From positions 310,001 to 374,000 of the forward strand of contig NZ_JYIJ01000019.1 in assembly GCF_001543895.1 (NCBI RefSeq): a stretch of 64,000 nt of DNA. Direction: 5' to 3'. A program made the translations under genes and the position numbers. The notes below the pieces were generated by a model. The model did no database searches. It saw only the letters and a program-made list of their open reading frames with translations, and was not told the origin of the DNA. Each line of letters opens with the position of its first letter. Position 1 is the first letter of the stretch. This DNA is from Carbonactinospora thermoautotrophica (GTDB lineage: Bacteria > Actinomycetota > Actinomycetes > Streptomycetales > Carbonactinosporaceae). Of this stretch, positions 1-64,000 are shown piece by piece.

Positions 1-14
1 AAGGAGTGACCCGG

Positions 15-1073
15 ATGCCGGCGACGTACCGGGTGACCGTCGAGCCGCTCGGACAACAGGTCGACTGTCGCGAGGACCAGCCCATCCTGGATGCCTGCCT
101 GCGCGCCGGGATCTGGCTGCCGCATGCCTGCACACACGGCACCTGCGGCACCTGCAAGGTGGAGATCCTCGACGGCGAGGTCGACCACGGCGACGCTTCG
201 ACGTTCGCCCTGATGGACTTCGAACGCGATGAGGGCAAGACCCTGCTCTGCTGCGCGCGGCCCCGCTCCGACGTGACCATCGAGGGCGACGTCGAGGTCG
301 AGGAGGGCGTCACCACCTATCCGGTGCGCGACTTCGTCGGCACGGTCGCCGCGGTCGAGGACTGCGCCACCGACACCCGCCGGCTGCTCATCGACCTCGA
401 CCACGACATCGCGTTCAACCCCGGCCAGTACGTGTCCCTCGAGGTGCCCGGCACGGGGGTGAGCCGCACGTACTCGATGGCCAACCCCCCGGCCGAATCC
501 CGCCGCATCGAGTTGCACATCCGCCGCACCCCCGGCGGGCTGGCCAGCGACGGCTGGATCTTCAAGACCCTGGCGCCGGGGGACACGGTCCGCCTCTCCG
601 GCCCGTACGGCCGTTTCTTCTGGCGCCCCGCCCGCACCGAGCCGGCCATCTGCATCGCCGGCGGCACGGGGCTGGCGCCGATCAAGGCCATGATCCGGCA
701 CGTGCTGGAAACCGGCGCCGACCGCGAGATCATCCTCTACCATGGCGGGCGCACCGCGGCCCACATGTACGACGTCGACTACTTCCGCGCGCTGGAGGAA
801 GCCCATCCCGACCGGTTCCGCTACCGGCCGTGCCTGTCCGATGAGCAGGCGGCCGGGTACCAGACCGGGCTGGTCACCGACGTGCTGGCCGCCGAGATGG
901 ACACCTGCCGCGGCCACGTCGCCTACGTGTGCGGCCCGCCGCCCATGGTGGAGGCCGCGCTGCGCACCCTCATGGCCAAGCGGCTGTTCCCCCGGGACAT
1001 CTACCGGGAGGACTTCTACGACGCCTCGGACAAGGCCGCCGCGAACGTGCGCAGCCCCCTGCTCAAGCGGTGA
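15..1073 (+). CDS. dmpP: Phenol hydroxylase-type ferredoxin/FAD reductase
   Basis: Electron-transfer component that would pass electrons from NAD(P)H through FAD and a 2Fe-2S cluster to a phenol/aromatic hydroxylase. The 352 residues match the roughly 350 usual for DmpP-type reductases. A plant-type 2Fe-2S domain comes first, with C39-x4-C44-x2-C47 and a distal Cys at 79. The FAD-binding motif RTYSMANPP and the nucleotide-binding motif GGTGLAP follow, and CGPPPMVEAAL lies near the C-terminus. The ATG at 15 is chosen because AAGGAG lies at 1-6; an in-frame GTG at 6 would sit inside that site. The oxygenase subunits are not visible and may precede the window. The exact hydroxylase partner is inferred. 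Confidence 0.85.
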   Translation: MPATYRVTVEPLGQQVDCREDQPILDACLRAGIWLPHACTHGTCGTCKVEILDGEVDHGDASTFALMDFERDEGKTLLCCARPRSDVTIEGDVEVEEGVTTYPVRDFVGTVAAVEDCATDTRRLLIDLDHDIAFNPGQYVSLEVPGTGVSRTYSMANPPAESRRIELHIRRTPGGLASDGWIFKTLAPGDTVRLSGPYGRFFWRPARTEPAICIAGGTGLAPIKAMIRHVLETGADREIILYHGGRTAAHMYDVDYFRALEEAHPDRFRYRPCLSDEQAAGYQTGLVTDVLAAEMDTCRGHVAYVCGPPPMVEAALRTLMAKRLFPRDIYREDFYDASDKAAANVRSPLLKR

Positions 1074-1160
1074 GGGGCGGACTGCGGGGTCGCGGTGAGG
1101 GGCGGACTGCAGGGTCGGCGCCGGGGCAGGACAGCGGCAGGAACAGCGAGAGGAGCACAG

Positions 1161-2015
1161 GTGAGTGACGTCGACAGCCGCGTGCGGCGGCCCGAGCTGG
1201 GCGCCTCGGTGGTCGCCCGCGGCATCCGCACCAACTACCTGGAGGCCGGCTCGGGCCCACCGGTCGTGCTGGTACACGGCTCCGGACCCGGGGTGAGCGC
1301 CTACGCGAACTGGCGGCTCACCATGCCGGCCCTGGCCGAGCGGTTCCGCGTGCTGGCCCCGGACATGGTCGGCTTCGGCTACACCGAGCGGCCCGCGGGC
1401 CTGCGCTACGACACCGAGACGTGGACCGATCACCTGGTCGGTTTCCTCGACGCGCTCGGGCTGGCCCGCGTCAACCTGGTCGGCAACAGCTTCGGCGGCG
1501 CGATCGCGCTGCGGGTCGCCGCCCGCCACCCCGACCGGGTGGACCGGCTGGTGCTCATGGGCAGCGTGGGCGTGTCGTTCCCGATCACCCCCGGCCTGGA
1601 CGCGGTCTGGGGTTACCAGCCGTCGCTGGAGAACATGCGCCGCCTGCTCGACATCTTCGCCTACTCCCGCGAGCTGGTCACCGACGAGCTGGCCGAGGTC
1701 CGCTACCGGGCGAGCATCCAGCCCGGCTTCCACGAGTCGTACTCGGCGATGTTCCCCGCCCCCCGGCAGCGCTGGGTGGACGCGCTCGCCACGCCCGAGG
1801 AGGAGATCGCCGCGCTCCCGCACGAGACCCTCCTCATCCACGGCCGCGACGACCAGGTGATCCCGATGGAGGTGTCGCTGCGCCTGCTGCGGCTCATCGG
1901 CAACGCGCGACTGCACGTCTTCGGCCGCTGCGGGCACTGGACCCAGATCGAACGCGGCGAGGAGTTCAATCGCCTGCTCGTGGACTTCCTGGACCGGCCG
2001 TCTGCGAGGCGGTGA
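1161..2015 (+). CDS. dmpD: Alpha/beta hydrolase, 2-hydroxymuconic semialdehyde hydrolase type
   Basis: Carbon-carbon bond hydrolase of the meta-cleavage pathway. It is expected to hydrolyse 2-hydroxymuconic semialdehyde, or a 6-substituted ring-fission product, to 2-hydroxypenta-2,4-dienoate plus an acid. The 284-residue protein shows the oxyanion motif HGSGPG, the nucleophile elbow GNSFGG, an acid in HGRDDQV and the catalytic His in CGHWTQIE, all standard for the DmpD/XylF/BphD group. The GTG at 1161 is preferred because AGGAG lies at 1151-1155; an open frame extends back to 1095 without similarity to the family. It follows the reductase on the same strand. Whether the natural substrate is the phenol- or biphenyl-type product cannot be settled from sequence alone. 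Confidence 0.85.
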   Translation: MSDVDSRVRRPELGASVVARGIRTNYLEAGSGPPVVLVHGSGPGVSAYANWRLTMPALAERFRVLAPDMVGFGYTERPAGLRYDTETWTDHLVGFLDALGLARVNLVGNSFGGAIALRVAARHPDRVDRLVLMGSVGVSFPITPGLDAVWGYQPSLENMRRLLDIFAYSRELVTDELAEVRYRASIQPGFHESYSAMFPAPRQRWVDALATPEEEIAALPHETLLIHGRDDQVIPMEVSLRLLRLIGNARLHVFGRCGHWTQIERGEEFNRLLVDFLDRPSARR

Positions 2016-2019
2016 GCCC

Positions 2020-2300
2020 GTGGCGGCAGACCGGCTGGCCCACTTGAGGATCGACGCGGCGCGGCCAGCTGCTGGACCCGATCAGCGACGCTGGCCCAGG
2101 CGTACCCCACCCAGCTGACCGCGCGCCGCATCGCCCGGGGCGCAGCGGCGCGGCGATGGCCGCGCTACGCTGCCCGGGAGCTGGATCGCCCGTCGGCGAG
2201 CTGGTGCTCCGGGCTCGCGGCCGCCGTGCCGCTGCGTCCCGGCGACGTGGTGTCGGTCGCCGTGGCCGAACACCCACCCGTTTCCGTACGGAGGACTGAC
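2020..2300 (+). pseudogene. Decayed 2-oxopent-4-enoate hydratase remnant
   Basis: This stretch resembles both ends of a DmpE/DmpH-family hydratase with the middle missing. One frame reads LAQAYPTQLTARRIARGA, matching the family's N-terminal AYxxQ...RRxARGA segment. It continues directly into SGLAAAVPLRPGDVVSV, matching the C-terminal segment seen in the two intact paralogues downstream ([17 protein letters not shown] in dmpE, MTDAVPLRPGSRVAAHF in dmpH). About 150 central residues are absent, and the extreme N-terminus appears shifted into another frame. It directly follows the hydrolase, the usual position of a hydratase. The reading rests on eye alignment, so similarity by chance in a GC-rich region cannot be excluded. 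Confidence 0.5.
2284..2293. promoter_or_regulatory. TCCGTACGGA palindrome upstream of the DUF336 gene
   Basis: A perfect 10-base palindrome lies 44 bases before the DUF336 start. Related TCCGTA-containing sequences recur within direct repeats before the dikinase operon. It is a possible operator for one of the two IclR regulators encoded nearby; function is inferred only from position and symmetry. Confidence 0.25.
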
Positions 2301-2337
2301 GCGCCGGGACACCCCGGCGCCGATCAGGAGGAGACCC

Positions 2338-2760
2338 GTGTCTGACCGTGTCACCACCGTCGCCACCGTCACGCTCAGCGGGGCGCAGCAGGTGCTCGCC
2401 GCCGCCGTCGAGCACGCCGCGACGCTCGACGTCCCCGTGTGCGTCGCGGTCGCCGACCGCGCCGGGAACCTGGTCGCGTTCGCCCGCATGGACGGCGCCC
2501 CCCTGCTGTCGGCCGGCCTCGCCCAGGACAAGGCGTACACGGTGGCCGCGTTCGGCCTGCCCACCCACGCCTGGTGGGACCTGATCAAGGACACCCCGTC
2601 GCTGCTGCACGGCATCGTCAAGACCGAGCGGCTGGTCATCTTCGGCGGCGGCGTGCCGCTGGTCGTCGACGGCGAACTCGTCGGCGCCGTGGGTGTCTCC
2701 GGCGGCAGCGTCGAACAGGACCGCGAGATCGCCGAGGCCGGCGCGAGCGCCCTGGCCTGA
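2338..2760 (+). CDS. GlcG/HbpS-family (DUF336) protein
   Basis: A 140-residue protein of the DUF336 (HbpS/GlcG/PduO C-terminal-like) family. It shows the typical pattern: a helix with SGAQQVLAAAVEHA, a strand VCVAVADRAGNLVAFARMDGA, then GGGVPLVVDGELVGAVGVSGG. Such proteins are often encoded inside aromatic and glycolate catabolic operons, and some members bind haem; the molecular role here is not known. The GTG start at 2338 follows AGGAGGAG at 2326-2333. It lies at the end of the first catabolic gene set and runs convergent with the IclR gene on the other strand. Confidence 0.8.
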   Translation: MSDRVTTVATVTLSGAQQVLAAAVEHAATLDVPVCVAVADRAGNLVAFARMDGAPLLSAGLAQDKAYTVAAFGLPTHAWWDLIKDTPSLLHGIVKTERLVIFGGGVPLVVDGELVGAVGVSGGSVEQDREIAEAGASALA

Positions 2761-2782
2761 CGCGCCGCGCCACGTACGCCGG

Positions 2783-3589
2783 TCAGGTCAGCCGCGGCGC
2801 GTGCAGCGTCCGGGACAGCGCGAGCGCCGCGGTACGCACCGCGGGCGCCATCCGGTCCAGGTTCATCCGGTTGCTCCACCCGGAGATCGACAGCCCCCCG
2901 ACCACCGTGTCGTCCGAGCCGAAGATCGGGCTCGCGGCGCACACGATGCCGTCGCCGGACTCCTCCCGGTCGAACGCCACCCCCTCCTTGCGGATCGTCT
3001 CCAGCTCCCGGCGCAGCAGGGCGGGGACCACGATCGTGCGCCGGCTGACCCGGGTCAGGCCGTGGGCGATCACGGCCTCGACCACGTCCGGCGGCGAGAA
3101 GGCGAGGATCGCCTTGCCCACCCCCGTCGCGTGCGCGGGCAGCCGGCCGCCGACCCGCGACGGCAGGGCCGGGCCGTCCTTGCTGCGCAGGATCTCCAGG
3201 TACACCACCTCGGTGCCCTCCAGCACCGCCAGGTGCACCACCTGCCGGGTCGCCTCCTGCAGGTCGGTCATGAACGGCAACGCCGCCTCGCGCAGGCCTC
3301 GCTGGATCGGGACGAGCTGGCCCAGCTCGAACAGCCGCAGGCCGAGCCGCACCCGCTTGCCGGTCCGAGCCAGCAGGCCGTGTGCCGTCAGGCTGTCGAC
3401 CAGCCGGAACACCGTCGACTTGGGCAGGCCCGTGCGGCGGGCCAGCTCGGACACTCCCAGCGCGACGTCGTCCACGCCGAACGCGCCGAGCAGCGCGGCC
3501 ACCCGGGCCACGGTCGAGCCCTCGCGGTTGTTCCGCTCAGCGGCACACACGGATTGCAGGGTCGAGAAAACGTAAGGGATTGTCAACAT
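2783..3589 (-). CDS. IclR-family transcriptional regulator (first of two)
   Basis: DNA-binding regulator with an N-terminal winged helix (ELARRTGLPKSTVFRLVDSL) and a C-terminal IclR effector domain (RLPAHATGVGKAILAF, then GVAFDREESGDGIVCAASPIF and a GGLSISG segment). About 268 residues from the ATG at 3589. That start lacks a good ribosome-binding site, and the frame extends to 3655, so the N-terminus is uncertain. IclR proteins near aromatic operons usually sense a pathway substrate or intermediate. It is divergent from the second IclR gene, so the short region 3590-3659 should hold both promoters. Confidence 0.85.
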   Translation of the reverse strand: MLTIPYVFSTLQSVCAAERNNREGSTVARVAALLGAFGVDDVALGVSELARRTGLPKSTVFRLVDSLTAHGLLARTGKRVRLGLRLFELGQLVPIQRGLREAALPFMTDLQEATRQVVHLAVLEGTEVVYLEILRSKDGPALPSRVGGRLPAHATGVGKAILAFSPPDVVEAVIAHGLTRVSRRTIVVPALLRRELETIRKEGVAFDREESGDGIVCAASPIFGSDDTVVGGLSISGWSNRMNLDRMAPAVRTAALALSRTLHAPRLT

Positions 3590-3659
3590 ACGACGCACGT
3601 AAATTCCTGGTAACAGGCGTGTGTCCCCGGTGCGGACAAAGACTCGGGAGGTCACGCCG

Positions 3660-4481
3660 ATGACTCCTCAGCCGACAGTTACCCAGGACACCCTTGCCCA
3701 GGACACTGCCAAACCCATTCCCTCCCCGAGGAACGGGACGGACGGGGGCCTCCGGTCGGTCCTCGCCGCTTTGGACCTGCTCGACTGCTTCGCCTCCGCC
3801 GACGAGCTCGGCGTCTCCGAGATCGCCCGCCGGCTGGGCCTCGCCAAGAGCACCGTGCACCGGCTGCTCACCACGTTGTGCGCGCGTGGCCTGGCGGAGA
3901 AGAACCCGCACACCTCCCGGTACCGGCTCGGGTTCCGCCTCTACGAACTGGGCCAGCTCGCGATCAGCCGGTTCGAGCTGCGCCAGGCCGCCCTGCCACT
4001 GCTGGAGGAATTGCGGGAACGCACCGGCTGCACGATCCACCTGGCGATCCCGGACGGCGCCGACATCGTGTACGTCGAGCGGTTGCAGACGCTGCGCGGC
4101 ATGCGGCTGATGACGAACGTCAGCCGGCGCCTGCCGGCGCACTGCACCAGTTCCGGCAAGGCCATCGCCGCGTTCGACCCCGCGGTCGCGCAGGCTCGCC
4201 GGGCGGCGGGTTTCCCGCAGCTCACCAGCTGCTCGATCCGCAGCGCCGCCGACTACGACCGGGAGCTGGAGGCGGTACGCCGCACCGGGTACGCGGTCAA
4301 CCACGACGAGGCCCTGGTCGGGCTCAGCTCGGTGGCCGCGCCGGTCCGCGACCACGAGGGGCGCGCCCGGGCCGCGATCTCGCTGGTCGGATTGAGTCGC
4401 GAGATCGAGAGCGCGATCGAGCGCAACGCCCGCTTGGCCCAGGCCGCCGCCAACAAGCTCGCGCGGACGCTCTGCCTGTGA
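3660..4481 (+). CDS. IclR-family transcriptional regulator (second of two)
   Basis: A 273-residue IclR protein. It has an unconserved N-terminal tail, a winged helix (EIARRLGLAKSTVHRLLTTL) and an effector domain with GCTIHLAIPDGADIVYVE, RLPAHCTSSGKAIAAF and GYAVNHDEALVGLSSVAAPV. The ATG at 3660 is preceded by GGGAG at about 3646-3650, with better spacing than any upstream start. It runs toward the meta-cleavage operon that begins at 4765 and is the most likely local regulator of that operon, by position. Two adjacent, divergent IclR genes suggest separate control of the upper (1-2760) and lower (4765-10013) gene sets. Confidence 0.87.
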   Translation: MTPQPTVTQDTLAQDTAKPIPSPRNGTDGGLRSVLAALDLLDCFASADELGVSEIARRLGLAKSTVHRLLTTLCARGLAEKNPHTSRYRLGFRLYELGQLAISRFELRQAALPLLEELRERTGCTIHLAIPDGADIVYVERLQTLRGMRLMTNVSRRLPAHCTSSGKAIAAFDPAVAQARRAAGFPQLTSCSIRSAADYDRELEAVRRTGYAVNHDEALVGLSSVAAPVRDHEGRARAAISLVGLSREIESAIERNARLAQAAANKLARTLCL

Positions 4482-4764
4482 CCCGCTGGTCGCCGGAGCG
4501 GTCCATACGTTTCTTTCCCGGTTTTCCTTCCCCGGTTTCTTCTGATCTCTCCCCGGTCCCCCGATCTCTCCCCGGCCGCCGTTCGTCCCGCCGGAGGAGC
4601 AGGGTGCCGGTCCGCCAGAACCGCTGTTCCGCGCTCGGGAACGTCAGCCCCGTGCCGCCGGCTCCCCGCCTAGCGTGCGGAGTGGGCGGCCCGCGGTCTC
4701 GACGATCCGGGGCCGTCGATCCTTGGCTGCCCAGGCTGAGGCCTGACCGACCTGTGAGGTGTTC
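4482..4764 (+). promoter_or_regulatory. Leader/promoter region of the meta-cleavage operon
   Basis: These 283 bases contain no gene and precede six coupled genes, so they should carry the operon promoter. Visible structure includes a tandem GATCTCTCCCCGG repeat near 4545-4575 and an inverted repeat GTTCC (4626-4630) / GGAAC (4638-4642), a candidate IclR operator. No convincing -35/-10 pair was identified. Confidence 0.35.
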
Positions 4765-5553
4765 ATGGATGCGCAGACGCGCCGGCTCGCCGCCGACCTG
4801 TTGCTGTCGGCGTACGAGACCGGGGCGCCGGTCGAGCCGCTGACCGAGAAGTTCGCCGACCTGACGGTGGAAGACGCCTACGGTATCCAGCTCGCCCAAG
4901 TCGAGCAGTGGTGCGCCCGAGGCGCCCGGGTCAAGGGCCACAAGGTGGGGCTGACCTCGGCGGCCATGCAGCGGCAGATGGGCGTGGACACACCCGACTT
5001 CGGCCATCTGCTGGACTCGATGTTCTTCCTGGAGAACCTGCCGATCCCGGTGGGGCGTTTCCTACAGCCGCGGGTGGAGCCGGAGGTGGCCTTCGTGTTG
5101 AAGTCGCCGCTGGCCGGTCCCGGGGTGACGGCGGCGGAGGCCGCCGCCGCGGTGGACTTCGTGCTCCCGGCGCTGGAGATCATCGACTCCCGGATCCGGG
5201 ACTGGCGGATCACGCTGGTGGACACGATCGCCGACAACGCCTCCTCCGGAGGGGTGGTGCTGGGCAGCCGGCCCACGCCGCTGTCCGCGGTGGATCTGCG
5301 CCTGGCGGGCTGCACCGTGCACCGGGGCGGTGAGGTGGTGGCCACCGGCGCCGGGGGAGCGGTCCTGGGGTCACCGTTGAACGCCCTGGTGTGGCTGGCC
5401 AACACGCTCGGGCCGTTGGGCGTGTCGCTGGAGGCGGGACAGGTCGTGCTGCCCGGGTCGGTGACCGCCGCCGTGCCGGTGGCGGCGGGGGATGTGGTCA
5501 CGGCGACCTTCGCCGGGCTGGGCAGCGTGACGGCGGTTTTCGAAGGAGCGTGA
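4765..5553 (+). CDS. dmpE: 2-oxopent-4-enoate hydratase
   Basis: Adds water to 2-hydroxypenta-2,4-dienoate to give 4-hydroxy-2-oxovalerate. The 262-residue protein shows the family motifs [47 protein letters not shown] and [11 protein letters not shown], the acidic residues forming the metal site. The ATG at 4765 follows GAGG at 4756-4759; an in-frame GTG at 4759 overlaps that site and is less likely. It is first in the operon and ends three bases before the next gene. It is called hydratase rather than oxalocrotonate decarboxylase by operon order (E-F-G-H-I) and closer fit, but the two families are homologous and could be swapped. Confidence 0.85.
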
Positions 5554-5555
5554 GC

Positions 5556-6470
5556 ATGAGCAAGGCGGTGGCGGCGATCGTCGGGCCGGGCAACATCGGC
5601 ACCGACCTGCTGGCCAAGCTGCGGCGTAGCGAGCACGTCGAGGTTCGCTACATGGTCGGGGTGGACCCGGCTTCGGAGGGCCTGGCGCGCGCCCGCGAGC
5701 TTGGCGTGGAGACGTCGGCGGAGGGCGTGGACTGGCTGTTGGCCCAGGACGAGCTGCCCGACCTGGTGTTCGAGGCGACTTCCGCCAAGGCCCACCTGGC
5801 CAACGCCCCACGGTACGCCGAAGCCGGCATCCAGGCGATCGACCTCACCCCGGCCGCGGTTGGGCCGTACGTGTGCCCGCCGGTCAACCTCGACATCCAC
5901 GTCGACGCGCCGAACCTGAACATGATCACCTGTGGGGGGCAGGCCACGATCCCGATCGTGCACGCCGTCTCGCGGGTGGTGCCGGTGCCGTACGCGGAGA
6001 TCGTGGCGTCGATCGCCTCGCGGTCGGCCGGCCCCGGCACGCGGGCCAACATCGACGAGTTCACCCAGACCACGGCCGGCGCGATCGAGAAGATCGGCGG
6101 CGCCGGGCGGGGCAAGGCGATCATCATCCTCAACCCGGTGGACCCGCCGATGATCATGCGGGACACGGTGTTCTGCGCGATCCCAGCGGACGCCGACCAG
6201 GAGGCGATCAGCGCCTCGATCCACGCGATGGTCGCCGAGGTGCAAAAGTACGTGCCCGGCTACACGCTGCGGGCCGAACCGCAGTTCGACCCCCCGCGCG
6301 AGGGCTGGGGAGGCCACGCCCGGGTCGCGGTCTTCCTGGAGGTCCGCGGCAACGGCGACTACCTGCCACCGTGGGCTGGAAACCTCGACATCATGACCGC
6401 CGCGGCCGCCCGCGTGGGTGAGCTGCTGGCGCAGGCACGGACGACGAAGGAGACGGCGGCGAGGACATGA
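5556..6470 (+). CDS. dmpF: Acetaldehyde dehydrogenase (acylating)
   Basis: Oxidises acetaldehyde with NAD and CoA to acetyl-CoA, working in a channelled complex with the aldolase encoded next. The 304 residues are the family length. An N-terminal Rossmann motif ([11 protein letters not shown]), the conserved EATSAKAH segment and the active-site Cys in [12 protein letters not shown] are visible, with NLDIMTAAA near the C-terminus. The ATG at 5556 follows AAGGAG at 5543-5548, which lies inside the end of dmpE. The last four bases overlap the start of the aldolase gene (ATGA), consistent with translational coupling of the two partners. Confidence 0.95.
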
Positions 6471-7543
6471 GCGGCGAGGACAAGAACGGGACCAAGTCCG
6501 GCGAGCGGGCGTTGCGGATCACCGACTCGACGTTGCGGGACGGCTCGCACGCGATGGCCCACCAGTTCACCGAGGAGCAGGTGCGGGCCACCGTGCACGC
6601 CCTGGATCAGGCCGGGGTGGAGGTGATCGAGGTCTCCCACGGCGACGGGCTCGGCGGGTCGTCGTTCAACTACGGCTTCTCCCGGACCGACGAGATCAAG
6701 CTGATCGCCGCCGCGGTGGAGGAGGCCCGGCAGGCGCGGATCGCCGTCCTGCTGCTGCCCGGTGTCGGCACGGTGGAGGATCTGAAGGCGGCGCACGACG
6801 CCGGGGCGCAGGTGGCCCGGATCGCCACCCACTGCACCGAGGCGGACGTGTCGATCCAGCACTTCGGCGTGGCGCGCGAGTTGGGCATGGAGACCGTGGG
6901 GTTCCTCATGCTCGCCCACCGGATCGGGCCCGCGGAGCTGGCCCGGCAGGCGCGGATCATGGTGGACGCCGGCGCCCAGTGCGTGTACGTGGTCGACTCC
7001 GCCGGCGCGATGGTGCTGTCCGACACCCAGGAGCGGATCGCGGCGCTGGTCGCCGAGATCGGCCGGGACGCCCAGGTCGGCTTCCACGGCCACCAGAACC
7101 TCTCCCTCGGCGTGGCCAACTCAGTGCTGGCCTACCAGGCCGGGGCGCGGCAGATCGACGGCGCGCTGTGCGCGCTCGGGGCCGGGGCCGGCAACTCCCC
7201 GACCGAGGTGCTCGCGGCCACCTTCGACCGGCTCGGCATCCCCACCGGGGTGGACGTGCAGGCCGCGCTCGCCGCCGCCGAGGAGGTCGTCAAGCCGTAC
7301 CTGCCGCGCCTGCCGTGGACGGACCGCGCCTCGATCGTCCAGGGCTACGCCGGCGTGTACTCCAGCTTCCTGCTGCACGCCGAACGCGCCGCCGCCCGGT
7401 ACGGCGTGCCCGCCCACGAGATCCTCCAGCGGGTCGGCGAGGCCGGCTACGTCGGCGGCCAGGAGGACATGATCATCGACATCGCCATCCAACTCGCCCA
7501 GGAACGCGAGATGGGTGACCTGGCTGCCACGGGAGTCCGCTGA
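6467..7543 (+). CDS. dmpG: 4-hydroxy-2-oxovalerate aldolase
   Basis: Class II, divalent-metal-dependent aldolase that splits 4-hydroxy-2-oxovalerate into pyruvate and acetaldehyde. The acetaldehyde is channelled to the DmpF partner. 358 residues. The TIM-barrel N-terminus carries the signature [15 protein letters not shown] (catalytic Arg-Asp, and a His as general base), followed by [27 protein letters not shown] and [15 protein letters not shown] with metal-binding His residues. The start overlaps dmpF by four bases, and the stop overlaps the next start by one base. This is the most secure assignment in the operon. Confidence 0.96.
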
Positions 7544-8367
7544 TGAGCAAGACCACCACGCCGGCGACGGCGCGGAACATCGAATGGGCCGTGGCCACCC
7601 TGCGGGAGGCCGAACTCACCCGCACCGACCGCGGGCCGATCACCGAGGAGTGGCCGGACCTGGACCTGGACACCGCGTACGCGATCCAGGACGAGATGGT
7701 CTGTCGCCGCGTGGAGTCCGAGGGGGAGACCATCGTGGGGGTCAAGCTCGGGCTGACCTCCCGCGCCAAGCAGCGGCGGATGAACGTGGACTCCCCGCTG
7801 ACCGCGTGGCTCACCGACGCCATGGTGCTGCCCGCGGGCGCGCCGGTGCCCCTGGATGAGCTGATCCACCCCCGGGTGGAGCCGGAGATCGTGTTCGTGC
7901 TGGGCCGGCGGCTGGCCGGCCCCGGGGTGACCGCGGCCACGGCCCTGGCCGCGGTGGAGCGCGTGTACGCGGGGATCGAGATCATCGACTCCCGCTACAC
8001 CGACTTCCGCTTCACCCTGCCGGACGTGGTCGCCGACAACGCGTCCGCGGCCCGCTTCCTCCTCGGCGGCGTGGGCCGCCGGCCCGAGGAGCTCGACCTC
8101 GCCCTGGAGGCGTGCCTGCTGGAGGTCGACGGCCGCGTCGTGGACACCGCCACCGGCGCCGCGGTGCAGGGTCACCCCGCCGAGGCCCTGGCGCTGGCCG
8201 CCAACTCCCTCGCCCGCCGCCAGGTCGCCCTCGAACCCGGGTGGATCGTGCTGACCGGCGGCATGACCGACGCGGTGCCGCTGCGGCCGGGGTCTCGGGT
8301 GGCCGCCCACTTCACCAACCTGGGCTCGGTCGTGGCCGCCGCCCCGGCGCGCGGGGAGGCCGGCTGA
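7543..8367 (+). CDS. dmpH: 4-oxalocrotonate decarboxylase
   Basis: Metal-dependent decarboxylation of 2-oxohex-3-enedioate to 2-hydroxypenta-2,4-dienoate. 274 residues, paralogous to dmpE: AYAIQDEMVCRRV, GVKLGLTSRAKQRRM, PRVEPEIVFVLG, GIEIIDSRYTDF, DNASAARFLLG. The change from GHKVGLTS to GVKLGLTS and the position between aldolase and tautomerase favour the decarboxylase over a second hydratase. The start shares one base with the aldolase stop, and the stop TGA at 8365-8367 overlaps the tautomerase ATG. In this family the decarboxylase and hydratase form a physical complex, which fits the coupled gene layout. Confidence 0.85.
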   Translation: MSKTTTPATARNIEWAVATLREAELTRTDRGPITEEWPDLDLDTAYAIQDEMVCRRVESEGETIVGVKLGLTSRAKQRRMNVDSPLTAWLTDAMVLPAGAPVPLDELIHPRVEPEIVFVLGRRLAGPGVTAATALAAVERVYAGIEIIDSRYTDFRFTLPDVVADNASAARFLLGGVGRRPEELDLALEACLLEVDGRVVDTATGAAVQGHPAEALALAANSLARRQVALEPGWIVLTGGMTDAVPLRPGSRVAAHFTNLGSVVAAAPARGEAG

Positions 8368-8576
8368 TGCCGCTGGTCGAGGTGACCCTTGTCGAGGGCC
8401 GGGCGCCGGAGACGATCCGGGCGCTGATCCACGCGCTGCACGCGGCCGTCCGGGACACCGTCGGCGCACCGGACGCCAGCATCCGCGTCGTCGTCCGCGA
8501 GGTCCCGGCGACCCACTGGGCCGCCGGGGACGTGACGATCGCGGAGCGGCGTGCCAACGAGATCGTGGAAAGGTGA
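8367..8576 (+). CDS. dmpI: 4-oxalocrotonate tautomerase
   Basis: Small tautomerase that converts 2-hydroxymuconate to 2-oxohex-3-enedioate. The 69-residue polypeptide begins MPLVEVTLVEGR; after Met removal Pro1 is the catalytic base. The RAPETIRALIHALHAAV helix and the VVVREVPATHWAAGD segment fit the family. Family members are about 62 residues; the extra C-terminal residues are unremarkable. The ATG overlaps the decarboxylase stop, and the stop lies just before the next ribosome-binding site. Its presence shows that the oxidative (dehydrogenase) branch of meta-cleavage is complete. Confidence 0.9.
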   Translation: MPLVEVTLVEGRAPETIRALIHALHAAVRDTVGAPDASIRVVVREVPATHWAAGDVTIAERRANEIVER

Positions 8577-8579
8577 CTG

Positions 8580-10013
8580 ATGGACTTCTTCGGGCACTTC
8601 ATCGACGGCCAGGAGGTCCCCTCCGCGGACGGCGCGACCTTCGACAGCGTCGATCCCTGGACCCGCGAGCCGTGGGCGCGGGTCGCTCTCGGCGGCCGGG
8701 TCGAGGTCGAGCGCGCGGTCGCCGCGGCGCGCCGGGCGTTCGACTCCGGGCCCTGGCCCCGGATGGGGTACGCCGAGCGCGGCCGCATCCTGCACCGGCT
8801 CGCCGACCTGGTCGAGGCCCACGCCGACGAGCTGGGCATGGCCGATACCCGGGACATGGGCAAGCCGATCAGCCAGTCGCGCGGGAACGACGTGCCGCGC
8901 GCGGCGATGAACCTGCGGTTCTTCGCCGACCACGCCCGGCTGGCCACCGCCGAGGTGCTGCCGATGGACTCCGGCCACCACGCCTACACCAGGTTCGAGC
9001 CGGCCGGGGTGGTCGCCGCCATCGCCCCGTGGAACTTCCCGCTCATGCTGGAGACCTGGAAGATCGCGCCCGCGCTGGCCTGGGGCAACACCGTGGTGCT
9101 CAAGCCGGCCGAGGACACCCCGGCCTCCGCTACGCTGCTGGCCCGGCTGGCGGCCGAGGCCGGCATGCCGCCCGGCGTGCTCAACGTCGTCCACGGCTAC
9201 GGCCCGGACTCCGCCGGCCAGGCCCTCACCGAGGCGGACGGTGTGGACCGCATCACCTTCACCGGTGAGTCCGCCACCGGCCGCGTCATCGCTCGCGCGG
9301 CGGCCCGCCGGCTGGTCCCGGTGTCGCTGGAGCTGGGCGGCAAGGGCGCCAACCTCGTCTTCGCCGACGCGGACCTGGACAACGCCGTGGACTGGTCGAT
9401 CAAGGCCATCTTCACCAACACCGGGCAGGTGTGCCTGGCCGGCAGCCGGCTGTACGTGCAGCGCCCCGTCTACGAGGAGTTCCTGGCCCGGTTCGTGGCC
9501 GCGGCCGAGGCCATGACCGTCGGCGACCCCACCCTGGAGACCACCCAGATCGGGCCGCTCGCCAGTGCCGAGCACCACGCGAAGGTCTGCGGGTACGTCC
9601 GGAGCGTCGAGGCCGAGGGCGGCAAGATCCTCACCGGCGGCCTCGGCGACGGGTGGATCGTCCGGCCCACGGTCGTGGTCGACATGCCGGCCACCGCCCC
9701 GCACTGGCGGGAGGAGATCTTCGGGCCGGTCGTGGTCGTGGCCCCGTTCGACACCGAGGCCGAGGCCGTGCAGGCCGCCAACGACACCCCCTACGGCCTG
9801 AACGCGATGTTGTTCACCGACAACCTGCACCGCGCTCACCGCGTTTCGGCCGCGCTGCGGGCCGGCACCGTGTGGGTGAACTGCTTCTTCATCCGCGACC
9901 TGCGCGCCCCGTTCGGCGGCGTCGGCGACTCCGGCATCGGCCGCGAGGGCGGCACCTTCAGCCGCGAGTTCTTCACCGAGCCCAAGGCTGTGGTGATGCA
10001 GATCAACTCGTAG
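8580..10013 (+). CDS. dmpC: 2-hydroxymuconic semialdehyde dehydrogenase
   Basis: NAD-dependent aldehyde dehydrogenase that oxidises 2-hydroxymuconic semialdehyde to 2-hydroxymuconate, the entry to the oxidative branch. 477 residues. Motifs include APWNFPLML, the general-base Glu in SLELGGKGANLVF, and the catalytic Cys in TNTGQVCLAGSRLYV, with APFGGVGDSGIGREGG near the C-terminus. AAAGG at about 8569-8573 precedes the ATG at 8580. As the last gene of the operon it lies immediately upstream of the direct-repeat region before the dikinase genes. Assignment to this substrate rests on operon context; the ALDH superfamily is broad. Confidence 0.88.
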   Translation: MDFFGHFIDGQEVPSADGATFDSVDPWTREPWARVALGGRVEVERAVAAARRAFDSGPWPRMGYAERGRILHRLADLVEAHADELGMADTRDMGKPISQSRGNDVPRAAMNLRFFADHARLATAEVLPMDSGHHAYTRFEPAGVVAAIAPWNFPLMLETWKIAPALAWGNTVVLKPAEDTPASATLLARLAAEAGMPPGVLNVVHGYGPDSAGQALTEADGVDRITFTGESATGRVIARAAARRLVPVSLELGGKGANLVFADADLDNAVDWSIKAIFTNTGQVCLAGSRLYVQRPVYEEFLARFVAAAEAMTVGDPTLETTQIGPLASAEHHAKVCGYVRSVEAEGGKILTGGLGDGWIVRPTVVVDMPATAPHWREEIFGPVVVVAPFDTEAEAVQAANDTPYGLNAMLFTDNLHRAHRVSAALRAGTVWVNCFFIRDLRAPFGGVGDSGIGREGGTFSREFFTEPKAVVMQINS

Positions 10014-10043
10014 CAGGCAGAAGGCTGGTGTCCCTATAAATAG

Positions 10044-10119
10044 AGGCGCTACCGTCCGTATGACCCCGGGGCTGGCGTCTGATCCGTAGTGAGTGAAGGA
10101 GGCGCTAGTCTCCGTACGA
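10044..10119. repeat. Imperfect 20-bp direct repeat pair before the dikinase operon
   Basis: AGGCGCTACCGTCCGTATGA at 10044-10063 recurs as AGGCGCTAGTCTCCGTACGA at 10100-10119, about 16 of 20 bases identical, with starts 56 bases apart. Both contain a TCCGTA core like the palindrome at 2284. Position before an operon suggests regulator binding; an AT-rich TATAAATAG at about 10035 could be part of a promoter. Confidence 0.4.
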
Positions 10120-10150
10120 GTGATGGCGGCGCGAGCAGGCGAAGGCGCGA

Positions 10151-11830
10151 ATGACCGGATGGGACAGGGCCCTGGCGGGCGAACCGTGGTACCCGGAGGC
10201 GCCCGCCGGGCACGGGGGTTCCGGCGGGTTCGAGGATCCCGCCGTGCTGCGCCCGCCGGACCTGGGTCGCGCCTGGCACCGTGACTTCCACTACCCGCGA
10301 GGGGTCGTGCCGCTCGGCGCCGCACTGGTCGCGGATCTCGTCCGCGGCGCCCAACAGGCCGTCCGGACGCTTCGGTTGTCCGCCTCGGGCGGGCTGGCCG
10401 CCCGTTTCGTCGGCCCGTACGTCTACCTGGGCACCGCGCGGGCGGACCCGCCCTCGGCGGCGGAACGAGCGGCCGCGCTCGCCGACGTCCGCGGCTACCC
10501 CGCACGGTTCCGCGGCCACTGGGCCGCGGCGCGGGCCGAGCTGGAGGCCCGGCTGCGCGAGCTGGAGCAGGCCCCCGTCGAGGACTTCGACCCGCCCGCG
10601 CTCGGTGCGTACCTGGCCCGGGCCTGGCAGGTCCACGCCCGCGCCTGGCAGGTCCACTTCGAGGTGATGTACCGGCTGCTGGCCAGCCACGAGCTGATCC
10701 GCGACGAGCTGGCCGGGCTGGGCGTGGACGGCGACGAGCTGCTCCGGCTCCTCCACGCCGAGGACAACAGCGTGCTCGCCGGCGACCGCGCCCTGTCCGC
10801 CCTGGCGGCCAGTGCCCGCCGGGCCGGCCTGGCCCATCTCTTCACGGAGCACTCCGGCCCGCTGTTGCCCCGGTTAGCGCGGCACGAGGCCGCGGCGGCC
10901 TGGCTCGCCGAGTTCCGGGAGTTCCTCGCCGTGTACGGGCAGCGCTGCGACGCCCTCGGCGACCTCACCAGACCGTCGTGGGTCGAGGACCCCGAACAGC
11001 CGCTCGCTCTGGTCCGGATGCTGCTGCTCGGCGAGGCCACTCGCCCGGCCGGCGCGGGCGGCGGCATCCCGCACCGCGCCGGCCGGGCGGGCGGCCTCCC
11101 CGCCAGAGGCGCCGCCCTGGTCGAGGACGCCCGGCGGGCGAACGTCGTCTGGTGGAACGAGGAGCACAACCTGGTCATCGACCTGCGCGCCCACCTGCCG
11201 ATCCGCCGGGCGGCGCTCGCGCTGGCCGCAGCCACCGGCGCTCCGGAACCCGACGCGGTGCTGTTTCTGTTCGCCGAGGAGGCGGACCGGCTGGCCCACG
11301 GGCTGACCGGCTGGGCGGAACTCGCCGGCCTGGTCGCGGCCCGGCGCGCCTATTACCAGGCGTGGCGCGAACGCCGCGAGGAACTGCCCAGCTTCCTCGG
11401 CACGCCCGCAGCCGACGAGGGCGACCCCGTCGTGAAACAGATCATCAGCGCCGGCTGGTGCGGGGCCGGGTCCGCACCGGGCGAAACCCCGCGGGTGCTC
11501 CGGGGACTCGGCGTGTCCTGCGGCACCGCCCGCGGCCGAGTCCGGGTGCTGCGCTCCCCCGACGACCTCGCCTCGCTCCGCCCGGGAGAGGTCCTGGTCT
11601 GCGAGGCGACCTCGCCCAGTTGGACACCGGTCTTCAGCCTGCTCGCCGCCTGCGTGTGCGACGTCGGCGGCATGCTCACCCACGCGGCGACGATCAGTCG
11701 CGAGTACGGGATTCCCTGCGTGTGCGACGTGGGCTCGGCGACCCGGGACCTGCGCGACGGCGACGAGGTGGAGGTCGACGGGACCAACGGCACGGTGACC
11801 CTGCTCGCCCGGCCCGACCCGGTGCGGTGA
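10151..11830 (+). CDS. Phosphohistidine-domain subunit of a split PEP-synthase-like dikinase
   Basis: A 559-residue protein ending in a PEP-utilising mobile (swivelling phosphohistidine) domain: GVSCGTARGRVRVL, then VLVCEATSPSWTPVFSLL and GGMLTHAATISREYGIP with the predicted phospho-acceptor His511. The first ~450 residues are helical and resemble the substrate-binding middle part of rifampin phosphotransferase-like enzymes, not PEP-binding domains. It lacks an ATP-grasp domain, which the overlapping next gene supplies. The layout matches phenylphosphate synthase (about 70 kDa His-bearing subunit plus about 40 kDa ATP-binding subunit) and actinobacterial cresol-phosphorylating enzymes. The likely job, phosphorylating a phenolic compound, is an inference from this layout and the adjacent meta-cleavage genes. 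Start ATG with GAAGG at 10141. Confidence 0.7.
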   Translation: MTGWDRALAGEPWYPEAPAGHGGSGGFEDPAVLRPPDLGRAWHRDFHYPRGVVPLGAALVADLVRGAQQAVRTLRLSASGGLAARFVGPYVYLGTARADPPSAAERAAALADVRGYPARFRGHWAAARAELEARLRELEQAPVEDFDPPALGAYLARAWQVHARAWQVHFEVMYRLLASHELIRDELAGLGVDGDELLRLLHAEDNSVLAGDRALSALAASARRAGLAHLFTEHSGPLLPRLARHEAAAAWLAEFREFLAVYGQRCDALGDLTRPSWVEDPEQPLALVRMLLLGEATRPAGAGGGIPHRAGRAGGLPARGAALVEDARRANVVWWNEEHNLVIDLRAHLPIRRAALALAAATGAPEPDAVLFLFAEEADRLAHGLTGWAELAGLVAARRAYYQAWRERREELPSFLGTPAADEGDPVVKQIISAGWCGAGSAPGETPRVLRGLGVSCGTARGRVRVLRSPDDLASLRPGEVLVCEATSPSWTPVFSLLAACVCDVGGMLTHAATISREYGIPCVCDVGSATRDLRDGDEVEVDGTNGTVTLLARPDPVR

Positions 11831-12798
11831 TCCCCTGGGTGACCGCCCCGACCGCCGACCGGGAGGTGTGCGGCGGCAAGATGGCGTCCCTGGCCAGGCT
11901 GGCCGCGGCGGGCCTGCCCACGCCCCGGGGGTTCGTCGTCACCACCGCGGCGTTCCGGGAGGTCCTCGACCCGACCGGCCTCACCGAGCGGGTCAGCGCG
12001 ATCCTGCGCACGATGCCACCCGGGCCGGCGCGGCTGCACGCCGTCGACGCCGTCGCCCGCGAGGTGATCCTCACCGCCCCCTGGCCACTCGCCCTGGAGG
12101 CGGCGCTCCGCGAGGCCCACGCCGAGCTGACGGGCCGGACCCCCGAGCGGCCCCTCGCGGTGCGCAGCTCCGCGACCTGGGAGGACACCCCCACCGCCAG
12201 CGCCGCCGGGCAACTGCGCAGCGTCATCGGCGTCACCGGACCCGCCCGCCTGCGCCTCGCCGTCCCGCGGGTCTGGGCCGCCGCCTTCTCGCCCACGGCC
12301 GTCGCCTACCGCGAGCGCGCCGGCCTGCCCGCCGTTCCCCGGCCCGTCGCCGTCGGGGTCCAGGAACTGGTGGCCGCCCGGCTGTCCGGCGTCGCCTACT
12401 CAGCGCATCCCGTCACCGGCGACACCGCGACCCTGGTGATCGAGGCGATCACCGGCTTGTGCGGTCCACTCGTCGACGGCCGTGTGGTGCCCGAGCACCT
12501 GGAACTGGGTCGGGACGGCTCGCTGCGGGCGCGCCGGCCCGCCCGCCAACACCTGGCGGCCCACTACGACCCCGTCCGGCAGGCCGTGGTGGAGCGGGCC
12601 GCCTCCGAACCCGTCCGCCTGGGCCCCGAGCACCTCGACGTGATCCGCCGCGGGTTGCTGCGGGCCGAGGCGGTGTTCGGCCGCCCGGTGGACATCGAGT
12701 GGAGTTGGCACCCGGCCACCGGGCTCACCATCCTCCAGGCCCGGCCGGTCACCGTGCCCGGCACGTCCCGCGTCTCCGCGGGCGGGCCGGTCTGCTGA
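11827..12798 (+). CDS. ATP-grasp subunit of a split PEP-synthase-like dikinase
   Basis: A 323-residue protein corresponding to the PPDK/PEP-synthase N-terminal ATP-binding domain. It has GGKMASLARLAAAGLPTPRGF at the start, LAVRSSATWEDTPTASAAGQ (nucleotide-binding Arg and Asp/Glu), QELVAARLSGVAYSAHPVTGD, and the terminal DIEWSWHPATGLTILQARPV. No phosphohistidine or PEP domain is present. The GTG at 11827 overlaps the TGA of the preceding gene (GTGA), so the two subunits are probably translated together. It would use ATP to phosphorylate His511 of the partner. Substrate unknown; an aryl phosphate synthase is the best guess from context. Confidence 0.72.
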   Translation: MIPWVTAPTADREVCGGKMASLARLAAAGLPTPRGFVVTTAAFREVLDPTGLTERVSAILRTMPPGPARLHAVDAVAREVILTAPWPLALEAALREAHAELTGRTPERPLAVRSSATWEDTPTASAAGQLRSVIGVTGPARLRLAVPRVWAAAFSPTAVAYRERAGLPAVPRPVAVGVQELVAARLSGVAYSAHPVTGDTATLVIEAITGLCGPLVDGRVVPEHLELGRDGSLRARRPARQHLAAHYDPVRQAVVERAASEPVRLGPEHLDVIRRGLLRAEAVFGRPVDIEWSWHPATGLTILQARPVTVPGTSRVSAGGPVC

Positions 12799-12802
12799 GT
12801 TC

Positions 12803-12832
12803 GACGCCTGTACCGGAGCGTCCGGAGGCGTC
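12803..12832 (+). terminator. Hairpin terminator after the dikinase operon
   Basis: GACGCCT (12803-12809) pairs with AGGCGTC (12826-12832), and the inner CCGGA/TCCGG extends the stem to 12 bp with a 3-base bulge and a GCG loop. It begins four bases after the stop at 12798, in a convergent intergenic region. Confidence 0.6.
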
Positions 12833-12985
12833 GCACGGCGGCGCAACGACCGAGGCGTGTCCTGGCCCCGTGACCTGGGTCGTCGGAGCATGGCAGCCCG
12901 GGGCACGGGAAGGGGACGCCCGAGCCCCGGGCTGTTCTGGCTCTTATCTCTCTTCTCGCCCTGGCCAGGCCGGGCGCGCGCCCGG

Positions 12986-13987
12986 TCAGGGCACGAGCGC
13001 CGCCCGGTACCGGACCTCCCCGCTGCGTACCCGCTCCAGCGCGACGTTGGCCTGGTCCAGCGGATACTCCTCCACCCACGGCCGGATGCCCGTCTCCGCC
13101 GCCACGCGAAGGGTGTCGGCCTCGTCGTCGACCGTGCCGGTGAGCGACCCGTACACCCGCAGTTGACGAAGGCAAAGATCCGCGGGCGACAGGGTGATGT
13201 CGTTGTCCAGGCCCAGCAGCACCAGCGCGCCGTTGGGGCGCATCCCGCCCACCACCGACCCCAGGAGCGAAGCGTCGGTCGCCGTGATCACCGCGACGTC
13301 GAGCCCGCCCAGGCTGGTCAACTGCTCGGCGAGGTCGCCTTCCGCCGTGGCCACGAACTCGTCGGCTCCCAGCGCCAGGGCGTCCTTCTCCTTGCGACGG
13401 GTCCGGCTCACCGCCACCACCCTGCTGCCGGCGGCCTTGGCGAACTGGACGGCCAGGTGGCCCAGGCCGCCGATTCCGACGACCCCCACCCGCGTGCCGG
13501 GACCGAACCCGGCCTTGCGCAGGCCGTTGAACGCGGAGACCCCCGCGCACATGAGCGGGGCGGCCTCGACCGGGCCGAGCGCGTCGGGGATCTGGACCAG
13601 GCGGTCGCGCGGGGCGACGACCTTGGCGGCGTACCCGCCGTTGACGTCGCTGCCGGTCACCAGCCTCGCCTCGCACAGCATCTGCGCCCGGGACCGGCAT
13701 GACTCGCACCGCCCGCAGGAGCGGTACATCCACCCGACACCGAACCGCAGCCCGATGCACTCCTCGTCCACGCCGGGGCCGACTTCCTCCACCACGCCCA
13801 CGATCTCGTGGCCGATGATGCGGGGCAGCGCTACCCAGTCCCACGCGCCGTCGGCGATGCAGACGTCGCCGTGGCACATGCCGCACGCCTCCACCCGCAG
13901 GAGCACCTCGCCCTGCCCCGGGCTCGGGTCATCGACCTCGGTGATCCGCAACGGCTCGCCCCGGCGTTCCAGCAGTGCGGTTTTCAT
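12986..13987 (-). CDS. Zinc-dependent alcohol dehydrogenase (MDR family)
   Basis: A 333-residue medium-chain dehydrogenase. The catalytic zinc motif ACGMCHGDV and GHEIVGVVEEVG are present. Structural-zinc cysteines appear in CGRCESCRSRAQMLC, and the NAD(P) Rossmann motif is VGIGGLGHLAVQFAKA. This is the propanol-preferring/AdhP-like pattern, oxidising a primary or aromatic alcohol to the aldehyde. It is convergent with the dikinase pair, so co-regulation is not implied by strand. Known cresol-phosphate pathways do include an alcohol dehydrogenase, so a benzylic alcohol substrate is conceivable but unproven. Confidence 0.88.
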   Translation of the reverse strand: MKTALLERRGEPLRITEVDDPSPGQGEVLLRVEACGMCHGDVCIADGAWDWVALPRIIGHEIVGVVEEVGPGVDEECIGLRFGVGWMYRSCGRCESCRSRAQMLCEARLVTGSDVNGGYAAKVVAPRDRLVQIPDALGPVEAAPLMCAGVSAFNGLRKAGFGPGTRVGVVGIGGLGHLAVQFAKAAGSRVVAVSRTRRKEKDALALGADEFVATAEGDLAEQLTSLGGLDVAVITATDASLLGSVVGGMRPNGALVLLGLDNDITLSPADLCLRQLRVYGSLTGTVDDEADTLRVAAETGIRPWVEEYPLDQANVALERVRSGEVRYRAALVP

Positions 13988-14068
13988 CCCCGGCCTCCCG
14001 CGTCCGTGCCCGGCCTTTCGGGCAACATCATTTGGACGCGCAACGATATGGCGGGCCGCTCGACTTGA

Positions 14069-14440
14069 TCAATCCCCTGTTCTCTCCACCGCGGGTGGCT
14101 CCCGGGTGGCGCCCAGGATGTCGGCAAGTACATCGCGCAGACCGTGGTCCGCGAGGTCCGCGAGGAGACCGGCATCGAGGTCGAGGTGACCGGCCTGGTC
14201 GGGATCTACAGCAACCCCGACCATGTCATCGAGTACACCAGCAACGGCGAGGTCCGCCAGGAGTTCTCCATCTGCTTCCACGCCCGCCCGATCGGCGGGC
14301 AGTTGGCGACCAGCAGCGAATCCACTGAGGTCCGCTGGGTGCCCGTGGACGAGCTGGACGGGCTTGACATCCCCCCGTCGATCCGGCTGCGGATACACCA
14401 CGGGCTTGATCCGAACCGGACTGAGCCTCACATCGGATAG
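14069..14440 (+). pseudogene. 5'-truncated NUDIX hydrolase
   Basis: The frame is open from just after a stop at 14066-14068. It encodes WLPGGAQDVGKYIAQTVV followed by REVREETGIEV, then EYTSNGEVRQEFSICF and EVRWVPVDELDGLDIP to the stop at 14438-14440. This is a NUDIX domain from the start of the Nudix box to a normal C-terminus, but no start codon and no N-terminal strands precede WLPGG. Within the Nudix box (Gx5Ex7REUxEExGU) the first Glu is replaced by Lys. A shorter GTG-initiated product from 14144 would lack the box start and be inactive. It borders the AT-richer island, consistent with disruption by insertion or deletion. Confidence 0.65.
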
Positions 14441-14523
14441 TTGCTCGTCAGCCGATGGCGAATGAGCTTAAGAAGACATTGCCGAATAGTTCTATGAAGA
14501 TCAAAATGCTTTAGAATCAACGC

Positions 14524-15453
14524 ATGGTAACCATCTTTACTCAGTCCTCACTATATGCCGGGGCGCGTAAATTCGCCCATTCTGCGTTGCATGCTTACGC
14601 TGATGAAGATTGGGATGTCTTTGTCTTGCATGCGGGAACCAGCCTTGAATTGCTGGGCAAGGCGGCTTTGGTGAAGCGGTCCCCAGTCTTGTTGGTGGAG
14701 TTGGGTACTAAAGATATTTCGTCTCTAGCGCACCTCTGCGGAGTTAGAACGACCCCGCGGCCCCGAACAATTGGGCTCGCAGAAGTCCTAAATCATCTGA
14801 CCAAACTAGGAGTAAATCTCCGAGCTGCAGATGCGGATTTGAAACTTCTTGTTGACCTGCGTAACGGAGTTGTTCATGCAGGAGGCGGGAGTGAGGGGTC
14901 TCATCTACTGGTGGCATATACCACTGCAGTGGAAGCACTGATCGTAGACCTAGCCGAGGATCGTAAGAAGTTCTGGGATGCTTACCTAAGGATGATAGAT
15001 ACAGCCTTGTCTGACGCTGCTAATGAGGTAGCTCATCGGGTTCAAGTTAAGCTGGAGGCTGCTCGCGTAAACTTTAATAAGAAGTTCCTTTCTCTGCCTG
15101 AGCCTGTCCGTAACGGGGCTCTTGCTTTTCTGATTGCAGGGCAAATTGCGAGCGGTCAAGAACAAGACGATGTCGAGGAAGTGCAGTGTCCTGTATGTAC
15201 TTACAATGCTCGCGCTTATGGCTACCATCGACCTGTTTCATTTTCAAATGTAGACTACGAGCATGACGAGGTTTACGAAGAGGGTTGGGTTGAGTTCGAG
15301 GTGCACAGCATCGAGTGCTCTTTTTGTGGTCTAAAACTTGAAGGTGCGGCAGAACTGGAGGTGGCCGGAATTGACTCTGTGATAGAAACTGATCGAGACG
15401 CCAATGAGTTCTTGAATTGTGAGCCTGACGAAGACTCGTTTTGGGATCGCTGA
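14524..15453 (+). CDS. HEPN-like protein with C-terminal CxxC...CxxC zinc-ribbon-like module
   Basis: A 309-residue protein with clearly lower GC and different codon use (many A/T third positions) than all its neighbours, indicating recent acquisition. The N-terminal ~150 residues look like a HEPN helical domain: a helix with LHAGTSLELLGKAAL, then LRNGVVHAGGG. The latter contains R113-x4-H118, the Rx4-6H signature of HEPN ribonucleases. The C-terminal part has C222PVC225 and C265SFC268, a likely zinc-binding pair, within an acidic segment. No close family was recognised by name. A role as an RNase effector in defence or toxin function is inferred from the HEPN motif and island setting; no antitoxin or partner gene is visible. 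Confidence 0.6.
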   Translation: MVTIFTQSSLYAGARKFAHSALHAYADEDWDVFVLHAGTSLELLGKAALVKRSPVLLVELGTKDISSLAHLCGVRTTPRPRTIGLAEVLNHLTKLGVNLRAADADLKLLVDLRNGVVHAGGGSEGSHLLVAYTTAVEALIVDLAEDRKKFWDAYLRMIDTALSDAANEVAHRVQVKLEAARVNFNKKFLSLPEPVRNGALAFLIAGQIASGQEQDDVEEVQCPVCTYNARAYGYHRPVSFSNVDYEHDEVYEEGWVEFEVHSIECSFCGLKLEGAAELEVAGIDSVIETDRDANEFLNCEPDEDSFWDR

Positions 15454-15635
15454 ACTCATTTCAGATCTTACAACTTCTAAACGAGATTTTGTACCTGTGT
15501 GAACAGTTCTCCATATGTAGAGATCTCTGGCTCGCACAAACTTCGACTATATTTCTCAAGCGCGCGATACTGGGAATGTGCTGGTAGCCGTCGTATGTCG
15601 CTTGAAGTGGCGTGATGGCAGCGATGCCTCGGCCT

Positions 15636-16171
15636 TTATGAATTCGTCACCTTGGCCAGCCGTCGCTCGACGCGTTCGACGGATACCCGGAGCGTAGGGG
15701 TGGCTGCTGTGATGGCTCGGCTGACCAGGTGGTCCGGGCCGTAGCGGGAGTGGATGTCCGCCAGCCGTTCGTCGAGGGTGACCTGTTCGCCGTCCGGGTT
15801 GGTGGTCATGTCGCACCAGATCAACGTGTCGACAGGTCGGGGCGCTCCATCGGGAGCTCGGTCGTCAGGGTGGTTTCGAGGCCGCGTTCACGCGCCTCGC
15901 AGATGGCGCAGAGTGGTGGGCGACGAGCCGGTGCTCGTCCACGTGCGCGGCACGCAGGTATCGGGCGCCGTCGAGGGGGTGGAAGCCGGTCGCGACCAGC
16001 TCGGGGGAGTAGCCGATGTCGTTGCTTGGATTTGCTCGGTGTCCGCGCACAGCACAAGGCCAGCCGCTCAGCCGGGTGATGCCTTGGGTGCGCTGCCAGC
16101 GGGGACAGGGGATCGGCGAGAAGCCGTTCGGCGAGGTCGTGCGCCTGGGAGACGTCCACGCCGCCGCTCAT
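15636..16171 (-). pseudogene. Frameshifted HD-domain phosphohydrolase
   Basis: Pieces of one protein appear in successive minus-strand frames. VSQAHDLAERLLADPL comes near 16150. NDIGYSPELVATGFHPLDGARYLRA follows, then LVAHHSA. ERGLETTLTTELPMERPDLST is next, and LIWCDMTTNPDGEQVTLDERLADIHSRYGPDHLVSRAI ends near 15640. In order these match an actinobacterial HD-domain metal-dependent phosphohydrolase (HDIGYSPEL with the metal-binding His-Asp, and an AHHSG-like motif). The leading His of the HD motif appears lost, sequence before it is missing, and at least two frameshifts separate the parts. No intact product can be made. It lies between the low-GC gene and tRNA-Arg. Confidence 0.7.
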
Positions 16172-16348
16172 AGGCGGCGGACACCTCGATCAGCCGAGCG
16201 AGGGACCGCCACACTGAGGGCCGCTGTGTCCGGCGAACCCGGCCATCCGGCCCCCTGGGTGGCTCTTCACAGGGCAGGACGGTCGGACGCTGCCGGCCGT
16301 ACCCCGGGCATGATCGGGCGGTCTATGCCCCAAGTCGCTTCCACAAAC

Positions 16349-16378
16349 CACATGCCCGGACTCGCGTCCGGGCATGTG
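16349..16378 (-). terminator. Hairpin terminator of tRNA-Arg
   Basis: CACATGCCCGGA-like arms (16349-16360 and 16367-16378) form a 12-bp perfect stem around a six-base loop. It lies 14 bases beyond the tRNA 3' end on the minus strand and is followed by GTTTGTGG on that strand. Confidence 0.65.
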
Positions 16379-16391
16379 CGCTGGTCAGAGA

Positions 16392-16467
16392 TGGTGCCCC
16401 CGGTAGGATTCGAACCTACGACACCCGCTTTAGGAGAGCGGTGCTCTATCCCCTGAGCTACGAGGGC
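16392..16467 (-). tRNA. tRNA-Arg(CCU), 3' CCA encoded
   Basis: On the minus strand the sequence starts GCCCTCG and folds into a full cloverleaf. D arm AGCTCAGGGGATAGAGC; anticodon stem CCGCT/AGCGG with loop CTCCTAA, giving anticodon CCU for arginine AGG; T arm with GGTTCGAATCC; acceptor 3' half CGGGGGC plus discriminator A. CCA at 16394-16392 is genomically encoded. Its 3' end faces the island with the low-GC gene and pseudogenes, the usual geometry for elements integrated at a tRNA, although no integrase or duplicated tRNA 3' end was seen. Confidence 0.95.
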
Positions 16468-16575
16468 TTGGTTCCCCTTCGCATCGTAAGGGGAAAGCCG
16501 GCCATGGCGCGCGGCGGCGCGGCGCTTGGGTCAACGTGTTTGGTCGGCCGGGCATTTCCCGGCCCGTGACAGAGC

Positions 16576-16848
16576 CTAGTGGGATCGGGTGGCCGACTGC
16601 CAACGGCCCAGGTCGGGGTGCGCCGGGTCGAGCGGGGCAGGGGCCGGCGGCGGGGTGAGAGCGGGGCATCGACGGCTCGGCGTGCCCCGATCCGCGCACG
16701 CGACCACCTGCGCCGGCCGGTGGGGGAGCGAGACCCGCGGGGTACCGGCCACCGCCTGGTGGTCACGGCGGACCGGGTGCAGCCGCAGCTCGGACGGCCA
16801 ACGCGCCGGTGGGTCCGGGAGCCGATCGGTGGTCCACACTTGGACCAC
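16576..16848 (-). CDS. Possible small hypothetical protein
   Basis: A 90-residue frame on the minus strand opens with GTG preceded by AGGA at a good distance, and has the high G/C third positions of the genome. It begins VVQVWTTDRLPDPPARW and contains a basic WPSELRLHPVRRDHQ segment, then becomes proline-rich. No family was recognised. The rest of the ~600-base gap between tRNA-Arg and the CBS gene (16468-17072) shows no other convincing gene, so this is the best candidate, but it may be a chance frame. Confidence 0.3.
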   Translation of the reverse strand: MVQVWTTDRLPDPPARWPSELRLHPVRRDHQAVAGTPRVSLPHRPAQVVACADRGTPSRRCPALTPPPAPAPLDPAHPDLGRWQSATRSH

Positions 16849-17072
16849 TCGCCATCCTGAGGTGGAATGCCGCCGGCACCGGACCGGGTCGCGTGCGACG
16901 ACCTGCCGCCGGGACCTGGCCCGAGCAGGGTAAGTCGCTAAATGCGAGACTCTGGGGGTAAGGGCTGAATGCGAAGCTCCAGGTGTAGGGGCGGTTGCGC
17001 CGGGAATGGCGCTGGCGGCCGGACGGCCGTCAGTACGCTGAAAGATACTCGGACTACGAGGAGCGGATAGCC

Positions 17073-17531
17073 GTGCGTGTCTCGGACGTCATGACCCAGG
17101 CCAGCATCTCGGATTCCCCGTCGGACACCCTCCGTTCGGCGGCCGAACGTATGTGGGGGCAGCAGACCGGCTCGCTGGTGGTGATGGAGGGCGAACAGTT
17201 GGTCGGCATCATCACCGAGCGGGACATCCTCAAGGCCGCTGCCCAGGGCGTGGACCTGGACAAGACCCCGGTCGGTGACCTCATGACGCGGGAGGTGCAG
17301 ACCGTCCCGCCGGACCGTTCGATCCGGGACGCCGCCCGCATGATGGCGCAGCACTGGATCCGGCACCTGCCGGTGGTGGACGGCGGCAAGGTCGTCGGTG
17401 TGCTGAGCCAGCGGGACATCGTCGGCATTTTCGCGGCCTTGTGGCAGGAGGACGACAACATCGAGATCGAGGCCGACAAGCTCGTCCGTGAGCAGCGGCT
17501 CAAGCGGCTTGAGCACGGGGACCTGGACTGA
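17073..17531 (+). CDS. Two-CBS-domain protein
   Basis: A 152-residue cytoplasmic protein of two consecutive CBS domains: VSDVMTQASISDSPSDTLRSAAERM...LVGIITERDILKA, then VGDLMTREVQTVPPDRSIRDAARMM...VVGVLSQRDIVGIFAAL. Pairs of CBS domains (a Bateman module) typically bind adenosine nucleotides and report energy state, but free-standing ones mostly lack assigned targets. The GTG at 17073 has GAGGAG at 17058-17063. It is followed after two bases by a small conserved gene, and the pair is closed by a strong terminator. Confidence 0.85.
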   Translation: MRVSDVMTQASISDSPSDTLRSAAERMWGQQTGSLVVMEGEQLVGIITERDILKAAAQGVDLDKTPVGDLMTREVQTVPPDRSIRDAARMMAQHWIRHLPVVDGGKVVGVLSQRDIVGIFAALWQEDDNIEIEADKLVREQRLKRLEHGDLD

Positions 17532-17533
17532 CC

Positions 17534-17668
17534 GTGGCGTACCGGGACCCCTTCGGCCCCTTGCTGCCGGAGCAGACCAGCGACGACACCGACGCCGGGT
17601 GGGGCGACCGGGAGCAGGACGATCTGGAGCGCCTGCTCCGTGAGCGACCTCCGCACCACGGCGGCTGA
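17534..17668 (+). CDS. Small conserved actinobacterial protein (44 aa)
   Basis: The GTG at 17534 starts two bases after the CBS stop and encodes 44 residues ending in ERPPHHGG. The central DDTDAGWGDR motif and the RLLRERPPH tail resemble a small acidic protein seen in actinobacteria (SDDTDxGWGER...DRPPHW), recalled from memory. It is short enough to be missed by gene finders. Close coupling to the CBS gene and the motif support it as real; function is unknown. Confidence 0.65.
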   Translation: MAYRDPFGPLLPEQTSDDTDAGWGDREQDDLERLLRERPPHHGG

Positions 17669-17696
17669 GAAAGCGACCGCCGCGCCAACGGCGGCC

Positions 17697-17744
17697 GGGA
17701 ACCAACGGCGCCCAGGGCGTCCGACTCGGGCGCCGTTGGTTCCC
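17697..17744. terminator. Strong bidirectional terminator
   Basis: GGGAACCAACGGCGCCC (17697-17713) is perfectly inverted at 17728-17744, a 17-bp stem with a 14-base loop. It lies between the CBS operon (+) and mscL (-), which converge here, so it can serve both. Confidence 0.8.
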
Positions 17745-17756
17745 GGGTGCCGGGTC

Positions 17757-18146
17757 CTATCTGCGCTCCATCTGCCGGTCGCGCAGGAGGTCGCGGATCT
17801 CGGCGAGCAGCTCGGCCTCGGACGGCTTGGCCGGCTCGACCGCCTCCTCCTTCTTGCGGCGCTCCAGGAGCTTCTGCGTCGGCAGCACGAAGACGAAGTA
17901 CGTGACGGCCGCCGTGATCAGGAAGGCGATCAGGGCGTTGACGAAGGCGGCCCAGTCCATCGTCACGCCCTTGGGGAGCACGATCTGGCCGCCCCGGATG
18001 CCGCCGCCGCTGAACAGCTTGACGAGCGGGTAGATGAACGAGTCGGCGAACTGCTTCACCAGGGCGGCGAACGCGGAGCCGACGACGACCGCGACGGCGA
18101 GCTCGATGACGTTGCCGCGCAGCAGGAAGTCCCGGAAGCCCTTCAC
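17757..18146 (-). CDS. mscL: Large-conductance mechanosensitive channel MscL
   Basis: Homopentameric membrane channel that opens on membrane tension to release solutes during hypo-osmotic shock. From the proposed GTG at 18146 it has 129 residues. The N-terminal amphipathic helix and TM1 read KGFRDFLLRGNVIELAVAVVVGSAF, TM2 is FLITAAVTYFVFVLP, and a charged cytoplasmic tail (RRKKEEAVEPAKPSEAELLAEI) follows. The open frame reaches a GTG at 18167, but a GGAGGAG site lies between the two, at the right distance for 18146, and family members begin M(L)KGFR. Periplasmic loop SGGGIRGG is present. Confidence 0.93.
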   Translation of the reverse strand: MKGFRDFLLRGNVIELAVAVVVGSAFAALVKQFADSFIYPLVKLFSGGGIRGGQIVLPKGVTMDWAAFVNALIAFLITAAVTYFVFVLPTQKLLERRKKEEAVEPAKPSEAELLAEIRDLLRDRQMERR

Positions 18147-18315
18147 GGCTTGTTTTCTCTCCTCCACATCGGCGATCCCGGTGACGTCTCGTCGACCGGG
18201 CAGCGGAGTGAATCCTGACGGATTCTGCGGACTATCCGCCCGCTCCTACCCGGTGGGGGAGATCGCTTCGTGAATTTCACTCAACCGGGTGACGGAGAAT
18301 ATCGACTTTCCCGGC

Positions 18316-18341
18316 GAACCGGCCTGCTGTCGAGCCGGTTC
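18316..18341 (-). terminator. Hairpin downstream of the CpaB-like gene
   Basis: GAACCGGC (18316-18323) is inverted as GCCGGTTC (18334-18341), an 8-bp stem and 10-base loop, 16 bases past the stop of the minus-strand gene. No T-tract follows, so termination strength is uncertain. Confidence 0.4.
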
Positions 18342-18357
18342 CCACCCGCGTCCCGGC

Positions 18358-19071
18358 TCAGCGTCCCAGCACCGCCACCGAAAGCCGGGACGTGACGGCG
18401 GCCCGGGCCAGTTCCTGAGCCAGTTCGGGTGTGGTGGCGAGCACGACCAGGGCGCCTTCGGCCGCCGCCGGGTCGCCGGCCGGCGGATCGCTCGGAGACC
18501 CGGGATCGTAGGCGCGAGGCACGGCCAGGACACGCGCCCCGGCGGCGACCATCCGCGCGACCGGGTCACCCGACGTCCGGGCATCCGCGGCGAACACGGC
18601 CACCCGATCCCCGGGGGCGAGCAAACGCGCCACCCCCGGATCGGCGACCCGGATCGGGGTGGCGACCAGCGCCCGCCCGTCCTCGCGGTATCCGGCCAGC
18701 AGCTCCGGACCGAGCAGCCGCACGTCGGTCAGCGGCTCGCCCCGGCGCATCGGCCCGGCCAGCAATCTGCCCGCCACCTGCGCTCCGGGCCGTAACGCCC
18801 CCGCCGGGACCGCCTCGGCCGGTAGCGCCACCGGCCGTAGGTCGGCGGGGCGCAGCACCACCCCGCCCGGGATGTCCCGCGCAGCGGCCAGCACGGTCTG
18901 CCCAGGCGGCGGGGCCGGCCGTAACGCGCCTACCAGCGCGAGCACCGCCGCCCCCGCCAGCGCCGCCGCGACCCACCGCCGGTGCCAGGCGAGCATGCGC
19001 CGCAACGCGCGCAGCCCTACCGGCCCAGCCGCGCCCGAGGCCGCCGGCCCGCCCGTCGCGTGGTCGTACAT
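18358..19071 (-). CDS. CpaB/RcpC-like SAF-domain protein
   Basis: A 237-residue protein with one N-terminal transmembrane segment (WVAAALAGAAVLALVGAL) followed by a SAF domain: TVLAAARDIPGGVVLRPADLRPVALP and GRLLAGPMRRGEPLTDVRLLG. A RcpC-like region follows, with LVATPIRVADPGVARLLAPGDRVAVFAA. This is the Flp-pilus assembly CpaB family. No pilin, secretin or CpaF-like gene is nearby, and such solitary SAF proteins are common next to mscL in actinobacteria, so a pilus role is doubtful. The ATG at 19071 has GGGGAGG upstream; the frame continues further but without family similarity. Confidence 0.75.
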   Translation of the reverse strand: MYDHATGGPAASGAAGPVGLRALRRMLAWHRRWVAAALAGAAVLALVGALRPAPPPGQTVLAAARDIPGGVVLRPADLRPVALPAEAVPAGALRPGAQVAGRLLAGPMRRGEPLTDVRLLGPELLAGYREDGRALVATPIRVADPGVARLLAPGDRVAVFAADARTSGDPVARMVAAGARVLAVPRAYDPGSPSDPPAGDPAAAEGALVVLATTPELAQELARAAVTSRLSVAVLGR

Positions 19072-19307
19072 CGGGTTACCTCCCCCGTGGGATGCGGACG
19101 CGGTGGCCATCCACCGCCGCGTGCCAGGTGCCACCGCACGTGCCGTGACAGCCCTGTCCTGCCGGAGCCACGCCCGCCCCGAAGCCACGGCCTTGCCCTC
19201 CCGCGCGGGTAGCCGGCGAGCCGGGCCGTGACTCGCCGGCTCTGGGTGCGCCCGAGGCGGCAGGCTCGGCGCCACAGCGGGACGGCGGGCCGCCCGGAGC
19301 GGGACCG

Positions 19308-20126
19308 TCAGGGCAGGTCCAGGCCGGTATCCAGGCTGTCCAGGGCGTGGCTGCACAGGCAGTCACGCTCGGCCGGAAGCTTGGGGATGACCGTCATGAG
19401 CAGGTCGCGCAGCCGGGCGACGTTCTCGCCGAACACCCGGAGCACCTCCTCCATCGTGACGCCCTCGCCCTCTTGGAGTCCGGCGTCGAGGTCGGTGACG
19501 AGGGCGATCGGGGTGTAGCACATGGCCAGCTCGCGGGCGAGTACGGCCTCGGGGTGACCGGTCATGCCGATGATCGACCAGCCCTGGGCCTGGTACCACA
19601 GCGATTCGGCCCGGGTGGAGAAACGCGGCCCCTCCACCACGACCAGGGTGCCGCCGTCGACCGGGTCCCAGCCCTCCTGGCGGGCCTGGTCGAGGACGAG
19701 GCGACGACCGACCGGGCAGTAGGGGTCGGCGAACGCGACGTGGACGACCTTGGGGCCGTCGTAGAAGGTCTGCGGGCGGCCGGAGGTGCGGTCGACCAGT
19801 TGGTCGGGCACGACGAGCGTGCCCGGACCCAGGTCGCGGCGCAGGCCGCCGACCGCGCACGGGGCCAGCACCTGGCGAACGCCGAGGGAGCGCAGCGCCC
19901 ACAGGTTGGCGCGGTAGTTGATGCGGTGCGGTGGGAAACGGTGGTCCCGGCCGTGGCGGGGCAGGAAGGCCACGGTGCGGCCCGCGACCTCACCGATCAC
20001 GACGGGGTCGCTCGGTGCTCCGTACGGGGTGTCGACGGGGACCTCGGTGACGTCGTCCAGGAACGCGTAGAACCCGGAGCCACCGATGACGCCGATCTCG
20101 GCGCGGGGACGTGTGGTGTCGGCCAT
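19308..20126 (-). CDS. mtnP: S-methyl-5'-thioadenosine phosphorylase
   Basis: Phosphorolysis of methylthioadenosine to adenine and methylthioribose-1-phosphate in methionine salvage. 272 residues. The N-terminal IGVIGGSGFYAFLDD, the phosphate/substrate motif FLPRHGRDHRFPPHRINYRANLWAL, VVPDQLVDRTSGRP, and GMTGHPEAVLARELAMCYTPIALVTD are all typical of the MTAP/PNP family II. The nucleoside specificity (MTA, MTI or purine) cannot be fixed by eye. The ATG at 20126 is used; an in-frame ATG at 20138 would add four residues, and neither has a clear ribosome-binding site. Confidence 0.9.
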   Translation of the reverse strand: MADTTRPRAEIGVIGGSGFYAFLDDVTEVPVDTPYGAPSDPVVIGEVAGRTVAFLPRHGRDHRFPPHRINYRANLWALRSLGVRQVLAPCAVGGLRRDLGPGTLVVPDQLVDRTSGRPQTFYDGPKVVHVAFADPYCPVGRRLVLDQARQEGWDPVDGGTLVVVEGPRFSTRAESLWYQAQGWSIIGMTGHPEAVLARELAMCYTPIALVTDLDAGLQEGEGVTMEEVLRVFGENVARLRDLLMTVIPKLPAERDCLCSHALDSLDTGLDLP

Positions 20127-20165
20127 GTCCCGAACCATAACCACGCGGACGCGACCTGCGATCGT

Positions 20166-20205
20166 CTGTCCACAGGTCGCGTCCGCCGAGGTCAGGTTAT
20201 CCACA
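20166..20205. promoter_or_regulatory. Two DnaA-box-like sites
   Basis: TTATCCACA at 20197-20205 is a perfect consensus DnaA box. CTGTCCACA at 20166-20174 differs by one base from the actinobacterial form TTGTCCACA. They are 31 bases apart in the same orientation, upstream of mtnP. Two boxes do not make an origin. Confidence 0.4.
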
Positions 20206-20230
20206 GGCGCTGGCCGTGGCGCGCCACCCC

Positions 20231-20280
20231 GCGCGCACCGCCCCGCGCGCACCGCCCCGCGCGCACCGCCCCGCGCGCAG
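20231..20280. repeat. 14-bp GC tandem repeat
   Basis: GCGCGCACCGCCCC is repeated three times exactly (20231-20244, 20245-20258, 20259-20272) plus a partial copy to 20280. It lies between the FmdB gene and mtnP, downstream of FmdB on the minus strand. Low-complexity slippage repeat; no function evident. Confidence 0.85.
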
Positions 20281-20299
20281 CGCGCGAACCGCGCCGGCG

Positions 20300-20581
20300 T
20301 CAGTTGCCGGTGCCGGCGGCAGCCTTGTCCGAGGAGCCGGACGAGCTGCCCGAGGAGCTGCTGGACGAGGAGTCGGAGCTGCTCTTCCCGTTGCTGTTCG
20401 AGGAGCTGCGGCTGTCGGTGCGGTAGAAGCCCGAACCCTTGAACACGATGCCGACGGCCGAGAACAACTTGCGCAGCCGGCCCTTGCACGACGGGCACTC
20501 CGTCAGCGGATCGTCGCTGAACTTCTGGACGACCTCGAGGCGCTCGTCGCACTCCGTACACGCGTACTGGTACGTGGGCAC
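20300..20581 (-). CDS. FmdB-family zinc-ribbon protein with poly-Ser tail
   Basis: A 93-residue protein. The first ~40 residues form the FmdB/CxxC_CxxC_SSSS zinc ribbon: PTYQYACTECDERLEVVQ, then TECPSCKGRLRKLF and VGIVFKGSGFYRTDSR. The remaining ~35 residues are almost only Ser, Gly and Asn, ending DKAAAGTGN, a known compositional tail of the family in actinobacteria. Start is GTG at 20581 with GGAGGGG upstream. Members are proposed regulators, but no mechanism is established. Confidence 0.88.
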   Translation of the reverse strand: MPTYQYACTECDERLEVVQKFSDDPLTECPSCKGRLRKLFSAVGIVFKGSGFYRTDSRSSSNSNGKSSSDSSSSSSSGSSSGSSDKAAAGTGN

Positions 20582-20789
20582 TTGCCCCTCCTGGTTAGCA
20601 CTCTCGTTCTCCGACTGCTAATGGTGCGACATGGCGCCGGCAATAGTCCAGCCGGGGTGTCGCCGGTCACCGCGGGGACACCGGTCAGGCGGTGGGGTGG
20701 CCGGTGACCCGGACGGCAGCCCGAGCGCGGTCCAGCACCGGTGATCAGCGCCGCCTCGCGTCCAGCGCGCACCGGGGCGCCGCGCCTCC

Positions 20790-22883
20790 TCAACTCCCAC
20801 CCCCCGGCCGGCGGCGTGCCAGGGCCGGCTCGGCGCCGTCGATCGTGAGCTCGAACCACACCGCCTTGCCCCGCCGGGTCGGCCGCACCCCCCACTGGGT
20901 GCTCAGCGCGTCCACCAGGTGCAGCCCGCGCCCGCCCTCGTCCAGCTCCCCGGCCACGCGCATCCGCGGCAACCGCACGTCGCCGTCGTACACCTCGCCC
21001 CACAGGGCGTTGCGGCCCCGGCGCAGCACCAGCTCCAGCCGCCGGCAGCGGCGCAGCCGCGACACGTCGAAGGCGGCCCCCGGCCGCGGGACGAGCCAGG
21101 CGGCGTCGAGCGCGTGCCGTATGGAGTTGGTGACCAGCTCCGACACCAGCAGCTCCGCGATCTCCCGGTGCTCCCGCAGCCCCCACTCGGCCAACACCTC
21201 GCGGGTGTGCCGCCGGGCCGAGGACGCGGAGGCCGGCAGCGCGGGCAGCGTCAGGCGGCTCATCGGCAGCTCCGCGTCGGCGGTCCGGACCGCGAGCACG
21301 GCCTGGTCGTCCTCCGGCTCGCCCGGGGCCGCGCGCAGCGCCGCCTCGCACAGCTCCTCCGGTCCGCCCGGCGGCTCGGCGAGGGCGGTCCGCAGCCGGT
21401 TCACGCCCTGGTCCACGCGCAGGTCACGGCGCTCCACCACCCCGTCCGTGTACAGCAGCAGGCCGCCCCCGGGCGGCACCAGGTACTCGTGCTGCTCGTA
21501 CGGGGTGCCGCCGCCCATGCCGAGCGGGGCGTCGGCCGGGCCGGCCAGGCTCGCACAGGCCGACGGGTGCAGCAGCAGCGGCGGCGGGTTGCCCGCGTTC
21601 GCCACCACGCAGCGCCGGGTGAACGGGTCGTACACCGCGTACACGCACGTCACCATCAGCGAGTCGTCGAGGCCCTGCACCAGCTCGTCCAGGTGTGTGA
21701 GCAACCGCGCCGGCGGCAGGTCGAGCACCGCGTACGCCCGCAGCGCCGCGCGCAACTGGCCCATGACCGCGGCCGCGTGCGCGCCCCGACCCTGGACGTC
21801 GCCGATCACGATGCCCACCCGCCCCGTCGGCAGCGGGATCACGTCGTAGAAGTCGCCGCCCACCTCGGCGTCGGCGCCCGGCCGGTACTGGTACGCCACC
21901 TCGACGCCGTCCACCCGGGGCAGCATGCCCGGCAGCAGGCTGCGCTGCAGGGTGAGCGACAGCGAGCGCTGCCGGTCGTACAGGGCGGCGTTGTCCAGCG
22001 CGAGGCCGGCGCGCGCCGCCAGCTCCTCCACCATGTCGAGGTCGTCCGTGTCGTACCGCCGGCCGCTCACCGAGGTCATCACGCACAGCACGCCGCGCAC
22101 CCCGTGCGGCCCGCCCAGGGGCGCCGCGATCACGGCCCGCAGGCCCACCCGGCGCGCCCACTTCACGACCGCAGGGTTCGGCGCCGCCGCTGCCGTGGCG
22201 TCCAGGCGCCGCACGTCGTCGAGGAGCACCCCGCGGCCGGTGCGCAGCGCCTCCGCCACGGGGTGGTCGCTCGGGTACCGCGGGGCCTGGCCGACCGGAA
22301 CCCAGCCGGTGTCCGAGTCGCCGACCGTGTGCGCGTTGACCAGGCGCACCAGGCGGCCGGTCTCGTCGAACAGGTCGATGAAACAGTGGTCGGCGATTCC
22401 GGGCACCAGCAGCTCGGCGACGGTGGACAGCGTCCGATTCACCTCCAGGGACGTGCCGAGCAGCAGCCCGGCCCGGGACATCAGCGCCAGCCGAGCGAGC
22501 GCCTTCTGCTGCTGGTGGCGGCTGTCCAGGGCGTCCCGGCCGGTGACCACGATGCTGGTCACCGCGCCGTCCGGCCCCCGCAGCGGCGTGCAGCGGAACC
22601 GGCCGATCAGCGGCCCCCCGTTTTTGGCGCGGATCTGGAACGAACCCTCCCAGGGCCGGCCCGCGAGCACCTGCGCGGCCAGCTCGGACGCCTGCCCGGG
22701 GTCTTCCGGCGCGATCCCCAGGTCCAGTATCGACCGCCCGACCGCCTCGTCCCGGGTCCAGCCGAGCAGTTGCTCGGCCGCGGTGTTCCACACCCTGACC
22801 ACGAGGTCGGTGTCCGTGATGGCCACGGCGTGGCCCAGCGCGTCCAGCACCTCCCGCAGCGGGGGATCGTAGGGGTCGGTCAT
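20790..22883 (-). CDS. PAS-GAF-SpoIIE phosphatase with C-terminal HATPase (RsbU/RsbW fusion)
   Basis: A 697-residue cytoplasmic signalling protein. PAS domain at about 8-125 (AITDTDLVVRVWNTAAEQLLGW), GAF at about 150-310, PP2C/SpoIIE phosphatase at about 325-545 (AEVGGDFYDVIPLPTGRVGIVIGDVQGRG, LLLYTDGVVERR, DDQAVLAV). A histidine-kinase-like ATPase at about 565-690 carries an N-box (LVSELVTNSIRHA) and a G-box (GGRGLHLVDALSTQWG). Such proteins control sigma factors by partner switching: the phosphatase acts on anti-anti-sigma factors and the ATPase acts as an anti-sigma kinase. No sigma or anti-anti-sigma gene is adjacent. The inputs sensed by PAS and GAF are unknown. Length and domain order are normal for actinobacteria. 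Confidence 0.9.
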   Translation of the reverse strand: MTDPYDPPLREVLDALGHAVAITDTDLVVRVWNTAAEQLLGWTRDEAVGRSILDLGIAPEDPGQASELAAQVLAGRPWEGSFQIRAKNGGPLIGRFRCTPLRGPDGAVTSIVVTGRDALDSRHQQQKALARLALMSRAGLLLGTSLEVNRTLSTVAELLVPGIADHCFIDLFDETGRLVRLVNAHTVGDSDTGWVPVGQAPRYPSDHPVAEALRTGRGVLLDDVRRLDATAAAAPNPAVVKWARRVGLRAVIAAPLGGPHGVRGVLCVMTSVSGRRYDTDDLDMVEELAARAGLALDNAALYDRQRSLSLTLQRSLLPGMLPRVDGVEVAYQYRPGADAEVGGDFYDVIPLPTGRVGIVIGDVQGRGAHAAAVMGQLRAALRAYAVLDLPPARLLTHLDELVQGLDDSLMVTCVYAVYDPFTRRCVVANAGNPPPLLLHPSACASLAGPADAPLGMGGGTPYEQHEYLVPPGGGLLLYTDGVVERRDLRVDQGVNRLRTALAEPPGGPEELCEAALRAAPGEPEDDQAVLAVRTADAELPMSRLTLPALPASASSARRHTREVLAEWGLREHREIAELLVSELVTNSIRHALDAAWLVPRPGAAFDVSRLRRCRRLELVLRRGRNALWGEVYDGDVRLPRMRVAGELDEGGRGLHLVDALSTQWGVRPTRRGKAVWFELTIDGAEPALARRRPGGGS

Positions 22884-22919
22884 ACCCGGTCGCCCTCTGC
22901 CGCGGGAGCGCGCCCGCGA

Positions 22920-24710
22920 TCAGTGGGTCCGGCGATGCCTGCCGCGCGACCGCGGGAAGGGCTGCCGGGGTTCCGCATGGCCTGTGTCCTTCGCTTCCGA
23001 TGACGGTTTCTCCTGGGTGGCGACCAGGGCCGCCAGGCCGGTCGTGACCGGCACCGAGGCGGCGAGCCCGATGCCGCCGACCAGCGTGCGTACCACCTCC
23101 TGCGCGACCGCCTCGGTCGTCAGCACCTCCAGCAGCCCCCGCTGGGACACCGCGAACAGCAGCACCAACGGGAGGGACGCGCCAGCATACGCCAGGACGA
23201 GGGTGTTCACCGTGGACGCGATGTGGTCGCGGCCCACCCGCACCGCCGCGCGGTAAAGCTGGCGTACCCCGAACGACGGGTTGGCTGCCTTCAGCTCCCA
23301 CACGACCGCGGTCTGCGTCACGGTCACGTCGTCCAGCACGCCGAGGGAGCCGATCACCATCCCGGCGAGCAGCAGGCCCCGCAGGTCCACCTGCTGGTAC
23401 AGCGCGCCCAGCAGGCTGTTGGCGTCCGACCCCAGGCCGGTCAGGTGCGTGACCGCGATGAACAACGCGCCCAGCAGGCCGATGAGCGCCAGGCTCATGC
23501 ACGTGCCGAGGACCGCGACCGAGGTACGGGCCGAGAACCCGTGCGTCAGGTACAGCGCCACCAGCATGATCGCCGAACCGCCCACGATCGCGACCAGCAG
23601 CGGGTTGGCGCCCTCCAGGATCGCCGGCAGGATGAACGCCACCAGCGCCACGAAGCTCAGTCCCAAGGCGGCCAGCGCGGCCAGCCCGCGCCACCGGCCG
23701 AACAGGACCACCGCCGCCGCGAACACGACGCCGAGCAGCACCGTCGGCGTCCGCCGCTCGAAGTCGACGATCTGGTACCGCAGGTCCTCGGGCACGTTCG
23801 GTGCGTACGTGAGGACCACGCCGTCCCCGACGGTGAACCGCGGGTTCCCCGGTGCCAGGCTCACCACCTGCCTGGTCTCCCGCCCGGCGCCGGGTCCTTC
23901 GGTGATCCGGACCGTGACCCGCGCGCAGGCGTCCTGGCCCGTCCCGGGACCGCCCTCGCCCGGCCCGTCCGGCCCCTCCGGGGCCGCCGCCCCGTCCGCG
24001 GCGGCGCCGTCTGCGCCCGCCGGGCCCGCCTCCGTGCAGGAGACGTTCTCGACGGCCTGTACCGTCCCGCGCGCGAGCTGCTGGTCGAAGCCCAACCCGC
24101 GGACCGTCGTCCGGTACGCCCCCGACGGCCACAGCACCACCAGTCCGACCAGTGTCGCCACGGCGAACGGCGCGAGCAGCGCGACCAGCAGCCGCCGCAC
24201 CCGGGCGGACGCCGGGGGAGCCGGCCCGTCGTGCGCGTGGAGGTGGCCGTGTGCCGGGGTGGGCGGGTGGCCGGGGTCGGAATCGACCCGGTCGCGCGCC
24301 GCGCCGAGCGCCGCCGGGGTGTCAGGCTCGCCACGCGACCGGTCGCCTGGCGGCTGCGGCCACCCGTCGCCGGCGCGGTCCGGCCCGGCGCCCCGGTGCG
24401 GCCCTGGCACATGCCGGGGCGGCGGGCCGGGCGGTGGATCGGACGCCAGGGCGTGGTCTCGGACCGGGCTGAGGCGGTGCCCGGTCGTGGGTCCGGGGAG
24501 GGCGGGCGGGCCGGCTGGCAGGCGGCGACCAGGGGCGGGTCCGGTGCCGGGCACGCGTCGCGGCAGGCCGGCGGCCGGCCCGGTCGCGGCACCGGTCACG
24601 GGCCGGACGAGCTGGTCCGGACCGGCTGCGGCCTCCTGGCGCTGGACTGGAGTCGGACCGGTATCACGTGCGAGGCGGGACCCTGGATTCTGCCCGTGAC
24701 CGACTTCCAC
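22920..24710 (-). CDS. YibE/F-like multipass membrane protein with long Pro-rich N-terminus
   Basis: The last ~430 residues are a YibE/F protein. It has a first membrane helix (LLVALLAPFAVATLVGLVVLW) and an extracytoplasmic domain with DFERRTPTVLL. About seven further helices follow, including LLAGMVIGSLGVLDDVTVTQTAVVWEL, a family hallmark. The first ~165 residues are proline/arginine-rich without recognisable fold, then a His-rich AHGHLHAHDG precedes the first helix. The GTG at 24710 is supported by GGAGG at 24719-24723 with 8-base spacing, so the long tail may be real; a GTG at 24410 is the main alternative. Function of YibE/F is not established; transport or exporter roles are only proposed. 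Confidence 0.72.
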   Translation of the reverse strand: MEVGHGQNPGSRLARDTGPTPVQRQEAAAGPDQLVRPVTGAATGPAAGLPRRVPGTGPAPGRRLPAGPPALPGPTTGHRLSPVRDHALASDPPPGPPPRHVPGPHRGAGPDRAGDGWPQPPGDRSRGEPDTPAALGAARDRVDSDPGHPPTPAHGHLHAHDGPAPPASARVRRLLVALLAPFAVATLVGLVVLWPSGAYRTTVRGLGFDQQLARGTVQAVENVSCTEAGPAGADGAAADGAAAPEGPDGPGEGGPGTGQDACARVTVRITEGPGAGRETRQVVSLAPGNPRFTVGDGVVLTYAPNVPEDLRYQIVDFERRTPTVLLGVVFAAAVVLFGRWRGLAALAALGLSFVALVAFILPAILEGANPLLVAIVGGSAIMLVALYLTHGFSARTSVAVLGTCMSLALIGLLGALFIAVTHLTGLGSDANSLLGALYQQVDLRGLLLAGMVIGSLGVLDDVTVTQTAVVWELKAANPSFGVRQLYRAAVRVGRDHIASTVNTLVLAYAGASLPLVLLFAVSQRGLLEVLTTEAVAQEVVRTLVGGIGLAASVPVTTGLAALVATQEKPSSEAKDTGHAEPRQPFPRSRGRHRRTH

Positions 24711-24898
24711 CCCGAGATCCTCCGTACGCAGACCAACACCAGCGGCCCGGCCTCGCGGTCGCCGCTCCGGCCCACACCGACCGGCACGCCCGGGCCGGCG
24801 ACCGCGGTGAACTCAAGCCCCTTGCCACAGTACGGTCGAGCGGCCCGGCCCTCCACGAGCAGGGGTACCCTGGTCCACTCCGGCGCCGGGCCCGCCGG

Positions 24899-25486
24899 TC
24901 AGCCCTCCTGGAGGTTCAGCGAACGGAGCAGGGACTTGCGGGCGCGGGCGGGCAGGCGGTCGATGTACAGGCCGCCGTCGAGGTGGTCGCACTCGTGCTG
25001 CAGGCAGCGCGCGAAGTACCCGGTGCCCTCGACCGTGATCGGCTCGCCGCGCAGGTCGAAGCCGTGGACGACGGCGTAGGAGGGACGGGCCACCCGGGCC
25101 CAGCCGCCCTTGATGGACAGGCAGCCTTCCTCCTCCTCGAGGAGGACGCGGTCGGCCACGTCCGGCAGCTCCAACCGGGGATTGACGACGACGCCGACGT
25201 GGTCGCCATCCTCCGTCGGGCAGTCGTACACGAACACGCGCAGCGACACGCCGATCTGGTTGGCCGCGAGCCCGCACCCGTTGGCGGCGTACATTGACGC
25301 GAACATGTCCTCGGCGAGTTGCTCCAGCTCAGGGCCGAAGTCGGTGACCTCGGCACAGGGCTTGCGCAGCACCGGGTCGCCCAGTTGCACGATCGGCCGC
25401 ACCGTGCCGCGCCGCCCCGGGCCGGCCTGCGGGCGCGTCTCCTGCTCGCCGCGCTCGCCGCTCTGCTTGACGGTTCGCTCGCTCAC
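24899..25486 (-). CDS. def: Peptide deformylase
   Basis: Removes the formyl group from the N-terminal Met of new proteins. 195 residues from the GTG at 25486, which follows GGAGGAG. All three metal/active-site motifs are present: [10 protein letters not shown] (motif I), EEGCLSIKG (motif II with the metal-binding Cys) and [16 protein letters not shown] (motif III, HExxH). The N-terminal ~28 residues are a charged extension absent from many homologues. The frame continues upstream to 25558 without family similarity. Confidence 0.93.
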
Positions 25487-25561
25487 GTCGTCTCCTCCTC
25501 GTTCGCAGGCAACACTACCCGGACGCCCAGGAAAGAAAGGACCGAATCGGCATAGCACTGC

Positions 25562-27049
25562 TTACCCATGCTCCCCGAACCAACGCGCGAGCTTCCCGCC
25601 CCGGCTCACCGCCCGCAGCCGCCGCTCGGTCTCCTCGCGCACCTCCTCGGTCGTCACCACCAGCAGCTCGTCCCCGTGCCGCAGCGTGGTCGTGGGGGTG
25701 GGCACGAAGCTCTGCCCGTCCCGGACCACCAGCGTCACCGCGGCTCCGCGCGGCAGCCGCAGCTCGAAGATCTCCACCCCGTGCAGCCGCGAGTCGTCCG
25801 GCACCCGCACCTCCAGCAGGTGCGCGCCCAGATGCTCCAGCGGCGCGGACTCCACCCCCAGGTCGTGCGCGTCCAGGCCGTGCCCGAACCCGAGCAGGCG
25901 CGCGAGCCACGGCAGCGTCGGACCCTGGACCAGCGTGAACACCACGACCAGCACGAACACGATGTTGAACAGCTGCCCTGCCCGCTCCACGCCGGTCACC
26001 AGCGGGACCGTCGCCAGGACGATCGGCACCGCGCCCCGCAGCCCAGCCCACGACAGGATCGCCTGCTCCCGCCACGGCATCCGGAACGGCAGCACGGAGA
26101 CCAGCACGGACAGCGGCCGGGCGAGCAGCAGCAGCGCCGTGCCGATCACCAGCGCCGGCAGCAGCGCCGAGCCCATGTCGTGCGGGGTGGCGAGCAGGCC
26201 TAGCAGGATGAACAGCCCGATCTGCGCCAGCCACGCCAGGCCCTCGGCGAACCCCCGGGTGGCCGGCCCGTGCGGCAGCCGCGCGTTGCCGAGCACCAGG
26301 GCGGCCAGGTACGTCGCCAGGAACCCGCTGCCGTGCAGCAGCGCCGCCGCCGCGTACGCGCCCACGATCAGCCCGAACACCGCCAGCGGGTACAGGCCCG
26401 AGGCCGGCAGCGCGACCCGGCGCAGCGTCGCGGCGCCGACCCGCCCGACCGCCAGCCCGACCACGGCCCCCACGGCCAGCTCGAACACCAGCATGCCGAG
26501 CAGCTGCCATAGCGACCCCGGCTCGCCCGGCATGGACAGGGCCGAGACCAGGATCACCACCGGCGCGTCGTTGAATCCCGACTCCGCCTCCAGGGCGCCG
26601 ACGACTCGCTGGCTCAGCGGCAGCCGCCGCAGCACCGAGAACACCGCCGCCGCGTCGGTGGACGACACGATGGCGCCCAGCAGCAGCGCGTGGCGCCACT
26701 CCATGTCGAACGCCGCGTGCGCGACCAGGGCGGTCACCCCCACGCTCACGCCTACCCCGACCGTGGCGAGCGCGACGGCGACCGGCACCACCGGCCGGAT
26801 CGTCGACCACCGCGTGGTCAGGCCGCCCTCGGCGAGGATGACGATCAGGGCGGCGTACCCGAGGGTGCGGGTCAGCTCGACGTCGCTGAACTCGATGCCC
26901 AGCCCGTCCGTGCCGAGTGCCAGGCCCAGCCCCAGGTAGATGAGCAGGCTAGGGAGGCCGGTGCGCGTGGACAGGCGTACCGCCACGATCGCCACGAGCA
27001 GGACCGCGGCGCCGACCAGCAGCACACGATCGAGTTCTTCGACGCTCAA
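25562..27049 (-). CDS. CPA1-type Na+/K+:H+ antiporter with TrkA-C domain
   Basis: A 495-residue membrane protein of the NhaP2/CvrA group. Around twelve hydrophobic segments are visible. The transport core has IVSSTDAAAVFSVLR and ALEAESGFNDAPVVILV, with paired acidic residues typical of cation/proton antiporters, and FRMPWREQAILSWAGLRGAVPIVLA. The last ~85 residues form a TrkA-C (RCK_C) regulatory domain (GVEIFELRLPRGAAVTLVVRDG...LRHGDELLVVTTEE). It starts with TTG at 27049, with GGAGG close upstream. Ion selectivity (K+ or Na+) cannot be read from sequence. Divergent from the penicillin acylase gene. Confidence 0.9.
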   Translation of the reverse strand: MSVEELDRVLLVGAAVLLVAIVAVRLSTRTGLPSLLIYLGLGLALGTDGLGIEFSDVELTRTLGYAALIVILAEGGLTTRWSTIRPVVPVAVALATVGVGVSVGVTALVAHAAFDMEWRHALLLGAIVSSTDAAAVFSVLRRLPLSQRVVGALEAESGFNDAPVVILVSALSMPGEPGSLWQLLGMLVFELAVGAVVGLAVGRVGAATLRRVALPASGLYPLAVFGLIVGAYAAAALLHGSGFLATYLAALVLGNARLPHGPATRGFAEGLAWLAQIGLFILLGLLATPHDMGSALLPALVIGTALLLLARPLSVLVSVLPFRMPWREQAILSWAGLRGAVPIVLATVPLVTGVERAGQLFNIVFVLVVVFTLVQGPTLPWLARLLGFGHGLDAHDLGVESAPLEHLGAHLLEVRVPDDSRLHGVEIFELRLPRGAAVTLVVRDGQSFVPTPTTTLRHGDELLVVTTEEVREETERRLRAVSRGGKLARWFGEHG

Positions 27050-27188
27050 AAGACCTCCCAGCCGTTCCTGACCGCCTCGTCACCGGCGTGCCCGGAACGG
27101 CTGGCTCGTGTCCTGCCGTTTCCCGGTCCGGCCGGTCGTGGGGAGCGCGCCGTCCGGACGTGAGGATTGCTCGCTACGCTCGCACACG

Positions 27189-27240
27189 CGTCACCTACGG
27201 TTGTCGTTTGTTCGTTCACCGGTAGGTGCGCCTACCGTCC
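27189..27240. promoter_or_regulatory. Symmetric CACCTAC/GTAGGTG motifs in a divergent promoter region
   Basis: Between the antiporter (-) and acylase (+) genes lie CACCTAC (~27189), GGTAGGTG (~27222) and the hairpin-like GGTAGG-TGCG-CCTACC (27221-27236). Repeated symmetric motifs in a divergent promoter suggest an operator. No regulator gene is adjacent. Confidence 0.3.
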
Positions 27241-27270
27241 CGGCCGGAGTACTGACCGAGAAGGACGCTG

Positions 27271-29850
27271 ATGCCCAGCTCGACGCTGTTCCGTCGACTC
27301 CGTATTATGCTCATCGCCTTGACAGGCCTGGTCCTGCTCGCCCTCATCGCCGCTACCTCGTACGTGGTGTGGACCGTGCGCCGCTCGTTTCCACAGGTCG
27401 ACGGCACGCTGTCAGTACCGGGCCTGACCACTCGGGTCGAAGTCGTCCGGGATAAGTGGGGGGTCCCCCAGATTTACGCCGACAACGCACTCGATCTCTT
27501 CCGCGCGCAAGGGTACGTCCACGCCCAGGACCGGTTCTGGGAGATGGACGTGCGCCGCCACGTGACCGCCGGGCGGCTGTCGGAGATGTTCGGCCCCTCG
27601 ACCCTGAAGGTCGACAAGCTGATCCGCACGATGGGCTGGCGGAAGATCGCCGAGCAGGAGTTGGAGCGGATCGACCCGGAGACACGGCGGTACCTGCAGG
27701 CGTACGCGGAGGGCGTCAACGCCTACCTGGACGAGCGCGAGGGGGCCGAGCTCGGCCTGGAGTACACGCTGCTGGCGATGGAGAACGGGGACTACCGCCC
27801 CGAGCCCTGGACCCCGGCCGACTCGCTGTCCTGGCTCAAGGCGATGGCCTGGGACCTGCGCGCCAACGTCGCGCAGGAGATCGACCGGGCGCTGTTGACG
27901 GAGAAGCTCAGCGTCGACCAGATCGAGCAGCTGTACCCGCCGTACCCCTATGGCCGGCACCAGCCGATCCTGAGCCGGGGCGACGTGCGCGGCAAGCGGT
28001 TCGATCCCGAAGCGCCGGCGCCGCTGCGGCTGCCCGTCGGCGTCCGCAAGCAGTTGGCCGAGCTGTCCCGGGAGCTGGCGAAGATCCCGCCGCTGCTCGG
28101 CCCCAACGGCACCGGGATCGGCTCGAACTCCTGGGTGGTGTCCGGCGCGCTCACCACCACCGGCAAGCCGCTGCTCGCCAACGACCCGCACCTGGCGCCG
28201 AAGCTGCCCTCGATCTGGTACCAGATGGGGCTGCACTGCCGGAAGATCACCGGGCAGTGCCCGTTCGACGTGGCCGGGTTCACGTTCTCCGGCGTCCCCG
28301 GCGTCATCATCGGCCACAACGACAAGATCGCCTGGGGGTTCACCAACCTGGGCGCCGACGTGAGCGACCTGTTCCTGGAGAAGGTCCGCGGCGACACGTA
28401 CGAGTACAAGGGCCGCCAGGTGCCGCTCGAGATCAACCAGGAGATCATCAAGGTCGCCGGCCAGGACGACGTCCTGCTGACCGTCCGCGCCACCAAGCAC
28501 GGCCCGTTGATCTCGGACGTGTCCGAGGAGTTCCGCAAGGCCGGCGCCGGCGCGCCGCTGCCGGAGAGCATGCGGGAGCCGCGACGCGAGTACGCGGTCG
28601 CCCTCAGCTGGACCGCGCTCAAGCCCAGCCGTACCGCGGACGCGATCTTCAAGCTGAACACGGCCCGGAACTGGACCGAGTTCCGCGCCGCCGCCAAGCT
28701 CTTCGCCGTGCCGGCGCAGAACATGATCTACGCCGACACCCAGGGCAACATCGGCTACCAGATGCCGGGTTACCTCCCGCTGCGCAACAGCGGTGACGGC
28801 CGCTGGCCGGTGCCTGGCTGGGTCGACTCCTACGAGTGGAAGGCCGCCCCGGTCCCGTTCGACCAGCTCCCGTACGCGCTGAACCCCAAGGAGGGGTACC
28901 TGGTCACCGCCAACAACGCGGTGATCCCGCCCGGGTACGCGTACCTGATCACCGAGGACTGGGACTACGGGTACCGCAGCCAGCGCATCACCGAGCTGCT
29001 CCAGCAGCAGCTCAGGAAGAACGGCAACAAGGTCGACGCGCAGGCGCTGCGGGACATCCAGCTCGACAACCGCAATCCCAACGCCGAGCTGCTCACCCCG
29101 TACCTGCTGCGGTTGCGGGTCGACCCGTTCACGCGCGAGGCCCAGGAGCTGCTGCGGCACTGGGACTACACCCAGCCCCCGGATTCCGCGGCCGCCGCCT
29201 ACTTCAACGCGGTCTGGCGGCAGGCGCTGCTGCTCACCTTCGGGGACCAGATGCCGAAGGAGGTCCAGCCCGACGGCGGCGACCGGTGGTTCGAGGTGGT
29301 GCGGGGCATCATCGACGAGCCGGACAACCCCTGGTGGGACGACGTGCGCACGCCGCGGCGCGAGACCCGCGACGACATCCTGCGCAAGGCCATGCGCAAG
29401 GCCCGGTACGAGCTGACCCGCAAGCTCACCAAGGACCCGGAGAACTGGCACTGGGGCCGGCTGCACAAGATGTGGCTGCTCAACGACATGCTCGGCAATT
29501 CGGACGACTGGCTGGTGAAGAAGCTGCTCAACCGCGGCCCCTACGAGGTCGGCGGCGGGGAGTCCCTGGTGAACGCCACCGGCTGGGACGCGGCCAAGGG
29601 GTACACGACCGACTGGGTTCCGTCCATGCGCATGGTCGTCGACCTCGGCAACCTGGACGCGTCCACCTGGATCAACCTGACCGGCGCCTCCGGGCACGCC
29701 TACCACGGGAACTACGTGGACCAGGCCGAGCTGTGGACGCGCGGCGAGCAGTTGCCCTGGCCGTTCAGCGAGCAGGCGGTCCGGCAGGCGGCCGAAAACA
29801 CCTTGGTGCTGGAGCCGGGACCCCCGCTGGAGGGTGCGGTGCCGGGCTGA
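27271..29850 (+). CDS. Penicillin acylase family (Ntn-hydrolase) membrane-anchored protein
   Basis: An 859-residue amidohydrolase of the penicillin/acyl-homoserine-lactone acylase family. An N-terminal signal anchor (IMLIALTGLVLLALIAATSYVVWTV, about 12-36) implies export. The alpha-chain motif VEVVRDKWGVPQIYADN and the AQGYVHAQDRFWEMD segment precede the predicted autoprocessing point. Ser285 in GIGSNSWVVSG would become the N-terminal nucleophile of the beta chain, and LLANDPHL follows. The length fits the family. The real substrate (beta-lactam, AHL, lipopeptide or other amide) is unknown. A copy of the dispersed palindrome lies directly downstream. Confidence 0.9.
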   Translation: MPSSTLFRRLRIMLIALTGLVLLALIAATSYVVWTVRRSFPQVDGTLSVPGLTTRVEVVRDKWGVPQIYADNALDLFRAQGYVHAQDRFWEMDVRRHVTAGRLSEMFGPSTLKVDKLIRTMGWRKIAEQELERIDPETRRYLQAYAEGVNAYLDEREGAELGLEYTLLAMENGDYRPEPWTPADSLSWLKAMAWDLRANVAQEIDRALLTEKLSVDQIEQLYPPYPYGRHQPILSRGDVRGKRFDPEAPAPLRLPVGVRKQLAELSRELAKIPPLLGPNGTGIGSNSWVVSGALTTTGKPLLANDPHLAPKLPSIWYQMGLHCRKITGQCPFDVAGFTFSGVPGVIIGHNDKIAWGFTNLGADVSDLFLEKVRGDTYEYKGRQVPLEINQEIIKVAGQDDVLLTVRATKHGPLISDVSEEFRKAGAGAPLPESMREPRREYAVALSWTALKPSRTADAIFKLNTARNWTEFRAAAKLFAVPAQNMIYADTQGNIGYQMPGYLPLRNSGDGRWPVPGWVDSYEWKAAPVPFDQLPYALNPKEGYLVTANNAVIPPGYAYLITEDWDYGYRSQRITELLQQQLRKNGNKVDAQALRDIQLDNRNPNAELLTPYLLRLRVDPFTREAQELLRHWDYTQPPDSAAAAYFNAVWRQALLLTFGDQMPKEVQPDGGDRWFEVVRGIIDEPDNPWWDDVRTPRRETRDDILRKAMRKARYELTRKLTKDPENWHWGRLHKMWLLNDMLGNSDDWLVKKLLNRGPYEVGGGESLVNATGWDAAKGYTTDWVPSMRMVVDLGNLDASTWINLTGASGHAYHGNYVDQAELWTRGEQLPWPFSEQAVRQAAENTLVLEPGPPLEGAVPG

Positions 29851-29872
29851 GCGCGCCCCCGGCCAGGTGTGA

Positions 29873-29923
29873 CGTCGAGTGTGCGTGTCGTCACACCGCG
29901 TGTGACGACACGCACACTCGACG
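29873..29923. repeat. Dispersed palindrome copy 1 (likely bidirectional terminator)
   Basis: Two 23-nt arms (29873-29895 and 29901-29923) are perfect inverted repeats, with loop CCGCG. The arm begins CGTCGAGTGTGCGTGTCGTC. It lies between the convergent acylase (+) and DUF397 (-) genes. Nearly identical arms occur at 32610 and 54681. Confidence 0.9.
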
Positions 29924-29929
29924 GAGACT

Positions 29930-29967
29930 CCGCAGGGCCGCACCCGACCGTCGGGGCGGCCCTGCGG
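29930..29967 (-). terminator. Second hairpin at the same junction
   Basis: CCGCAGGGCCGC (29930-29941) is perfectly inverted at 29956-29967, a 12-bp stem with a 14-base loop. It is 14 bases past the DUF397 stop on the minus strand, so this junction has a conventional terminator in addition to the dispersed palindrome. Confidence 0.65.
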
Positions 29968-29981
29968 GTGCTGGCGGAACG

Positions 29982-30212
29982 TCAGGCCAGCAGGTCGTCG
30001 AACTCGCCGGCCTTCACGCCGCTGGTGAAGGCGGTCCACTCGTCGTGGGTGAAGACGAGCTTGGGGCCGTGCGGGTTCTTGGAGTCGCGGACCGCGATGT
30101 AGCCCTGGACAAGGGCGACCTCGACGCATGAGCTGTCGCCGCCGCTACGGCGGCTCTTGCGCCAGAGAGCTTGGGAAATGTCTAGGTCGTCAGGGCTCGG
30201 CTTCTGCGTCAT
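29982..30212 (-). CDS. DUF397 protein
   Basis: A 76-residue small protein with the DUF397 signature: WRKSRRSGGDSSCVEVAL, then IAVRDSKNPHGPKLVFTHDEWTAFTSGVKAGEFD. It begins eight bases after the stop of the HTH regulator gene on the same strand. In streptomycetes, DUF397 proteins are encoded beside WhiJ-like regulators and are thought to act with them, in at least one case as a toxin-antitoxin-like pair. The precise role here is unknown. AAGGAG lies upstream but at a long spacing of about 14 bases. Confidence 0.9.
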   Translation of the reverse strand: MTQKPSPDDLDISQALWRKSRRSGGDSSCVEVALVQGYIAVRDSKNPHGPKLVFTHDEWTAFTSGVKAGEFDDLLA

Positions 30213-30220
30213 CGTGGGGG

Positions 30221-31087
30221 CTAGTACTCCTTACGGCATTCAACGATCATCCGGCGCGATGCCGCTTCCGGGAGCGCGGAAGCGCGTAGGTGATCGAAGA
30301 CCCGGGCGTATCGGTCGACGTCTGGTTCCTTCTCGATGTAAAGACCACCGGTCAGACTCTCCAGGTAGACGATACTTGGCCCCTCCACCTCTGGAAACGC
30401 AAGAAACGTGAACGCTCCGTCGACTCCGGCGTGAAGACCTGCGGAGAACGGCAGCACCTGCAAGGTGACGTGCGGCAGGTCCGCGACCTCCAGCAGGTGT
30501 TCCAGTTGATCACGCATCACACCAGGGTCGGCGGTCGGAGCACGGCGGAGCGCGGCCTCGTCCAAGACGAGCCAGACCTCCGGTGGAGGTTCGCGACGAA
30601 GGATCTCTTGTCGCGCCATGCGAGCGTCAACCCGCCGCTGGATCGCTTCGGGCGCGTCCCCGACCCGGACGGCCTGAATCACGGCATAGGCGTAACCGGC
30701 GGTCTGGAACAGTCCCGGGATCACCTGTGTGTGGTAGATGCGAAGCGATGAGGCGCGGACCTCCAGGCTGATCAAGTCCTGGTACGGCCTGGCCAGAACG
30801 TCGCTGTAGGAGTGCCACCAGTCCCGGCGCTTGGACTCCCGAGACAGCGTGAGCAGCGCCTCTCTTCGCTCCTCGTCAGTCACGCCGTACTTGTCCAGCA
30901 GCGCACGCAGCTCCAGCGGACGGATGTTCCGATGCCCGGTCTCGATCCGGCTCAGCATCGACGGGTGGCACTCGATCGCTTCGGCGGCTTGCTCCAGCGT
31001 GAAGCCCGCTGCCTCGCGAAGTCGACGCAGCTCGGCACCGAGACGACGAGCTCGAACGGTGGGAGGACGGCGACGCGATTTCGGCAT
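30221..31087 (-). CDS. WhiJ-like HTH (XRE) regulator with DUF5753 domain
   Basis: A 288-residue regulator from the ATG at 31087 (the frame extends to 31147). The N-terminal XRE helix-turn-helix reads RRLREAAGFTLEQAAEAIECHPSMLSRIETGHRNI. The remaining ~190 residues are the DUF5753 domain (IYHTQVIPGLFQTAGYAYAVIQA, VWLVLDEAALRR, LQVLPFSAGLHAGVDGAFTFLAF). Together with the DUF397 gene after it and the divergent ATPase, this is the actinobacterial trio found many times in streptomycete genomes and linked to development. The perfect palindrome at 31166 in the divergent promoter is its most likely binding site. Confidence 0.9.
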   Translation of the reverse strand: MPKSRRRPPTVRARRLGAELRRLREAAGFTLEQAAEAIECHPSMLSRIETGHRNIRPLELRALLDKYGVTDEERREALLTLSRESKRRDWWHSYSDVLARPYQDLISLEVRASSLRIYHTQVIPGLFQTAGYAYAVIQAVRVGDAPEAIQRRVDARMARQEILRREPPPEVWLVLDEAALRRAPTADPGVMRDQLEHLLEVADLPHVTLQVLPFSAGLHAGVDGAFTFLAFPEVEGPSIVYLESLTGGLYIEKEPDVDRYARVFDHLRASALPEAASRRMIVECRKEY

Positions 31088-31144
31088 GTCGCCAATCTTT
31101 CGAGCCAACGGGACAGCGATCAAGCAAGTAGGTGATTCAGCATT

Positions 31145-31187
31145 CACTAGATTGGGCGAATCTTCTAGTGGTCAAACTTGACCACTA
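31145..31187. promoter_or_regulatory. Palindromic operator between the HTH and ATPase genes
   Basis: TAGTGGTCAA (31166-31175) and TTGACCACTA (31178-31187) form a perfect 10-bp inverted repeat with a two-base spacer. A second imperfect repeat, CACTAG...CTAGTG (31145-31170), overlaps it. The region is AT-rich compared with its surroundings and separates divergent genes. Confidence 0.6.
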
Positions 31188-31252
31188 AGGGATTTGCTCG
31201 CCATGCTCCTCCGCAACGGAGATCACCCACCGAGGTCACGGGGGAGGTTGGT

Positions 31253-31672
31253 ATGCCGGAGGCTCACGTGCGCGTCGTCGAGCGCGATGCGGTGCGGGTG
31301 GCCTGGCGGGTGCCGGCGATCGCGGAGGCCACGCGGTTGGCCCGCTGGCTGGTGCGACGGAAGGTGGCCGAGTGGGGCGGTGACGCCGAGGCCGGGTACA
31401 CCGCCGGGTTGCTGGCGGGCGAGCTGGTCACCAACGCGGTGGTGCACGCGGGCGGGGACGCGCTCACCCTGGTGGTCGCCCGCGCGGACGGCGGGTTGCG
31501 GGTGGAGGTCCACGACCGGGGCCGGGACGAGCCTGTGCTGCGCCGAACGGACGGCGCCGCTGAGCAGGGGCGGGGCCTGCTGGTCGTGGACGCCCTGTCC
31601 ACAGCCTGGGGACACGCGCCGACGTCCACCGGGAAGGTCGTGTGGTTCGAGCTGGCGGGGTGCGTGCGGTGA
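31253..31672 (+). CDS. HATPase_c anti-sigma-factor-like ATP-binding protein
   Basis: A 139-residue single-domain GHKL ATPase of the RsbW/SpoIIAB-like type. The N-box is GELVTNAVVHAGGD, followed by VHDRGRDEPV and the G-box GRGLLVVDALSTAWGHAPTSTGKVVWFEL. It is the third member of the HTH/DUF397/ATPase trio and is divergent from the other two. Such proteins probably phosphorylate or sequester a partner, but their targets are mostly unknown. The ATG at 31253 follows GGGGAGG at 31241-31247. Confidence 0.87.
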   Translation: MPEAHVRVVERDAVRVAWRVPAIAEATRLARWLVRRKVAEWGGDAEAGYTAGLLAGELVTNAVVHAGGDALTLVVARADGGLRVEVHDRGRDEPVLRRTDGAAEQGRGLLVVDALSTAWGHAPTSTGKVVWFELAGCVR

Positions 31673-32157
31673 CGCCCCGCGAGTACCCGCGCTCCGGTGC
31701 CTGGTCCGAATCGCGGTGGGCGGCGGACGTGCTGCATGCGCCCCCGGCACGGCGTCTGGCGTCGTCCGTCGCCTCCGGAGGAGGGCGAGCCGCCGCCCCC
31801 GGTTTCCTCCCCCACGGCGACCGCAGGGTCAGGGTCGCGACCTGAGACGTGCGGGCTCCCGCCCCGGCTCGCCCCCGGCCGGTGACCCCCAGGGTCCGCC
31901 CACCGGGAGCCCGCACCACACCACCCCAGGCGGAAGGAGGTGATCGACCAGGCGCACTCCCCGACGCCCACAGCCGATGTACCAGGGCCCCGGGCCGCCC
32001 CCCGCCCGGGGCCCTCACCAGGCGAAGGGGCGAACGGGCCGGTGTGAAATCCGGGAGGACCCGTTCACCATCACCGCCGGCTCCCGCGACCTTTCGGGTG
32101 TGTCGTACGCTCCGGTCCGATTCATCCTTCGATTCCACCAGCATCTGGCGGTAGCGA
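31673..32157. other. Intergenic region with hairpin, perfect Shine-Dalgarno and possible mini-ORF
   Basis: This 485-base gap holds no long gene. GTGCGGGCTCCCG (31849-31861) and CGGGAGCCCGCAC (31904-31916) form a perfect 13-bp stem with a 42-base loop. Shortly after it, AAGGAGGTGATC (31934-31945) is an exact 12-base complement of the 16S rRNA 3' end. A GTG inside that sequence (31940-31942) opens a 35-codon proline-rich frame ending at a TGA near 32047. This could be a leader peptide or a structured 5' region for the gene at 32158, or chance. Confidence 0.4.
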
Positions 32158-32574
32158 ATGACGGCTGACTCTCTCCGGCTGACAGCCGAGCTCTCCACCG
32201 CGGACCGTCTCCGCGAGGGAGAACTCGGCGACGCCGCGATCCGCATCCGCAACACCGCCGCCGAGCCGGTGACGTGCGAGGTGTGGGACCTGGAGACGCT
32301 GCTCCTGCACCCCACGTCCCGAGATGTGGCCGGCCGTCACCTCGGCTTCCGTTACCTTCCCCGGTTCGAGATCTCGCTCGGCCCCGGGGAGTCCGCCGAA
32401 TTCCACGTGGATCTGGCCGCGTTGGACGCGCGCACCCTTGACGACTCGCTTGCCCAGCAGCCGCTGGGTCCGGGCACGTACCTGGCCGTGGGCAGGTGCC
32501 GGATCAAGGAGACCGTCTCGGGGGAAGGAGTCGAGCTGACCACCGACGAGACCGTCGTCCAGGTCGTCCGGTAG
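32158..32574 (+). CDS. Conserved-looking hypothetical beta-rich protein
   Basis: A 138-residue soluble protein. It reads as alternating beta strands with no signal peptide or membrane segment: MTADSLRLTAELSTADRLREGELGDAAIRIRN, VTCEVWDLETLLLHP, EISLGPGESAEFHVDLAAL, GTYLAVGRCRI. The arrangement recalls immunoglobulin-like or protease-inhibitor-like (BsuPI-type) folds, but no family can be named with confidence. No strong ribosome-binding site precedes the ATG; the sequence before it is TAGCGA. Dispersed palindrome copy 2 lies 36 bases after the stop. Confidence 0.65.
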   Translation: MTADSLRLTAELSTADRLREGELGDAAIRIRNTAAEPVTCEVWDLETLLLHPTSRDVAGRHLGFRYLPRFEISLGPGESAEFHVDLAALDARTLDDSLAQQPLGPGTYLAVGRCRIKETVSGEGVELTTDETVVQVVR

Positions 32575-32609
32575 ACCTCGCGGGGTGGCCGCCCGGAGTC
32601 CATCCCATC

Positions 32610-32660
32610 CGTCGAGTGTGCGTGTCGTCACGCCGCGTGTGACGGCACGCACACTCGACG
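32610..32660. repeat. Dispersed palindrome copy 2
   Basis: Arms at 32610-32632 and 32638-32660 with loop CCGCG, the same sequence as copy 1 apart from two changes. The mismatched positions are T/G-type, so the RNA hairpin would keep pairing by G-U wobble. It lies between the convergent genes at 32158 (+) and 32667 (-). Confidence 0.9.
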
Positions 32661-32666
32661 CACGGC

Positions 32667-33254
32667 TCAGCCGCGCGCGTCGAACCGGTGTACCCCGCTG
32701 GGGGTGACCACGGCGCCCACCGGCCGGTCATGCGGCAAAGCCGGGACCGACTCGACCAACTCCCCGTCGTACAGCAGCGCCGCCACCAGCCGGCCGGGCG
32801 GGACGCGGGTGAGCGCCCGGTCGTACGAGCCGCCGCCCCGGCCCAGCCGCATCCCGCGCCGGTCCACCGCGACCGCCGGCACCAGCACCACGTCGGCCGC
32901 CGCCACCCCGGACACCCCGAGCCGGTCGCCGGCCGGCTCCAGCAGGCCGCGCCCGCCGGCCGTCAGGGAGCCCTCCCCGGCGTACACGCCCCAGTCCAGG
33001 TCCAGGTCCGGCAGCAGCACCGGCAGCAGCACGCGCACGCCGCGCTCGTACAGGGCCGTGAGCAGCTCGCGGGTGTCCGGCTCGCTCCCCACCGACACGT
33101 AACAGGCCACGCAGCCGGCGCGCGCGACCTCCGGCAGCGCCAGCGCCCGGTCGCGCAGCGCCGCCCCGAGCGTCCTCCGTTCGGCGGCGCCCAGCGTCGC
33201 CCGATTGGCGAGAATCCGTGACCGGATTGCCCGTTTCTCGCGGAACTGGTCCAT
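32667..33254 (-). CDS. 5-formyltetrahydrofolate cyclo-ligase
   Basis: Converts 5-formyl-THF to 5,10-methenyl-THF with ATP. 195 residues. The N-terminal EKRAIRSRILANRATL contributes the phosphate-binding basic residues. VACYVSVGSEPDTRELL is next, and the C-terminal signature LGRGGGSYDRAL is the folate/ATP-binding loop of the family. The ATG at 33254 is unambiguous. Its position near galU and the molybdopterin genes is the usual actinobacterial order. Confidence 0.9.
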   Translation of the reverse strand: MDQFREKRAIRSRILANRATLGAAERRTLGAALRDRALALPEVARAGCVACYVSVGSEPDTRELLTALYERGVRVLLPVLLPDLDLDWGVYAGEGSLTAGGRGLLEPAGDRLGVSGVAAADVVLVPAVAVDRRGMRLGRGGGSYDRALTRVPPGRLVAALLYDGELVESVPALPHDRPVGAVVTPSGVHRFDARG

Positions 33255-33382
33255 GATGTGAAACCTCGGCTACCGAGCGTACGGCGGTCGTGGAAGCATC
33301 GTGCCTGGAGGGCGTCGCGCGGTACAGGCGGGGTCGGCAAGGGCATGCCTGGCGACCGCGGGCAGATGAAAGGACGCGGAGG

Positions 33383-34165
33383 GTGTCTCTCCTCGAGATC
33401 GGTCTCACCGGCATCGCGCTGGTGCTCGGGGCGATGCTGGCCAGCACGACGCTGGCGTACCGGCGCCTCCGCGAGTCCACCTACCGGGAACTCGAGGAGC
33501 TGCGCCACGAGATCACCAGCCTGGAGCGGAGCCGCGACGAGCTGGCGCGGCTGTCGGTCACCGACCCGTTGACCGGGCTCTGGAACTACCGGTACCTGCA
33601 GATGGCGCTGGAGCGCGAGGTCGAGCGGGCCACCCGGTTCGGCCGGCCGCTCTCGATCCTCATGCTGGACCTGGACGGGTTCAGCGAGATCAACCGACGG
33701 TTCGGCCACCAGCGGGGCGGCGCGGTGCTGCGGGAGTTCGCCCAGCGGGTGGAGCTGGAGACCCGCCAGGTGGACACGCTCGCCCGGTACGGAGGGGAGG
33801 AGTTCGTGCTGATCCTCCCCGAGACCCCTGCCGACGGCGCGGCCAACGTGGCCGAGCGGATCTGCTACGCCGTGCGCAAGCACCCCTTCGGAGGGAGCGG
33901 CGAGGAGCCGCTGCACCTCACGGTCTCGATCGGCGCGGCCGTCTACCCGTTCGACGGTGACCACGCCGCGACCCTGCTGCGCACCGCTGACCAGGCCCTG
34001 TACGCGGCCAAACAGGCCGGTCGCGACCGCTGGTGCCTGGCCGGCCGGGAGCCGGTGGGGCCCACCACCCCGCCGTTCGGGCTGGCCGTCCCGCACGGCG
34101 GTCCCGCGCGTGGCGACCGCCCGGAACGGGCCTCCTCCGCACCGGAGGTTGCCCCCGGCGCTTAG
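33383..34165 (+). CDS. GGDEF diguanylate cyclase with N-terminal membrane helix
   Basis: A 260-residue protein. One membrane helix at about 4-22 (IGLTGIALVLGAMLASTTLA) is followed by a short coiled coil (RELEELRHEITSLERSRDEL) and a GGDEF domain from about 55 to 215. The active-site motif is GGEEF in ARYGGEEFVLILPE, catalytically competent. RQVD lies five residues upstream and matches the RxxD inhibitory site, suggesting product feedback. It would make cyclic di-GMP at the membrane. GTG at 33383 with AAAGGA at 33369-33374; the frame extends upstream to 33290 without support. The last ~45 residues are Pro/Gly-rich and disordered. Confidence 0.87.
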   Translation: MSLLEIGLTGIALVLGAMLASTTLAYRRLRESTYRELEELRHEITSLERSRDELARLSVTDPLTGLWNYRYLQMALEREVERATRFGRPLSILMLDLDGFSEINRRFGHQRGGAVLREFAQRVELETRQVDTLARYGGEEFVLILPETPADGAANVAERICYAVRKHPFGGSGEEPLHLTVSIGAAVYPFDGDHAATLLRTADQALYAAKQAGRDRWCLAGREPVGPTTPPFGLAVPHGGPARGDRPERASSAPEVAPGA

Positions 34166-34216
34166 AACGAACATCCTCCGCGTCGCAGCCCATCCCCCGG
34201 CGGTTAGGGTGCTGCC

Positions 34217-35122
34217 ATGAGCAGCGCTGTTCGACCGCACATCACCAAGGCCGTCGTCCCCGCTGCGGGGTTGGGGACGCGCTTCCTGCCCGCGACCAAG
34301 GCGACTCCCAAGGAGTTGCTGCCGGTGGTCGACAAGCCAGCGATCCAGTACGTCGTGGAGGAAGCCGTCGCCGCCGGGCTCACCGACGTGCTGATGGTGA
34401 CCGGTCGCAACAAGCGCGCCGTGGAGGACCACTTCGATCGGGCGTACGAGCTGGAGGAGGCCCTGGCGGCAAAGGGCGACCTGGAGAAACTCCAGTTGGT
34501 CCGCGAGTCCAGCGAGCTGGCCGCGGTCCACTACGTGCGGCAGGGCGACCCGCGCGGGCTCGGCCATGCCGTGCTCTGCGCCGAGCACCACGTCGGCGAC
34601 GCGCCCTTCGCCGTGCTGCTCGGCGACGACCTGATCGACCCCCGCGATCCGCTGCTGACCCACATGATCGAAGTGCAGCGGGAGCGGGGCGGCTGCGTGG
34701 TGGCGCTCATCGAGGTCGACCCCTCCCAGAGCCACCTGTACGGTTGCGCCGCGATCGAATCCGACGGCGCCTACTCGGACGTGGTCCGCGTCCGTGACCT
34801 GGTGGAGAAGCCCGACCCGGGCACCGCGCCCAGCAACCTGGCCATAATCGGCCGGTACGTGCTGGATCCGGCCATCTTTGACGTGCTCCACCACACCTCA
34901 CCGGGCCGAGGCGGGGAGATCCAGCTGACCGACGCCCTCAAAACGTACGCCAACCAGGGCGCACCCGTGCATGGCGTGCTGTTCAAGGGTCGCCGGTACG
35001 ACACGGGCGACCGGGACGACTACCTGCGTGCGATCGTGCGACTCGCGTGCGAGCACGAGGACCTGGGCCCGGGCTTCCGGGCGTGGCTCAAGACTTTCGT
35101 CGCCGAGGAGCTGAACGGATGA
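34217..35122 (+). CDS. galU: UTP-glucose-1-phosphate uridylyltransferase
   Basis: Makes UDP-glucose from UTP and glucose-1-phosphate for envelope and storage sugars. 301 residues. The nucleotide-binding signature AAGLGTRFLPATKATPKELL is at the N-terminus, with VVDKPAIQYVVEEAV, LGDDLIDP (metal-binding Asp), VRDLVEKPDPG and GRRYDTGDRDDYL following. The last four bases overlap the start of the MoeA-like gene, and the galU-glp pair is a conserved actinobacterial arrangement. Confidence 0.94.
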   Translation: MSSAVRPHITKAVVPAAGLGTRFLPATKATPKELLPVVDKPAIQYVVEEAVAAGLTDVLMVTGRNKRAVEDHFDRAYELEEALAAKGDLEKLQLVRESSELAAVHYVRQGDPRGLGHAVLCAEHHVGDAPFAVLLGDDLIDPRDPLLTHMIEVQRERGGCVVALIEVDPSQSHLYGCAAIESDGAYSDVVRVRDLVEKPDPGTAPSNLAIIGRYVLDPAIFDVLHHTSPGRGGEIQLTDALKTYANQGAPVHGVLFKGRRYDTGDRDDYLRAIVRLACEHEDLGPGFRAWLKTFVAEELNG

Positions 35123-36330
35123 AATCCGTCGACAACCACTTGGCCGAAGTGCTGGCGGACATCGAGCCGCTGGCCCCGATGGACCTACAGCTGCTCGACG
35201 CCCACGGCTGCCTGCTGACCGAGGACGTGGCGGCCGACCGGGACCTGCCGGCGTTCGACAACTCCGCCATGGACGGGTACGCGGTCCGGCTGCCCGACGT
35301 CACCGGCGCGAGCGAGGAGTTCCCGGCCCTGCTGCCCGTGGTGGGTGACATCATGGCCGGCAGCGCCCAGATCGAGCGCATCAACCCCGGCACGTGCGTT
35401 CGCATCATGACCGGCGCGCCGGTGCCCGCCGGGGCGGACGCGATCGTCCCCGTCGAGTGGACCGACGGCGGGATCACCCAGGTGCGCATCCACCGCGCCC
35501 CGGCGGAGGGCCAGTTCATCCGTCGCCGGGGCACCCACATCCGGGCCGGGGAGGTCGTGCTGCGCGCCGGCACCTGGCTCGGCGCCACCCAGATCGGGGT
35601 GCTCGCCGCCATCGGCCGCGACCGGGTCAAGGTCCGGCCCAAGCCCCGGGTCGTGGTGGTCTCCACCGGCAGCGAGCTGGTCGAGTTGGGCCGCGAGGCC
35701 GGGCCCGGGCAGATCCACGACTCCAACAGCTTCATGCTGGCCGCGGCGGCCGTCGAGGCCGGCGCGGTCGCGTACCGGGTGGGGATCGTCCCCGACGACG
35801 CCGAACAGCTGCTCTCCACCCTGGAGGACCAGTTGGGCCGCGCCGATCTGGTGATCACCTCCGGCGGCGTCAGCCAGGGCGCGTACGACACGGTCAAGGA
35901 GACCCTGAGCCGGCTCGGCACGGTCGGCTTCGACCGGGTCGCCATGAACCCCGGCATGCCGCAGGGCTTCGGCACGATCGGCACGGAAGCCGTCCCGATC
36001 TTCACCCTGCCCGGCAACCCGGTCAGCGCGTACGTGTCGTTCGAGGTGTTCGTGCGCCCGGCCATCCGGCGCATGCTCGGCGTCGAGCCGCTGCACCGCC
36101 CGGTCGTGCAGGCCCGCTGCCTGCAGGCGTTCTCCTCCCCGGAGGGCAAGCGCCAGTACGTGCGCGGCTGGTACGACGCGGAGGCCGAGACCGTACGGCC
36201 GGTCGGCGGTCACGCCTCCCACCTGATCGGCGACCTCGCCCAGGCCAACGCGTTCATCGTCGTGCCGGAAGAGGTCACCGAGGTCAAGCGGGACGATGTG
36301 GTCGACGTGATGCTGCTGGAGCGGACGTGA
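35119..36330 (+). CDS. glp: MoeA/gephyrin-like molybdotransferase (Glp)
   Basis: A 403-residue MoeA-family protein. Its classical role is inserting molybdate into adenylylated molybdopterin. Motifs: DLPAFDNSAMDGYAVR, GTCVRIMTGAPVPAGADAIVPVE, VVSTGSELVELG, HDSNSFMLAAAA, TSGGVSQGAYDTVK, and PGNPVSAYVSFEVFVRPAIRRM. In Corynebacterium the MoeA homologue encoded beside galU and a membrane receptor (GlpR) is the gephyrin-like Glp, which works in cell division. The same neighbours occur here, with glpR at 38168. Both readings are possible, since moaC and mogA follow directly. The ATG overlaps the galU stop. Confidence 0.88.
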   Translation: MKSVDNHLAEVLADIEPLAPMDLQLLDAHGCLLTEDVAADRDLPAFDNSAMDGYAVRLPDVTGASEEFPALLPVVGDIMAGSAQIERINPGTCVRIMTGAPVPAGADAIVPVEWTDGGITQVRIHRAPAEGQFIRRRGTHIRAGEVVLRAGTWLGATQIGVLAAIGRDRVKVRPKPRVVVVSTGSELVELGREAGPGQIHDSNSFMLAAAAVEAGAVAYRVGIVPDDAEQLLSTLEDQLGRADLVITSGGVSQGAYDTVKETLSRLGTVGFDRVAMNPGMPQGFGTIGTEAVPIFTLPGNPVSAYVSFEVFVRPAIRRMLGVEPLHRPVVQARCLQAFSSPEGKRQYVRGWYDAEAETVRPVGGHASHLIGDLAQANAFIVVPEEVTEVKRDDVVDVMLLERT

Positions 36331-36800
36331 GCGAGGGATTCACCCACCTTGACGAGACCGGTGCGGCCCGCATGGTCGACGTCACGGCCAAGGACGTCAC
36401 CGTCCGCACCGCCCGCGCCACCGGCCGGGTCCTGGTCTCCCCGGAGGTCGTCCGCATGCTGCGCGAGGGCACCGTGCCCAAGGGGGACGCGCTGGCCGTC
36501 GCGCGGATCGCCGGCATCCAGGGCGCCAAGCGCACCCCGGACCTGATCCCGCTGTGCCACCCGATCGCGATCCACGGCGTCCAGATCGACCTCGTGGTGG
36601 CCGACGACGCGGTAGAGATCAGCGCGACGGTGAAGACCGCGGACCGGACCGGGGTCGAGATGGAGGCGCTCACCGCGGTGACCACCGCCGCCCTGGCCGT
36701 GATCGACATGGTGAAGGCGGTCGACCCGGCCGCGGTAATCACCGATGTCCGGATGGAGGAGAAGACCGGCGGCAAGTCCGGGCACTGGCGACGCCCCTAA
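36327..36800 (+). CDS. moaC: Cyclic pyranopterin monophosphate synthase
   Basis: Second step of molybdenum cofactor synthesis, forming cPMP from the cyclic 8-oxo-dihydro-GTP product of MoaA. 157 residues. RMVDVTAKDVTVRTARA, then PKGDALAVARIAGIQGAKRTPDLIPLCHPI (active-site Lys and His), DRTGVEMEALTAVTTAALAVIDMVKA and the terminal EEKTGGKSGHW are all characteristic. GTG at 36327 overlaps the preceding stop (GTGA). MoaA is not in the window. Confidence 0.95.
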   Translation: MSEGFTHLDETGAARMVDVTAKDVTVRTARATGRVLVSPEVVRMLREGTVPKGDALAVARIAGIQGAKRTPDLIPLCHPIAIHGVQIDLVVADDAVEISATVKTADRTGVEMEALTAVTTAALAVIDMVKAVDPAAVITDVRMEEKTGGKSGHWRRP

Positions 36801-36836
36801 ACCTGGCGTATTCCCGCCATCGCGACGTCACAAGTT

Positions 36837-36870
36837 TGGACTTGACAGTCCTTTTGAGCGGACAATTGTC
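36837..36870 (+). promoter_or_regulatory. Promoter and palindromes before mogA
   Basis: TTGACA at 36842-36847 is a consensus -35, sitting inside the inverted repeat GGACT-TGAC-AGTCC (36837-36850). Seventeen bases on, ATTGTC at 36865 could be a weak -10. It is part of a perfect palindrome, GACAATTGTC (36861-36870). The AT-rich stretch stands out and suggests mogA has its own regulated promoter. Confidence 0.45.
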
Positions 36871-36896
36871 TTTCACCCGAGCTGACAGGAAGGTCG

Positions 36897-37388
36897 ATGA
36901 AAGCCCTGGTCGTCTCAGTCTCCAATCGGGCGTCCGCTGGCGTGTACGCCGATAACAGCGGGCCGATCGCGGCCGACGGCCTGCGGAAGATGGGCTTCAC
37001 CGTCGACGGGCCGCTCGTGGTGCCCGACGGCGACCCGGTGGAGAAGGCGCTGCGTGACGCGGTCGCCGACGGGTACGACGTCGTGGTCACCAGCGGCGGC
37101 ACCGGGCTCACCCCGACCGACCGCACCCCGGAGATGACCCGACGGGTGATCGATTACGAGGTGCCCGGCATCGCCGAGGCGATCCGCGCGTACGGCCGGG
37201 AGAAGGTGCCCACGGCGGTGCTCTCCCGGGGCATCGCCGGCGTCGCCGACCGTACCTTGATCGTGAACCTGCCCGGGTCCAGTGGCGGTGTCCGCGACGG
37301 TATCGCCGTGCTCACCCCGATCCTCGCCCACGCCGTCGACCAGATACACGGCGGCGACCACCCACGACCCGCAGGGGGTGCCGGCTGA
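36897..37388 (+). CDS. mogA: Molybdopterin adenylyltransferase (MogA/MoaB family)
   Basis: Adenylylates molybdopterin before metal insertion. 163 residues. The N-terminal ALVVSVSNRASAGVYADNSGP, the catalytic TSGGTGLTPTDRTPEMTRRVIDYEVPG, and NLPGSSGGVRDGIAVLTPILAHAVDQI match the family well. AGGAAGG at 36887-36893 precedes the ATG. It is separated from moaC by about 96 bases containing promoter-like sequence. Confidence 0.92.
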   Translation: MKALVVSVSNRASAGVYADNSGPIAADGLRKMGFTVDGPLVVPDGDPVEKALRDAVADGYDVVVTSGGTGLTPTDRTPEMTRRVIDYEVPGIAEAIRAYGREKVPTAVLSRGIAGVADRTLIVNLPGSSGGVRDGIAVLTPILAHAVDQIHGGDHPRPAGGAG

Positions 37389-37423
37389 CCCGAGGATGGC
37401 CGGTCACGCTCGTCGAGGGCCCG

Positions 37424-37993
37424 GTGCGGCTGCGGCCCATTCGACGCAGGGACGCGCGCGAGTGGCGCGAGGTCCGCAACCGCAACCGTGACTGGCTGCG
37501 GCCCTGGGAAGCGACCGTGCCGCCGGGCCTGCCGCAGGCTGAGATGCAGACGTTCGGGCAGATGGTGAGACACCTGCGGGCCGAGGCCGCGAACGGGCGC
37601 ATGCTGCCGTTCGTCGTCGAGTACGAGGGGCGGCTGGTCGGCCAGCTCACCGTGGCCGGCATCATGTGGGGCTCGCTCTGCTCGGCCCACATCGGGTACT
37701 GGGTCGACCAGGCGGTCGCGGGCCGGGGGATCATCCCCACGGCGGTCGCGCTCGCTGTCGACCACTGCTTCTTCACCCTCGGCATACACCGCATCGAGGT
37801 GAACATCCGGCCGGAGAACCGGCCGAGCCGTCGCGTGGTCGAGAAGCTGGGTTTCCGCGAGGAGGGGCTGCGCCCCCGCTACCTGCACATCGACGGCGGC
37901 TGGCGCGACCACCTGACGTACGCCCTGACCGTGGAGGAGGTCCCCGAAGGGCTGCTCAACCGCTGGCGCGTGCGGCAGCGGGAGGCCGTGTAA
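37424..37993 (+). CDS. GNAT acetyltransferase, RimJ/RimL type
   Basis: An acetyltransferase of the RimJ group, which modifies protein N-termini or other amines. Visible: VRLRPIRRRDAREWREVRNRNRDWLRPWE, then LTVAGIMWGSLCSAHIGYWVDQAVAGRGIIPTAVAL (acetyl-CoA loop) and IHRIEVNIRPENRPSRRVVEKLGF. From GTG 37424 it has 189 residues, but in-frame codons from about 37394 (GWPVTLVEGP) look like the true N-terminus of the family. The only upstream in-frame start-like codon is CTG at 37385, overlapping the mogA stop, so the gene may begin there. It lies in the conserved glp-mogA-rimJ-glpR block. Confidence 0.85.
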   Translation: MRLRPIRRRDAREWREVRNRNRDWLRPWEATVPPGLPQAEMQTFGQMVRHLRAEAANGRMLPFVVEYEGRLVGQLTVAGIMWGSLCSAHIGYWVDQAVAGRGIIPTAVALAVDHCFFTLGIHRIEVNIRPENRPSRRVVEKLGFREEGLRPRYLHIDGGWRDHLTYALTVEEVPEGLLNRWRVRQREAV

Positions 37994-38167
37994 CGGCGGC
38001 AGCGGTACCTGTATCAGGACGAACCGGGCGGGCGTGAGAAGCGGTGGGGGACCGCGATGACAGTGGGACGATTGCGGAAAGTAGTCACACTGGTCACGGT
38101 GGTGACATTGCGACACACCGGCCGCAATCCAGGGTCGGTGTGCCCCGCGGTTCTAGCGTTCTGGGAT

Positions 38168-39064
38168 GTGAGCGGCAGCGGCCTCATCTATGCGGTCATC
38201 GTGGCGGCATGGGCTGCCTACCTGGTGCCCATGTGGCTGCGCCGTGGGGACACTGTCGAGGACGTCGAGGACGGGGGTGAGGCGGAGGCCGGGGCCGGCC
38301 ATCCCGGCCCCGGGAGCCAGGACGAGACCCCCGGTGAGGATCGCGCCGGAGGCGTACCTGGTACTAAGCTCACCAAGCCCGTAGCGGACGAAGCCGAGGA
38401 GACCGACCGCGCCGCCGTGCCGGAGACGACCGCAGAACCCCCCTGTCGCCGGGCCGCCGCCGCTCGTCGAGAGCCGGGCCGGCCGCCTGCCGCAGCCCGT
38501 CGGCGTGAGCGGACACGCGCCGCACCCCCACGCCGCCGCCGCTCCCGCGTGATCACGCGCCGGCGCCGTATCGTGCTGGCGCTTTTTCTCACCGTCGTCA
38601 CCGGCGGGTGCGTGGTCGCCTACGCCGGTCTGACCTGGAGCTGGCTGCCGATCACGGCGTTGGTGCTGCTCATCGCGTACCTGATCCGCCTGCGCGCTGT
38701 CGTCCGCCGGCGGATGCGAGCGCAGAAGCGCCGCCCGCACACCACCCGCCCGGCCCCCGGCGGCCCCGGCGCGCCCGCCGTCCCCCGCGCCCGGCGCCTG
38801 GACCCCAGCGACGACGAGTGGAACGCCGACCTGCCCGCGTCGCGCACCGGGGACGCGTGGGACCCGGTCAGGATGCCGTTGCCTACGTACGTCACCAAGC
38901 CGCCGGCCCCGCGGCGCCGGCCCTCCCGAGCCGACCCGGCCGGCGACCCCGCCGCGGAGACCCCGCCGCCCGCGCAGCCGGCCCCGCCCGCGCAGCCGCG
39001 CCGGGAGGAGCGGGTGTACGACCAATACGCCGACGAGCCCGACCGCCGCGCGGTCAACGAGTGA
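38168..39064 (+). CDS. glpR: GlpR/SepX-like divisome membrane protein
   Basis: A 298-residue membrane protein. It starts SGSGLIYAVIVAAWAAYLVPMWLRRGD, an N-terminal membrane helix pattern typical of SepX (Streptomyces) and GlpR (Corynebacterium). A long charged cytoplasmic linker rich in Arg, Pro and Glu follows. Two more hydrophobic stretches then appear at about 138-175 (RRRIVLALFLTVVTGGCVVAYAG, LPITALVLLIAYLI), and a basic, proline-rich tail ends in EERVYDQYADEPDRRAVNE. SepX/GlpR is the membrane receptor for the gephyrin-like Glp in cell division. No clear ribosome-binding site precedes the GTG at 38168; the frame extends to 38057. Confidence 0.8.
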   Translation: MSGSGLIYAVIVAAWAAYLVPMWLRRGDTVEDVEDGGEAEAGAGHPGPGSQDETPGEDRAGGVPGTKLTKPVADEAEETDRAAVPETTAEPPCRRAAAARREPGRPPAAARRRERTRAAPPRRRRSRVITRRRRIVLALFLTVVTGGCVVAYAGLTWSWLPITALVLLIAYLIRLRAVVRRRMRAQKRRPHTTRPAPGGPGAPAVPRARRLDPSDDEWNADLPASRTGDAWDPVRMPLPTYVTKPPAPRRRPSRADPAGDPAAETPPPAQPAPPAQPRREERVYDQYADEPDRRAVNE

Positions 39065-39125
39065 GGCGTGGCATCTCCGATTCGGAGCCGACACGGGTTG
39101 TCTGCTACGCTCTTCCTCGGCTTTT

Positions 39126-39199
39126 GGGGCTGTAGCGCAGTCCGGTAGCGCACCTCGTTCGCATCGAGGGGGTCAGGGGTTCAAATCCCCTCAGCTCCA
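39126..39199 (+). tRNA. tRNA-Ala(CGC)
   Basis: A complete cloverleaf. Acceptor GGGGCTG/CAGCTCC contains the G3:U70 pair that identifies alanine tRNAs. The D arm has AGCGCAGTCCGGTAGCGC, the anticodon stem is CCTCG/CGAGG with loop TTCGCAT (anticodon CGC, reads GCG), and the T arm has GGGGTTCAAATCCCC. Discriminator A at 39199; CCA is not encoded. A terminator follows. Confidence 0.95.
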
Positions 39200-39235
39200 C
39201 TGCAGGGGCGTTCTTGAGACGGCCCATCCACATAG

Positions 39236-39278
39236 CTGAGATCCCGCTTGGGTCGCGTGTGCCCGGGCGGGATCTCGG
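39236..39278 (+). terminator. Terminator after tRNA-Ala
   Basis: GAGATCCCGC (39238-39247) pairs with GCGGGATCTC (39267-39276), extended by two more pairs, around a 19-base loop, and is followed by GTCTTTCGG. It lies 37 bases after the tRNA on the same strand. Confidence 0.75.
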
Positions 39279-39448
39279 TCTTTCGGGGCCGCCTGGAGGG
39301 CCCGGCGGTCCCCGGGGATCCGGGTGGGCCGGGTTGAGCCGAATGGCGGATGAGTTGCGGGTACGCTCCGCCGGAGGAGTGACGATCAACGGTGTGGCTG
39401 CGCTGGCCTGGCACGCTGAGTCGGAAAGGAAGCCAGGGAGGAAGCGCA

Positions 39449-39733
39449 GTGGACATGCCGAATCAGGCCCAGCCTGGCGTGGATGAGCAGGCGGCTCGCA
39501 GGCCGGTCGCGCGGGCCAAGGCCGAAGGGGTCGACCTCGGCGGTCCGGGTGGGCTGTCAGCCGGGTTGATCAGGCAGGTGGCCCAGGCCGGTCTTGAGGT
39601 GGAGAAGGCCGAGCACCTGAAACGCGTACCGGCGCTGACGAGGCGTGTTGGGCTTCTAAGCCGCCTTTCGGGGCGCTGCGCTCGTCCTGTCGCACCGTGC
39701 TGGCCAGCACGTGAGCGGCGTGATTCACAGTGA
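39449..39733 (+). pseudogene. N-terminal remnant of an IS256-type (Mutator) transposase
   Basis: GTG at 39449, preceded by GGGAGG, opens a frame with ARAKAEGVDLGGPGGLSAGLIRQVAQAGLEVEKAEHL. This resembles the start of actinobacterial IS256-family transposases (ARAxGVxLTGEGGLLTGLVRQVLQTGLEVEMTEHLG). After the EHL the sequence diverges within a few codons and no DDE catalytic region follows, so only the first ~60 residues survive. No terminal inverted repeats or target duplication were found. It lies between tRNA-Ala and the amidase gene. The resemblance is from memory of the family. Confidence 0.6.
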
Positions 39734-39828
39734 TTTTCCGCGTTTCAGGTGGAAAGCGGCCTGCGCGGAACCGGCCGGTAGCTGTTTCCGCGCGGTACGT
39801 GACCCGTTGTTGGCGAACCGACTGTGAC

Positions 39829-41205
39829 ATGAAAACGATCTTTGCGAGCATTTCCCGAGGATTTCCGGGCGAACGTTCCTCGATCCCTGTTTCCCGACCG
39901 AGCGCGGGGGGCCGAACCGGGATTCCGACACTCCGACGGGTGGGATGGGCGGTCCTGGCGGCTGCGTGTGCCGTATCGGGCGGGTTCGCGATCAGCCAGT
40001 TAGCGGCCAACCGGTCAGGGAGCGTGGCGAAGGAAGCGGAGCGGGGTGGGGCGGGGTGGGGGCCGGTCAAGGTGTACACGGTTCCGCTGGCGGCCGTCGG
40101 CCAGCCGGACCGGGAACGGTCGACCGTGCTGGGGGTGGCGGAGCGCCGCACCCAGCCGTTCAGCCTGCTCGGGGTGACCTGGTCCGAGCCGGAAGCCGAC
40201 CTCGGTGGCGTGGTGCGCGTGCGTACCCGCTCCTCGGTCACCGGCCAGTGGTCGGGGTGGCGGGAGCTGGACTCCGACAACCACCGCGGGGCGGACCCGG
40301 GCGAGCGGGAGCGGACGCGGGGCAGTACCTCCCCGTTGTGGGTGGGGCCGTCCGACGGTGTCGAGGTACGGGTGGTGCCCGCCGGCGGGAGACCGCCCGG
40401 TCGCCTGCCTGCGGGACTGCGGCTGGACCTGGTGGATCCGGGGAACGGTGGCTTCGCCGTGGAACGTGTCGCTCACACCGTTGCGGAACACAGCCGAGGG
40501 TCGACGGGTGACACGCAGCCGGTCACGGACCCGGGCGGGACGATCCTCGCGGACCCGATCCAGCCGGCGGAACCGACTTCGGCTTCGGTCCTCGCCGCGC
40601 TGCTGCCCGACGTCTCCGCGCCGCCGATCGTCAGCCGGGCCGAGTGGGGGGCCGACGAGACGCTGAACGAGGAGCCGCCCGCCTACGGAAGCTCAATCAA
40701 GGCGGTCTTCGTCCATCACACGGCCACCGGCAACGACTACAGCTGCGCTGACTCCGCCGCGATCGTGCGGGGGATCCACGCCTACCACGTGCAGAGCAAC
40801 GGCTGGAAGGACATCGGCTACAACTTCCTTGTCGACAAGTGCGGCACCGTCTTCGAAGGCCGTAAGGGCGGGGTCGACATGCCGGTGATCGGCGCGCACG
40901 CCTACGGCTTCAACACCGACACCACGGGTGTCGCGGTGATCGGAACGTACTCCACCGTCGGCATCTCCTCGGCGGCCCTGCGTGCGGTCGCCCGGATCGC
41001 GGCGTGGAAGCTGGACACGGGTGACCCCAGGGGCAAGGTGACGCTGACCTCCGCCGCGGACGGCAACAAGTTCACCGCGGGCCAGCAGGTGCGGTTGTAC
41101 CGGATCGCGGGCCATCGGGACGTGGCCCTCACCGAGTGCCCCGGCCAGCGGTTGTACGACCAGTTGCCGGCCATCCGCCGCTACGCGGCCCGCCTGGCCA
41201 CGTAG
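39829..41205 (+). CDS. Secreted N-acetylmuramoyl-L-alanine amidase (PGRP/Amidase_2)
   Basis: A 458-residue cell-wall hydrolase. The N-terminal hydrophobic segment (VGWAVLAAACAVSGGFAISQLA) is a signal or anchor. The middle region (about 75-230) is Pro/Gly-rich with a beta-type domain. The C-terminal ~170 residues are a peptidoglycan-recognition amidase: RAEWGADE, FVHHTATGNDYSC (first zinc His), GWKDIGYNFLVDKCGTVFEGRKGG, GAHAYGFNTDTTGVAVIG, and YRIAGHRDVALTECPGQRLY with the second zinc His and the Cys ligand. ATG at 39829 is taken as start; the frame extends to 39730 and no clear ribosome-binding site distinguishes them. Confidence 0.87.
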   Translation: MKTIFASISRGFPGERSSIPVSRPSAGGRTGIPTLRRVGWAVLAAACAVSGGFAISQLAANRSGSVAKEAERGGAGWGPVKVYTVPLAAVGQPDRERSTVLGVAERRTQPFSLLGVTWSEPEADLGGVVRVRTRSSVTGQWSGWRELDSDNHRGADPGERERTRGSTSPLWVGPSDGVEVRVVPAGGRPPGRLPAGLRLDLVDPGNGGFAVERVAHTVAEHSRGSTGDTQPVTDPGGTILADPIQPAEPTSASVLAALLPDVSAPPIVSRAEWGADETLNEEPPAYGSSIKAVFVHHTATGNDYSCADSAAIVRGIHAYHVQSNGWKDIGYNFLVDKCGTVFEGRKGGVDMPVIGAHAYGFNTDTTGVAVIGTYSTVGISSAALRAVARIAAWKLDTGDPRGKVTLTSAADGNKFTAGQQVRLYRIAGHRDVALTECPGQRLYDQLPAIRRYAARLAT

Positions 41206-41364
41206 CGGCGGGGCGGCTGAGGAACCAGCTCCCCCCACCCGCGGTGCGGTCACGGAGGTCAAGCCCGACGCACAGCGCGGCCAAGCCGGGCGTGACCCCA
41301 GGGACCCGGCCACCGGGTCGAGCACTATCACCTCGCTCGGGAAGGCAGGTGCCAGGAGCGAGTG

Positions 41365-42639
41365 TCAGGCCAGGGCCGACGGAGGCAGGCCGCGGATCGA
41401 GGCGTCGAGCACCTCGACGACGTGGGCGAGAGCGACGCGGTTGCCGGTGCGCTCCAGGGCCGCGCGGATCTGCATGAGACACCCGGGGTTCGCGGTGACG
41501 AGCAGCTCCGCGCCGGTGGCGAGCACGTTGCGGGCCTTGCGCTCGCCCAGCTCGCGGGCCGGCTCCGGCTGCAGCAGGTTGTACACCCCCGCTGAGCCGC
41601 AGCAGATGTCGCTCTCCGCGATCTCGCGCAGGTCCAGCCCGGGGATGCCGCGCAGCAGCGCGCGCGGCTGCCGCCGGATCCCCTGCCCGTGGCTCAGGTG
41701 GCACGCGTCGTGGTACGCGACCGTGATCGGCAGCGGGTGCCGCGGGGCGACCGGGCCGAGCTCGGCGAGCAGCTCGCTCACGTCCCGGGTCTTCGCCGCC
41801 AGCTCCGCCGCGCGTTCGGCGTACGCCGGATCGTCGTGCAGCAGGTCGGCGTACTCCTTCATGCTCGACCCGCACCCGGCCACGTTCGCGACGACGTAGT
41901 CCACCCCGGTGAAGGTGTCCACCACGCCCCGGGCGAACCGGCGCGCCTCCTCGGTCCGCCCCACGTGCAGCGACAGCGCCCCGCAGCAGCCCTGCCCGGT
42001 CACCACTTCGCAGCCCTCCGCGGCCAGCACCCGCGCGGTCGCCGCGTTGACCGGGGAGAAGAAGACGCTCTGCACGCAGCCGGCGAGCAGGCCGACGGTC
42101 GCCCGGCGGGTGCCGTGCGCGGGCACGCGCTCGGGCAGCCGGTGCATCGGGCCGAGCGGCGGGGCCAGGGACTCCATGGCCGCGAGCCGGGGGGCGACCC
42201 GGGCGAGCGGGCGGGCGATGAGGCGGCTGAGCCCGGTTCGCTGGTACAGCCGCAGCGGGCCGCGCAGCGCCCGGAGCCGCCGGGGGTACGGGAAGAGCTG
42301 GAAGATCAGGGCGCGGAACAGGCGGTCGCGCAGGGGACGCGGGTACTGGCGCTCCACCTGGCTGCGCGTCGCCTCGATGAGCCGGTCGTAGCGGACCCCC
42401 GACGGGCACGCGGTCACGCACGCCAGGCACCCGAGGCAGGCGTCGAAGTGCTGGACCATCGCGTCCGAGAGGGGCGCGCCCTCCACGCCCTGCTTCATCA
42501 GGTGGATGCGGCCGCGCGGGGAGTCCATCTCCTCCCCCCACAGCACGTACGTCGGGCAGGACGGCAGGCAGAACCCGCAGTGGACGCAGTCGTCGATCAG
42601 GTCGCGGCGCGGGGGGTCGACGGCATCGAACGCCGGCAT
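41365..42639 (-). CDS. glcF: Glycolate oxidase iron-sulfur subunit
   Basis: Electron-transfer subunit of glycolate dehydrogenase. 424 residues. Two 4Fe-4S ferredoxin motifs appear near the N-terminus: DDCVHCGFCLPSCPTYVLWG and DACLGCLACVTACPSGVRYD. They are followed by two CCG domains (GCVQSVFFSPVNAATARVL...GQGCCGALSLHVG, and DACHLSHGQGIRRQPR...ESDICCGSAGVYNLLQP). GGGAGGA precedes the ATG at 42639, which shares one base with the glcE stop. Last gene of a glcD-E-F operon. Confidence 0.93.
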   Translation of the reverse strand: MPAFDAVDPPRRDLIDDCVHCGFCLPSCPTYVLWGEEMDSPRGRIHLMKQGVEGAPLSDAMVQHFDACLGCLACVTACPSGVRYDRLIEATRSQVERQYPRPLRDRLFRALIFQLFPYPRRLRALRGPLRLYQRTGLSRLIARPLARVAPRLAAMESLAPPLGPMHRLPERVPAHGTRRATVGLLAGCVQSVFFSPVNAATARVLAAEGCEVVTGQGCCGALSLHVGRTEEARRFARGVVDTFTGVDYVVANVAGCGSSMKEYADLLHDDPAYAERAAELAAKTRDVSELLAELGPVAPRHPLPITVAYHDACHLSHGQGIRRQPRALLRGIPGLDLREIAESDICCGSAGVYNLLQPEPARELGERKARNVLATGAELLVTANPGCLMQIRAALERTGNRVALAHVVEVLDASIRGLPPSALA

Positions 42640-43865
42640 CAGATTCCTCCCACGAATCGGCCGGGGGAGAGGCGGTGGGCGGGGTCGAACTGGGTCTTCA
42701 CCCGGCGCATCAGCGCGAGCGCCGGCACGTCCCCCCACCGGTCGACGGCGACGGCGGGCGGAGCCTGCAGGAGGATCGCCGAACCCCAGGGCCGCAGCGC
42801 CTGGCGCAGCGTGCCGAGCAGCCGGGCGACCGCGGCCGGATCGGCGTCCCCGGGCAGGCCGGCGTGCAGGACCCCGGTGCCTACGGAGCCGCGCAGCGTC
42901 GGCTCCAGCCCGCCGGCGCCGGCCAGCGCGGTCATGACGGCCTCCAGATCGGCGATGGGGTACGCGATCTTGAGGGTGATGTCGTCCGGCCCGAACGGGT
43001 GGCGCCCCCACCAGGGCGGCGCCTCCTCGCCGGCCCGGGCGTCCCCGCCGAGCAGGGCGACCAGCGTCTCGGCCCGGGCCGGTACCCCGGCCGGCGCGCC
43101 TTCGAGCAGCACCACGAGGGTCGCGGGCCCGCCCGGCCGCGGCAGGTCCAGTTCGAGCGCTGCCGGGACGAGCTGCGACCGCAGCACGGCCTGCACCAGG
43201 CGGCTCGCCTCCGCCGCGTCCGCGACCGTCCGGGTCACGTACGCGCGCGCCGCGGGCAGCGGGTGCAGCCGGAACACCGCCTGGGTGATCACCCCGAGCG
43301 TCCCGTACGAGCCGGTGAACAGCTTCCCCAGGTCGTACCCGGCGACGTTCTTGACCACCTTGCCGCCCGCTCGGGCGACCACCCCGTCCGCGCGCACCAC
43401 CGTGACCCCGATGAGCAGGTCGCGCGCGGTGCCGTAGAGCAGGCGGAGCGGCCCGGCCGCGTTGGCGGCGACCGTGCCCCCGACCGTGCCCCCGGACGGC
43501 GGGTCCAGGGCGAGCCGCTGGCCGTGCGCCGCCAGCGTCTCCTGCAGCGTGTCGAGCCGTGTCCCGGCCTCGACGACCACGACCAGGTCCCCGGCGGCGT
43601 GCTCGACGACGCGGGCGAGCCGGGTGGTGTCGAGGACGAGGTCGACCGACCGGGGTGGCGCTCCCCACGCCAGCTTGGTCCCGGTGCCGCGCGGGACGAC
43701 GGTGAGCGCCTGGTCGGCGGCCAGGCGCAGCACGGCGGCGACCTCCTCGGTGCACCCGGGCGCGGCCACGTACTTGGGGGTCACGCCGGCGACCGCGTCG
43801 TGCGGCCCGGCCTCCCGCGCGTTGCCGGCCCCGCAGATCGCGGCGAGCCCGGCGAGTACCGCCAT
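42639..43865 (-). CDS. glcE: Glycolate oxidase FAD-binding subunit
   Basis: A 408-residue FAD-linked subunit of the GlcDEF complex. VAAPGCTEEVAAVLRLAADQALTVVPRGTGTKLAWG and PPSGGTVGGTVAANAAGPLRLLYGTARDLLIG are the PCMH-type FAD-binding elements, followed by GGKVVKNVAGYDLGKLFTGSYGTLGVI and a C-terminal RVKTQFDPAHRLSPGRFVGGI. It is shorter than GlcD, as usual. GGAGG lies just upstream of the ATG at 43865; nine bases separate it from glcD. Confidence 0.92.
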   Translation of the reverse strand: MAVLAGLAAICGAGNAREAGPHDAVAGVTPKYVAAPGCTEEVAAVLRLAADQALTVVPRGTGTKLAWGAPPRSVDLVLDTTRLARVVEHAAGDLVVVVEAGTRLDTLQETLAAHGQRLALDPPSGGTVGGTVAANAAGPLRLLYGTARDLLIGVTVVRADGVVARAGGKVVKNVAGYDLGKLFTGSYGTLGVITQAVFRLHPLPAARAYVTRTVADAAEASRLVQAVLRSQLVPAALELDLPRPGGPATLVVLLEGAPAGVPARAETLVALLGGDARAGEEAPPWWGRHPFGPDDITLKIAYPIADLEAVMTALAGAGGLEPTLRGSVGTGVLHAGLPGDADPAAVARLLGTLRQALRPWGSAILLQAPPAVAVDRWGDVPALALMRRVKTQFDPAHRLSPGRFVGGI

Positions 43866-43873
43866 CCCGCCTC

Positions 43874-45352
43874 CTAGAACAGCTCGGCCCGGCCGGCCTC
43901 GACCAGCGGGTGGACGCCCTTGCGCTTGCCGGGCACCTCGCCGCACAGCCGGGGGGTCGGGAACACCTTGCCCGGGTTGCAGATCCCTGCCGGGTCGAAC
44001 GCGCAGCGCACCAGTTGCATCGTGTCGAGGTCCTCGCTGGTGAACATCCGGGGCATGAACTTGGCCTTGTCCACGCCGACCCCGTGCTCGCCGGTGATCG
44101 AACCGCCGTGCCGGATGCACAGGTCGAGGATCGCCCCCGACACCTCCTCCGCCCGCTCACCCTGGCCGGGCACGCTCTCGTCGAACAGCACCAGCGGGTG
44201 CAGGTTGCCGTCCCCGGCGTGGAAGACGTTGGCGACGCGCACCCCGGAGCGGGCGGACAGCTCGGCGATGTCGCGCAGCACCTCGGGCAGCGCGGTCCGG
44301 GGGATGACCCCGTCCTGGACCAGGTAGTCGGGGCTGATGCGGCCCACGGCCGCGAAGGCCGACTTGCGGCCCTTCCAGATCTCGGCCCGCTCCACGTCGT
44401 CCGCCGCGACCCGGACCTCGAACGCGCCGTGCTCCCGGCAGTGTCGCTCCACCTCCGCGAACTGCTGCGCCACGTCGGCGCTCGGCCCGTCCAGCTCGAC
44501 GATCAGCACCGCGCCCGCGCCCCGGGGGTAGTCGCAGTGCACCGACGCCTCGGCCGCCTCGATGGCGAGCGCGTCCATCATCTCGATGGCCGCCGGAACG
44601 ACCCCGGCCCCGATGATCGCCGACACCGCCCCGCCCGCCTCGTCGGTCGACCGGAACCCGGCCAGCAGGGTGCGCACGACCTGCGGCGCGCGCAGCAGCC
44701 GGACCACGATCTTGGTGACGATCCCCAGCGTGCCTTCTGATCCGACGAACACCCCGGCCAGGTCGTAGCCGGGGGAGTCGGGCGTCTTGCCGCCGAGCCA
44801 GACAACCTCCCCGTCCGGGGTCACGATCTCCAGGCCCAGCACGTGGTGCACGGTGAACCCGTACTTCAGGCAGTGCGCCCCGCCGGAGTTCTCCGCGACG
44901 TTCCCGCCGATGGAGCACACCTGCTGGCTGGAGGGGTCCGGCGCGTAGTAGAAGCCGTGGGGCGCGGCCGCCCGCGTCACCTCCAGGTTGATCACGCCCG
45001 GCTCCACGACCGCCCGCTGGTTGGGGATGTCGATCTCGATGATCCTGCGCATGCGTGTGGTCACGACGAGGACGCCGTCGGCTCGGGGCAGCGCCCCGCC
45101 GGACAGCCCGGTGCCGGACCCGCGCGCCACGTACGGCACCCCGAGTTCGGCGCAGCCCCGGACCACCTCCTGCACCTGCTCGGTCGTTTCGGGGAGGACG
45201 ACCAGCCCCGGGGTGGCCGTGTAGTGGGTGAGCCCGTCGCACGAGTACGTGGCGAGCTCGACCGGATCGCTGATGACGGCCCGCTCGCCGAGGGCTGCGC
45301 GGAAGCGGTGCGCGAGCCGGCTGAGCGCCTCGGATGCCGTGGGATCGGCCAT
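43874..45352 (-). CDS. glcD: Glycolate oxidase FAD-linked catalytic subunit
   Basis: Oxidises glycolate (or a related 2-hydroxy acid such as D-lactate) to the 2-oxo acid. 492 residues. Motifs: YVARGSGTGLSGGALP and YAPDPSSQQVCSIGGNVAENSGGAHCLKYG for FAD binding, GYDLAGVFVGSEGTLGIVTKI, and C-terminal HAGDGNLHPLVLF and GSITGEHGVGVDKAKFMP with catalytic/metal-binding His residues. ATG with AAGGAGG at good spacing. First of three coupled genes; glycolate versus lactate specificity is inferred from the presence of E and F subunits. Confidence 0.93.
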   Translation of the reverse strand: MADPTASEALSRLAHRFRAALGERAVISDPVELATYSCDGLTHYTATPGLVVLPETTEQVQEVVRGCAELGVPYVARGSGTGLSGGALPRADGVLVVTTRMRRIIEIDIPNQRAVVEPGVINLEVTRAAAPHGFYYAPDPSSQQVCSIGGNVAENSGGAHCLKYGFTVHHVLGLEIVTPDGEVVWLGGKTPDSPGYDLAGVFVGSEGTLGIVTKIVVRLLRAPQVVRTLLAGFRSTDEAGGAVSAIIGAGVVPAAIEMMDALAIEAAEASVHCDYPRGAGAVLIVELDGPSADVAQQFAEVERHCREHGAFEVRVAADDVERAEIWKGRKSAFAAVGRISPDYLVQDGVIPRTALPEVLRDIAELSARSGVRVANVFHAGDGNLHPLVLFDESVPGQGERAEEVSGAILDLCIRHGGSITGEHGVGVDKAKFMPRMFTSEDLDTMQLVRCAFDPAGICNPGKVFPTPRLCGEVPGKRKGVHPLVEAGRAELF

Positions 45353-45367
45353 GCCGACCCTCCTTGC

Positions 45368-45401
45368 TTCCGTGTTACGGAAAGCTTTTTCCGAAAGGAA
45401 A
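45368..45401 (-). promoter_or_regulatory. Inverted repeats in the glcD promoter region
   Basis: TTCCG-TGTTA-CGGAA (45368-45382) and CGGAAA-GCTT-TTTCCG (45378-45393) overlap, followed by GGAAA at 45397. They lie in an AT-rich patch starting 16 bases before glcD. They look like operator half-sites for a regulator of glycolate use; no regulator gene is next to them. Confidence 0.45.
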
Positions 45402-45562
45402 CTAACCGGGTCTGACTACCCGGTCAATGGGTGGCCGCCGCGAGGACAGTGGCGCAGCTCGCCCGGTTCCCGCCGGGACCGGGGATCCCTCAGTGCGAGA
45501 TCAGGGATTCCTCAGGGCCAGGCCCTGATGTACGCGTCAGCACGGTCCGACAGCCTGCGGCC

Positions 45563-46276
45563 ATGGCAGGACGTGGTGCTCAACGTTCGCGGAGCCTGTT
45601 GGTCTGGCTGCACGTCGTGACCTCGGTGGGCTGGATGAGCCAGGCGCTGGCGCTGTTCGCGCTGAACGTCTTCGCGCTGAACGCCGAGGACGCGGCCACC
45701 CGGCTCAGCGCCCTGACGATGGCCGAGATGCTCGACAAGGAACTGCTCGTGTACCTGGCCAACACCGCGGCGTTCACCGGTCTCATGTTGTCCGCGTTGA
45801 CGCCTTGGGGTTATTTCCGGCACTGGTGGGTGCTGGGCAAGTTCGTCATCACCATCTCCCAGCTGTACGCGGGGATATTCATCCTCAGCCCGAACCTGGC
45901 GGCATCCGTGCAAGCCGCGGCGAAAGGGCAGGACAGGCCCGCGGGTGTCCTGGTGGTGGGCTCGCTGCTGATGGTGTCCGCCATCGCTTTCCAGGCGTGG
46001 CTTTCGGTCGCGAAGCCCTGGAAACGCACGCCGTGGGCGGACTCCGCGGGAAAGCCGAAGAAACTGCCGAGCGGACCGAGCTGGATGTTCATGTTCGCCA
46101 CCGGCGTGCCGGTGTTCGAATACCTGGTCGGCAGGCACGTCCTCGGCCATCCGCTGCCCATCCTGTCCCTGCTCACCGCCGTCGGCTACCCGATCTGGCG
46201 CTCCCGCCAGCTCCGGCGCGGCGCGCAGGACGACACCGGCGCGCCGAGCAGGCCCGGGACGTCGGTATCGGTGTAG
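45563..46276 (+). CDS. DUF2269-like integral membrane protein
   Basis: A 237-residue membrane protein with about five helices: LLVWLHVVTSVGWMSQALALFAL, YLANTAAFTGLMLSALTPWG, WVLGKFVITISQLYAGIFI, VLVVGSLLMVSAIAFQAWLSV and a C-terminal segment. The LHVVTSVGWM start with conserved His and Trp matches DUF2269-type proteins, whose function is unknown. The frame begins at 45431, but ATG 45563 starts directly before the first helix. No good ribosome-binding site decides the start. Confidence 0.7.
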   Translation: MAGRGAQRSRSLLVWLHVVTSVGWMSQALALFALNVFALNAEDAATRLSALTMAEMLDKELLVYLANTAAFTGLMLSALTPWGYFRHWWVLGKFVITISQLYAGIFILSPNLAASVQAAAKGQDRPAGVLVVGSLLMVSAIAFQAWLSVAKPWKRTPWADSAGKPKKLPSGPSWMFMFATGVPVFEYLVGRHVLGHPLPILSLLTAVGYPIWRSRQLRRGAQDDTGAPSRPGTSVSV

Positions 46277-46445
46277 CCGTGGGAGCGGTGCTCTGGATCG
46301 GTTTCATCGCGTCCGGCGCGACCGCGTGAGAGTATTCGATCGATACGGTTCCGGCGATGACCGACGGTCACCTCCACGGCGTGGGCTGCCTTGTCACCAG
46401 CGACCGGCATACTGGTCCGACCCGTCCGGACATGGGGGATTGGGT

Positions 46446-48020
46446 ATGGAGGAGCGAGAAGCCAGGCCGTTCGCGCACCTGGACAGCCCGCTGACGCCGT
46501 TGTACCGCCGCGTGATGCGCGTGTTCGTCGAGCACAAACGGCGATTCGTGGTGCACCTGCGCCCGGAGGACGTGGCCGAGGCGCTGCGCCGCGACGGTGG
46601 GGCGCCGGTCAGCCAGGAGGCCGTGGACAAGGCGCTCGCCAGCCTCGAGGGGTGGGGCAACCTGCGGGCTGACCCGGACACCAGCCGGGTCACCACGGTC
46701 GAGGACTTCTACCGGACCCGCTACCTGTACCAGCTCACGCGGGAGGGCGAGGCCGCCGAGCTGGCGCTGGCGACGTACGAGGAGGCCATCGGGCGACGCG
46801 GCGAACTGCAAGCGGTCGCGCTGGAGGACATCCGGGTACGCCTGCGCGCCCTGCGGGAGGCCGCGGCGGCGTCGAGCCCGGACCCCGCGGTGGTCCACAA
46901 CCTGCTGCTGGAGCTGACCAACCGGCTGGACAGCCTCGCGGCCAATGCCAGCGCGTTCATGGGCAGCCTGCAAAGGATGATCGATCTGCAGGACGTCGAC
47001 GAGGACGCGTTCCTCGCGTACAAGGACCGGTTGATCCATTATCTGGAGCGGTTCGTCTCCGAGCTGGTCGTCAAGTCATACGACATCGCGGCGACGTTGC
47101 GTGGCTTCGATGACGCGCAGGTGGACAGGTTGCTGCGGTTGGCGGCCGAGCGGGAGGCGGCGGACGCGGCACCTGACATGGCGGCCGGCGGCGACGATGA
47201 CCTGGGCGGCGTCATCGGGAACAAGCTGGCTGAGTGGCGCGGCCGCTGGTCCGGCCTACGGTCCTGGTTCGTCGGTGACCGGACCCACCCCAGCCAGGCC
47301 GCGCTGTTGCGACAGCGGACCCGCAAGGCGATCCCTGATCTGCTCGCGACGATCAGCGTACTGGTCGAGCGCCATGCCGGACGGAGCGACCGCTCCGCCG
47401 ACTTCCGGGCGCTCGCGCGCTGGTTCGCCCAGGCTCCGACCGAGGCGGACACGCACCGACTGTGGCGGGCGGCGTTCGGGCTGTCGTCCGCGCGGCATCT
47501 CACCGTCGGCGCGGCTGACCCGGGTGAAGATGTTCCGGCCACCACCAGTTGGCTCGACGCGCCACCGGTGACGGTGGCGCCCCGGCTGCGGGCCACCGGC
47601 CGCTACCAGCGCCGGGGCGCGCCGGCGCGCGTGGTGGACCGGTCCAGGGAGCGCGCGCTGCTCGCCCGTCAGGTCGCGGCGGAGAGGGCGCAGATCGAGG
47701 CGGCCCGCCGCCGACTCGCCACCGGGCGGCCCATCCGGCTGTCGGAGCTGAAAGACCTGGACCGGCACGAGTTCTCGCTCTTCCTCCGGCTGCTGGGCGA
47801 GGCGCTCGCGGCGGGGCCGCCGGGGCCGGACGGACGTATCCGCGCCCTTTCCGCCGACGGCACGTTCGAGATCACCTTGGTTCCGCTCACGGACGGCCGG
47901 ATCGCGGTGATCACCACGGACGACGGCGTGCTGCGCGGTCCCGACCATGAGATCACGATCGTCGACCGGACCGAGGAGACCCCGTCGCCTGCGGAGTTCG
48001 CCGCCGGAGCGGGGCGATGA
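46446..48020 (+). CDS. jetA: Wadjet type III JetA (TIGR02677/DUF2397)
   Basis: First gene of a four-gene anti-plasmid SMC cassette. 524 residues, the expected size for the TIGR02677/DUF2397 family (kleisin-like subunit, comparable to MukF/MksF). The N-terminus HLDSPLTPLYRRVMRVFVEHKRRFVVHLRPEDVAEAL and WGNLRADPDTSRVTTVEDFYRTRYLYQLTREGEAAE form winged-helix-like modules. A helical middle part and a basic C-terminal segment (SRERALLARQVAAERAQIEAARRRL) follow. ATG 46446 is chosen as start; the frame runs back to 46326. Overlaps jetB by ATGA. The kleisin analogy comes from published work on Wadjet. Confidence 0.87.
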   Translation: MEEREARPFAHLDSPLTPLYRRVMRVFVEHKRRFVVHLRPEDVAEALRRDGGAPVSQEAVDKALASLEGWGNLRADPDTSRVTTVEDFYRTRYLYQLTREGEAAELALATYEEAIGRRGELQAVALEDIRVRLRALREAAAASSPDPAVVHNLLLELTNRLDSLAANASAFMGSLQRMIDLQDVDEDAFLAYKDRLIHYLERFVSELVVKSYDIAATLRGFDDAQVDRLLRLAAEREAADAAPDMAAGGDDDLGGVIGNKLAEWRGRWSGLRSWFVGDRTHPSQAALLRQRTRKAIPDLLATISVLVERHAGRSDRSADFRALARWFAQAPTEADTHRLWRAAFGLSSARHLTVGAADPGEDVPATTSWLDAPPVTVAPRLRATGRYQRRGAPARVVDRSRERALLARQVAAERAQIEAARRRLATGRPIRLSELKDLDRHEFSLFLRLLGEALAAGPPGPDGRIRALSADGTFEITLVPLTDGRIAVITTDDGVLRGPDHEITIVDRTEETPSPAEFAAGAGR

Positions 48021-49243
48021 GGGACGCCGCCGACGGGCACGACCAGCTCGTCGACGTACTCGACCGGCAGCGGGACGAGGAGCGGCGGCGGGCGGTTCGC
48101 GCCCTGCTGCGCCACCCGCTGCTCACGTCGGCGGAGCCGGAGGCGTTCGTCCTCGTCCGCCGGCATGCCGCCTGGCTGCGCGAGTGGTTCGCGCGGGAAG
48201 CCGGCTGGTCGCTGCACGTGGAGGGGAGCGTCGCCCGGTTGCGCAAGGTTCCCGGTGAGCACGGCGACGCCACCCGCGCCGCGGGAGGTCCGCTCGGCGC
48301 GAAGGCGTTCAGCCGGCGCCGGTACGTTCTCACCTGCCTGGCTCTCGCCGCGCTGGAGAGAGCCGAGTCGCAGGTCACCCTCGGTTGGCTCGTCGATCGG
48401 ATCCTCGCCTTCTCGGCCGATCCGGAGCTGGTGGCGGCCGGCGTGGAGTTCACGCTGGACAGCCGGGAGGAACGGGCCGATCTGGTCGCGGTGGCCCGGC
48501 TGTTGATGGCGACCGGAGTCCTCACCAGGGTGGCCGGTGACGAGCAGGCGTTCGTGAACCGTAGCGGGGACGCGCTGTACGACGTGGACCGCCGGGTCCT
48601 GGCGGTGCTGCTGGTGGCGCGGCGCGGCCCCTCCACGGTGAGTACCCGGGACTTCGCCGAGCGGCTCCGGGCGATAACGGAGGATGTCGTGCCCGACACC
48701 GAGGACGGCCGCAACCGCGCGATCCGGCACGCGCTGACCCGACGGCTACTGGACGATCCCGTCCTGTACTACGCCGACCTGACCGAGGAGGAGCGGGCGT
48801 ACCTGACCAGCCAGCGGACCCACCTGCTGCGCCGGCTCACCGAGGCGACCGGACTCGTTCCGGAGGTCCGGGCCGAAGGGATCGCCCTGCTCGACCCGAC
48901 CGGCGAGACGACCGACCTGGGGATGCCGGAAGAGGGCACCGACGGGCACGCCGCGCTCCTGCTCGCCGAGTACTTGGCGGCCGCGCTGCGCGAGCGGCCC
49001 GGGGAGCCGGTCGCCGTCTCGGACCTGCGGGAGCACGTCGCCCGGCTGGCCCGGCGTCACCGTACCCACTGGCGCAAGACCGCCACCGAACCAGGGGCGG
49101 AGCGCGAGCTGACCGAGCAGTCGCTGCGGCGCCTGGAGGCCCTCGGGCTGGTCCGGCGCGACGGGGACGCGGTACTCCCGCTGCCGGCGCTGGCCCGCTT
49201 CGCCTACGCGGAGCCGAACATCGTGGGGGAGACCACGGCATGA
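48017..49243 (+). CDS. jetB: Wadjet type III JetB (TIGR02678/DUF2398)
   Basis: A 408-residue protein of the TIGR02678/DUF2398 family, the KITE-like (MukE/MksE-type) subunit of the complex. Visible family segments are RRAVRALLRHPLLTSAEPEAFVLVRRHAAWLREWFAREAGW, then RRYVLTCLALAALERAESQVTLGWLVDRI and LTRVAGDEQAFVNRSGDALYDVDRRVL. The ATG overlaps the jetA stop by four bases, and its own stop overlaps the jetC start the same way, so the three SMC-complex subunits are coupled in translation. Confidence 0.88.
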   Translation: MRDAADGHDQLVDVLDRQRDEERRRAVRALLRHPLLTSAEPEAFVLVRRHAAWLREWFAREAGWSLHVEGSVARLRKVPGEHGDATRAAGGPLGAKAFSRRRYVLTCLALAALERAESQVTLGWLVDRILAFSADPELVAAGVEFTLDSREERADLVAVARLLMATGVLTRVAGDEQAFVNRSGDALYDVDRRVLAVLLVARRGPSTVSTRDFAERLRAITEDVVPDTEDGRNRAIRHALTRRLLDDPVLYYADLTEEERAYLTSQRTHLLRRLTEATGLVPEVRAEGIALLDPTGETTDLGMPEEGTDGHAALLLAEYLAAALRERPGEPVAVSDLREHVARLARRHRTHWRKTATEPGAERELTEQSLRRLEALGLVRRDGDAVLPLPALARFAYAEPNIVGETTA

Positions 49244-52200
49244 GACTGCACGCCGTACGCACTTCCGTACCCACGCCGAACCGCGAGCGGTGGCAGCCGC
49301 TGAGAGCCGGGCTCGTCGACCTGTTCTACTACGACTACCAGGAGTTCTGGTTCCGCGACGGCCGCCTGATGCTGCGCGGCAACAACGGCACCGGCAAGTC
49401 CAAGGTGCTCGCGCTCACCCTGCCGTTCCTGCTCGACGGGGACATCTCGGCGCACCGGGTGGAGCCGGACGGCGATCCCGGCAAACGCATGGAGTGGAAC
49501 CTCCTGCTCGGCGGCAAGTACGAGGAGCGGCTCGGCTACACCTGGCTGGAGTTCGGCCGGATCACCGAGGACGGCGGGACCGCGTACCTCACGATCGGCT
49601 GCGGCCTCAAGGCCGTCGCCGGACGGGGGATCGCCGACCGCTGGTACTTCGTCACCCCGCTGCGCGTCGGGGTGGACCTGTTCCTCATCGGACCCTCCGG
49701 CACCGCGCTGACGAAGGACCGGCTGACGGATGCGATCGGCACCGAGGGATACGTCACCCAGAAGGTCGAGCTGTACCGGCGCGCCGTCGACGAGCACCTG
49801 TTCCACCTCGGGCCGGAACGCTACGACGCGCTGGTCAACCTGCTGATCCAACTCCGCCAGCCGCAACTGTCGAAGCGGCCCGACCCCGAGCGGCTGTCCC
49901 GAGCGCTGTCGGAGGCGCTGGCGCCGGTTGACCCGGCGGTGATCACCGACATCGCCGCCGCGTTCCACGATCTGGAGCGCCAGCGGGACGAGCTGGCCAG
50001 CCTGCGTGAGACCCGCAACCACGTGGCTCGCTTCCTGGACCGGTACCGGCACTACGCCCGGGTGGCCGCGCGGCGTCAAGCGGAGGAGCTGCGGCTCGCC
50101 CAGTCGGCTTACGAGCGGACCGGCCGCGACCTGTCCGCCGTGCGTGAGGAGATCGACCAGGCGCGGGCCGAGCAGCAGCAGGCCGAGACCCGCCTGGAGG
50201 AGATCGGCGGCGCGCTCGCCGAGCTGACCGCGACCCGCGAGGAGCTGGCCGCACGCCCCGAGCTGAAGAGCCTGGAAGACGCGGAGCGGTACGCGAAGCT
50301 GGCCACCGAAGCGGCGGGCAGCGCAGCGCGGCGCGCCGAGGAAGCGGTCAGGACCCGGGACAGCCGCAAAGCGAAGCGTGACGAGGCCGCGCGGAAGGCC
50401 GAGGCATCGCGGACCAGGGTCACCGAACGGCTCGGCACGGCAGCGGACGCGGCCTCCAGAGCCGGACTGGGGCTTGAGCACGCGGAGCTGGTCGAGCGCC
50501 TGCGCCTGCCGGACGGCCCGGAGGACGGGTTCGCCGACGCGGCTCTCGACGCCGCCCTTCAGGCCGCCGAGCACGCCGCCGGCCGGCGGGAACGAGCGGC
50601 CAAGCACGTGCTCGAGCTGGCTGAGGCGGCGGCGGAGGCCGACGAGGCGGTCACCCACGCCCGGCGGCTGCTGGGGGAACGCGAGGCCGACCGTGACGCG
50701 GCGGCCGGTCGCAAGCTGGAGGCGGAGGAGCGGGTCGGCGCGGAGGCGGCGCGACTCGTCGCCGCGTGGCGCGAGTACCTGGCCGGGGTGACCGAGCTGC
50801 GTCCCCCGCCGCCTGATGATCTCCTCCCTGAGCTGGCGGCCTGGGCGGAAACCCTGGACGGGGAGAACCCGGCGCAGGCGGCCATGCGGTCGGCGGCGTC
50901 GGCGAGCCACGTGTCCCTCGCCGCGGCCCGTGCCCGTGCCGAAGCGAAGCTGCGAGCATGCCGGGACGACCTGCGGGATCTGCGCGCGGAGCGGGAGCGG
51001 CTGCGCTCCGGCGAGCACGCCGTACCGCCCGCCCCGCACACTCGCGCCGAAGGGGTACGGGACGGACGGCCCGGCGCGCCGCTGTGGCAGGTGACCGACT
51101 TCGCCGACGGTTTGTCCGCGGTCGAGCGCGCCGGCCTGGAAGCGGCGTTGGAGGCTTCCGGGCTGCTGGACGCCTGGGTGACGCCGGACGGCCGGTTGCT
51201 CGACCCCGGCACGTACGACGTGGTCGTCACCGCGACCCGGCCGGTGGCCGCCAACCTGGGCGCCGTGCTGCGTCCGGCGATCGACGCCGACGATCCGCAG
51301 GCGGGCGCTCTGCGACCGGAGGCCGTGGCCGCCGTGCTCGCCGGGATCGGTCTCGGCGAGGCTGGCGCGGGCACCTGGGTGGACGTGGGCGGCCGCTGGC
51401 AGGTGGGGCCGCTGCGCGGGGAGTGGGCCAAGCCGGACGCCGAGTACATCGGGCACGGGGCGCGTGAGGAAGCCAGGCGCCGCCGGCTCGCCCTGCTCGA
51501 GCAGCGGATCAGCGAGGCCGAGGCCGCTGTCCGGGCCGCCGAGGCCGAGCTCGCGGCGGTCGAGCAGCGGCAGCGGGTACTCGCGGACGAACTGGAGCGG
51601 CAGCCCGGCGAGCAGGCGTTGCGCGACGCGCACGGCGCGGCCGTGGCCGCGGCTCGTGAGCTGGAGCGCGCCGCGGGCCGTGTCCAGCGTCAGGAGGAGA
51701 AGGTGAAGGAGGCCGAGCAGGCGGCTCGGAAGGCCAGGCGAGACCTGGACGAGGCCGCCTCCGACCTGCGCCTGCCCACGGCGCGATCGGCGCTGGCAGA
51801 GGTACGCGGCGCCGTCGTCGCCTACCGCGCGGAGGTGCTCGCCCTGATCTCCGAGGTCCGCCAGCACGCCGGCCAGGTGGCGCACCTCGCCACCTGGGAG
51901 GCGGAGTACCTGGTGGCTGAGGAGGCGGTCCGGACCGCCGAGGAGCAGGCGCGCGAGGCGAAGGTCACGGCGCGCGAGGCGGAGGGCCGTCTCGCGACGC
52001 TGCAAGGCGCCATCGGCGCGACCGTGGAGGAGCTGAGGAACCGGCTCGCCGCGACCAAGCAGCGCATCGAGGAGCTGAACAGGGAGTCGAAGCGCCTGAG
52101 GAAGCGGAACGATGAGCTGATTCACAAGCTCGGCCAAGCCGAGGGGCGCAAACAGGAGCTGGACGGCAAACTCGGCGAGGCCAGGCGACACCGCGACCGG

Positions 52201-53358
52201 GCGGCGGCCGGCTTCCACCGTTTCGCGACGACGGGCCTGCTCGCCGTGGCCGTGCCCGAACTCGACGTCCCCTCGACCCCGTGGTCGCCGGACCCTGCCG
52301 TACGGCTGGCGCGCCGCGTCGAGCAGGCGCTCGGCGGCGTCGAGCACGGTGACGGGGCGTGGAAGCGCGTGCAGGACGAGATCACCCGACGGTTCCAGGA
52401 GCTGGCCGAGACGCTCAGCCGGCACGGCCACCACGCCGCGGCGGGCATGGAGGAGGACTGTTTCGTCGTCACGGTCACGTTCCAGGGGCGGGAGCGCGCC
52501 GTCGACGAGCTGGCCGGGCTGCTCGACGCCGAGGTCGAGTACCGGCAGCGGATGCTCACCGCCAAGGAGCGTGAGCTGCTCGAAGAGCACCTGGTCAACG
52601 ATGTGGCGAGCCACCTGCAGGAGCTGATCAGCGAGGCCGAGGCGCAGGTCGCGGAGATGAACGCGGAGCTGGCCGAGCGCCCGACCAGCACCGGGATGCG
52701 GCTGCGCCTGCGGTGGGAGCCGCGTCCCGACGGGCCGGCCGGGCTCCCCGAGGCCCGCAGGCGGCTGCTCCGCCAGGAGGCCGAGCTGTGGTCGGCGGAG
52801 GACCGGGCAGCTGTCAGCGAATTCCTGCAGCGCCGGATCGAGGAGGAGCGCGCCCGTGACGAGCGCGGCACCTGGCAGGACCACCTCGCCCGCGCCCTGG
52901 ACTACCGGTCCTGGCACCGCTTCACGATCGAGCGCTGGCAGGACGGCCGCTGGCGTCCGGCCACCGGTCCCGCCTCCGGCGGCGAGCGGGTGCTCACGGT
53001 CACGCTGCCGCTGTTCGCCGCCGCCTCGGCGCACTACCGGTCGGCCCACCTCCACGCGCCGCGGCTCGTCATGCTCGACGAAGCCTTCGCCGGCGTCGAC
53101 GACGACGCCCGGGCCAAGTGCCTGGGACTGCTGGTCACCTTCGACCTCGACGTGGTGATGACCAGCGAGCGGGAGTGGGGCTTCTACGCCACCGTGCCGG
53201 GCATCGCCACCCACCAGCTCGTCCGCCGCGACGGCATCGACGCCGTCCACGTCACCGTTTGGGAATGGGACGGCCGGCTCCCGCAGCAGGTCGAACGGGA
53301 CTTCGCACCCCGGGTCGAGGAGGAAGACCAGGACCGGGGGGCTGACGCGCTGTGGTGA
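49240..53358 (+). CDS. jetC: Wadjet type III JetC (TIGR02680), SMC-like ATPase
   Basis: A 1372-residue SMC/MukB-like motor. Walker A is G47NNGTGKS54, in RGNNGTGKSKVLAL near the N-terminus. Two long Ala/Glu/Arg-rich coiled-coil arms (about 260-560 and 750-1000) flank a hinge-like region around 590-720. Near the C-terminus come the ABC signature S1246GGE, in ASGGERVLTV, and Walker B RLVMLDEAFAGVD (D1280, E1281). The order matches a TIGR02680 SMC. With JetA and JetB it should form a loop-extruding complex that recognises plasmids. A 1430-codon frame on the opposite strand is only its shadow. Confidence 0.93.
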   Translation: MRLHAVRTSVPTPNRERWQPLRAGLVDLFYYDYQEFWFRDGRLMLRGNNGTGKSKVLALTLPFLLDGDISAHRVEPDGDPGKRMEWNLLLGGKYEERLGYTWLEFGRITEDGGTAYLTIGCGLKAVAGRGIADRWYFVTPLRVGVDLFLIGPSGTALTKDRLTDAIGTEGYVTQKVELYRRAVDEHLFHLGPERYDALVNLLIQLRQPQLSKRPDPERLSRALSEALAPVDPAVITDIAAAFHDLERQRDELASLRETRNHVARFLDRYRHYARVAARRQAEELRLAQSAYERTGRDLSAVREEIDQARAEQQQAETRLEEIGGALAELTATREELAARPELKSLEDAERYAKLATEAAGSAARRAEEAVRTRDSRKAKRDEAARKAEASRTRVTERLGTAADAASRAGLGLEHAELVERLRLPDGPEDGFADAALDAALQAAEHAAGRRERAAKHVLELAEAAAEADEAVTHARRLLGEREADRDAAAGRKLEAEERVGAEAARLVAAWREYLAGVTELRPPPPDDLLPELAAWAETLDGENPAQAAMRSAASASHVSLAAARARAEAKLRACRDDLRDLRAERERLRSGEHAVPPAPHTRAEGVRDGRPGAPLWQVTDFADGLSAVERAGLEAALEASGLLDAWVTPDGRLLDPGTYDVVVTATRPVAANLGAVLRPAIDADDPQAGALRPEAVAAVLAGIGLGEAGAGTWVDVGGRWQVGPLRGEWAKPDAEYIGHGAREEARRRRLALLEQRISEAEAAVRAAEAELAAVEQRQRVLADELERQPGEQALRDAHGAAVAAARELERAAGRVQRQEEKVKEAEQAARKARRDLDEAASDLRLPTARSALAEVRGAVVAYRAEVLALISEVRQHAGQVAHLATWEAEYLVAEEAVRTAEEQAREAKVTAREAEGRLATLQGAIGATVEELRNRLAATKQRIEELNRESKRLRKRNDELIHKLGQAEGRKQELDGKLGEARRHRDRAAAGFHRFATTGLLAVAVPELDVPSTPWSPDPAVRLARRVEQALGGVEHGDGAWKRVQDEITRRFQELAETLSRHGHHAAAGMEEDCFVVTVTFQGRERAVDELAGLLDAEVEYRQRMLTAKERELLEEHLVNDVASHLQELISEAEAQVAEMNAELAERPTSTGMRLRLRWEPRPDGPAGLPEARRRLLRQEAELWSAEDRAAVSEFLQRRIEEERARDERGTWQDHLARALDYRSWHRFTIERWQDGRWRPATGPASGGERVLTVTLPLFAAASAHYRSAHLHAPRLVMLDEAFAGVDDDARAKCLGLLVTFDLDVVMTSEREWGFYATVPGIATHQLVRRDGIDAVHVTVWEWDGRLPQQVERDFAPRVEEEDQDRGADALW

Positions 53359-54596
53359 GCACCCCTGACCTGGACCGGCTCCGCCGGGTCCTCGGCGGGG
53401 AGGACCTGCGTTGGCTCGTGGACCGGATGTGGTCCAGGCTGGCGCGCGACCTGCCCCTCGACGGGGACGTGACGTTGCGCGCCGCCACCCCCGCACAGCG
53501 GCAGGCGGTGGCCCGGTTGCTCGGGCGAGCGCCCGGGCGAGGGACCTCTCTCACGGTCCCCCTGCCCGCCGTGGCGGAGACCCTGCGCCGGGCTGGCATC
53601 GCCCCCGACCTGCGAACCGCCGTGGAAGCGCTGCGCGGCCCGGTCGTGAACCGGGTCGCCGAGCGGGAGGCAGCCGAACGCGCCTGGGCAGCGGCGATCG
53701 AGCCCGCCGAGGCGGCGGCCCGGCTCCGACCCGCGTTGCGGTCCTGGGCCGACTGGCTGCGGCAGACGGGGATCGTGCGGCGGCTGGCCGGCGCGGACGC
53801 CGCACGGGGCCGGGCGCTGGTCGAGAACGCCGTGGCCGTCCTGGATCGGCTGCCGGCCTCCGGGGTTCCGCTGTCCGTACTGGCCGCGACCGCTACCGGC
53901 GACGGGCACGCCCTGGACCACGGCCGCCCACTGGCGACCCTGGTCCTTCGCGCCGCGGCCGCCCTCGGCGGCATGCCGCCCGGAGGGGACGCCGAGTGGC
54001 GGCGCGCCGTGTGGGCCTCGGTCGGCGTGCTGCACGGGGAGTTGACCAATCCGGTGCTCGTCCTCAACGTGCCCGGCGACGCGAAGACCGCCACCGGCCG
54101 CGCGCTGGCCGTCTGGGCGGAGGCCGGGCAGCCGGTCCACCTCACCGCCCGCCAGTTGCTCCGGGACGCGCCCGAACCCCCGGTCGCGGGCCGGCGGGTG
54201 TTCGTGTGCGAGAACACCTCCGTCGTCGCGGCCGCCGCCGACCGGCTGGGGGCCGCGGCCGCCCCGCTCGTCTGCGTGGAGAGCCACCCCGGCGCCGCGG
54301 CGACCCTGCTGCTGCGCATCCTGCTCGCGCGCGGGGCCACCCTGCACTACCACGGGGATTTCGACTGGGCCGGGTTGGTGATCGCCAACGGGGTGCTGGC
54401 CCGGTTCGCCGCCCGCCCGTGGCGGATGTCGGCCGGCGACTACCTCGCCGCCGCAGCCCCCGGCGGGCGCCCCCTGCGCGGCGACCCCGTGGTCGCGAGC
54501 TGGGACCCCGCGCTGCACGAGGCCATGCAGGCCCGGGGGGTGGCGGTCGAGGAGGAGGTCGTCCTCGACGACCTGTTACGCGATCTTGCTTCGTAG
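53355..54596 (+). CDS. jetD: Wadjet type III JetD (TIGR02679/DUF2399), Toprim nuclease
   Basis: A 413-residue nuclease subunit. The C-terminal half is a topoisomerase VI-like Toprim domain (DUF2399): E286 in VFVCENTSVV, and D335-F-D337 in HYHGDFDWAGLVIANGVL, the expected Glu and DxD metal ligands. The N-terminal DUF3323-like half has RRVLGGEDLRWLVDRMWSRL. Known JetD proteins cut plasmid DNA after SMC-driven extrusion. A GTG at 53355 overlaps the jetC stop (GTGA); another GTG sits one codon earlier. All catalytic residues are intact, so the cassette looks functional. Confidence 0.88.
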   Translation: MSTPDLDRLRRVLGGEDLRWLVDRMWSRLARDLPLDGDVTLRAATPAQRQAVARLLGRAPGRGTSLTVPLPAVAETLRRAGIAPDLRTAVEALRGPVVNRVAEREAAERAWAAAIEPAEAAARLRPALRSWADWLRQTGIVRRLAGADAARGRALVENAVAVLDRLPASGVPLSVLAATATGDGHALDHGRPLATLVLRAAAALGGMPPGGDAEWRRAVWASVGVLHGELTNPVLVLNVPGDAKTATGRALAVWAEAGQPVHLTARQLLRDAPEPPVAGRRVFVCENTSVVAAAADRLGAAAAPLVCVESHPGAAATLLLRILLARGATLHYHGDFDWAGLVIANGVLARFAARPWRMSAGDYLAAAAPGGRPLRGDPVVASWDPALHEAMQARGVAVEEEVVLDDLLRDLAS

Positions 54597-54680
54597 CGGC
54601 TCGCCACGGTGACCCGCGCCGAGATATTCGCCACCCGTCCGGTGAGGTTCCCCCGATCCGGTGGTACCCCGGAAACCGGA

Positions 54681-54728
54681 CGTCGAGTGTGCGTGTCGTC
54701 ACACGTGTGACGACACGCACACTCGACG
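54681..54728. repeat. Dispersed palindrome copy 3
   Basis: A perfect 48-base palindrome: 23-nt arms at 54681-54703 and 54706-54728 with central CG. Arm sequence is identical to copy 1, but three bases are missing from the loop. It lies between convergent jetD (+) and the VWA gene (-). Confidence 0.92.
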
Positions 54729-54784
54729 TGACCGGGACCGGCGCGCCTGCCCGCCGCGCCGACCGGCCGGCGCGGGACCCGGCT

Positions 54785-56740
54785 TCACCGCCGGGCCCGG
54801 CGGCCCTTGCGGGCGCGCAGGTAGTCGCTCACCACGTACGCGCCGAGCGTGTCGGGCCGGGGGGACAGCACCCGGCCCCCGTTGCGCCGGGCGATCGTGT
54901 CGACGAACCGGGCGAGCCGCGGGTCGTCGCCCAGCATGAACACGTTGATCGTGGCGCCGAACGCGGTGAGCGCGTCCACCTCCCGCAGGGTCGCGTGCAC
55001 CGTCTCGGGCACCGCCGGCCAGTAGAACCACGCCGTGCCGTCGGGCAGCAGGTGGGCGGTGGGCTCGCCGTCGGTGACCACCAGGACGACGGGTTCGGCG
55101 TTCGGGTGGCGGCGCAGGTGGCGGCCGGCGAGCATGAGGGCGTGCTGCAGGTTCGTGCCCTGCACCAGGTCGCAGTCGAGCGTCGCCAGCTCGGTGGCGG
55201 TGAGCGGGCGGGCGTACCGGTTGAACCCGATGATCTCCACCGCGTCCTGCGGGAACCGGGTCGTGGCGAGCGCGTGCAGGGCGAGCGCCGTCTGTTTCAT
55301 CGCCCGCCAGCAGTCGTTCTCCACCATCGAGAACGACAGGTCCACGCACAGCGCCACCGCCGCCGAAGCGCGCCGCTCGGTCTCCACGACCTCGAAGTCC
55401 TCGACGCTGAGCGTCACCGGGCCTCCGGTGGGGCCCTGGCGGCGTACCGCGTTGCTGACCGTGCGCACCACGTCGATGGGCTGCTCGTCGCCGAACCGGA
55501 AGGCGCGGCTGGTGCCGGTGATCTCGCCCGCCGCGCCGGCGTCGGCGATGTCGTGCTCGCCGCGCCAGCGGGAGCGCAGGTCGGCGAACACCCGCCGCAG
55601 CGCGGTCTGCGCCAGCCGGCGGATCGCCTTGGGGGACAGCTCCAGGGCGTCGCCGCGCTGGGTGAGGTAACCCTGCCGCCGCAGCTCGCGTTCGATGTCG
55701 CGCAGCCGCTGCAGGTCGACCGTGGCGTCCGGGCCCAGCGTGCGGTTGAGCAGCTCGGGGTCGACGTCGTCCAGGGACGCGCCGGGATACCGCTGGGAGA
55801 GGGTCGCGTTCAGCTCCTCCAGGTCGGCCAGCTCCTGCAGCGCGCTCGTGGCGTCGCCGAGGCCGAGCGGGGTGTCACCGCGCAGGCGCTCGCTGCCGGA
55901 CCAGTCAAGGTCGGGCCGGCGCGCCTGCAGCGCCTGGGTCAGCGCGGCCAGCTCGGCCTGCAGGCCCAGGTCCGCCAGGGCCTGGGCGGCCAGCGCCTCC
56001 AGCTCGGCGCGCTGCTCGGGGGTGAGCGAGTTCATCAGCCGCTGGGCCGCCGCCGCGCGCCGGGCCAGGGAGTCGACCAGCTCCTCCAACGTGCGCGGCC
56101 GGTCGGGGAAGAACTCCCCATGCCGGCGCATGAACTCCGCGAACCGTTCGCCGGTGTCCTCGCCGCGGGCGTCGGCCGCCAGCAGGGCGTTGAGGTCGCG
56201 CAGCATCTCGCGCAGCCGCTCGATGTCGGCCGGGGTGGCGCCCTCGAGCGCCTGTTTCATGCCGCGGAACCGCTGGTCGAGCACCTCGCGCCGGAGCAGG
56301 TCGCGGATCTCCTGGTACGCCGCCCGGGCCGCGGGCGACCGCCAGTCGTACTCGGCGAGCTGGCGGACGGCCCGGGCGGTGTCGGCCGGCAGCGCGTCCA
56401 GTTCGGCCTCGCGCAGCCGGGCGTCGTCGCCAGGGTCGGCGAACAGCTCCCGCCGCTCCTCCGCCAGCGCCTGGTCCAGCAGCCGCCGCACCTGCTCCAG
56501 GGTGCCGTCCAGGCGGCCGCTGCGCCGCACCTCGCGCTGGCGCTCGCGGATGCGGCGGCGCAGCTCGTTCAGCCCGGCCATGCCCTGCGGGCCGCGCTGC
56601 AGCAGCTCCTGCAGCGCCTGGCGCGGGCTCGTCCCGTCGAGTACCGCGTCGCCGATCTCGTCCAGGGCGGCGGCGACGTCGTACGGCGGCTCCAGCGGAT
56701 CCGGCCCGCCGCGCCAGGGGCCGTACCGGAAGGTGCTCAT
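54785..56740 (-). CDS. VWA-domain protein
   Basis: A 651-residue soluble protein. The N-terminal ~400 residues are helical and charged (many ELRRRIRERQREVRR and LADLGLQAELAALTQAL repeats). The C-terminal ~230 residues form a von Willebrand factor A domain with the MIDAS motif DLSFSM in ALCVDLSFSMVENDCWR, a GTNLQHAL threonine and VLVVTDGEPTAH. It partners the AAA-ATPase encoded just upstream, with an ATGA overlap. The pair resembles MoxR/CbbQ-VWA or magnesium chelatase I/D modules that remodel or insert metal into a target protein. Target unknown. Confidence 0.85.
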   Translation of the reverse strand: MSTFRYGPWRGGPDPLEPPYDVAAALDEIGDAVLDGTSPRQALQELLQRGPQGMAGLNELRRRIRERQREVRRSGRLDGTLEQVRRLLDQALAEERRELFADPGDDARLREAELDALPADTARAVRQLAEYDWRSPAARAAYQEIRDLLRREVLDQRFRGMKQALEGATPADIERLREMLRDLNALLAADARGEDTGERFAEFMRRHGEFFPDRPRTLEELVDSLARRAAAAQRLMNSLTPEQRAELEALAAQALADLGLQAELAALTQALQARRPDLDWSGSERLRGDTPLGLGDATSALQELADLEELNATLSQRYPGASLDDVDPELLNRTLGPDATVDLQRLRDIERELRRQGYLTQRGDALELSPKAIRRLAQTALRRVFADLRSRWRGEHDIADAGAAGEITGTSRAFRFGDEQPIDVVRTVSNAVRRQGPTGGPVTLSVEDFEVVETERRASAAVALCVDLSFSMVENDCWRAMKQTALALHALATTRFPQDAVEIIGFNRYARPLTATELATLDCDLVQGTNLQHALMLAGRHLRRHPNAEPVVLVVTDGEPTAHLLPDGTAWFYWPAVPETVHATLREVDALTAFGATINVFMLGDDPRLARFVDTIARRNGGRVLSPRPDTLGAYVVSDYLRARKGRRARR

Positions 56741-58134
56741 CGCCCGTACACCGTCTGGCCGTCCAGCTCTTCCTTGCCCAGCCGCTTGTTCAGGTACAGG
56801 CCTTCCATGGCGAACTCGACCGCGGCCGCGGCCAGGCCCGGCGACTCCTCGCGTACCCCGACCCGCTGCAGGAGCTGCGCGAGCCCGCTCACCGGCCCGA
56901 GCTGGGCCAGCACCTCCTGCGCGGGCATCAGCTCCCCGGTCATCACCATCCGCCCGTCCTCGAACCGGGCCAGCAGCCCCGACAGGTCCAGGCCGCCCAG
57001 CCGCGCGCGGAAGGTGTCCGCCGTCGCGCGCCGCAGCAGGTGGGTGAGGATCTCCTGCTCCCGCCCCTCCTCGCTGGGCTCGAACTCGACCTTGCCGCGC
57101 AGCGTCTGGGTGATCGAAGGCAGGTCGCTGACCCTCGCCACCGGCGGGTCCTCCCCGGTGATCGCCGCGCGGCGCAGGGCGGACGCCGCGACGGTCTCGG
57201 CCGCCGCGATCGCGAACCGCGCCGACACACCGGACCGGGCGTTCACCGCGGGTGACTCGCGCACCAGCCGGGTGAACCGCGCGATCACCTCCAGCAGGTG
57301 GTCCGGCACGGTGGCCCGCAGCACGGCTTCCTGCGACAGCAGGGACAGCTCGTGGGTGAGGTCGAGGGGGTAGTGGGTGCGCACCTCGGCGCCGAACCGG
57401 TCCTTGAGCGGGGTGATGATCCGGCCGCGGTTGGTGTAGTCCTCGGGGTTGGCGCTCGCGACCAGCAGCACGTCCAGCGGGAGCCGCAGCAGGTACCCGC
57501 GCACCTGGATGTCCCGCTCCTCCAGCACGTTCAGCAGCGACACCTGGATCCGCTCGGCCAGGTCGGGCAGCTCGTTGATGGCGACGATGCCGCGGTTGGC
57601 GCGCGGCACCAGGCCGTAGTGGATGGTCTCCGGGTCGCCCAGCGTCCGCCCCTGCGCCACCTTGATCGGGTCCACGTCGCCGACCAGGTCGCCGACCGAC
57701 GTGTCCGGGGTGGCCAGCTTCTCCGCGTACCGCTCCGACCGGTGCTTCCAGGCGACCGGCAGCTCCTCGCCCAGCTCGGCGGCCAACCGGCGGCAGCGGG
57801 CGCACACGGGCGCGTACGGGTGATCGTTGATCTCGCACCCGGCGACCACCGGGGTCCACTCGTCCAGCAGCTCGACGAGGGAGCGCATCAGCCGGGTCTT
57901 GCCCTGGCCGCGCTCGCCCAGCAGCACGATGTCGTGCCCGGCCAGCAGCGCCCGCTCCACCTGCGGCAGCACCGTCTCGTCGAATCCGACCATGCCGGGG
58001 AAGCGGTCCCGGCCCTGGGCGAGCCGGTCCAGCAGGTTCGCCCGGATCTCGTCCTTCACCGTCCGGTGGACGTGGCCGGTTGCCCGCAGCGCCCCGACAG
58101 TCCCTACGCTCGTGTTCGGGTTGTCTGACCGCAC
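56737..58134 (-). CDS. AAA-ATPase (magnesium chelatase ChlI/MoxR-like)
   Basis: A 465-residue AAA+ protein. VHRTVKDEIRANLLDRLAQGRDRFPGMVGFDETVLPQVERALLAGHDIVLLGERGQGKTRLMRSL includes Walker A GERGQGKT. ANRGIVAINELPDLAERIQVSLLNVLEERDIQVRGY is the Walker B/sensor region, and LLVASANPEDYTNRGRIITPLKDRFGAEVRTHYP is the sensor 1/arginine-finger part. A Cys-x2-Cys (CARCRR) with nearby His and Cys may bind metal. The GTG at 58134 is the only plausible start and has poor spacing to its GGGGA. Operates with the downstream VWA protein. Confidence 0.87.
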   Translation of the reverse strand: MRSDNPNTSVGTVGALRATGHVHRTVKDEIRANLLDRLAQGRDRFPGMVGFDETVLPQVERALLAGHDIVLLGERGQGKTRLMRSLVELLDEWTPVVAGCEINDHPYAPVCARCRRLAAELGEELPVAWKHRSERYAEKLATPDTSVGDLVGDVDPIKVAQGRTLGDPETIHYGLVPRANRGIVAINELPDLAERIQVSLLNVLEERDIQVRGYLLRLPLDVLLVASANPEDYTNRGRIITPLKDRFGAEVRTHYPLDLTHELSLLSQEAVLRATVPDHLLEVIARFTRLVRESPAVNARSGVSARFAIAAAETVAASALRRAAITGEDPPVARVSDLPSITQTLRGKVEFEPSEEGREQEILTHLLRRATADTFRARLGGLDLSGLLARFEDGRMVMTGELMPAQEVLAQLGPVSGLAQLLQRVGVREESPGLAAAAVEFAMEGLYLNKRLGKEELDGQTVYGR

Positions 58135-58366
58135 TCCCCGACCGTACGTCGCGAACGGCGTCCGTCGCGACCCGTTTCAGCGTTGAGCGATCGGGCCTGG
58201 CCAGAACCGCGGGCAACCGCTACAGTCCGCTGGGCGCGGCGCGGCCGTCGGCTCACCCCGACCCCTGGGATCGGGCGCCGCGTCCCCCGGGCGGCTTGAC
58301 TGAAGGCCTTTCCCGGCGGGAAGACTCCCCACGCTCGCCAGGCATCCGGTCGAGGAAGGAACAGCC

Positions 58367-59560
58367 ATGCCCACCCTGAGCCTCGGCGACGCCGCCCGTG
58401 CCGGGGAACCCCCCTCCCTGGCCGCTGGTTCCATGGCCACGCCCTGGCGCCTGGGCACGGCGGCGCGGGGGGCCGCGCCCGCCCTGCTGGCGTACCTCGC
58501 GGTGCGCGTCGTCGGGTTGCTCCTGCTCACCGCGTGGGCACAGGCAGCCGGCAAGAGCGTCCCCTCCCTGCTCGGCCACTCCTGGGACGCCGTGTGGTAC
58601 GTCGAGATGGCCGAGCACGGGTACGACAGCGGGTACACCCACCGGGCCAACCCGTGGCAGAGCAACCTGGCGTTCTTCCCGCTGTACCCGCTGCTGATGC
58701 GGACGGTGGCCGCGGTCACCCCGCTGGACGCGATGGCCGCCGGGCTAGTGCTCGCCTGGCTGGCCTCGCTGCTGGCCGCGTGGGGCCTGTTCGCGGTGGG
58801 CACCCTGCTGCGCGACCGTCGCACCGGGGTGCTGCTGGCCGTGGCGTGGGGGGTGGTCCCGCACGCGGTCGTGGAGTCGATGGCCTACACCGAAGGCCTG
58901 TTCACCGCCCTGGCCGCCTGGTCGCTGTACGCCGTCCTCACCCGGCGTTGGCTGGCCGCCGGCGTGCTGTGCCTGGCCGCGGGCCTGACCCGCCCGACCG
59001 CCGCCGCGCTCGTCCCGCCGGTGGTCCTGGCCGCCCTGGTCGCGGGGTGGCGCCGCCGGGACGGGTGGCGCCCGTGGGCGTGCGTGCTGCTGGCGCCCGC
59101 GGGCTGGCTGGGGTACCTGGCGTGGGTCGGCGCCCGGGTCGGCCGGCCCGACGGCTGGTTCCACATCCAGCGCGCGGGCTGGAACTCCTCCTGGGACGGC
59201 GGCCAGTGGACGGTCACGTACGCGATGCGGGTGCTCGGCCGCGCCTCCCCGCTCGACCTGTACGTGGTGTCGCTCGTCCTCCTCGTCGCCGTGGCCCTGT
59301 TCGTCCTCACGATCCTGGACCGCCAGCCGTGGCAACTGCTGCTGTACAGCGGCCTGGTGCTCGCGATGTCCCTGGGCGCGGCCGGCTACTACTGGGCCAA
59401 GGCGCGTTTCCTCCTCCCGGCGTTCCCGCTGCTGCTGCCGGTCGCGGCCGGGCTGGCGCGGACCCGCGCCCCGAGGATGGTCGTCGTCGTCGCCACCCTG
59501 GCGCTGGTCTCCGGGTACTTCGGCGGCTACCTGCTGCTGGTCTGGAACCATTCCCCCTGA
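58367..59560 (+). CDS. PIG-V family glycosyltransferase (mannosyltransferase-like)
   Basis: A 397-residue polytopic membrane protein of the GPI mannosyltransferase 2 (PIG-V)-related family. In actinobacteria such proteins probably transfer a sugar from polyprenyl-phosphate at the outer face of the membrane. About nine hydrophobic segments are seen. The lumenal motif SWDAVWYVEMAEHGYDSGYTH matches the conserved W-D-x2-WY-x2-I/M-A-x2-GY loop, and NLAFFPLYPLLMR follows. AGGAAGGA precedes the ATG. Acceptor and donor are unknown. Confidence 0.85.
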   Translation: MPTLSLGDAARAGEPPSLAAGSMATPWRLGTAARGAAPALLAYLAVRVVGLLLLTAWAQAAGKSVPSLLGHSWDAVWYVEMAEHGYDSGYTHRANPWQSNLAFFPLYPLLMRTVAAVTPLDAMAAGLVLAWLASLLAAWGLFAVGTLLRDRRTGVLLAVAWGVVPHAVVESMAYTEGLFTALAAWSLYAVLTRRWLAAGVLCLAAGLTRPTAAALVPPVVLAALVAGWRRRDGWRPWACVLLAPAGWLGYLAWVGARVGRPDGWFHIQRAGWNSSWDGGQWTVTYAMRVLGRASPLDLYVVSLVLLVAVALFVLTILDRQPWQLLLYSGLVLAMSLGAAGYYWAKARFLLPAFPLLLPVAAGLARTRAPRMVVVVATLALVSGYFGGYLLLVWNHSP

Positions 59561-59701
59561 TCCGCCCGCGGCTCGTTTTCCGGCGTGGTGACCGCGGCGC
59601 GCGGGGAGGAGCACGCGGAGAACCTCGGGGAACAGGACTCCGGCGGACGGCCGGCGGTGAACTATGATCCATGATCAGCTGTCACGTGCAGGGGGATAGC
59701 C

Positions 59702-60511
59702 ATGAGCCTGGAGGAGCGGGCGCCGGCCGGGATCGACATCACCCGGCCGAGCGTGGCGCGGATGTACGACTACTACCTCGGCGGCAAGGACAACTTCGCC
59801 GTGGACCGGGAGGCCGCCGAGCGGGTCATCGCGCTGGTGCCGGAGATTCGCACGCTGGTGCTGGAGAACCGGGCGTTCCTACGCCGCGCGGTGCGGTTCA
59901 TGGTGAACCAGGGTATCCGGCAGATCATCGACATCGGCTCGGGCCTGCCCACGGTGGACAACACCCACGAGGTGGCCCAGCGGATCGTCCCGGACACGCG
60001 GGTGGTGTACGTGGACATCGACCCGATCGTGCTCGCCCACGGCCGGGCGATCCTGGCGAACAACGAGCACACCACGGTGATCACCGCGGACATGCGCCGC
60101 CCGGCCGAGGTGCTCGGACACTCGGAGACGACCCGGCTGATCGACTTCAGCCAGCCGGTCGGGGTGCTGCTGATCGCGATGCTCCACTTCGTCTCCGACG
60201 AGGAAGGCGCCCAGATCATGGGCTACCTGCGCGATGCCCTGCCGTCCGGCAGCTACCTGGCCGCCACGCATATCACCCGGGACGGCAAGCCCGCCGAGGT
60301 GGTTCAGCGGATCCTCGACATCTACGCGGCCACTTCGACACCAGGCTACTTTCGGACGCACGCGGAGGTGGCCCGGTTCTTCGAGGGGTTCGAGCTGGTC
60401 GAGCCCGGCCTGGTCACCCTGGACGCGTGGCGCCCGGACCCCTCCGACCCGGCCCCGGCGGACCCGGAGGCGGCCAGCTGGGGGTACGGCGGTGTCGGCC
60501 GCAAGCCCTGA
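59702..60511 (+). CDS. SAM-dependent methyltransferase (DUF574/PF04672)
   Basis: A 269-residue actinobacterial methyltransferase-like protein. The signature RPSVARMYDYYLGGKDNFAVDREAAERV is diagnostic. QIIDIGSGLPTVDNTHEVAQ is the SAM-binding motif I, VVYVDIDPIVLAHGRAI is motif II, and LLIAMLHFVSDEE and THAEVARFFEGFELVEPGLV follow. The family is expanded in streptomycetes and relatives; substrates are generally unknown. The ATG follows a weak GGGGGA. Confidence 0.9.
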   Translation: MSLEERAPAGIDITRPSVARMYDYYLGGKDNFAVDREAAERVIALVPEIRTLVLENRAFLRRAVRFMVNQGIRQIIDIGSGLPTVDNTHEVAQRIVPDTRVVYVDIDPIVLAHGRAILANNEHTTVITADMRRPAEVLGHSETTRLIDFSQPVGVLLIAMLHFVSDEEGAQIMGYLRDALPSGSYLAATHITRDGKPAEVVQRILDIYAATSTPGYFRTHAEVARFFEGFELVEPGLVTLDAWRPDPSDPAPADPEAASWGYGGVGRKP

Positions 60512-60914
60512 CCGCGACGGCGCTCGTGGGGGTGAGTCCCCGGCTGCGGTGGAGGCCCTGAAGCCAGGGTGATCCGCCCGGGAGAACCACGTTCGATGCC
60601 GGCACCGCGCGAGTACCCCGACGCGGGAACGAACCGGCCGCGTCGGCCAGCGTGGTCTTCGCGCTGCGGAAGCCGCTGAAAAGGCCGTACGCGCCCGCAC
60701 GGTCCATCGCGGGCCGGTCGGCCATGCGGCCCGTACCTTTGCTCCGGCGCGGGCGGATAGGGACCAGGCCGGGCGTCGCGGGCGTGCCTGCGCCCCATGC
60801 GCTCGCCGTTTCTTCACCCTCCCTCGACTGATCTGTCCGCTGCGGTGAACCCGGGCGCAACCCTTGCCCGGTGGACTGTTGGATCACTCCACCAGTCCCC
60901 AGGAAGGGAGCCCG
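60512..60914. other. Gap without a recognised gene
   Basis: About 400 bases between the methyltransferase and phoD. A minus-strand frame (60725 to 60414) reads MADRPAMDRAGAYGLFSGFR but overlaps the methyltransferase gene and resembles nothing known. No tRNA, repeat or clear terminator was found. The phoD promoter should be in its last part. Confidence 0.4.
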
Positions 60915-62492
60915 ATGTCTGGACCGACTCTGTCTGGACCGACTCGCCGTAGCCTGATCGTCGGCGGTCTCGCCGCCGCGGGCGCCGTCGTGGTCTCCGT
61001 CCCCTCGTGGGCCACCCCCACCGTCGGGCGCGGCAGGCTGCCCTACCCCTTCACGCTGGGCGTCGCCTCCGGCGACCCCGCCCCCGACAGCGTGGTCCTG
61101 TGGACGCGGCTCGCGCCGGAGCCGCTCGCCGAAGACGGCCTGGGCGGGATGCCGTCGCGGGTCGTGCCGGTGCACTGGCAGCTCGCGGAGGACGAGCGTT
61201 TTCGCCGCGTGGTGCGCCAGGGCACGGTGACCGCTCGCCCGGAGGCGGCGCACAGCGTGCACGTGGAGCCGCAGGGCCTGCAGCCGGGGCGGGAGTACTT
61301 CTACCGCTTCCGCGTCGGTGACCACGTGTCCCCGACGGGCCGCACGGTGACCGCGCCGGCGCCGCACGCCCAGGTGGCCGCGCTGACCATGGCCTTCGTG
61401 TCCTGCGCCCAGTACGAGCACGGCTACTTCACCGCCTACCGGCGGCTGGCCGAGGACGAGCCGGACCTGATCCTGCACCTCGGCGACTACCTGTACGAGT
61501 ACGCCAAGGACACCTACGTCGCGCCCGGCGGCAACGTACGCGACCACGCGGGCCCGGAGACGGTGACGCTGGCCAACTACCGGCAGCGGCACGCCCAGTA
61601 CAAGACCGACGCCGACTTGCAGACCGCGCACGCGACCGCGCCCTTCGTCGTGGTGTTCGACGACCACGAGGTGGAGAACAACTGGGCTGACGAGGTGCCC
61701 GAGCAGCCGGACCCGAACTTCCTCGCCCGGCGCGCCGCCGCCTTCCAGGCGTACTACGAGAACATGCCGCTGCGCCGCTCCTCGATCCCGCGCGGCATCG
61801 ACATGCAGATCTACCGCCGCATCGGCTGGGGCCGGCTCGCCACCTTCCACATGCTCGACACCCGGCAGTACCGCGCCGACCAGGCGTGCGGCGACGGGTG
61901 GCGGCGCGACTGCGCCGAGCGCCTCGACCCCACCCGCTCCATCACCGGGGCCGAGCAGGAGGCCTGGCTGCTGGACGGCCTCGCCCGCTCGCGTGGCACC
62001 TGGAACATCATCGGCCAGCAGGTCTTCTTCTCCCAGCGGGACCGGCTCGCCGGTCCCCAGGGCGAGCACAGCATGGACGCCTGGGACGGGTACGTCGCCA
62101 GCCGCGAGCGCATCCTGCGCGGCTGGACCCGTGTCGGCGCGCGCAACCCGGTCGTGCTCACCGGCGACGTGCACACCCACTGGGCGAGCGAGATCAAGGC
62201 CGACTTCGACGACCCCGACTCGGCGACGCTGGGCGTGGAGCTGGTCACCACGTCGATCACCTCCGGCGGGGACGGCAGCGACACCACCTCCTCCGGTGAG
62301 AAGATCAAGGCGCTCAACCCGCACATCAAGTTCTTCAACAACCAGCGCGGCTACGTGCGCGCCCGCATCACCCCCGAGGAGCTGCGGGCCGACTTCCGCG
62401 TCCTGCCGTACGTCACCCGGCCGGACGCGCCCGTCACCACCCGCGCCTCCTTCGTCGTGGAGGAGGGCCGCCCCGGGCTGCACGCAGTCTGA
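60915..62492 (+). CDS. phoD: PhoD-type alkaline phosphatase/phosphodiesterase, Tat-exported
   Basis: A 525-residue exported phosphoesterase. A twin-arginine signal (TRRSLIVGGLAAAGAVVVSVPSWA) leads into the PhoD N-terminal domain (PFTLGVASGDPAPDSVVLWTRLAPEPL) and the metallophosphatase domain. That domain has FVSCAQYEHGYFTAYRRLAEDEPDLILHLGDYLYEY, VVVFDDHEVENNWADE, HMLDTRQYR, and NPVVLTGDVHTHWASEIK, carrying the Fe/Ca ligands Asp, Cys, His and Asn. Such enzymes release phosphate from extracellular esters and are usually under phosphate control; no PHO box was checked. AAGGGAG precedes the ATG. Confidence 0.94.
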   Translation: MSGPTLSGPTRRSLIVGGLAAAGAVVVSVPSWATPTVGRGRLPYPFTLGVASGDPAPDSVVLWTRLAPEPLAEDGLGGMPSRVVPVHWQLAEDERFRRVVRQGTVTARPEAAHSVHVEPQGLQPGREYFYRFRVGDHVSPTGRTVTAPAPHAQVAALTMAFVSCAQYEHGYFTAYRRLAEDEPDLILHLGDYLYEYAKDTYVAPGGNVRDHAGPETVTLANYRQRHAQYKTDADLQTAHATAPFVVVFDDHEVENNWADEVPEQPDPNFLARRAAAFQAYYENMPLRRSSIPRGIDMQIYRRIGWGRLATFHMLDTRQYRADQACGDGWRRDCAERLDPTRSITGAEQEAWLLDGLARSRGTWNIIGQQVFFSQRDRLAGPQGEHSMDAWDGYVASRERILRGWTRVGARNPVVLTGDVHTHWASEIKADFDDPDSATLGVELVTTSITSGGDGSDTTSSGEKIKALNPHIKFFNNQRGYVRARITPEELRADFRVLPYVTRPDAPVTTRASFVVEEGRPGLHAV

Positions 62493-62511
62493 CGCACCCG
62501 TCTGACGCACC

Positions 62512-62544
62512 CGTCGGGGCGCCCTGCGGATGGGCGCCCCGACG
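62512..62544 (+). terminator. Terminator after phoD
   Basis: CGTCGGGGCGCCC (62512-62524) pairs with GGGCGCCCCGACG (62532-62544), a 13-bp stem with a 7-base loop, 20 bases after the phoD stop. Two GACGCACCCGTC-like tandem copies precede it. Confidence 0.75.
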
Positions 62545-62694
62545 CGGTCATCGCCCGGGCGGCTTGCCCATCCGGTGGCGCCGGCCCGATGATGCCCTGA
62601 GACGCCGAGGTGAGCTTGCGGCGGTTTGGACGGTTGGCGTCGGGGCCCGCCCTATACGGTGGAGCTGTCCGGTCCGGTGAGGTCAGGAGGCGGT

Positions 62695-63135
62695 GTGCGG
62701 TACACGGCTGCCTCGCTCGCCGGGTGGGTGCGGCGAGCCGGGTTGATCGGGTTGGGGGCGTGGCTGGCGCTGCCGGTCGTGTTCGCCATCGGCGCCGTGG
62801 CCAGCCCGCGTGGGGTGTCCGACCAGCTCGGCGCGACCGCGGGGGCCGGCCTGTGGGCCGCGCGGGCCGTCAACGCGCTGTCGCCCAAGAGCGCGGATCT
62901 GGGCAAGGCGTACGCCGGCTCGGCACGGGTGTCAGCGGCCCGTACCCTCTTGCTCGACGCGGGCCGCGGCGCGAAACCCGTGTCGGGGTCGCCGACCCGC
63001 ATGCTGACGCCGCGGGTGCCGGACGGGGTGTGGCGGCTCGTCCCGGCCGCGGCGACCCGGCCGCCCGGGGGAGGGCTGCGCGCGCCGAGCGGGCGCGCTC
63101 CCCCGGTTCTCTCCAGCACGGCGGAGATCTCTTAG
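62695..63135 (+). CDS. Small membrane/secreted hypothetical protein
   Basis: A 146-residue protein starting at GTG 62695 with AGGAGG at 62685-62690. One N-terminal hydrophobic segment (LIGLGAWLALPVVFAIGAVASP) could be a signal peptide or anchor. The rest is Ala/Arg/Pro-rich, with RTLLLDAGRGAKPVSGSPTRMLTP and a low-complexity end. No family was recognised. The reading frame is the only one here with a good ribosome-binding site, but the latter half could be non-coding. It precedes secD by 57 bases. Confidence 0.5.
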   Translation: MRYTAASLAGWVRRAGLIGLGAWLALPVVFAIGAVASPRGVSDQLGATAGAGLWAARAVNALSPKSADLGKAYAGSARVSAARTLLLDAGRGAKPVSGSPTRMLTPRVPDGVWRLVPAAATRPPGGGLRAPSGRAPPVLSSTAEIS

Positions 63136-63192
63136 TCCCTTGTTTCCGTGGCCGTGGGCTGCGGCTGCGGCATCCGTGTTTGGAGAGTTCGT

Positions 63193-64000
63193 GTGAATCG
63201 TGCGTACGTGCTGCGTGTTGTGCTGGCCCTGGGGATCATGGTGGCCGCGGTCGCGTTGACGTGGACGAAGCAGCCGCGGCTGGGCCTGGACCTGCGCGGC
63301 GGCACCCAGATCGTGTTGGAGACCAAGGATTCCCCGACGACGGCCGCGGATGCGGCGGCGACGGACCGGGCGCTGGAGGTGCTGCGCCGGCGGGTGGACG
63401 CCCTGGGGGTGGCGGAGCCGACGCTGGTCCGTTCCGGAAGCAACCGGATCATCGTCGAGCTGCCCGGCGTGCAGGACCCGCGCCAGGCGGCGGATGTACT
63501 GGGACGTACCGCCCAGCTCACGTTCCACCCGGTGCTCGGGGTGGCGGCCGAGGCTCCTCCCTCCCCGTCGCCGAGTCCCAGTCCCCGGAACCCGAAGCAG
63601 GAACAGGTGTTGCCCGACGAGTCAGGGCAGCCACTGCGGCTCGGGCCGGCGGTCCTGACCGGTGAGGGGGTCGAGGACGCGGCGGCGCAGTTCGACTCCC
63701 AGCAGGGGTTCGGCTGGTTCGTTACGGTGGACTTCAAAGGGCCTGGCCAGGACGCCTGGGCCAAGGTGACCGGGCAGGCGGCTTGCGCGCCCCCCGGCGA
63801 CCCGCGTCGCCGGGTGGCGATCGTCCTGGACAAGGAGATCATCTCCTCCCCGCAGGTGGACCCGTCGGTCGGCTGCGGCGTGGGCATCCAGGGCGGGTCG
63901 ACGCAGATCAGCGGCGACTTCACGCAGGAGGAGGCGCGCGAGCTGGCGTTGCTGATCCGGGGCGGCGCGCTGCCGGTGCCGGTGGAGATCGTGGAGCAGC
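63193..64000 (+). CDS. secD: Protein-export membrane protein SecD (3' end cut by window)
   Basis: The first 269 residues of SecD, which with SecF pulls preproteins across the membrane using the proton motive force. The N-terminal helix (LRVVLALGIMVAAVALTW) is followed by the conserved D1 motif LGLDLRGGTQIVLET. VLRRRVDALGVAEPTLVRSGSNRIIVELPGV, DAWAKVTGQ and IVLDKEIISSPQV follow, and the sequence reaches ARELALLIRGGALPVPVEIVEQ before the window ends; the remaining helices are missing. GTG 63193 with GGAGAG at 63182-63187. An insertion of Pro/Ser residues (about 117-135) is a linker. Confidence 0.93.
   Translation, partial: MNRAYVLRVVLALGIMVAAVALTWTKQPRLGLDLRGGTQIVLETKDSPTTAADAAATDRALEVLRRRVDALGVAEPTLVRSGSNRIIVELPGVQDPRQAADVLGRTAQLTFHPVLGVAAEAPPSPSPSPSPRNPKQEQVLPDESGQPLRLGPAVLTGEGVEDAAAQFDSQQGFGWFVTVDFKGPGQDAWAKVTGQAACAPPGDPRRRVAIVLDKEIISSPQVDPSVGCGVGIQGGSTQISGDFTQEEARELALLIRGGALPVPVEIVEQ

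Follow-up and report, generated by a model that had tools for sequence, protein, structure and literature searches.

A predicted two-component small-molecule dikinase adjoining an aerobic meta-cleavage operon in an actinobacterium

Two overlapping genes, designated kinA and kinB, were analysed in a stretch of 64,000 nucleotides of the genome of Carbonactinospora thermoautotrophica (the window). Their products probably move phosphate from ATP onto a small molecule, and the recurring cluster context of the genes suggests a phosphorylation step in the classic aerobic pathway that has not been described before. Our best explanation is that KinA-KinB is a two-component small-molecule dikinase which works in aerobic benzene, toluene and phenol meta-cleavage and phosphorylates a hydroxyl group, most likely that of phenols, cresols or catechol; we see about as much for this reading as a whole as against it.

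Gene pair and its neighbourhood

Both frames are intact and lie on the + strand (Table 1). The kinA frame starts with ATG and encodes 559 aa, the kinB frame starts with GTG and encodes 323 aa, and the two overlap by GTGA. The third-position GC content of the frames is 0.92–0.95. Pfam assigned to KinA the PEP-utilisers mobile domain alone (PF00391, residues 477–547, 9e-23) and to KinB the ATP/AMP-binding, PPDK_N-type ATP-grasp domain alone (PF01326, residues 14–313, 7e-62). The open reading frames and Pfam domains bear out the original prediction of two overlapping genes at 10151-12798, following dmpE-F-G-H-I-C. The GGxxxH swivel loop with the catalytic His is present in KinA as VGGMLTH511; Cys occupies the place of T/S in the published catalytic-His motif. 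The counterpart of the predicted phospho-His511 in HpeH, H581, is essential (PMC12167813). The split layout is more than chance, since the two-gene architecture with a 4-bp overlap (GTGA or ATGA) recurs in homologs from distant actinobacteria (loci L056, L066, L067, L070, and L071).

Table 1. Features of the kinA-kinB locus (positions in the window)
Feature	Position	Strand	Basis or remark
DmpP-like reductase	6..1073	+	last gene of phenol hydroxylase operon begun upstream of the window
IclR-family regulator	3621..4481	+	52–60% identity to kinase-adjacent IclR of Mycobacterium clusters
DmpE, 2-oxopent-4-enoate hydratase	4759..5553	+	
DmpF, acetaldehyde dehydrogenase	5556..6470	+	ORF opens at 5391; likely start ~5556
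DmpG, 4-hydroxy-2-oxovalerate aldolase	6467..7543	+	
DmpH, 2-oxo-3-hexenedioate decarboxylase	7543..8367	+	
DmpI-like 4-oxalocrotonate tautomerase	8367..8576	+	inside ORF 8112-8576; MPLVEVTLVEGR...
DmpC-like 2-hydroxymuconic semialdehyde dehydrogenase	8580..10013	+	directly upstream of KinA
KinA, substrate-binding domain (~1–430) and His swivel domain (~447–553)	10151..11830	+	ORF, Pfam, AF2 model
WWNEEHN motif, residues 334–340, clade signature in KinA substrate domain	11150..11170	+	alignments
Predicted phospho-histidine His511 codon, in VGGMLTHAA	11681..11683	+	invariant in all aligned homologs
KinB, ATP-grasp subunit	11827..12798	+	ORF, Pfam; GTG start within GTGA overlap with KinA

In KinB, the G(W/F)GE of most relatives is replaced by GLCGP, so that the Glu of GWGE is gone, and the conserved C-terminal tail of the relatives is absent. 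The KinB of MAG YF2 (L081) has the related sequence GLGVP at the same site; the change therefore looks inherited within a sublineage rather than a product of random decay. Most ATP-grasp residues are retained.

The pair comes after the six dmp genes on the same strand, separated from dmpC by a gap of 137 bp in which no terminator was detectable. Upstream of the window, the + strand carries a Dmp-type phenol hydroxylase operon, a ferredoxin gene and a catechol 2,3-dioxygenase (C23O) gene; the - strand there carries a toluene monooxygenase operon of the TmoABCDEF type. Together with the dmp genes, they form a complete aerobic toluene/phenol meta-cleavage locus with KinA-KinB at its end, and these neighbours speak for a part in the aerobic breakdown of aromatic compounds. 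The DmpC of the window is 80% identical to the Mycobacterium Bu41 copy that adjoins the kinase genes there, and copies related to its DmpI were found in four further mycobacterial loci (L107, L108, L109, and L111). Among the genes examined around the pair, no carboxylase, P450 or phosphatase was recognised, though a distant one would escape; no transporter or resistance gene was recognised adjoining it. The neighbouring zinc alcohol dehydrogenase gene, for which a benzylic step had been proposed, lies on the strand opposite to the pair, and related kinase clusters contain no equivalent of it; we abandoned this idea.

A GlcG/HbpS-like gene is located at 2338-2760 of the window and also in the dmp clusters L107, L108, L109, L110, L111, L092, and L096. 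The same genome has a second toluene-monooxygenase-type alpha subunit (G000:C15:45670-47172), which shares 55% identity with the copy upstream of the window.

Fold and enzyme class

The AlphaFold (AF2) model of KinA had a pLDDT of 80.7. Over 465 residues, nearly its whole length, it could be aligned with rifampin phosphotransferase (RPH), covering both the substrate and the swivel domain of that enzyme (Z 22, rmsd ~4 Å), whereas PPDK, PEP synthase, pyruvate kinase, and enzyme I matched only the swivel domain. No PEP synthase match over the KinA substrate domain was listed by Foldseek/VIA, an absence that is weak evidence alone, and Pfam found no C-terminal PEP/pyruvate-binding domain in either KinA or KinB; PEP synthase identity was rejected for this latter reason. 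The two proteins scored 89 and 166 bits with TIGR01418 (PEP synthase; cut-off 740) and 118 and 150 bits with the NCBIfam equivalog NF041857 (rifampin phosphotransferase; cut-off 999). With both equivalogs, the scores are far below the cut-offs. Orthology to a PEP synthase or an antibiotic phosphotransferase, outcomes named beforehand as contrary to the original prediction, was not found. A plasmid search with KinA gave no full-length relative, and the matches covered mostly the swivel domain. Since the likeness to RPH extends over 465 residues and that to PEP synthase and PPDK over the swivel domain only, we regard KinA-KinB as a two-component small-molecule dikinase and not a PEP synthase. 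The assignment as a dikinase is predicted with high confidence. As had been proposed from the domain split, it is a split dikinase built like PpsAB, CreHI, and HpeHI, with the domains in separate genes and an RPH-like KinA model.

Phylogenetic position and active-site motif

Reference proteins were picked by operon: CreH (L063) in a cre-like cluster of Rhodococcus ruber, PpsA (L084) beside ppcBDAG in Azoarcus KH32C, and, in Rhizobium, an HpeH-like protein (L083) with biotin carboxylase and HAD genes as neighbours. They are 44–46% identical to one another (44–49% once the Rhodococcus JS3073 copy is included), and KinA is 22–23% identical to all three and 25% identical to the Streptomyces RPH tested. 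A joint alignment of KinA and the homolog from genome G168, used to scan genome contigs, yielded 16 further loci. In the trees, KinA and the scanned loci formed one clade and the phenolic kinases another, with a support of 100/100 (or 100/99). In the second tree, the window KinA paired with that of MAG YF2 (100/100); its branch was long in both trees. The KinA clade was nearer to the phenolic kinases than other split kinases were in one of the two trees. Because this position varies with sampling between the trees, we do not claim the KinA clade as a sister of the phenolic clade.

The motif of the KinA clade is WWNEEH(N), with WWQDDH(N) or WWQDEH in some Mycobacterium. The substrate-domain motif of the phenolic kinases, E(N/D)HxxxxEH(W/Y), does not occur in KinA, which has WWNEEHNLVIDLR, and the alignments show a two-residue insertion before the KinA motif relative to those kinases. 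By sequence, KinA belongs to a clade separate from the known phenol kinases. The low identity, the different motif and the separate clades rule out an ortholog of PpsA, CreH or HpeH, and the proposed membership in the phenylphosphate-synthase-like family found no support. The original prediction was right in its observation and half right in its functional idea.

Related gene pairs in other genomes

The actinobacterial MAG YF2 has the order dmpE-F-G-H-(dmpC fragment)-kinA-kinB-tmoA, in which dmp and kinase genes follow one another as in the window; the coverage of this MAG is low, and the kinase frames in it are broken. The kinase pair of Mycobacterium SM1 and Bu41 is flanked by a 2-oxoacid dehydrogenase set on one side and an IclR-tmoA block on the other, with dmp genes on the same contig. 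The kinase was also found in five further genomes of the SM1 genus (L107, L108, L109, L110, and L111). All except L108 have the order (phenol hydroxylase), C23O, glcG, dmpP, (dmpD), iclR, kinA, kinB, dmpE, dmpH, (dmpI), dmpC on one strand, so that the pair is part of the dmp operon, with IclR before it and DmpE after it; the phenol hydroxylase of L111 is outside the fetched part, and dmpI was seen where searched (L107, L109, and L111). At L108, kinA adjoins dmpQ-C23O, and no kinB was recognised there. The tie to aerobic phenol/toluene meta-cleavage that the original prediction drew from a single locus is therefore kept in the clusters of Mycobacterium and MAG YF2.

A phenolic substrate is plausible. 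The best hint comes from genome G115 (L092), with a TmoA ~80% identical, in which a kinase of the CreHI clade (CreH 53%, CreI 48%), a known phenolic type, is found in a meta-cleavage cluster of its own, that is, in the same setting. The CreHI-type genes of this locus (G115:C23, L092 4901-12736) lie between two C23O genes and a Rieske oxygenase-like gene, and a haloarchaeal relative (L086) likewise has Rieske dioxygenase genes close by. These two loci suggest a kinase-plus-Rieske route for phenols.

In G168 and Acidimicrobiia, members of the KinA clade stand beside SDR, alcohol or aldehyde dehydrogenase, HAD phosphatase, and 2-oxoacid dehydrogenase genes and not beside aromatic genes. In Actinomycetospora (L072 7863-12502 and other loci), kinA is followed by an inositol-monophosphatase-family gene and two MetE-like (cobalamin-independent methionine-synthase-like) genes; a nearby kinB was evident only at the related locus L078. 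Judging from these neighbours, the KinA clade may span several substrates, perhaps non-aromatic ones. A conserved 2-oxoacid dehydrogenase partner was considered and rejected: such genes are present in SM1/Bu41, Acidimicrobiia, and G168, but the window and L081 genomes have no close copy (best matches 41% and 39%, respectively).

Other split dikinases were met as well. Thermomicrobium roseum (L065 7977-13508) and G145 (L091 7407-11350) carry another type, whose recurring cluster also holds GntR, cyclase-family, xanthine-dehydrogenase-like, and fumarylacetoacetate-hydrolase-like genes, and L078 holds a second copy related to it. In L060, L061, and L113, the ATP-grasp subunit precedes the swivel subunit and MFS transporter-like genes follow directly; these systems perhaps serve drug or toxin modification plus export.

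Co-occurrence with aromatic monooxygenases

Of 248 genomes of the genus of Mycobacterium SM1, 6 have the kinase, and exactly these also have a phenol hydroxylase alpha subunit and a TmoA of at least 76% identity (Fisher 3e-12 assuming independence, which does not hold for these six). Being related to one another, they do not represent six independent events. Another 24 genomes of the genus have a less similar TmoA; with the cut-offs applied, neither a KinA-type kinase nor a phenol hydroxylase was matched in them. Across the sampled phylum, a TmoA of at least 55% identity was found in 6 of 10 kinase carriers vs. 3 of 395 other genomes (the window genome being left out of the 395); G115 is one of these three. 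With lineages collapsed, three of the six kinase-carrier lineages had such a TmoA (p = 4e-5). KinA-KinB is likely to belong to the aerobic aromatic pathway.

Proposed role and alternative explanations

By analogy with PpsAB, HpeHI, and RPH, KinB would bind ATP; the beta-phosphate would pass to His511 on the KinA swivel domain, the gamma-phosphate would leave as Pi and AMP would be released. The swivel domain would then swing to the RPH-like substrate domain and hand the phosphate to a hydroxyl group. The likeliest acceptors would be phenols or cresols from the Tmo monooxygenase, or catechol made from those, and a charged aryl phosphate may trap and detoxify a diffusible intermediate. Our confidence in a phenolic acceptor is evenly divided. 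Several points count against the best explanation: the KinA clade is orthologous to none of the tested phenol kinases, its members in G168 and Acidimicrobiia stand apart from aromatic genes, no enzyme to use an aryl phosphate was recognised among the genes examined around the window pair, KinB has lost the Glu and the C-terminal tail, and the KinA branch is long. A wider proposal, that phosphorylation is a regular but hitherto unrecognised step of aerobic benzene, toluene and phenol meta-cleavage in a group of actinobacteria, with the pathway passing through a phosphorylated compound (an aromatic or a ring-fission intermediate) made by a new two-component dikinase clade, or storing it reversibly, is tentative and in our view rather doubtful.

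A pathway kinase might instead act on a non-aromatic ring-cleavage product (the enol 2-hydroxypenta-2,4-dienoate, 4-hydroxy-2-oxovalerate, an alpha-hydroxyketone or a 2-oxoacid derivative) and not on a phenol. The place of KinAB directly before DmpE-H-I-C in the Mycobacterium operons agrees with this, as do the 2-oxoacid dehydrogenase genes adjoining the kinase in SM1, Bu41, Acidimicrobiia, and G168. However, the KinA fold is that of a small-molecule hydroxyl kinase rather than a pyruvate-binding domain, the window and L081 genomes have no close dehydrogenase copy, and the kinase of a comparable cluster in G115 is of the phenol type; we consider such an acceptor unlikely. A PEP synthase for gluconeogenesis from the pyruvate released by DmpG is scarcely conceivable: its swivel and ATP-grasp domains are homologous, but KinA has an RPH-like domain in place of the PEP/pyruvate-binding C-terminal one, and a further PF01326 protein is encoded elsewhere in this genome, on contig C18, by a 913-aa frame that is probably PPDK.

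A detoxifying or antibiotic-type phosphotransferase of the RPH kind, standing beside the dmp operon by chance, would account for RPH being the closest solved fold and would have a parallel in the MFS transporter-like genes after other split dikinases of the phylum. We hold it improbable, given that in several lineages the pair co-occurs with dmp/tmo genes and is syntenic with them, that the KinA-RPH identity is only 25%, and that no transporter or resistance gene was recognised beside the pair in the window. The chance of a true ortholog of PpsAB, CreHI or HpeHI, which the shared two-component layout and catalytic motif could suggest, is very remote in view of the separate clade (100/100), the identity of 22–23% vs. 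44–49%, and the other active-site motif. It is also quite improbable that the pair is no longer a working kinase, being a regulator or a decaying relic. The PPS-like regulator PspR, reported in PMC10948481, is a precedent for a non-kinase role, and the long KinA branch and the altered KinB fit it; against it speak the intact frames with their third-position GC of 0.92–0.95, the retention of His511 and most ATP-grasp residues, and the related, apparently inherited change in the L081 KinB.

To our knowledge, the textbook pathway for aerobic meta-cleavage of phenols (dmp/tmo) includes no kinase. Nothing relevant on a kinase in aerobic phenol operons was found in the literature (open-licence PMC papers), and the word kinase is absent from a paper on Rhodococcus alkylphenol meta-cleavage (PMC6710988). 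If the preferred reading of KinA-KinB as a dikinase of this pathway is true, a kinase conserved in dmp/tmo operons would add a step to it and would explain how cells retain diffusible toxic phenols. This reading is directly testable, as Mycobacterium genomes with the kinase are at hand and the list of candidate substrates is short.

Comparison with known systems

PEP synthase and PPDK have ATP-grasp and swivel domains in common with KinA-KinB but differ in the PEP/pyruvate-binding domain. RPH (RPH-Lm, 5HV1, 5FBT) is the closest solved fold over nearly all of KinA; it is a single chain with the ATP-grasp domain first and an antibiotic substrate, whereas KinA-KinB is encoded by two genes with the swivel subunit first.

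Phenylphosphate synthase PpsAB has the same architecture, and we infer a similar phospho-His chemistry; it is anaerobic, and its genes adjoin phenylphosphate carboxylase ppcBDAG (Azoarcus KH32C). The 4-cresol kinase CreHI, for which the cre-like cluster of R. ruber served as reference, has this architecture too and comes from an aerobic actinobacterium, with an aldehyde dehydrogenase nearby; its partners P450, ferredoxin, HD-domain, and SDR were not seen at the window pair. The identity of KinA is 23% to the PpsA and to the CreH used. HpeHI of Rhodococcus rhodochrous GD02 (PMC12167813; PMC9618137) also separates an ATP-grasp subunit from one with an RPH-like substrate domain and a His swivel domain, and HpeH, like the KinA model, is related in fold to rifampin phosphotransferase (PMC12167813). 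The hpe genes include a carboxylase and a phosphatase, unlike those recognised around KinA-KinB, and the HpeH-like protein tested, at 22% identity, belongs to the other clade. The settings of the two systems are alike, both being aerobic actinobacterial aromatic catabolism. If our reading is true, KinA-KinB would be an addition to the recently described two-component dikinases PpsAB, CreHI, and HpeHI.
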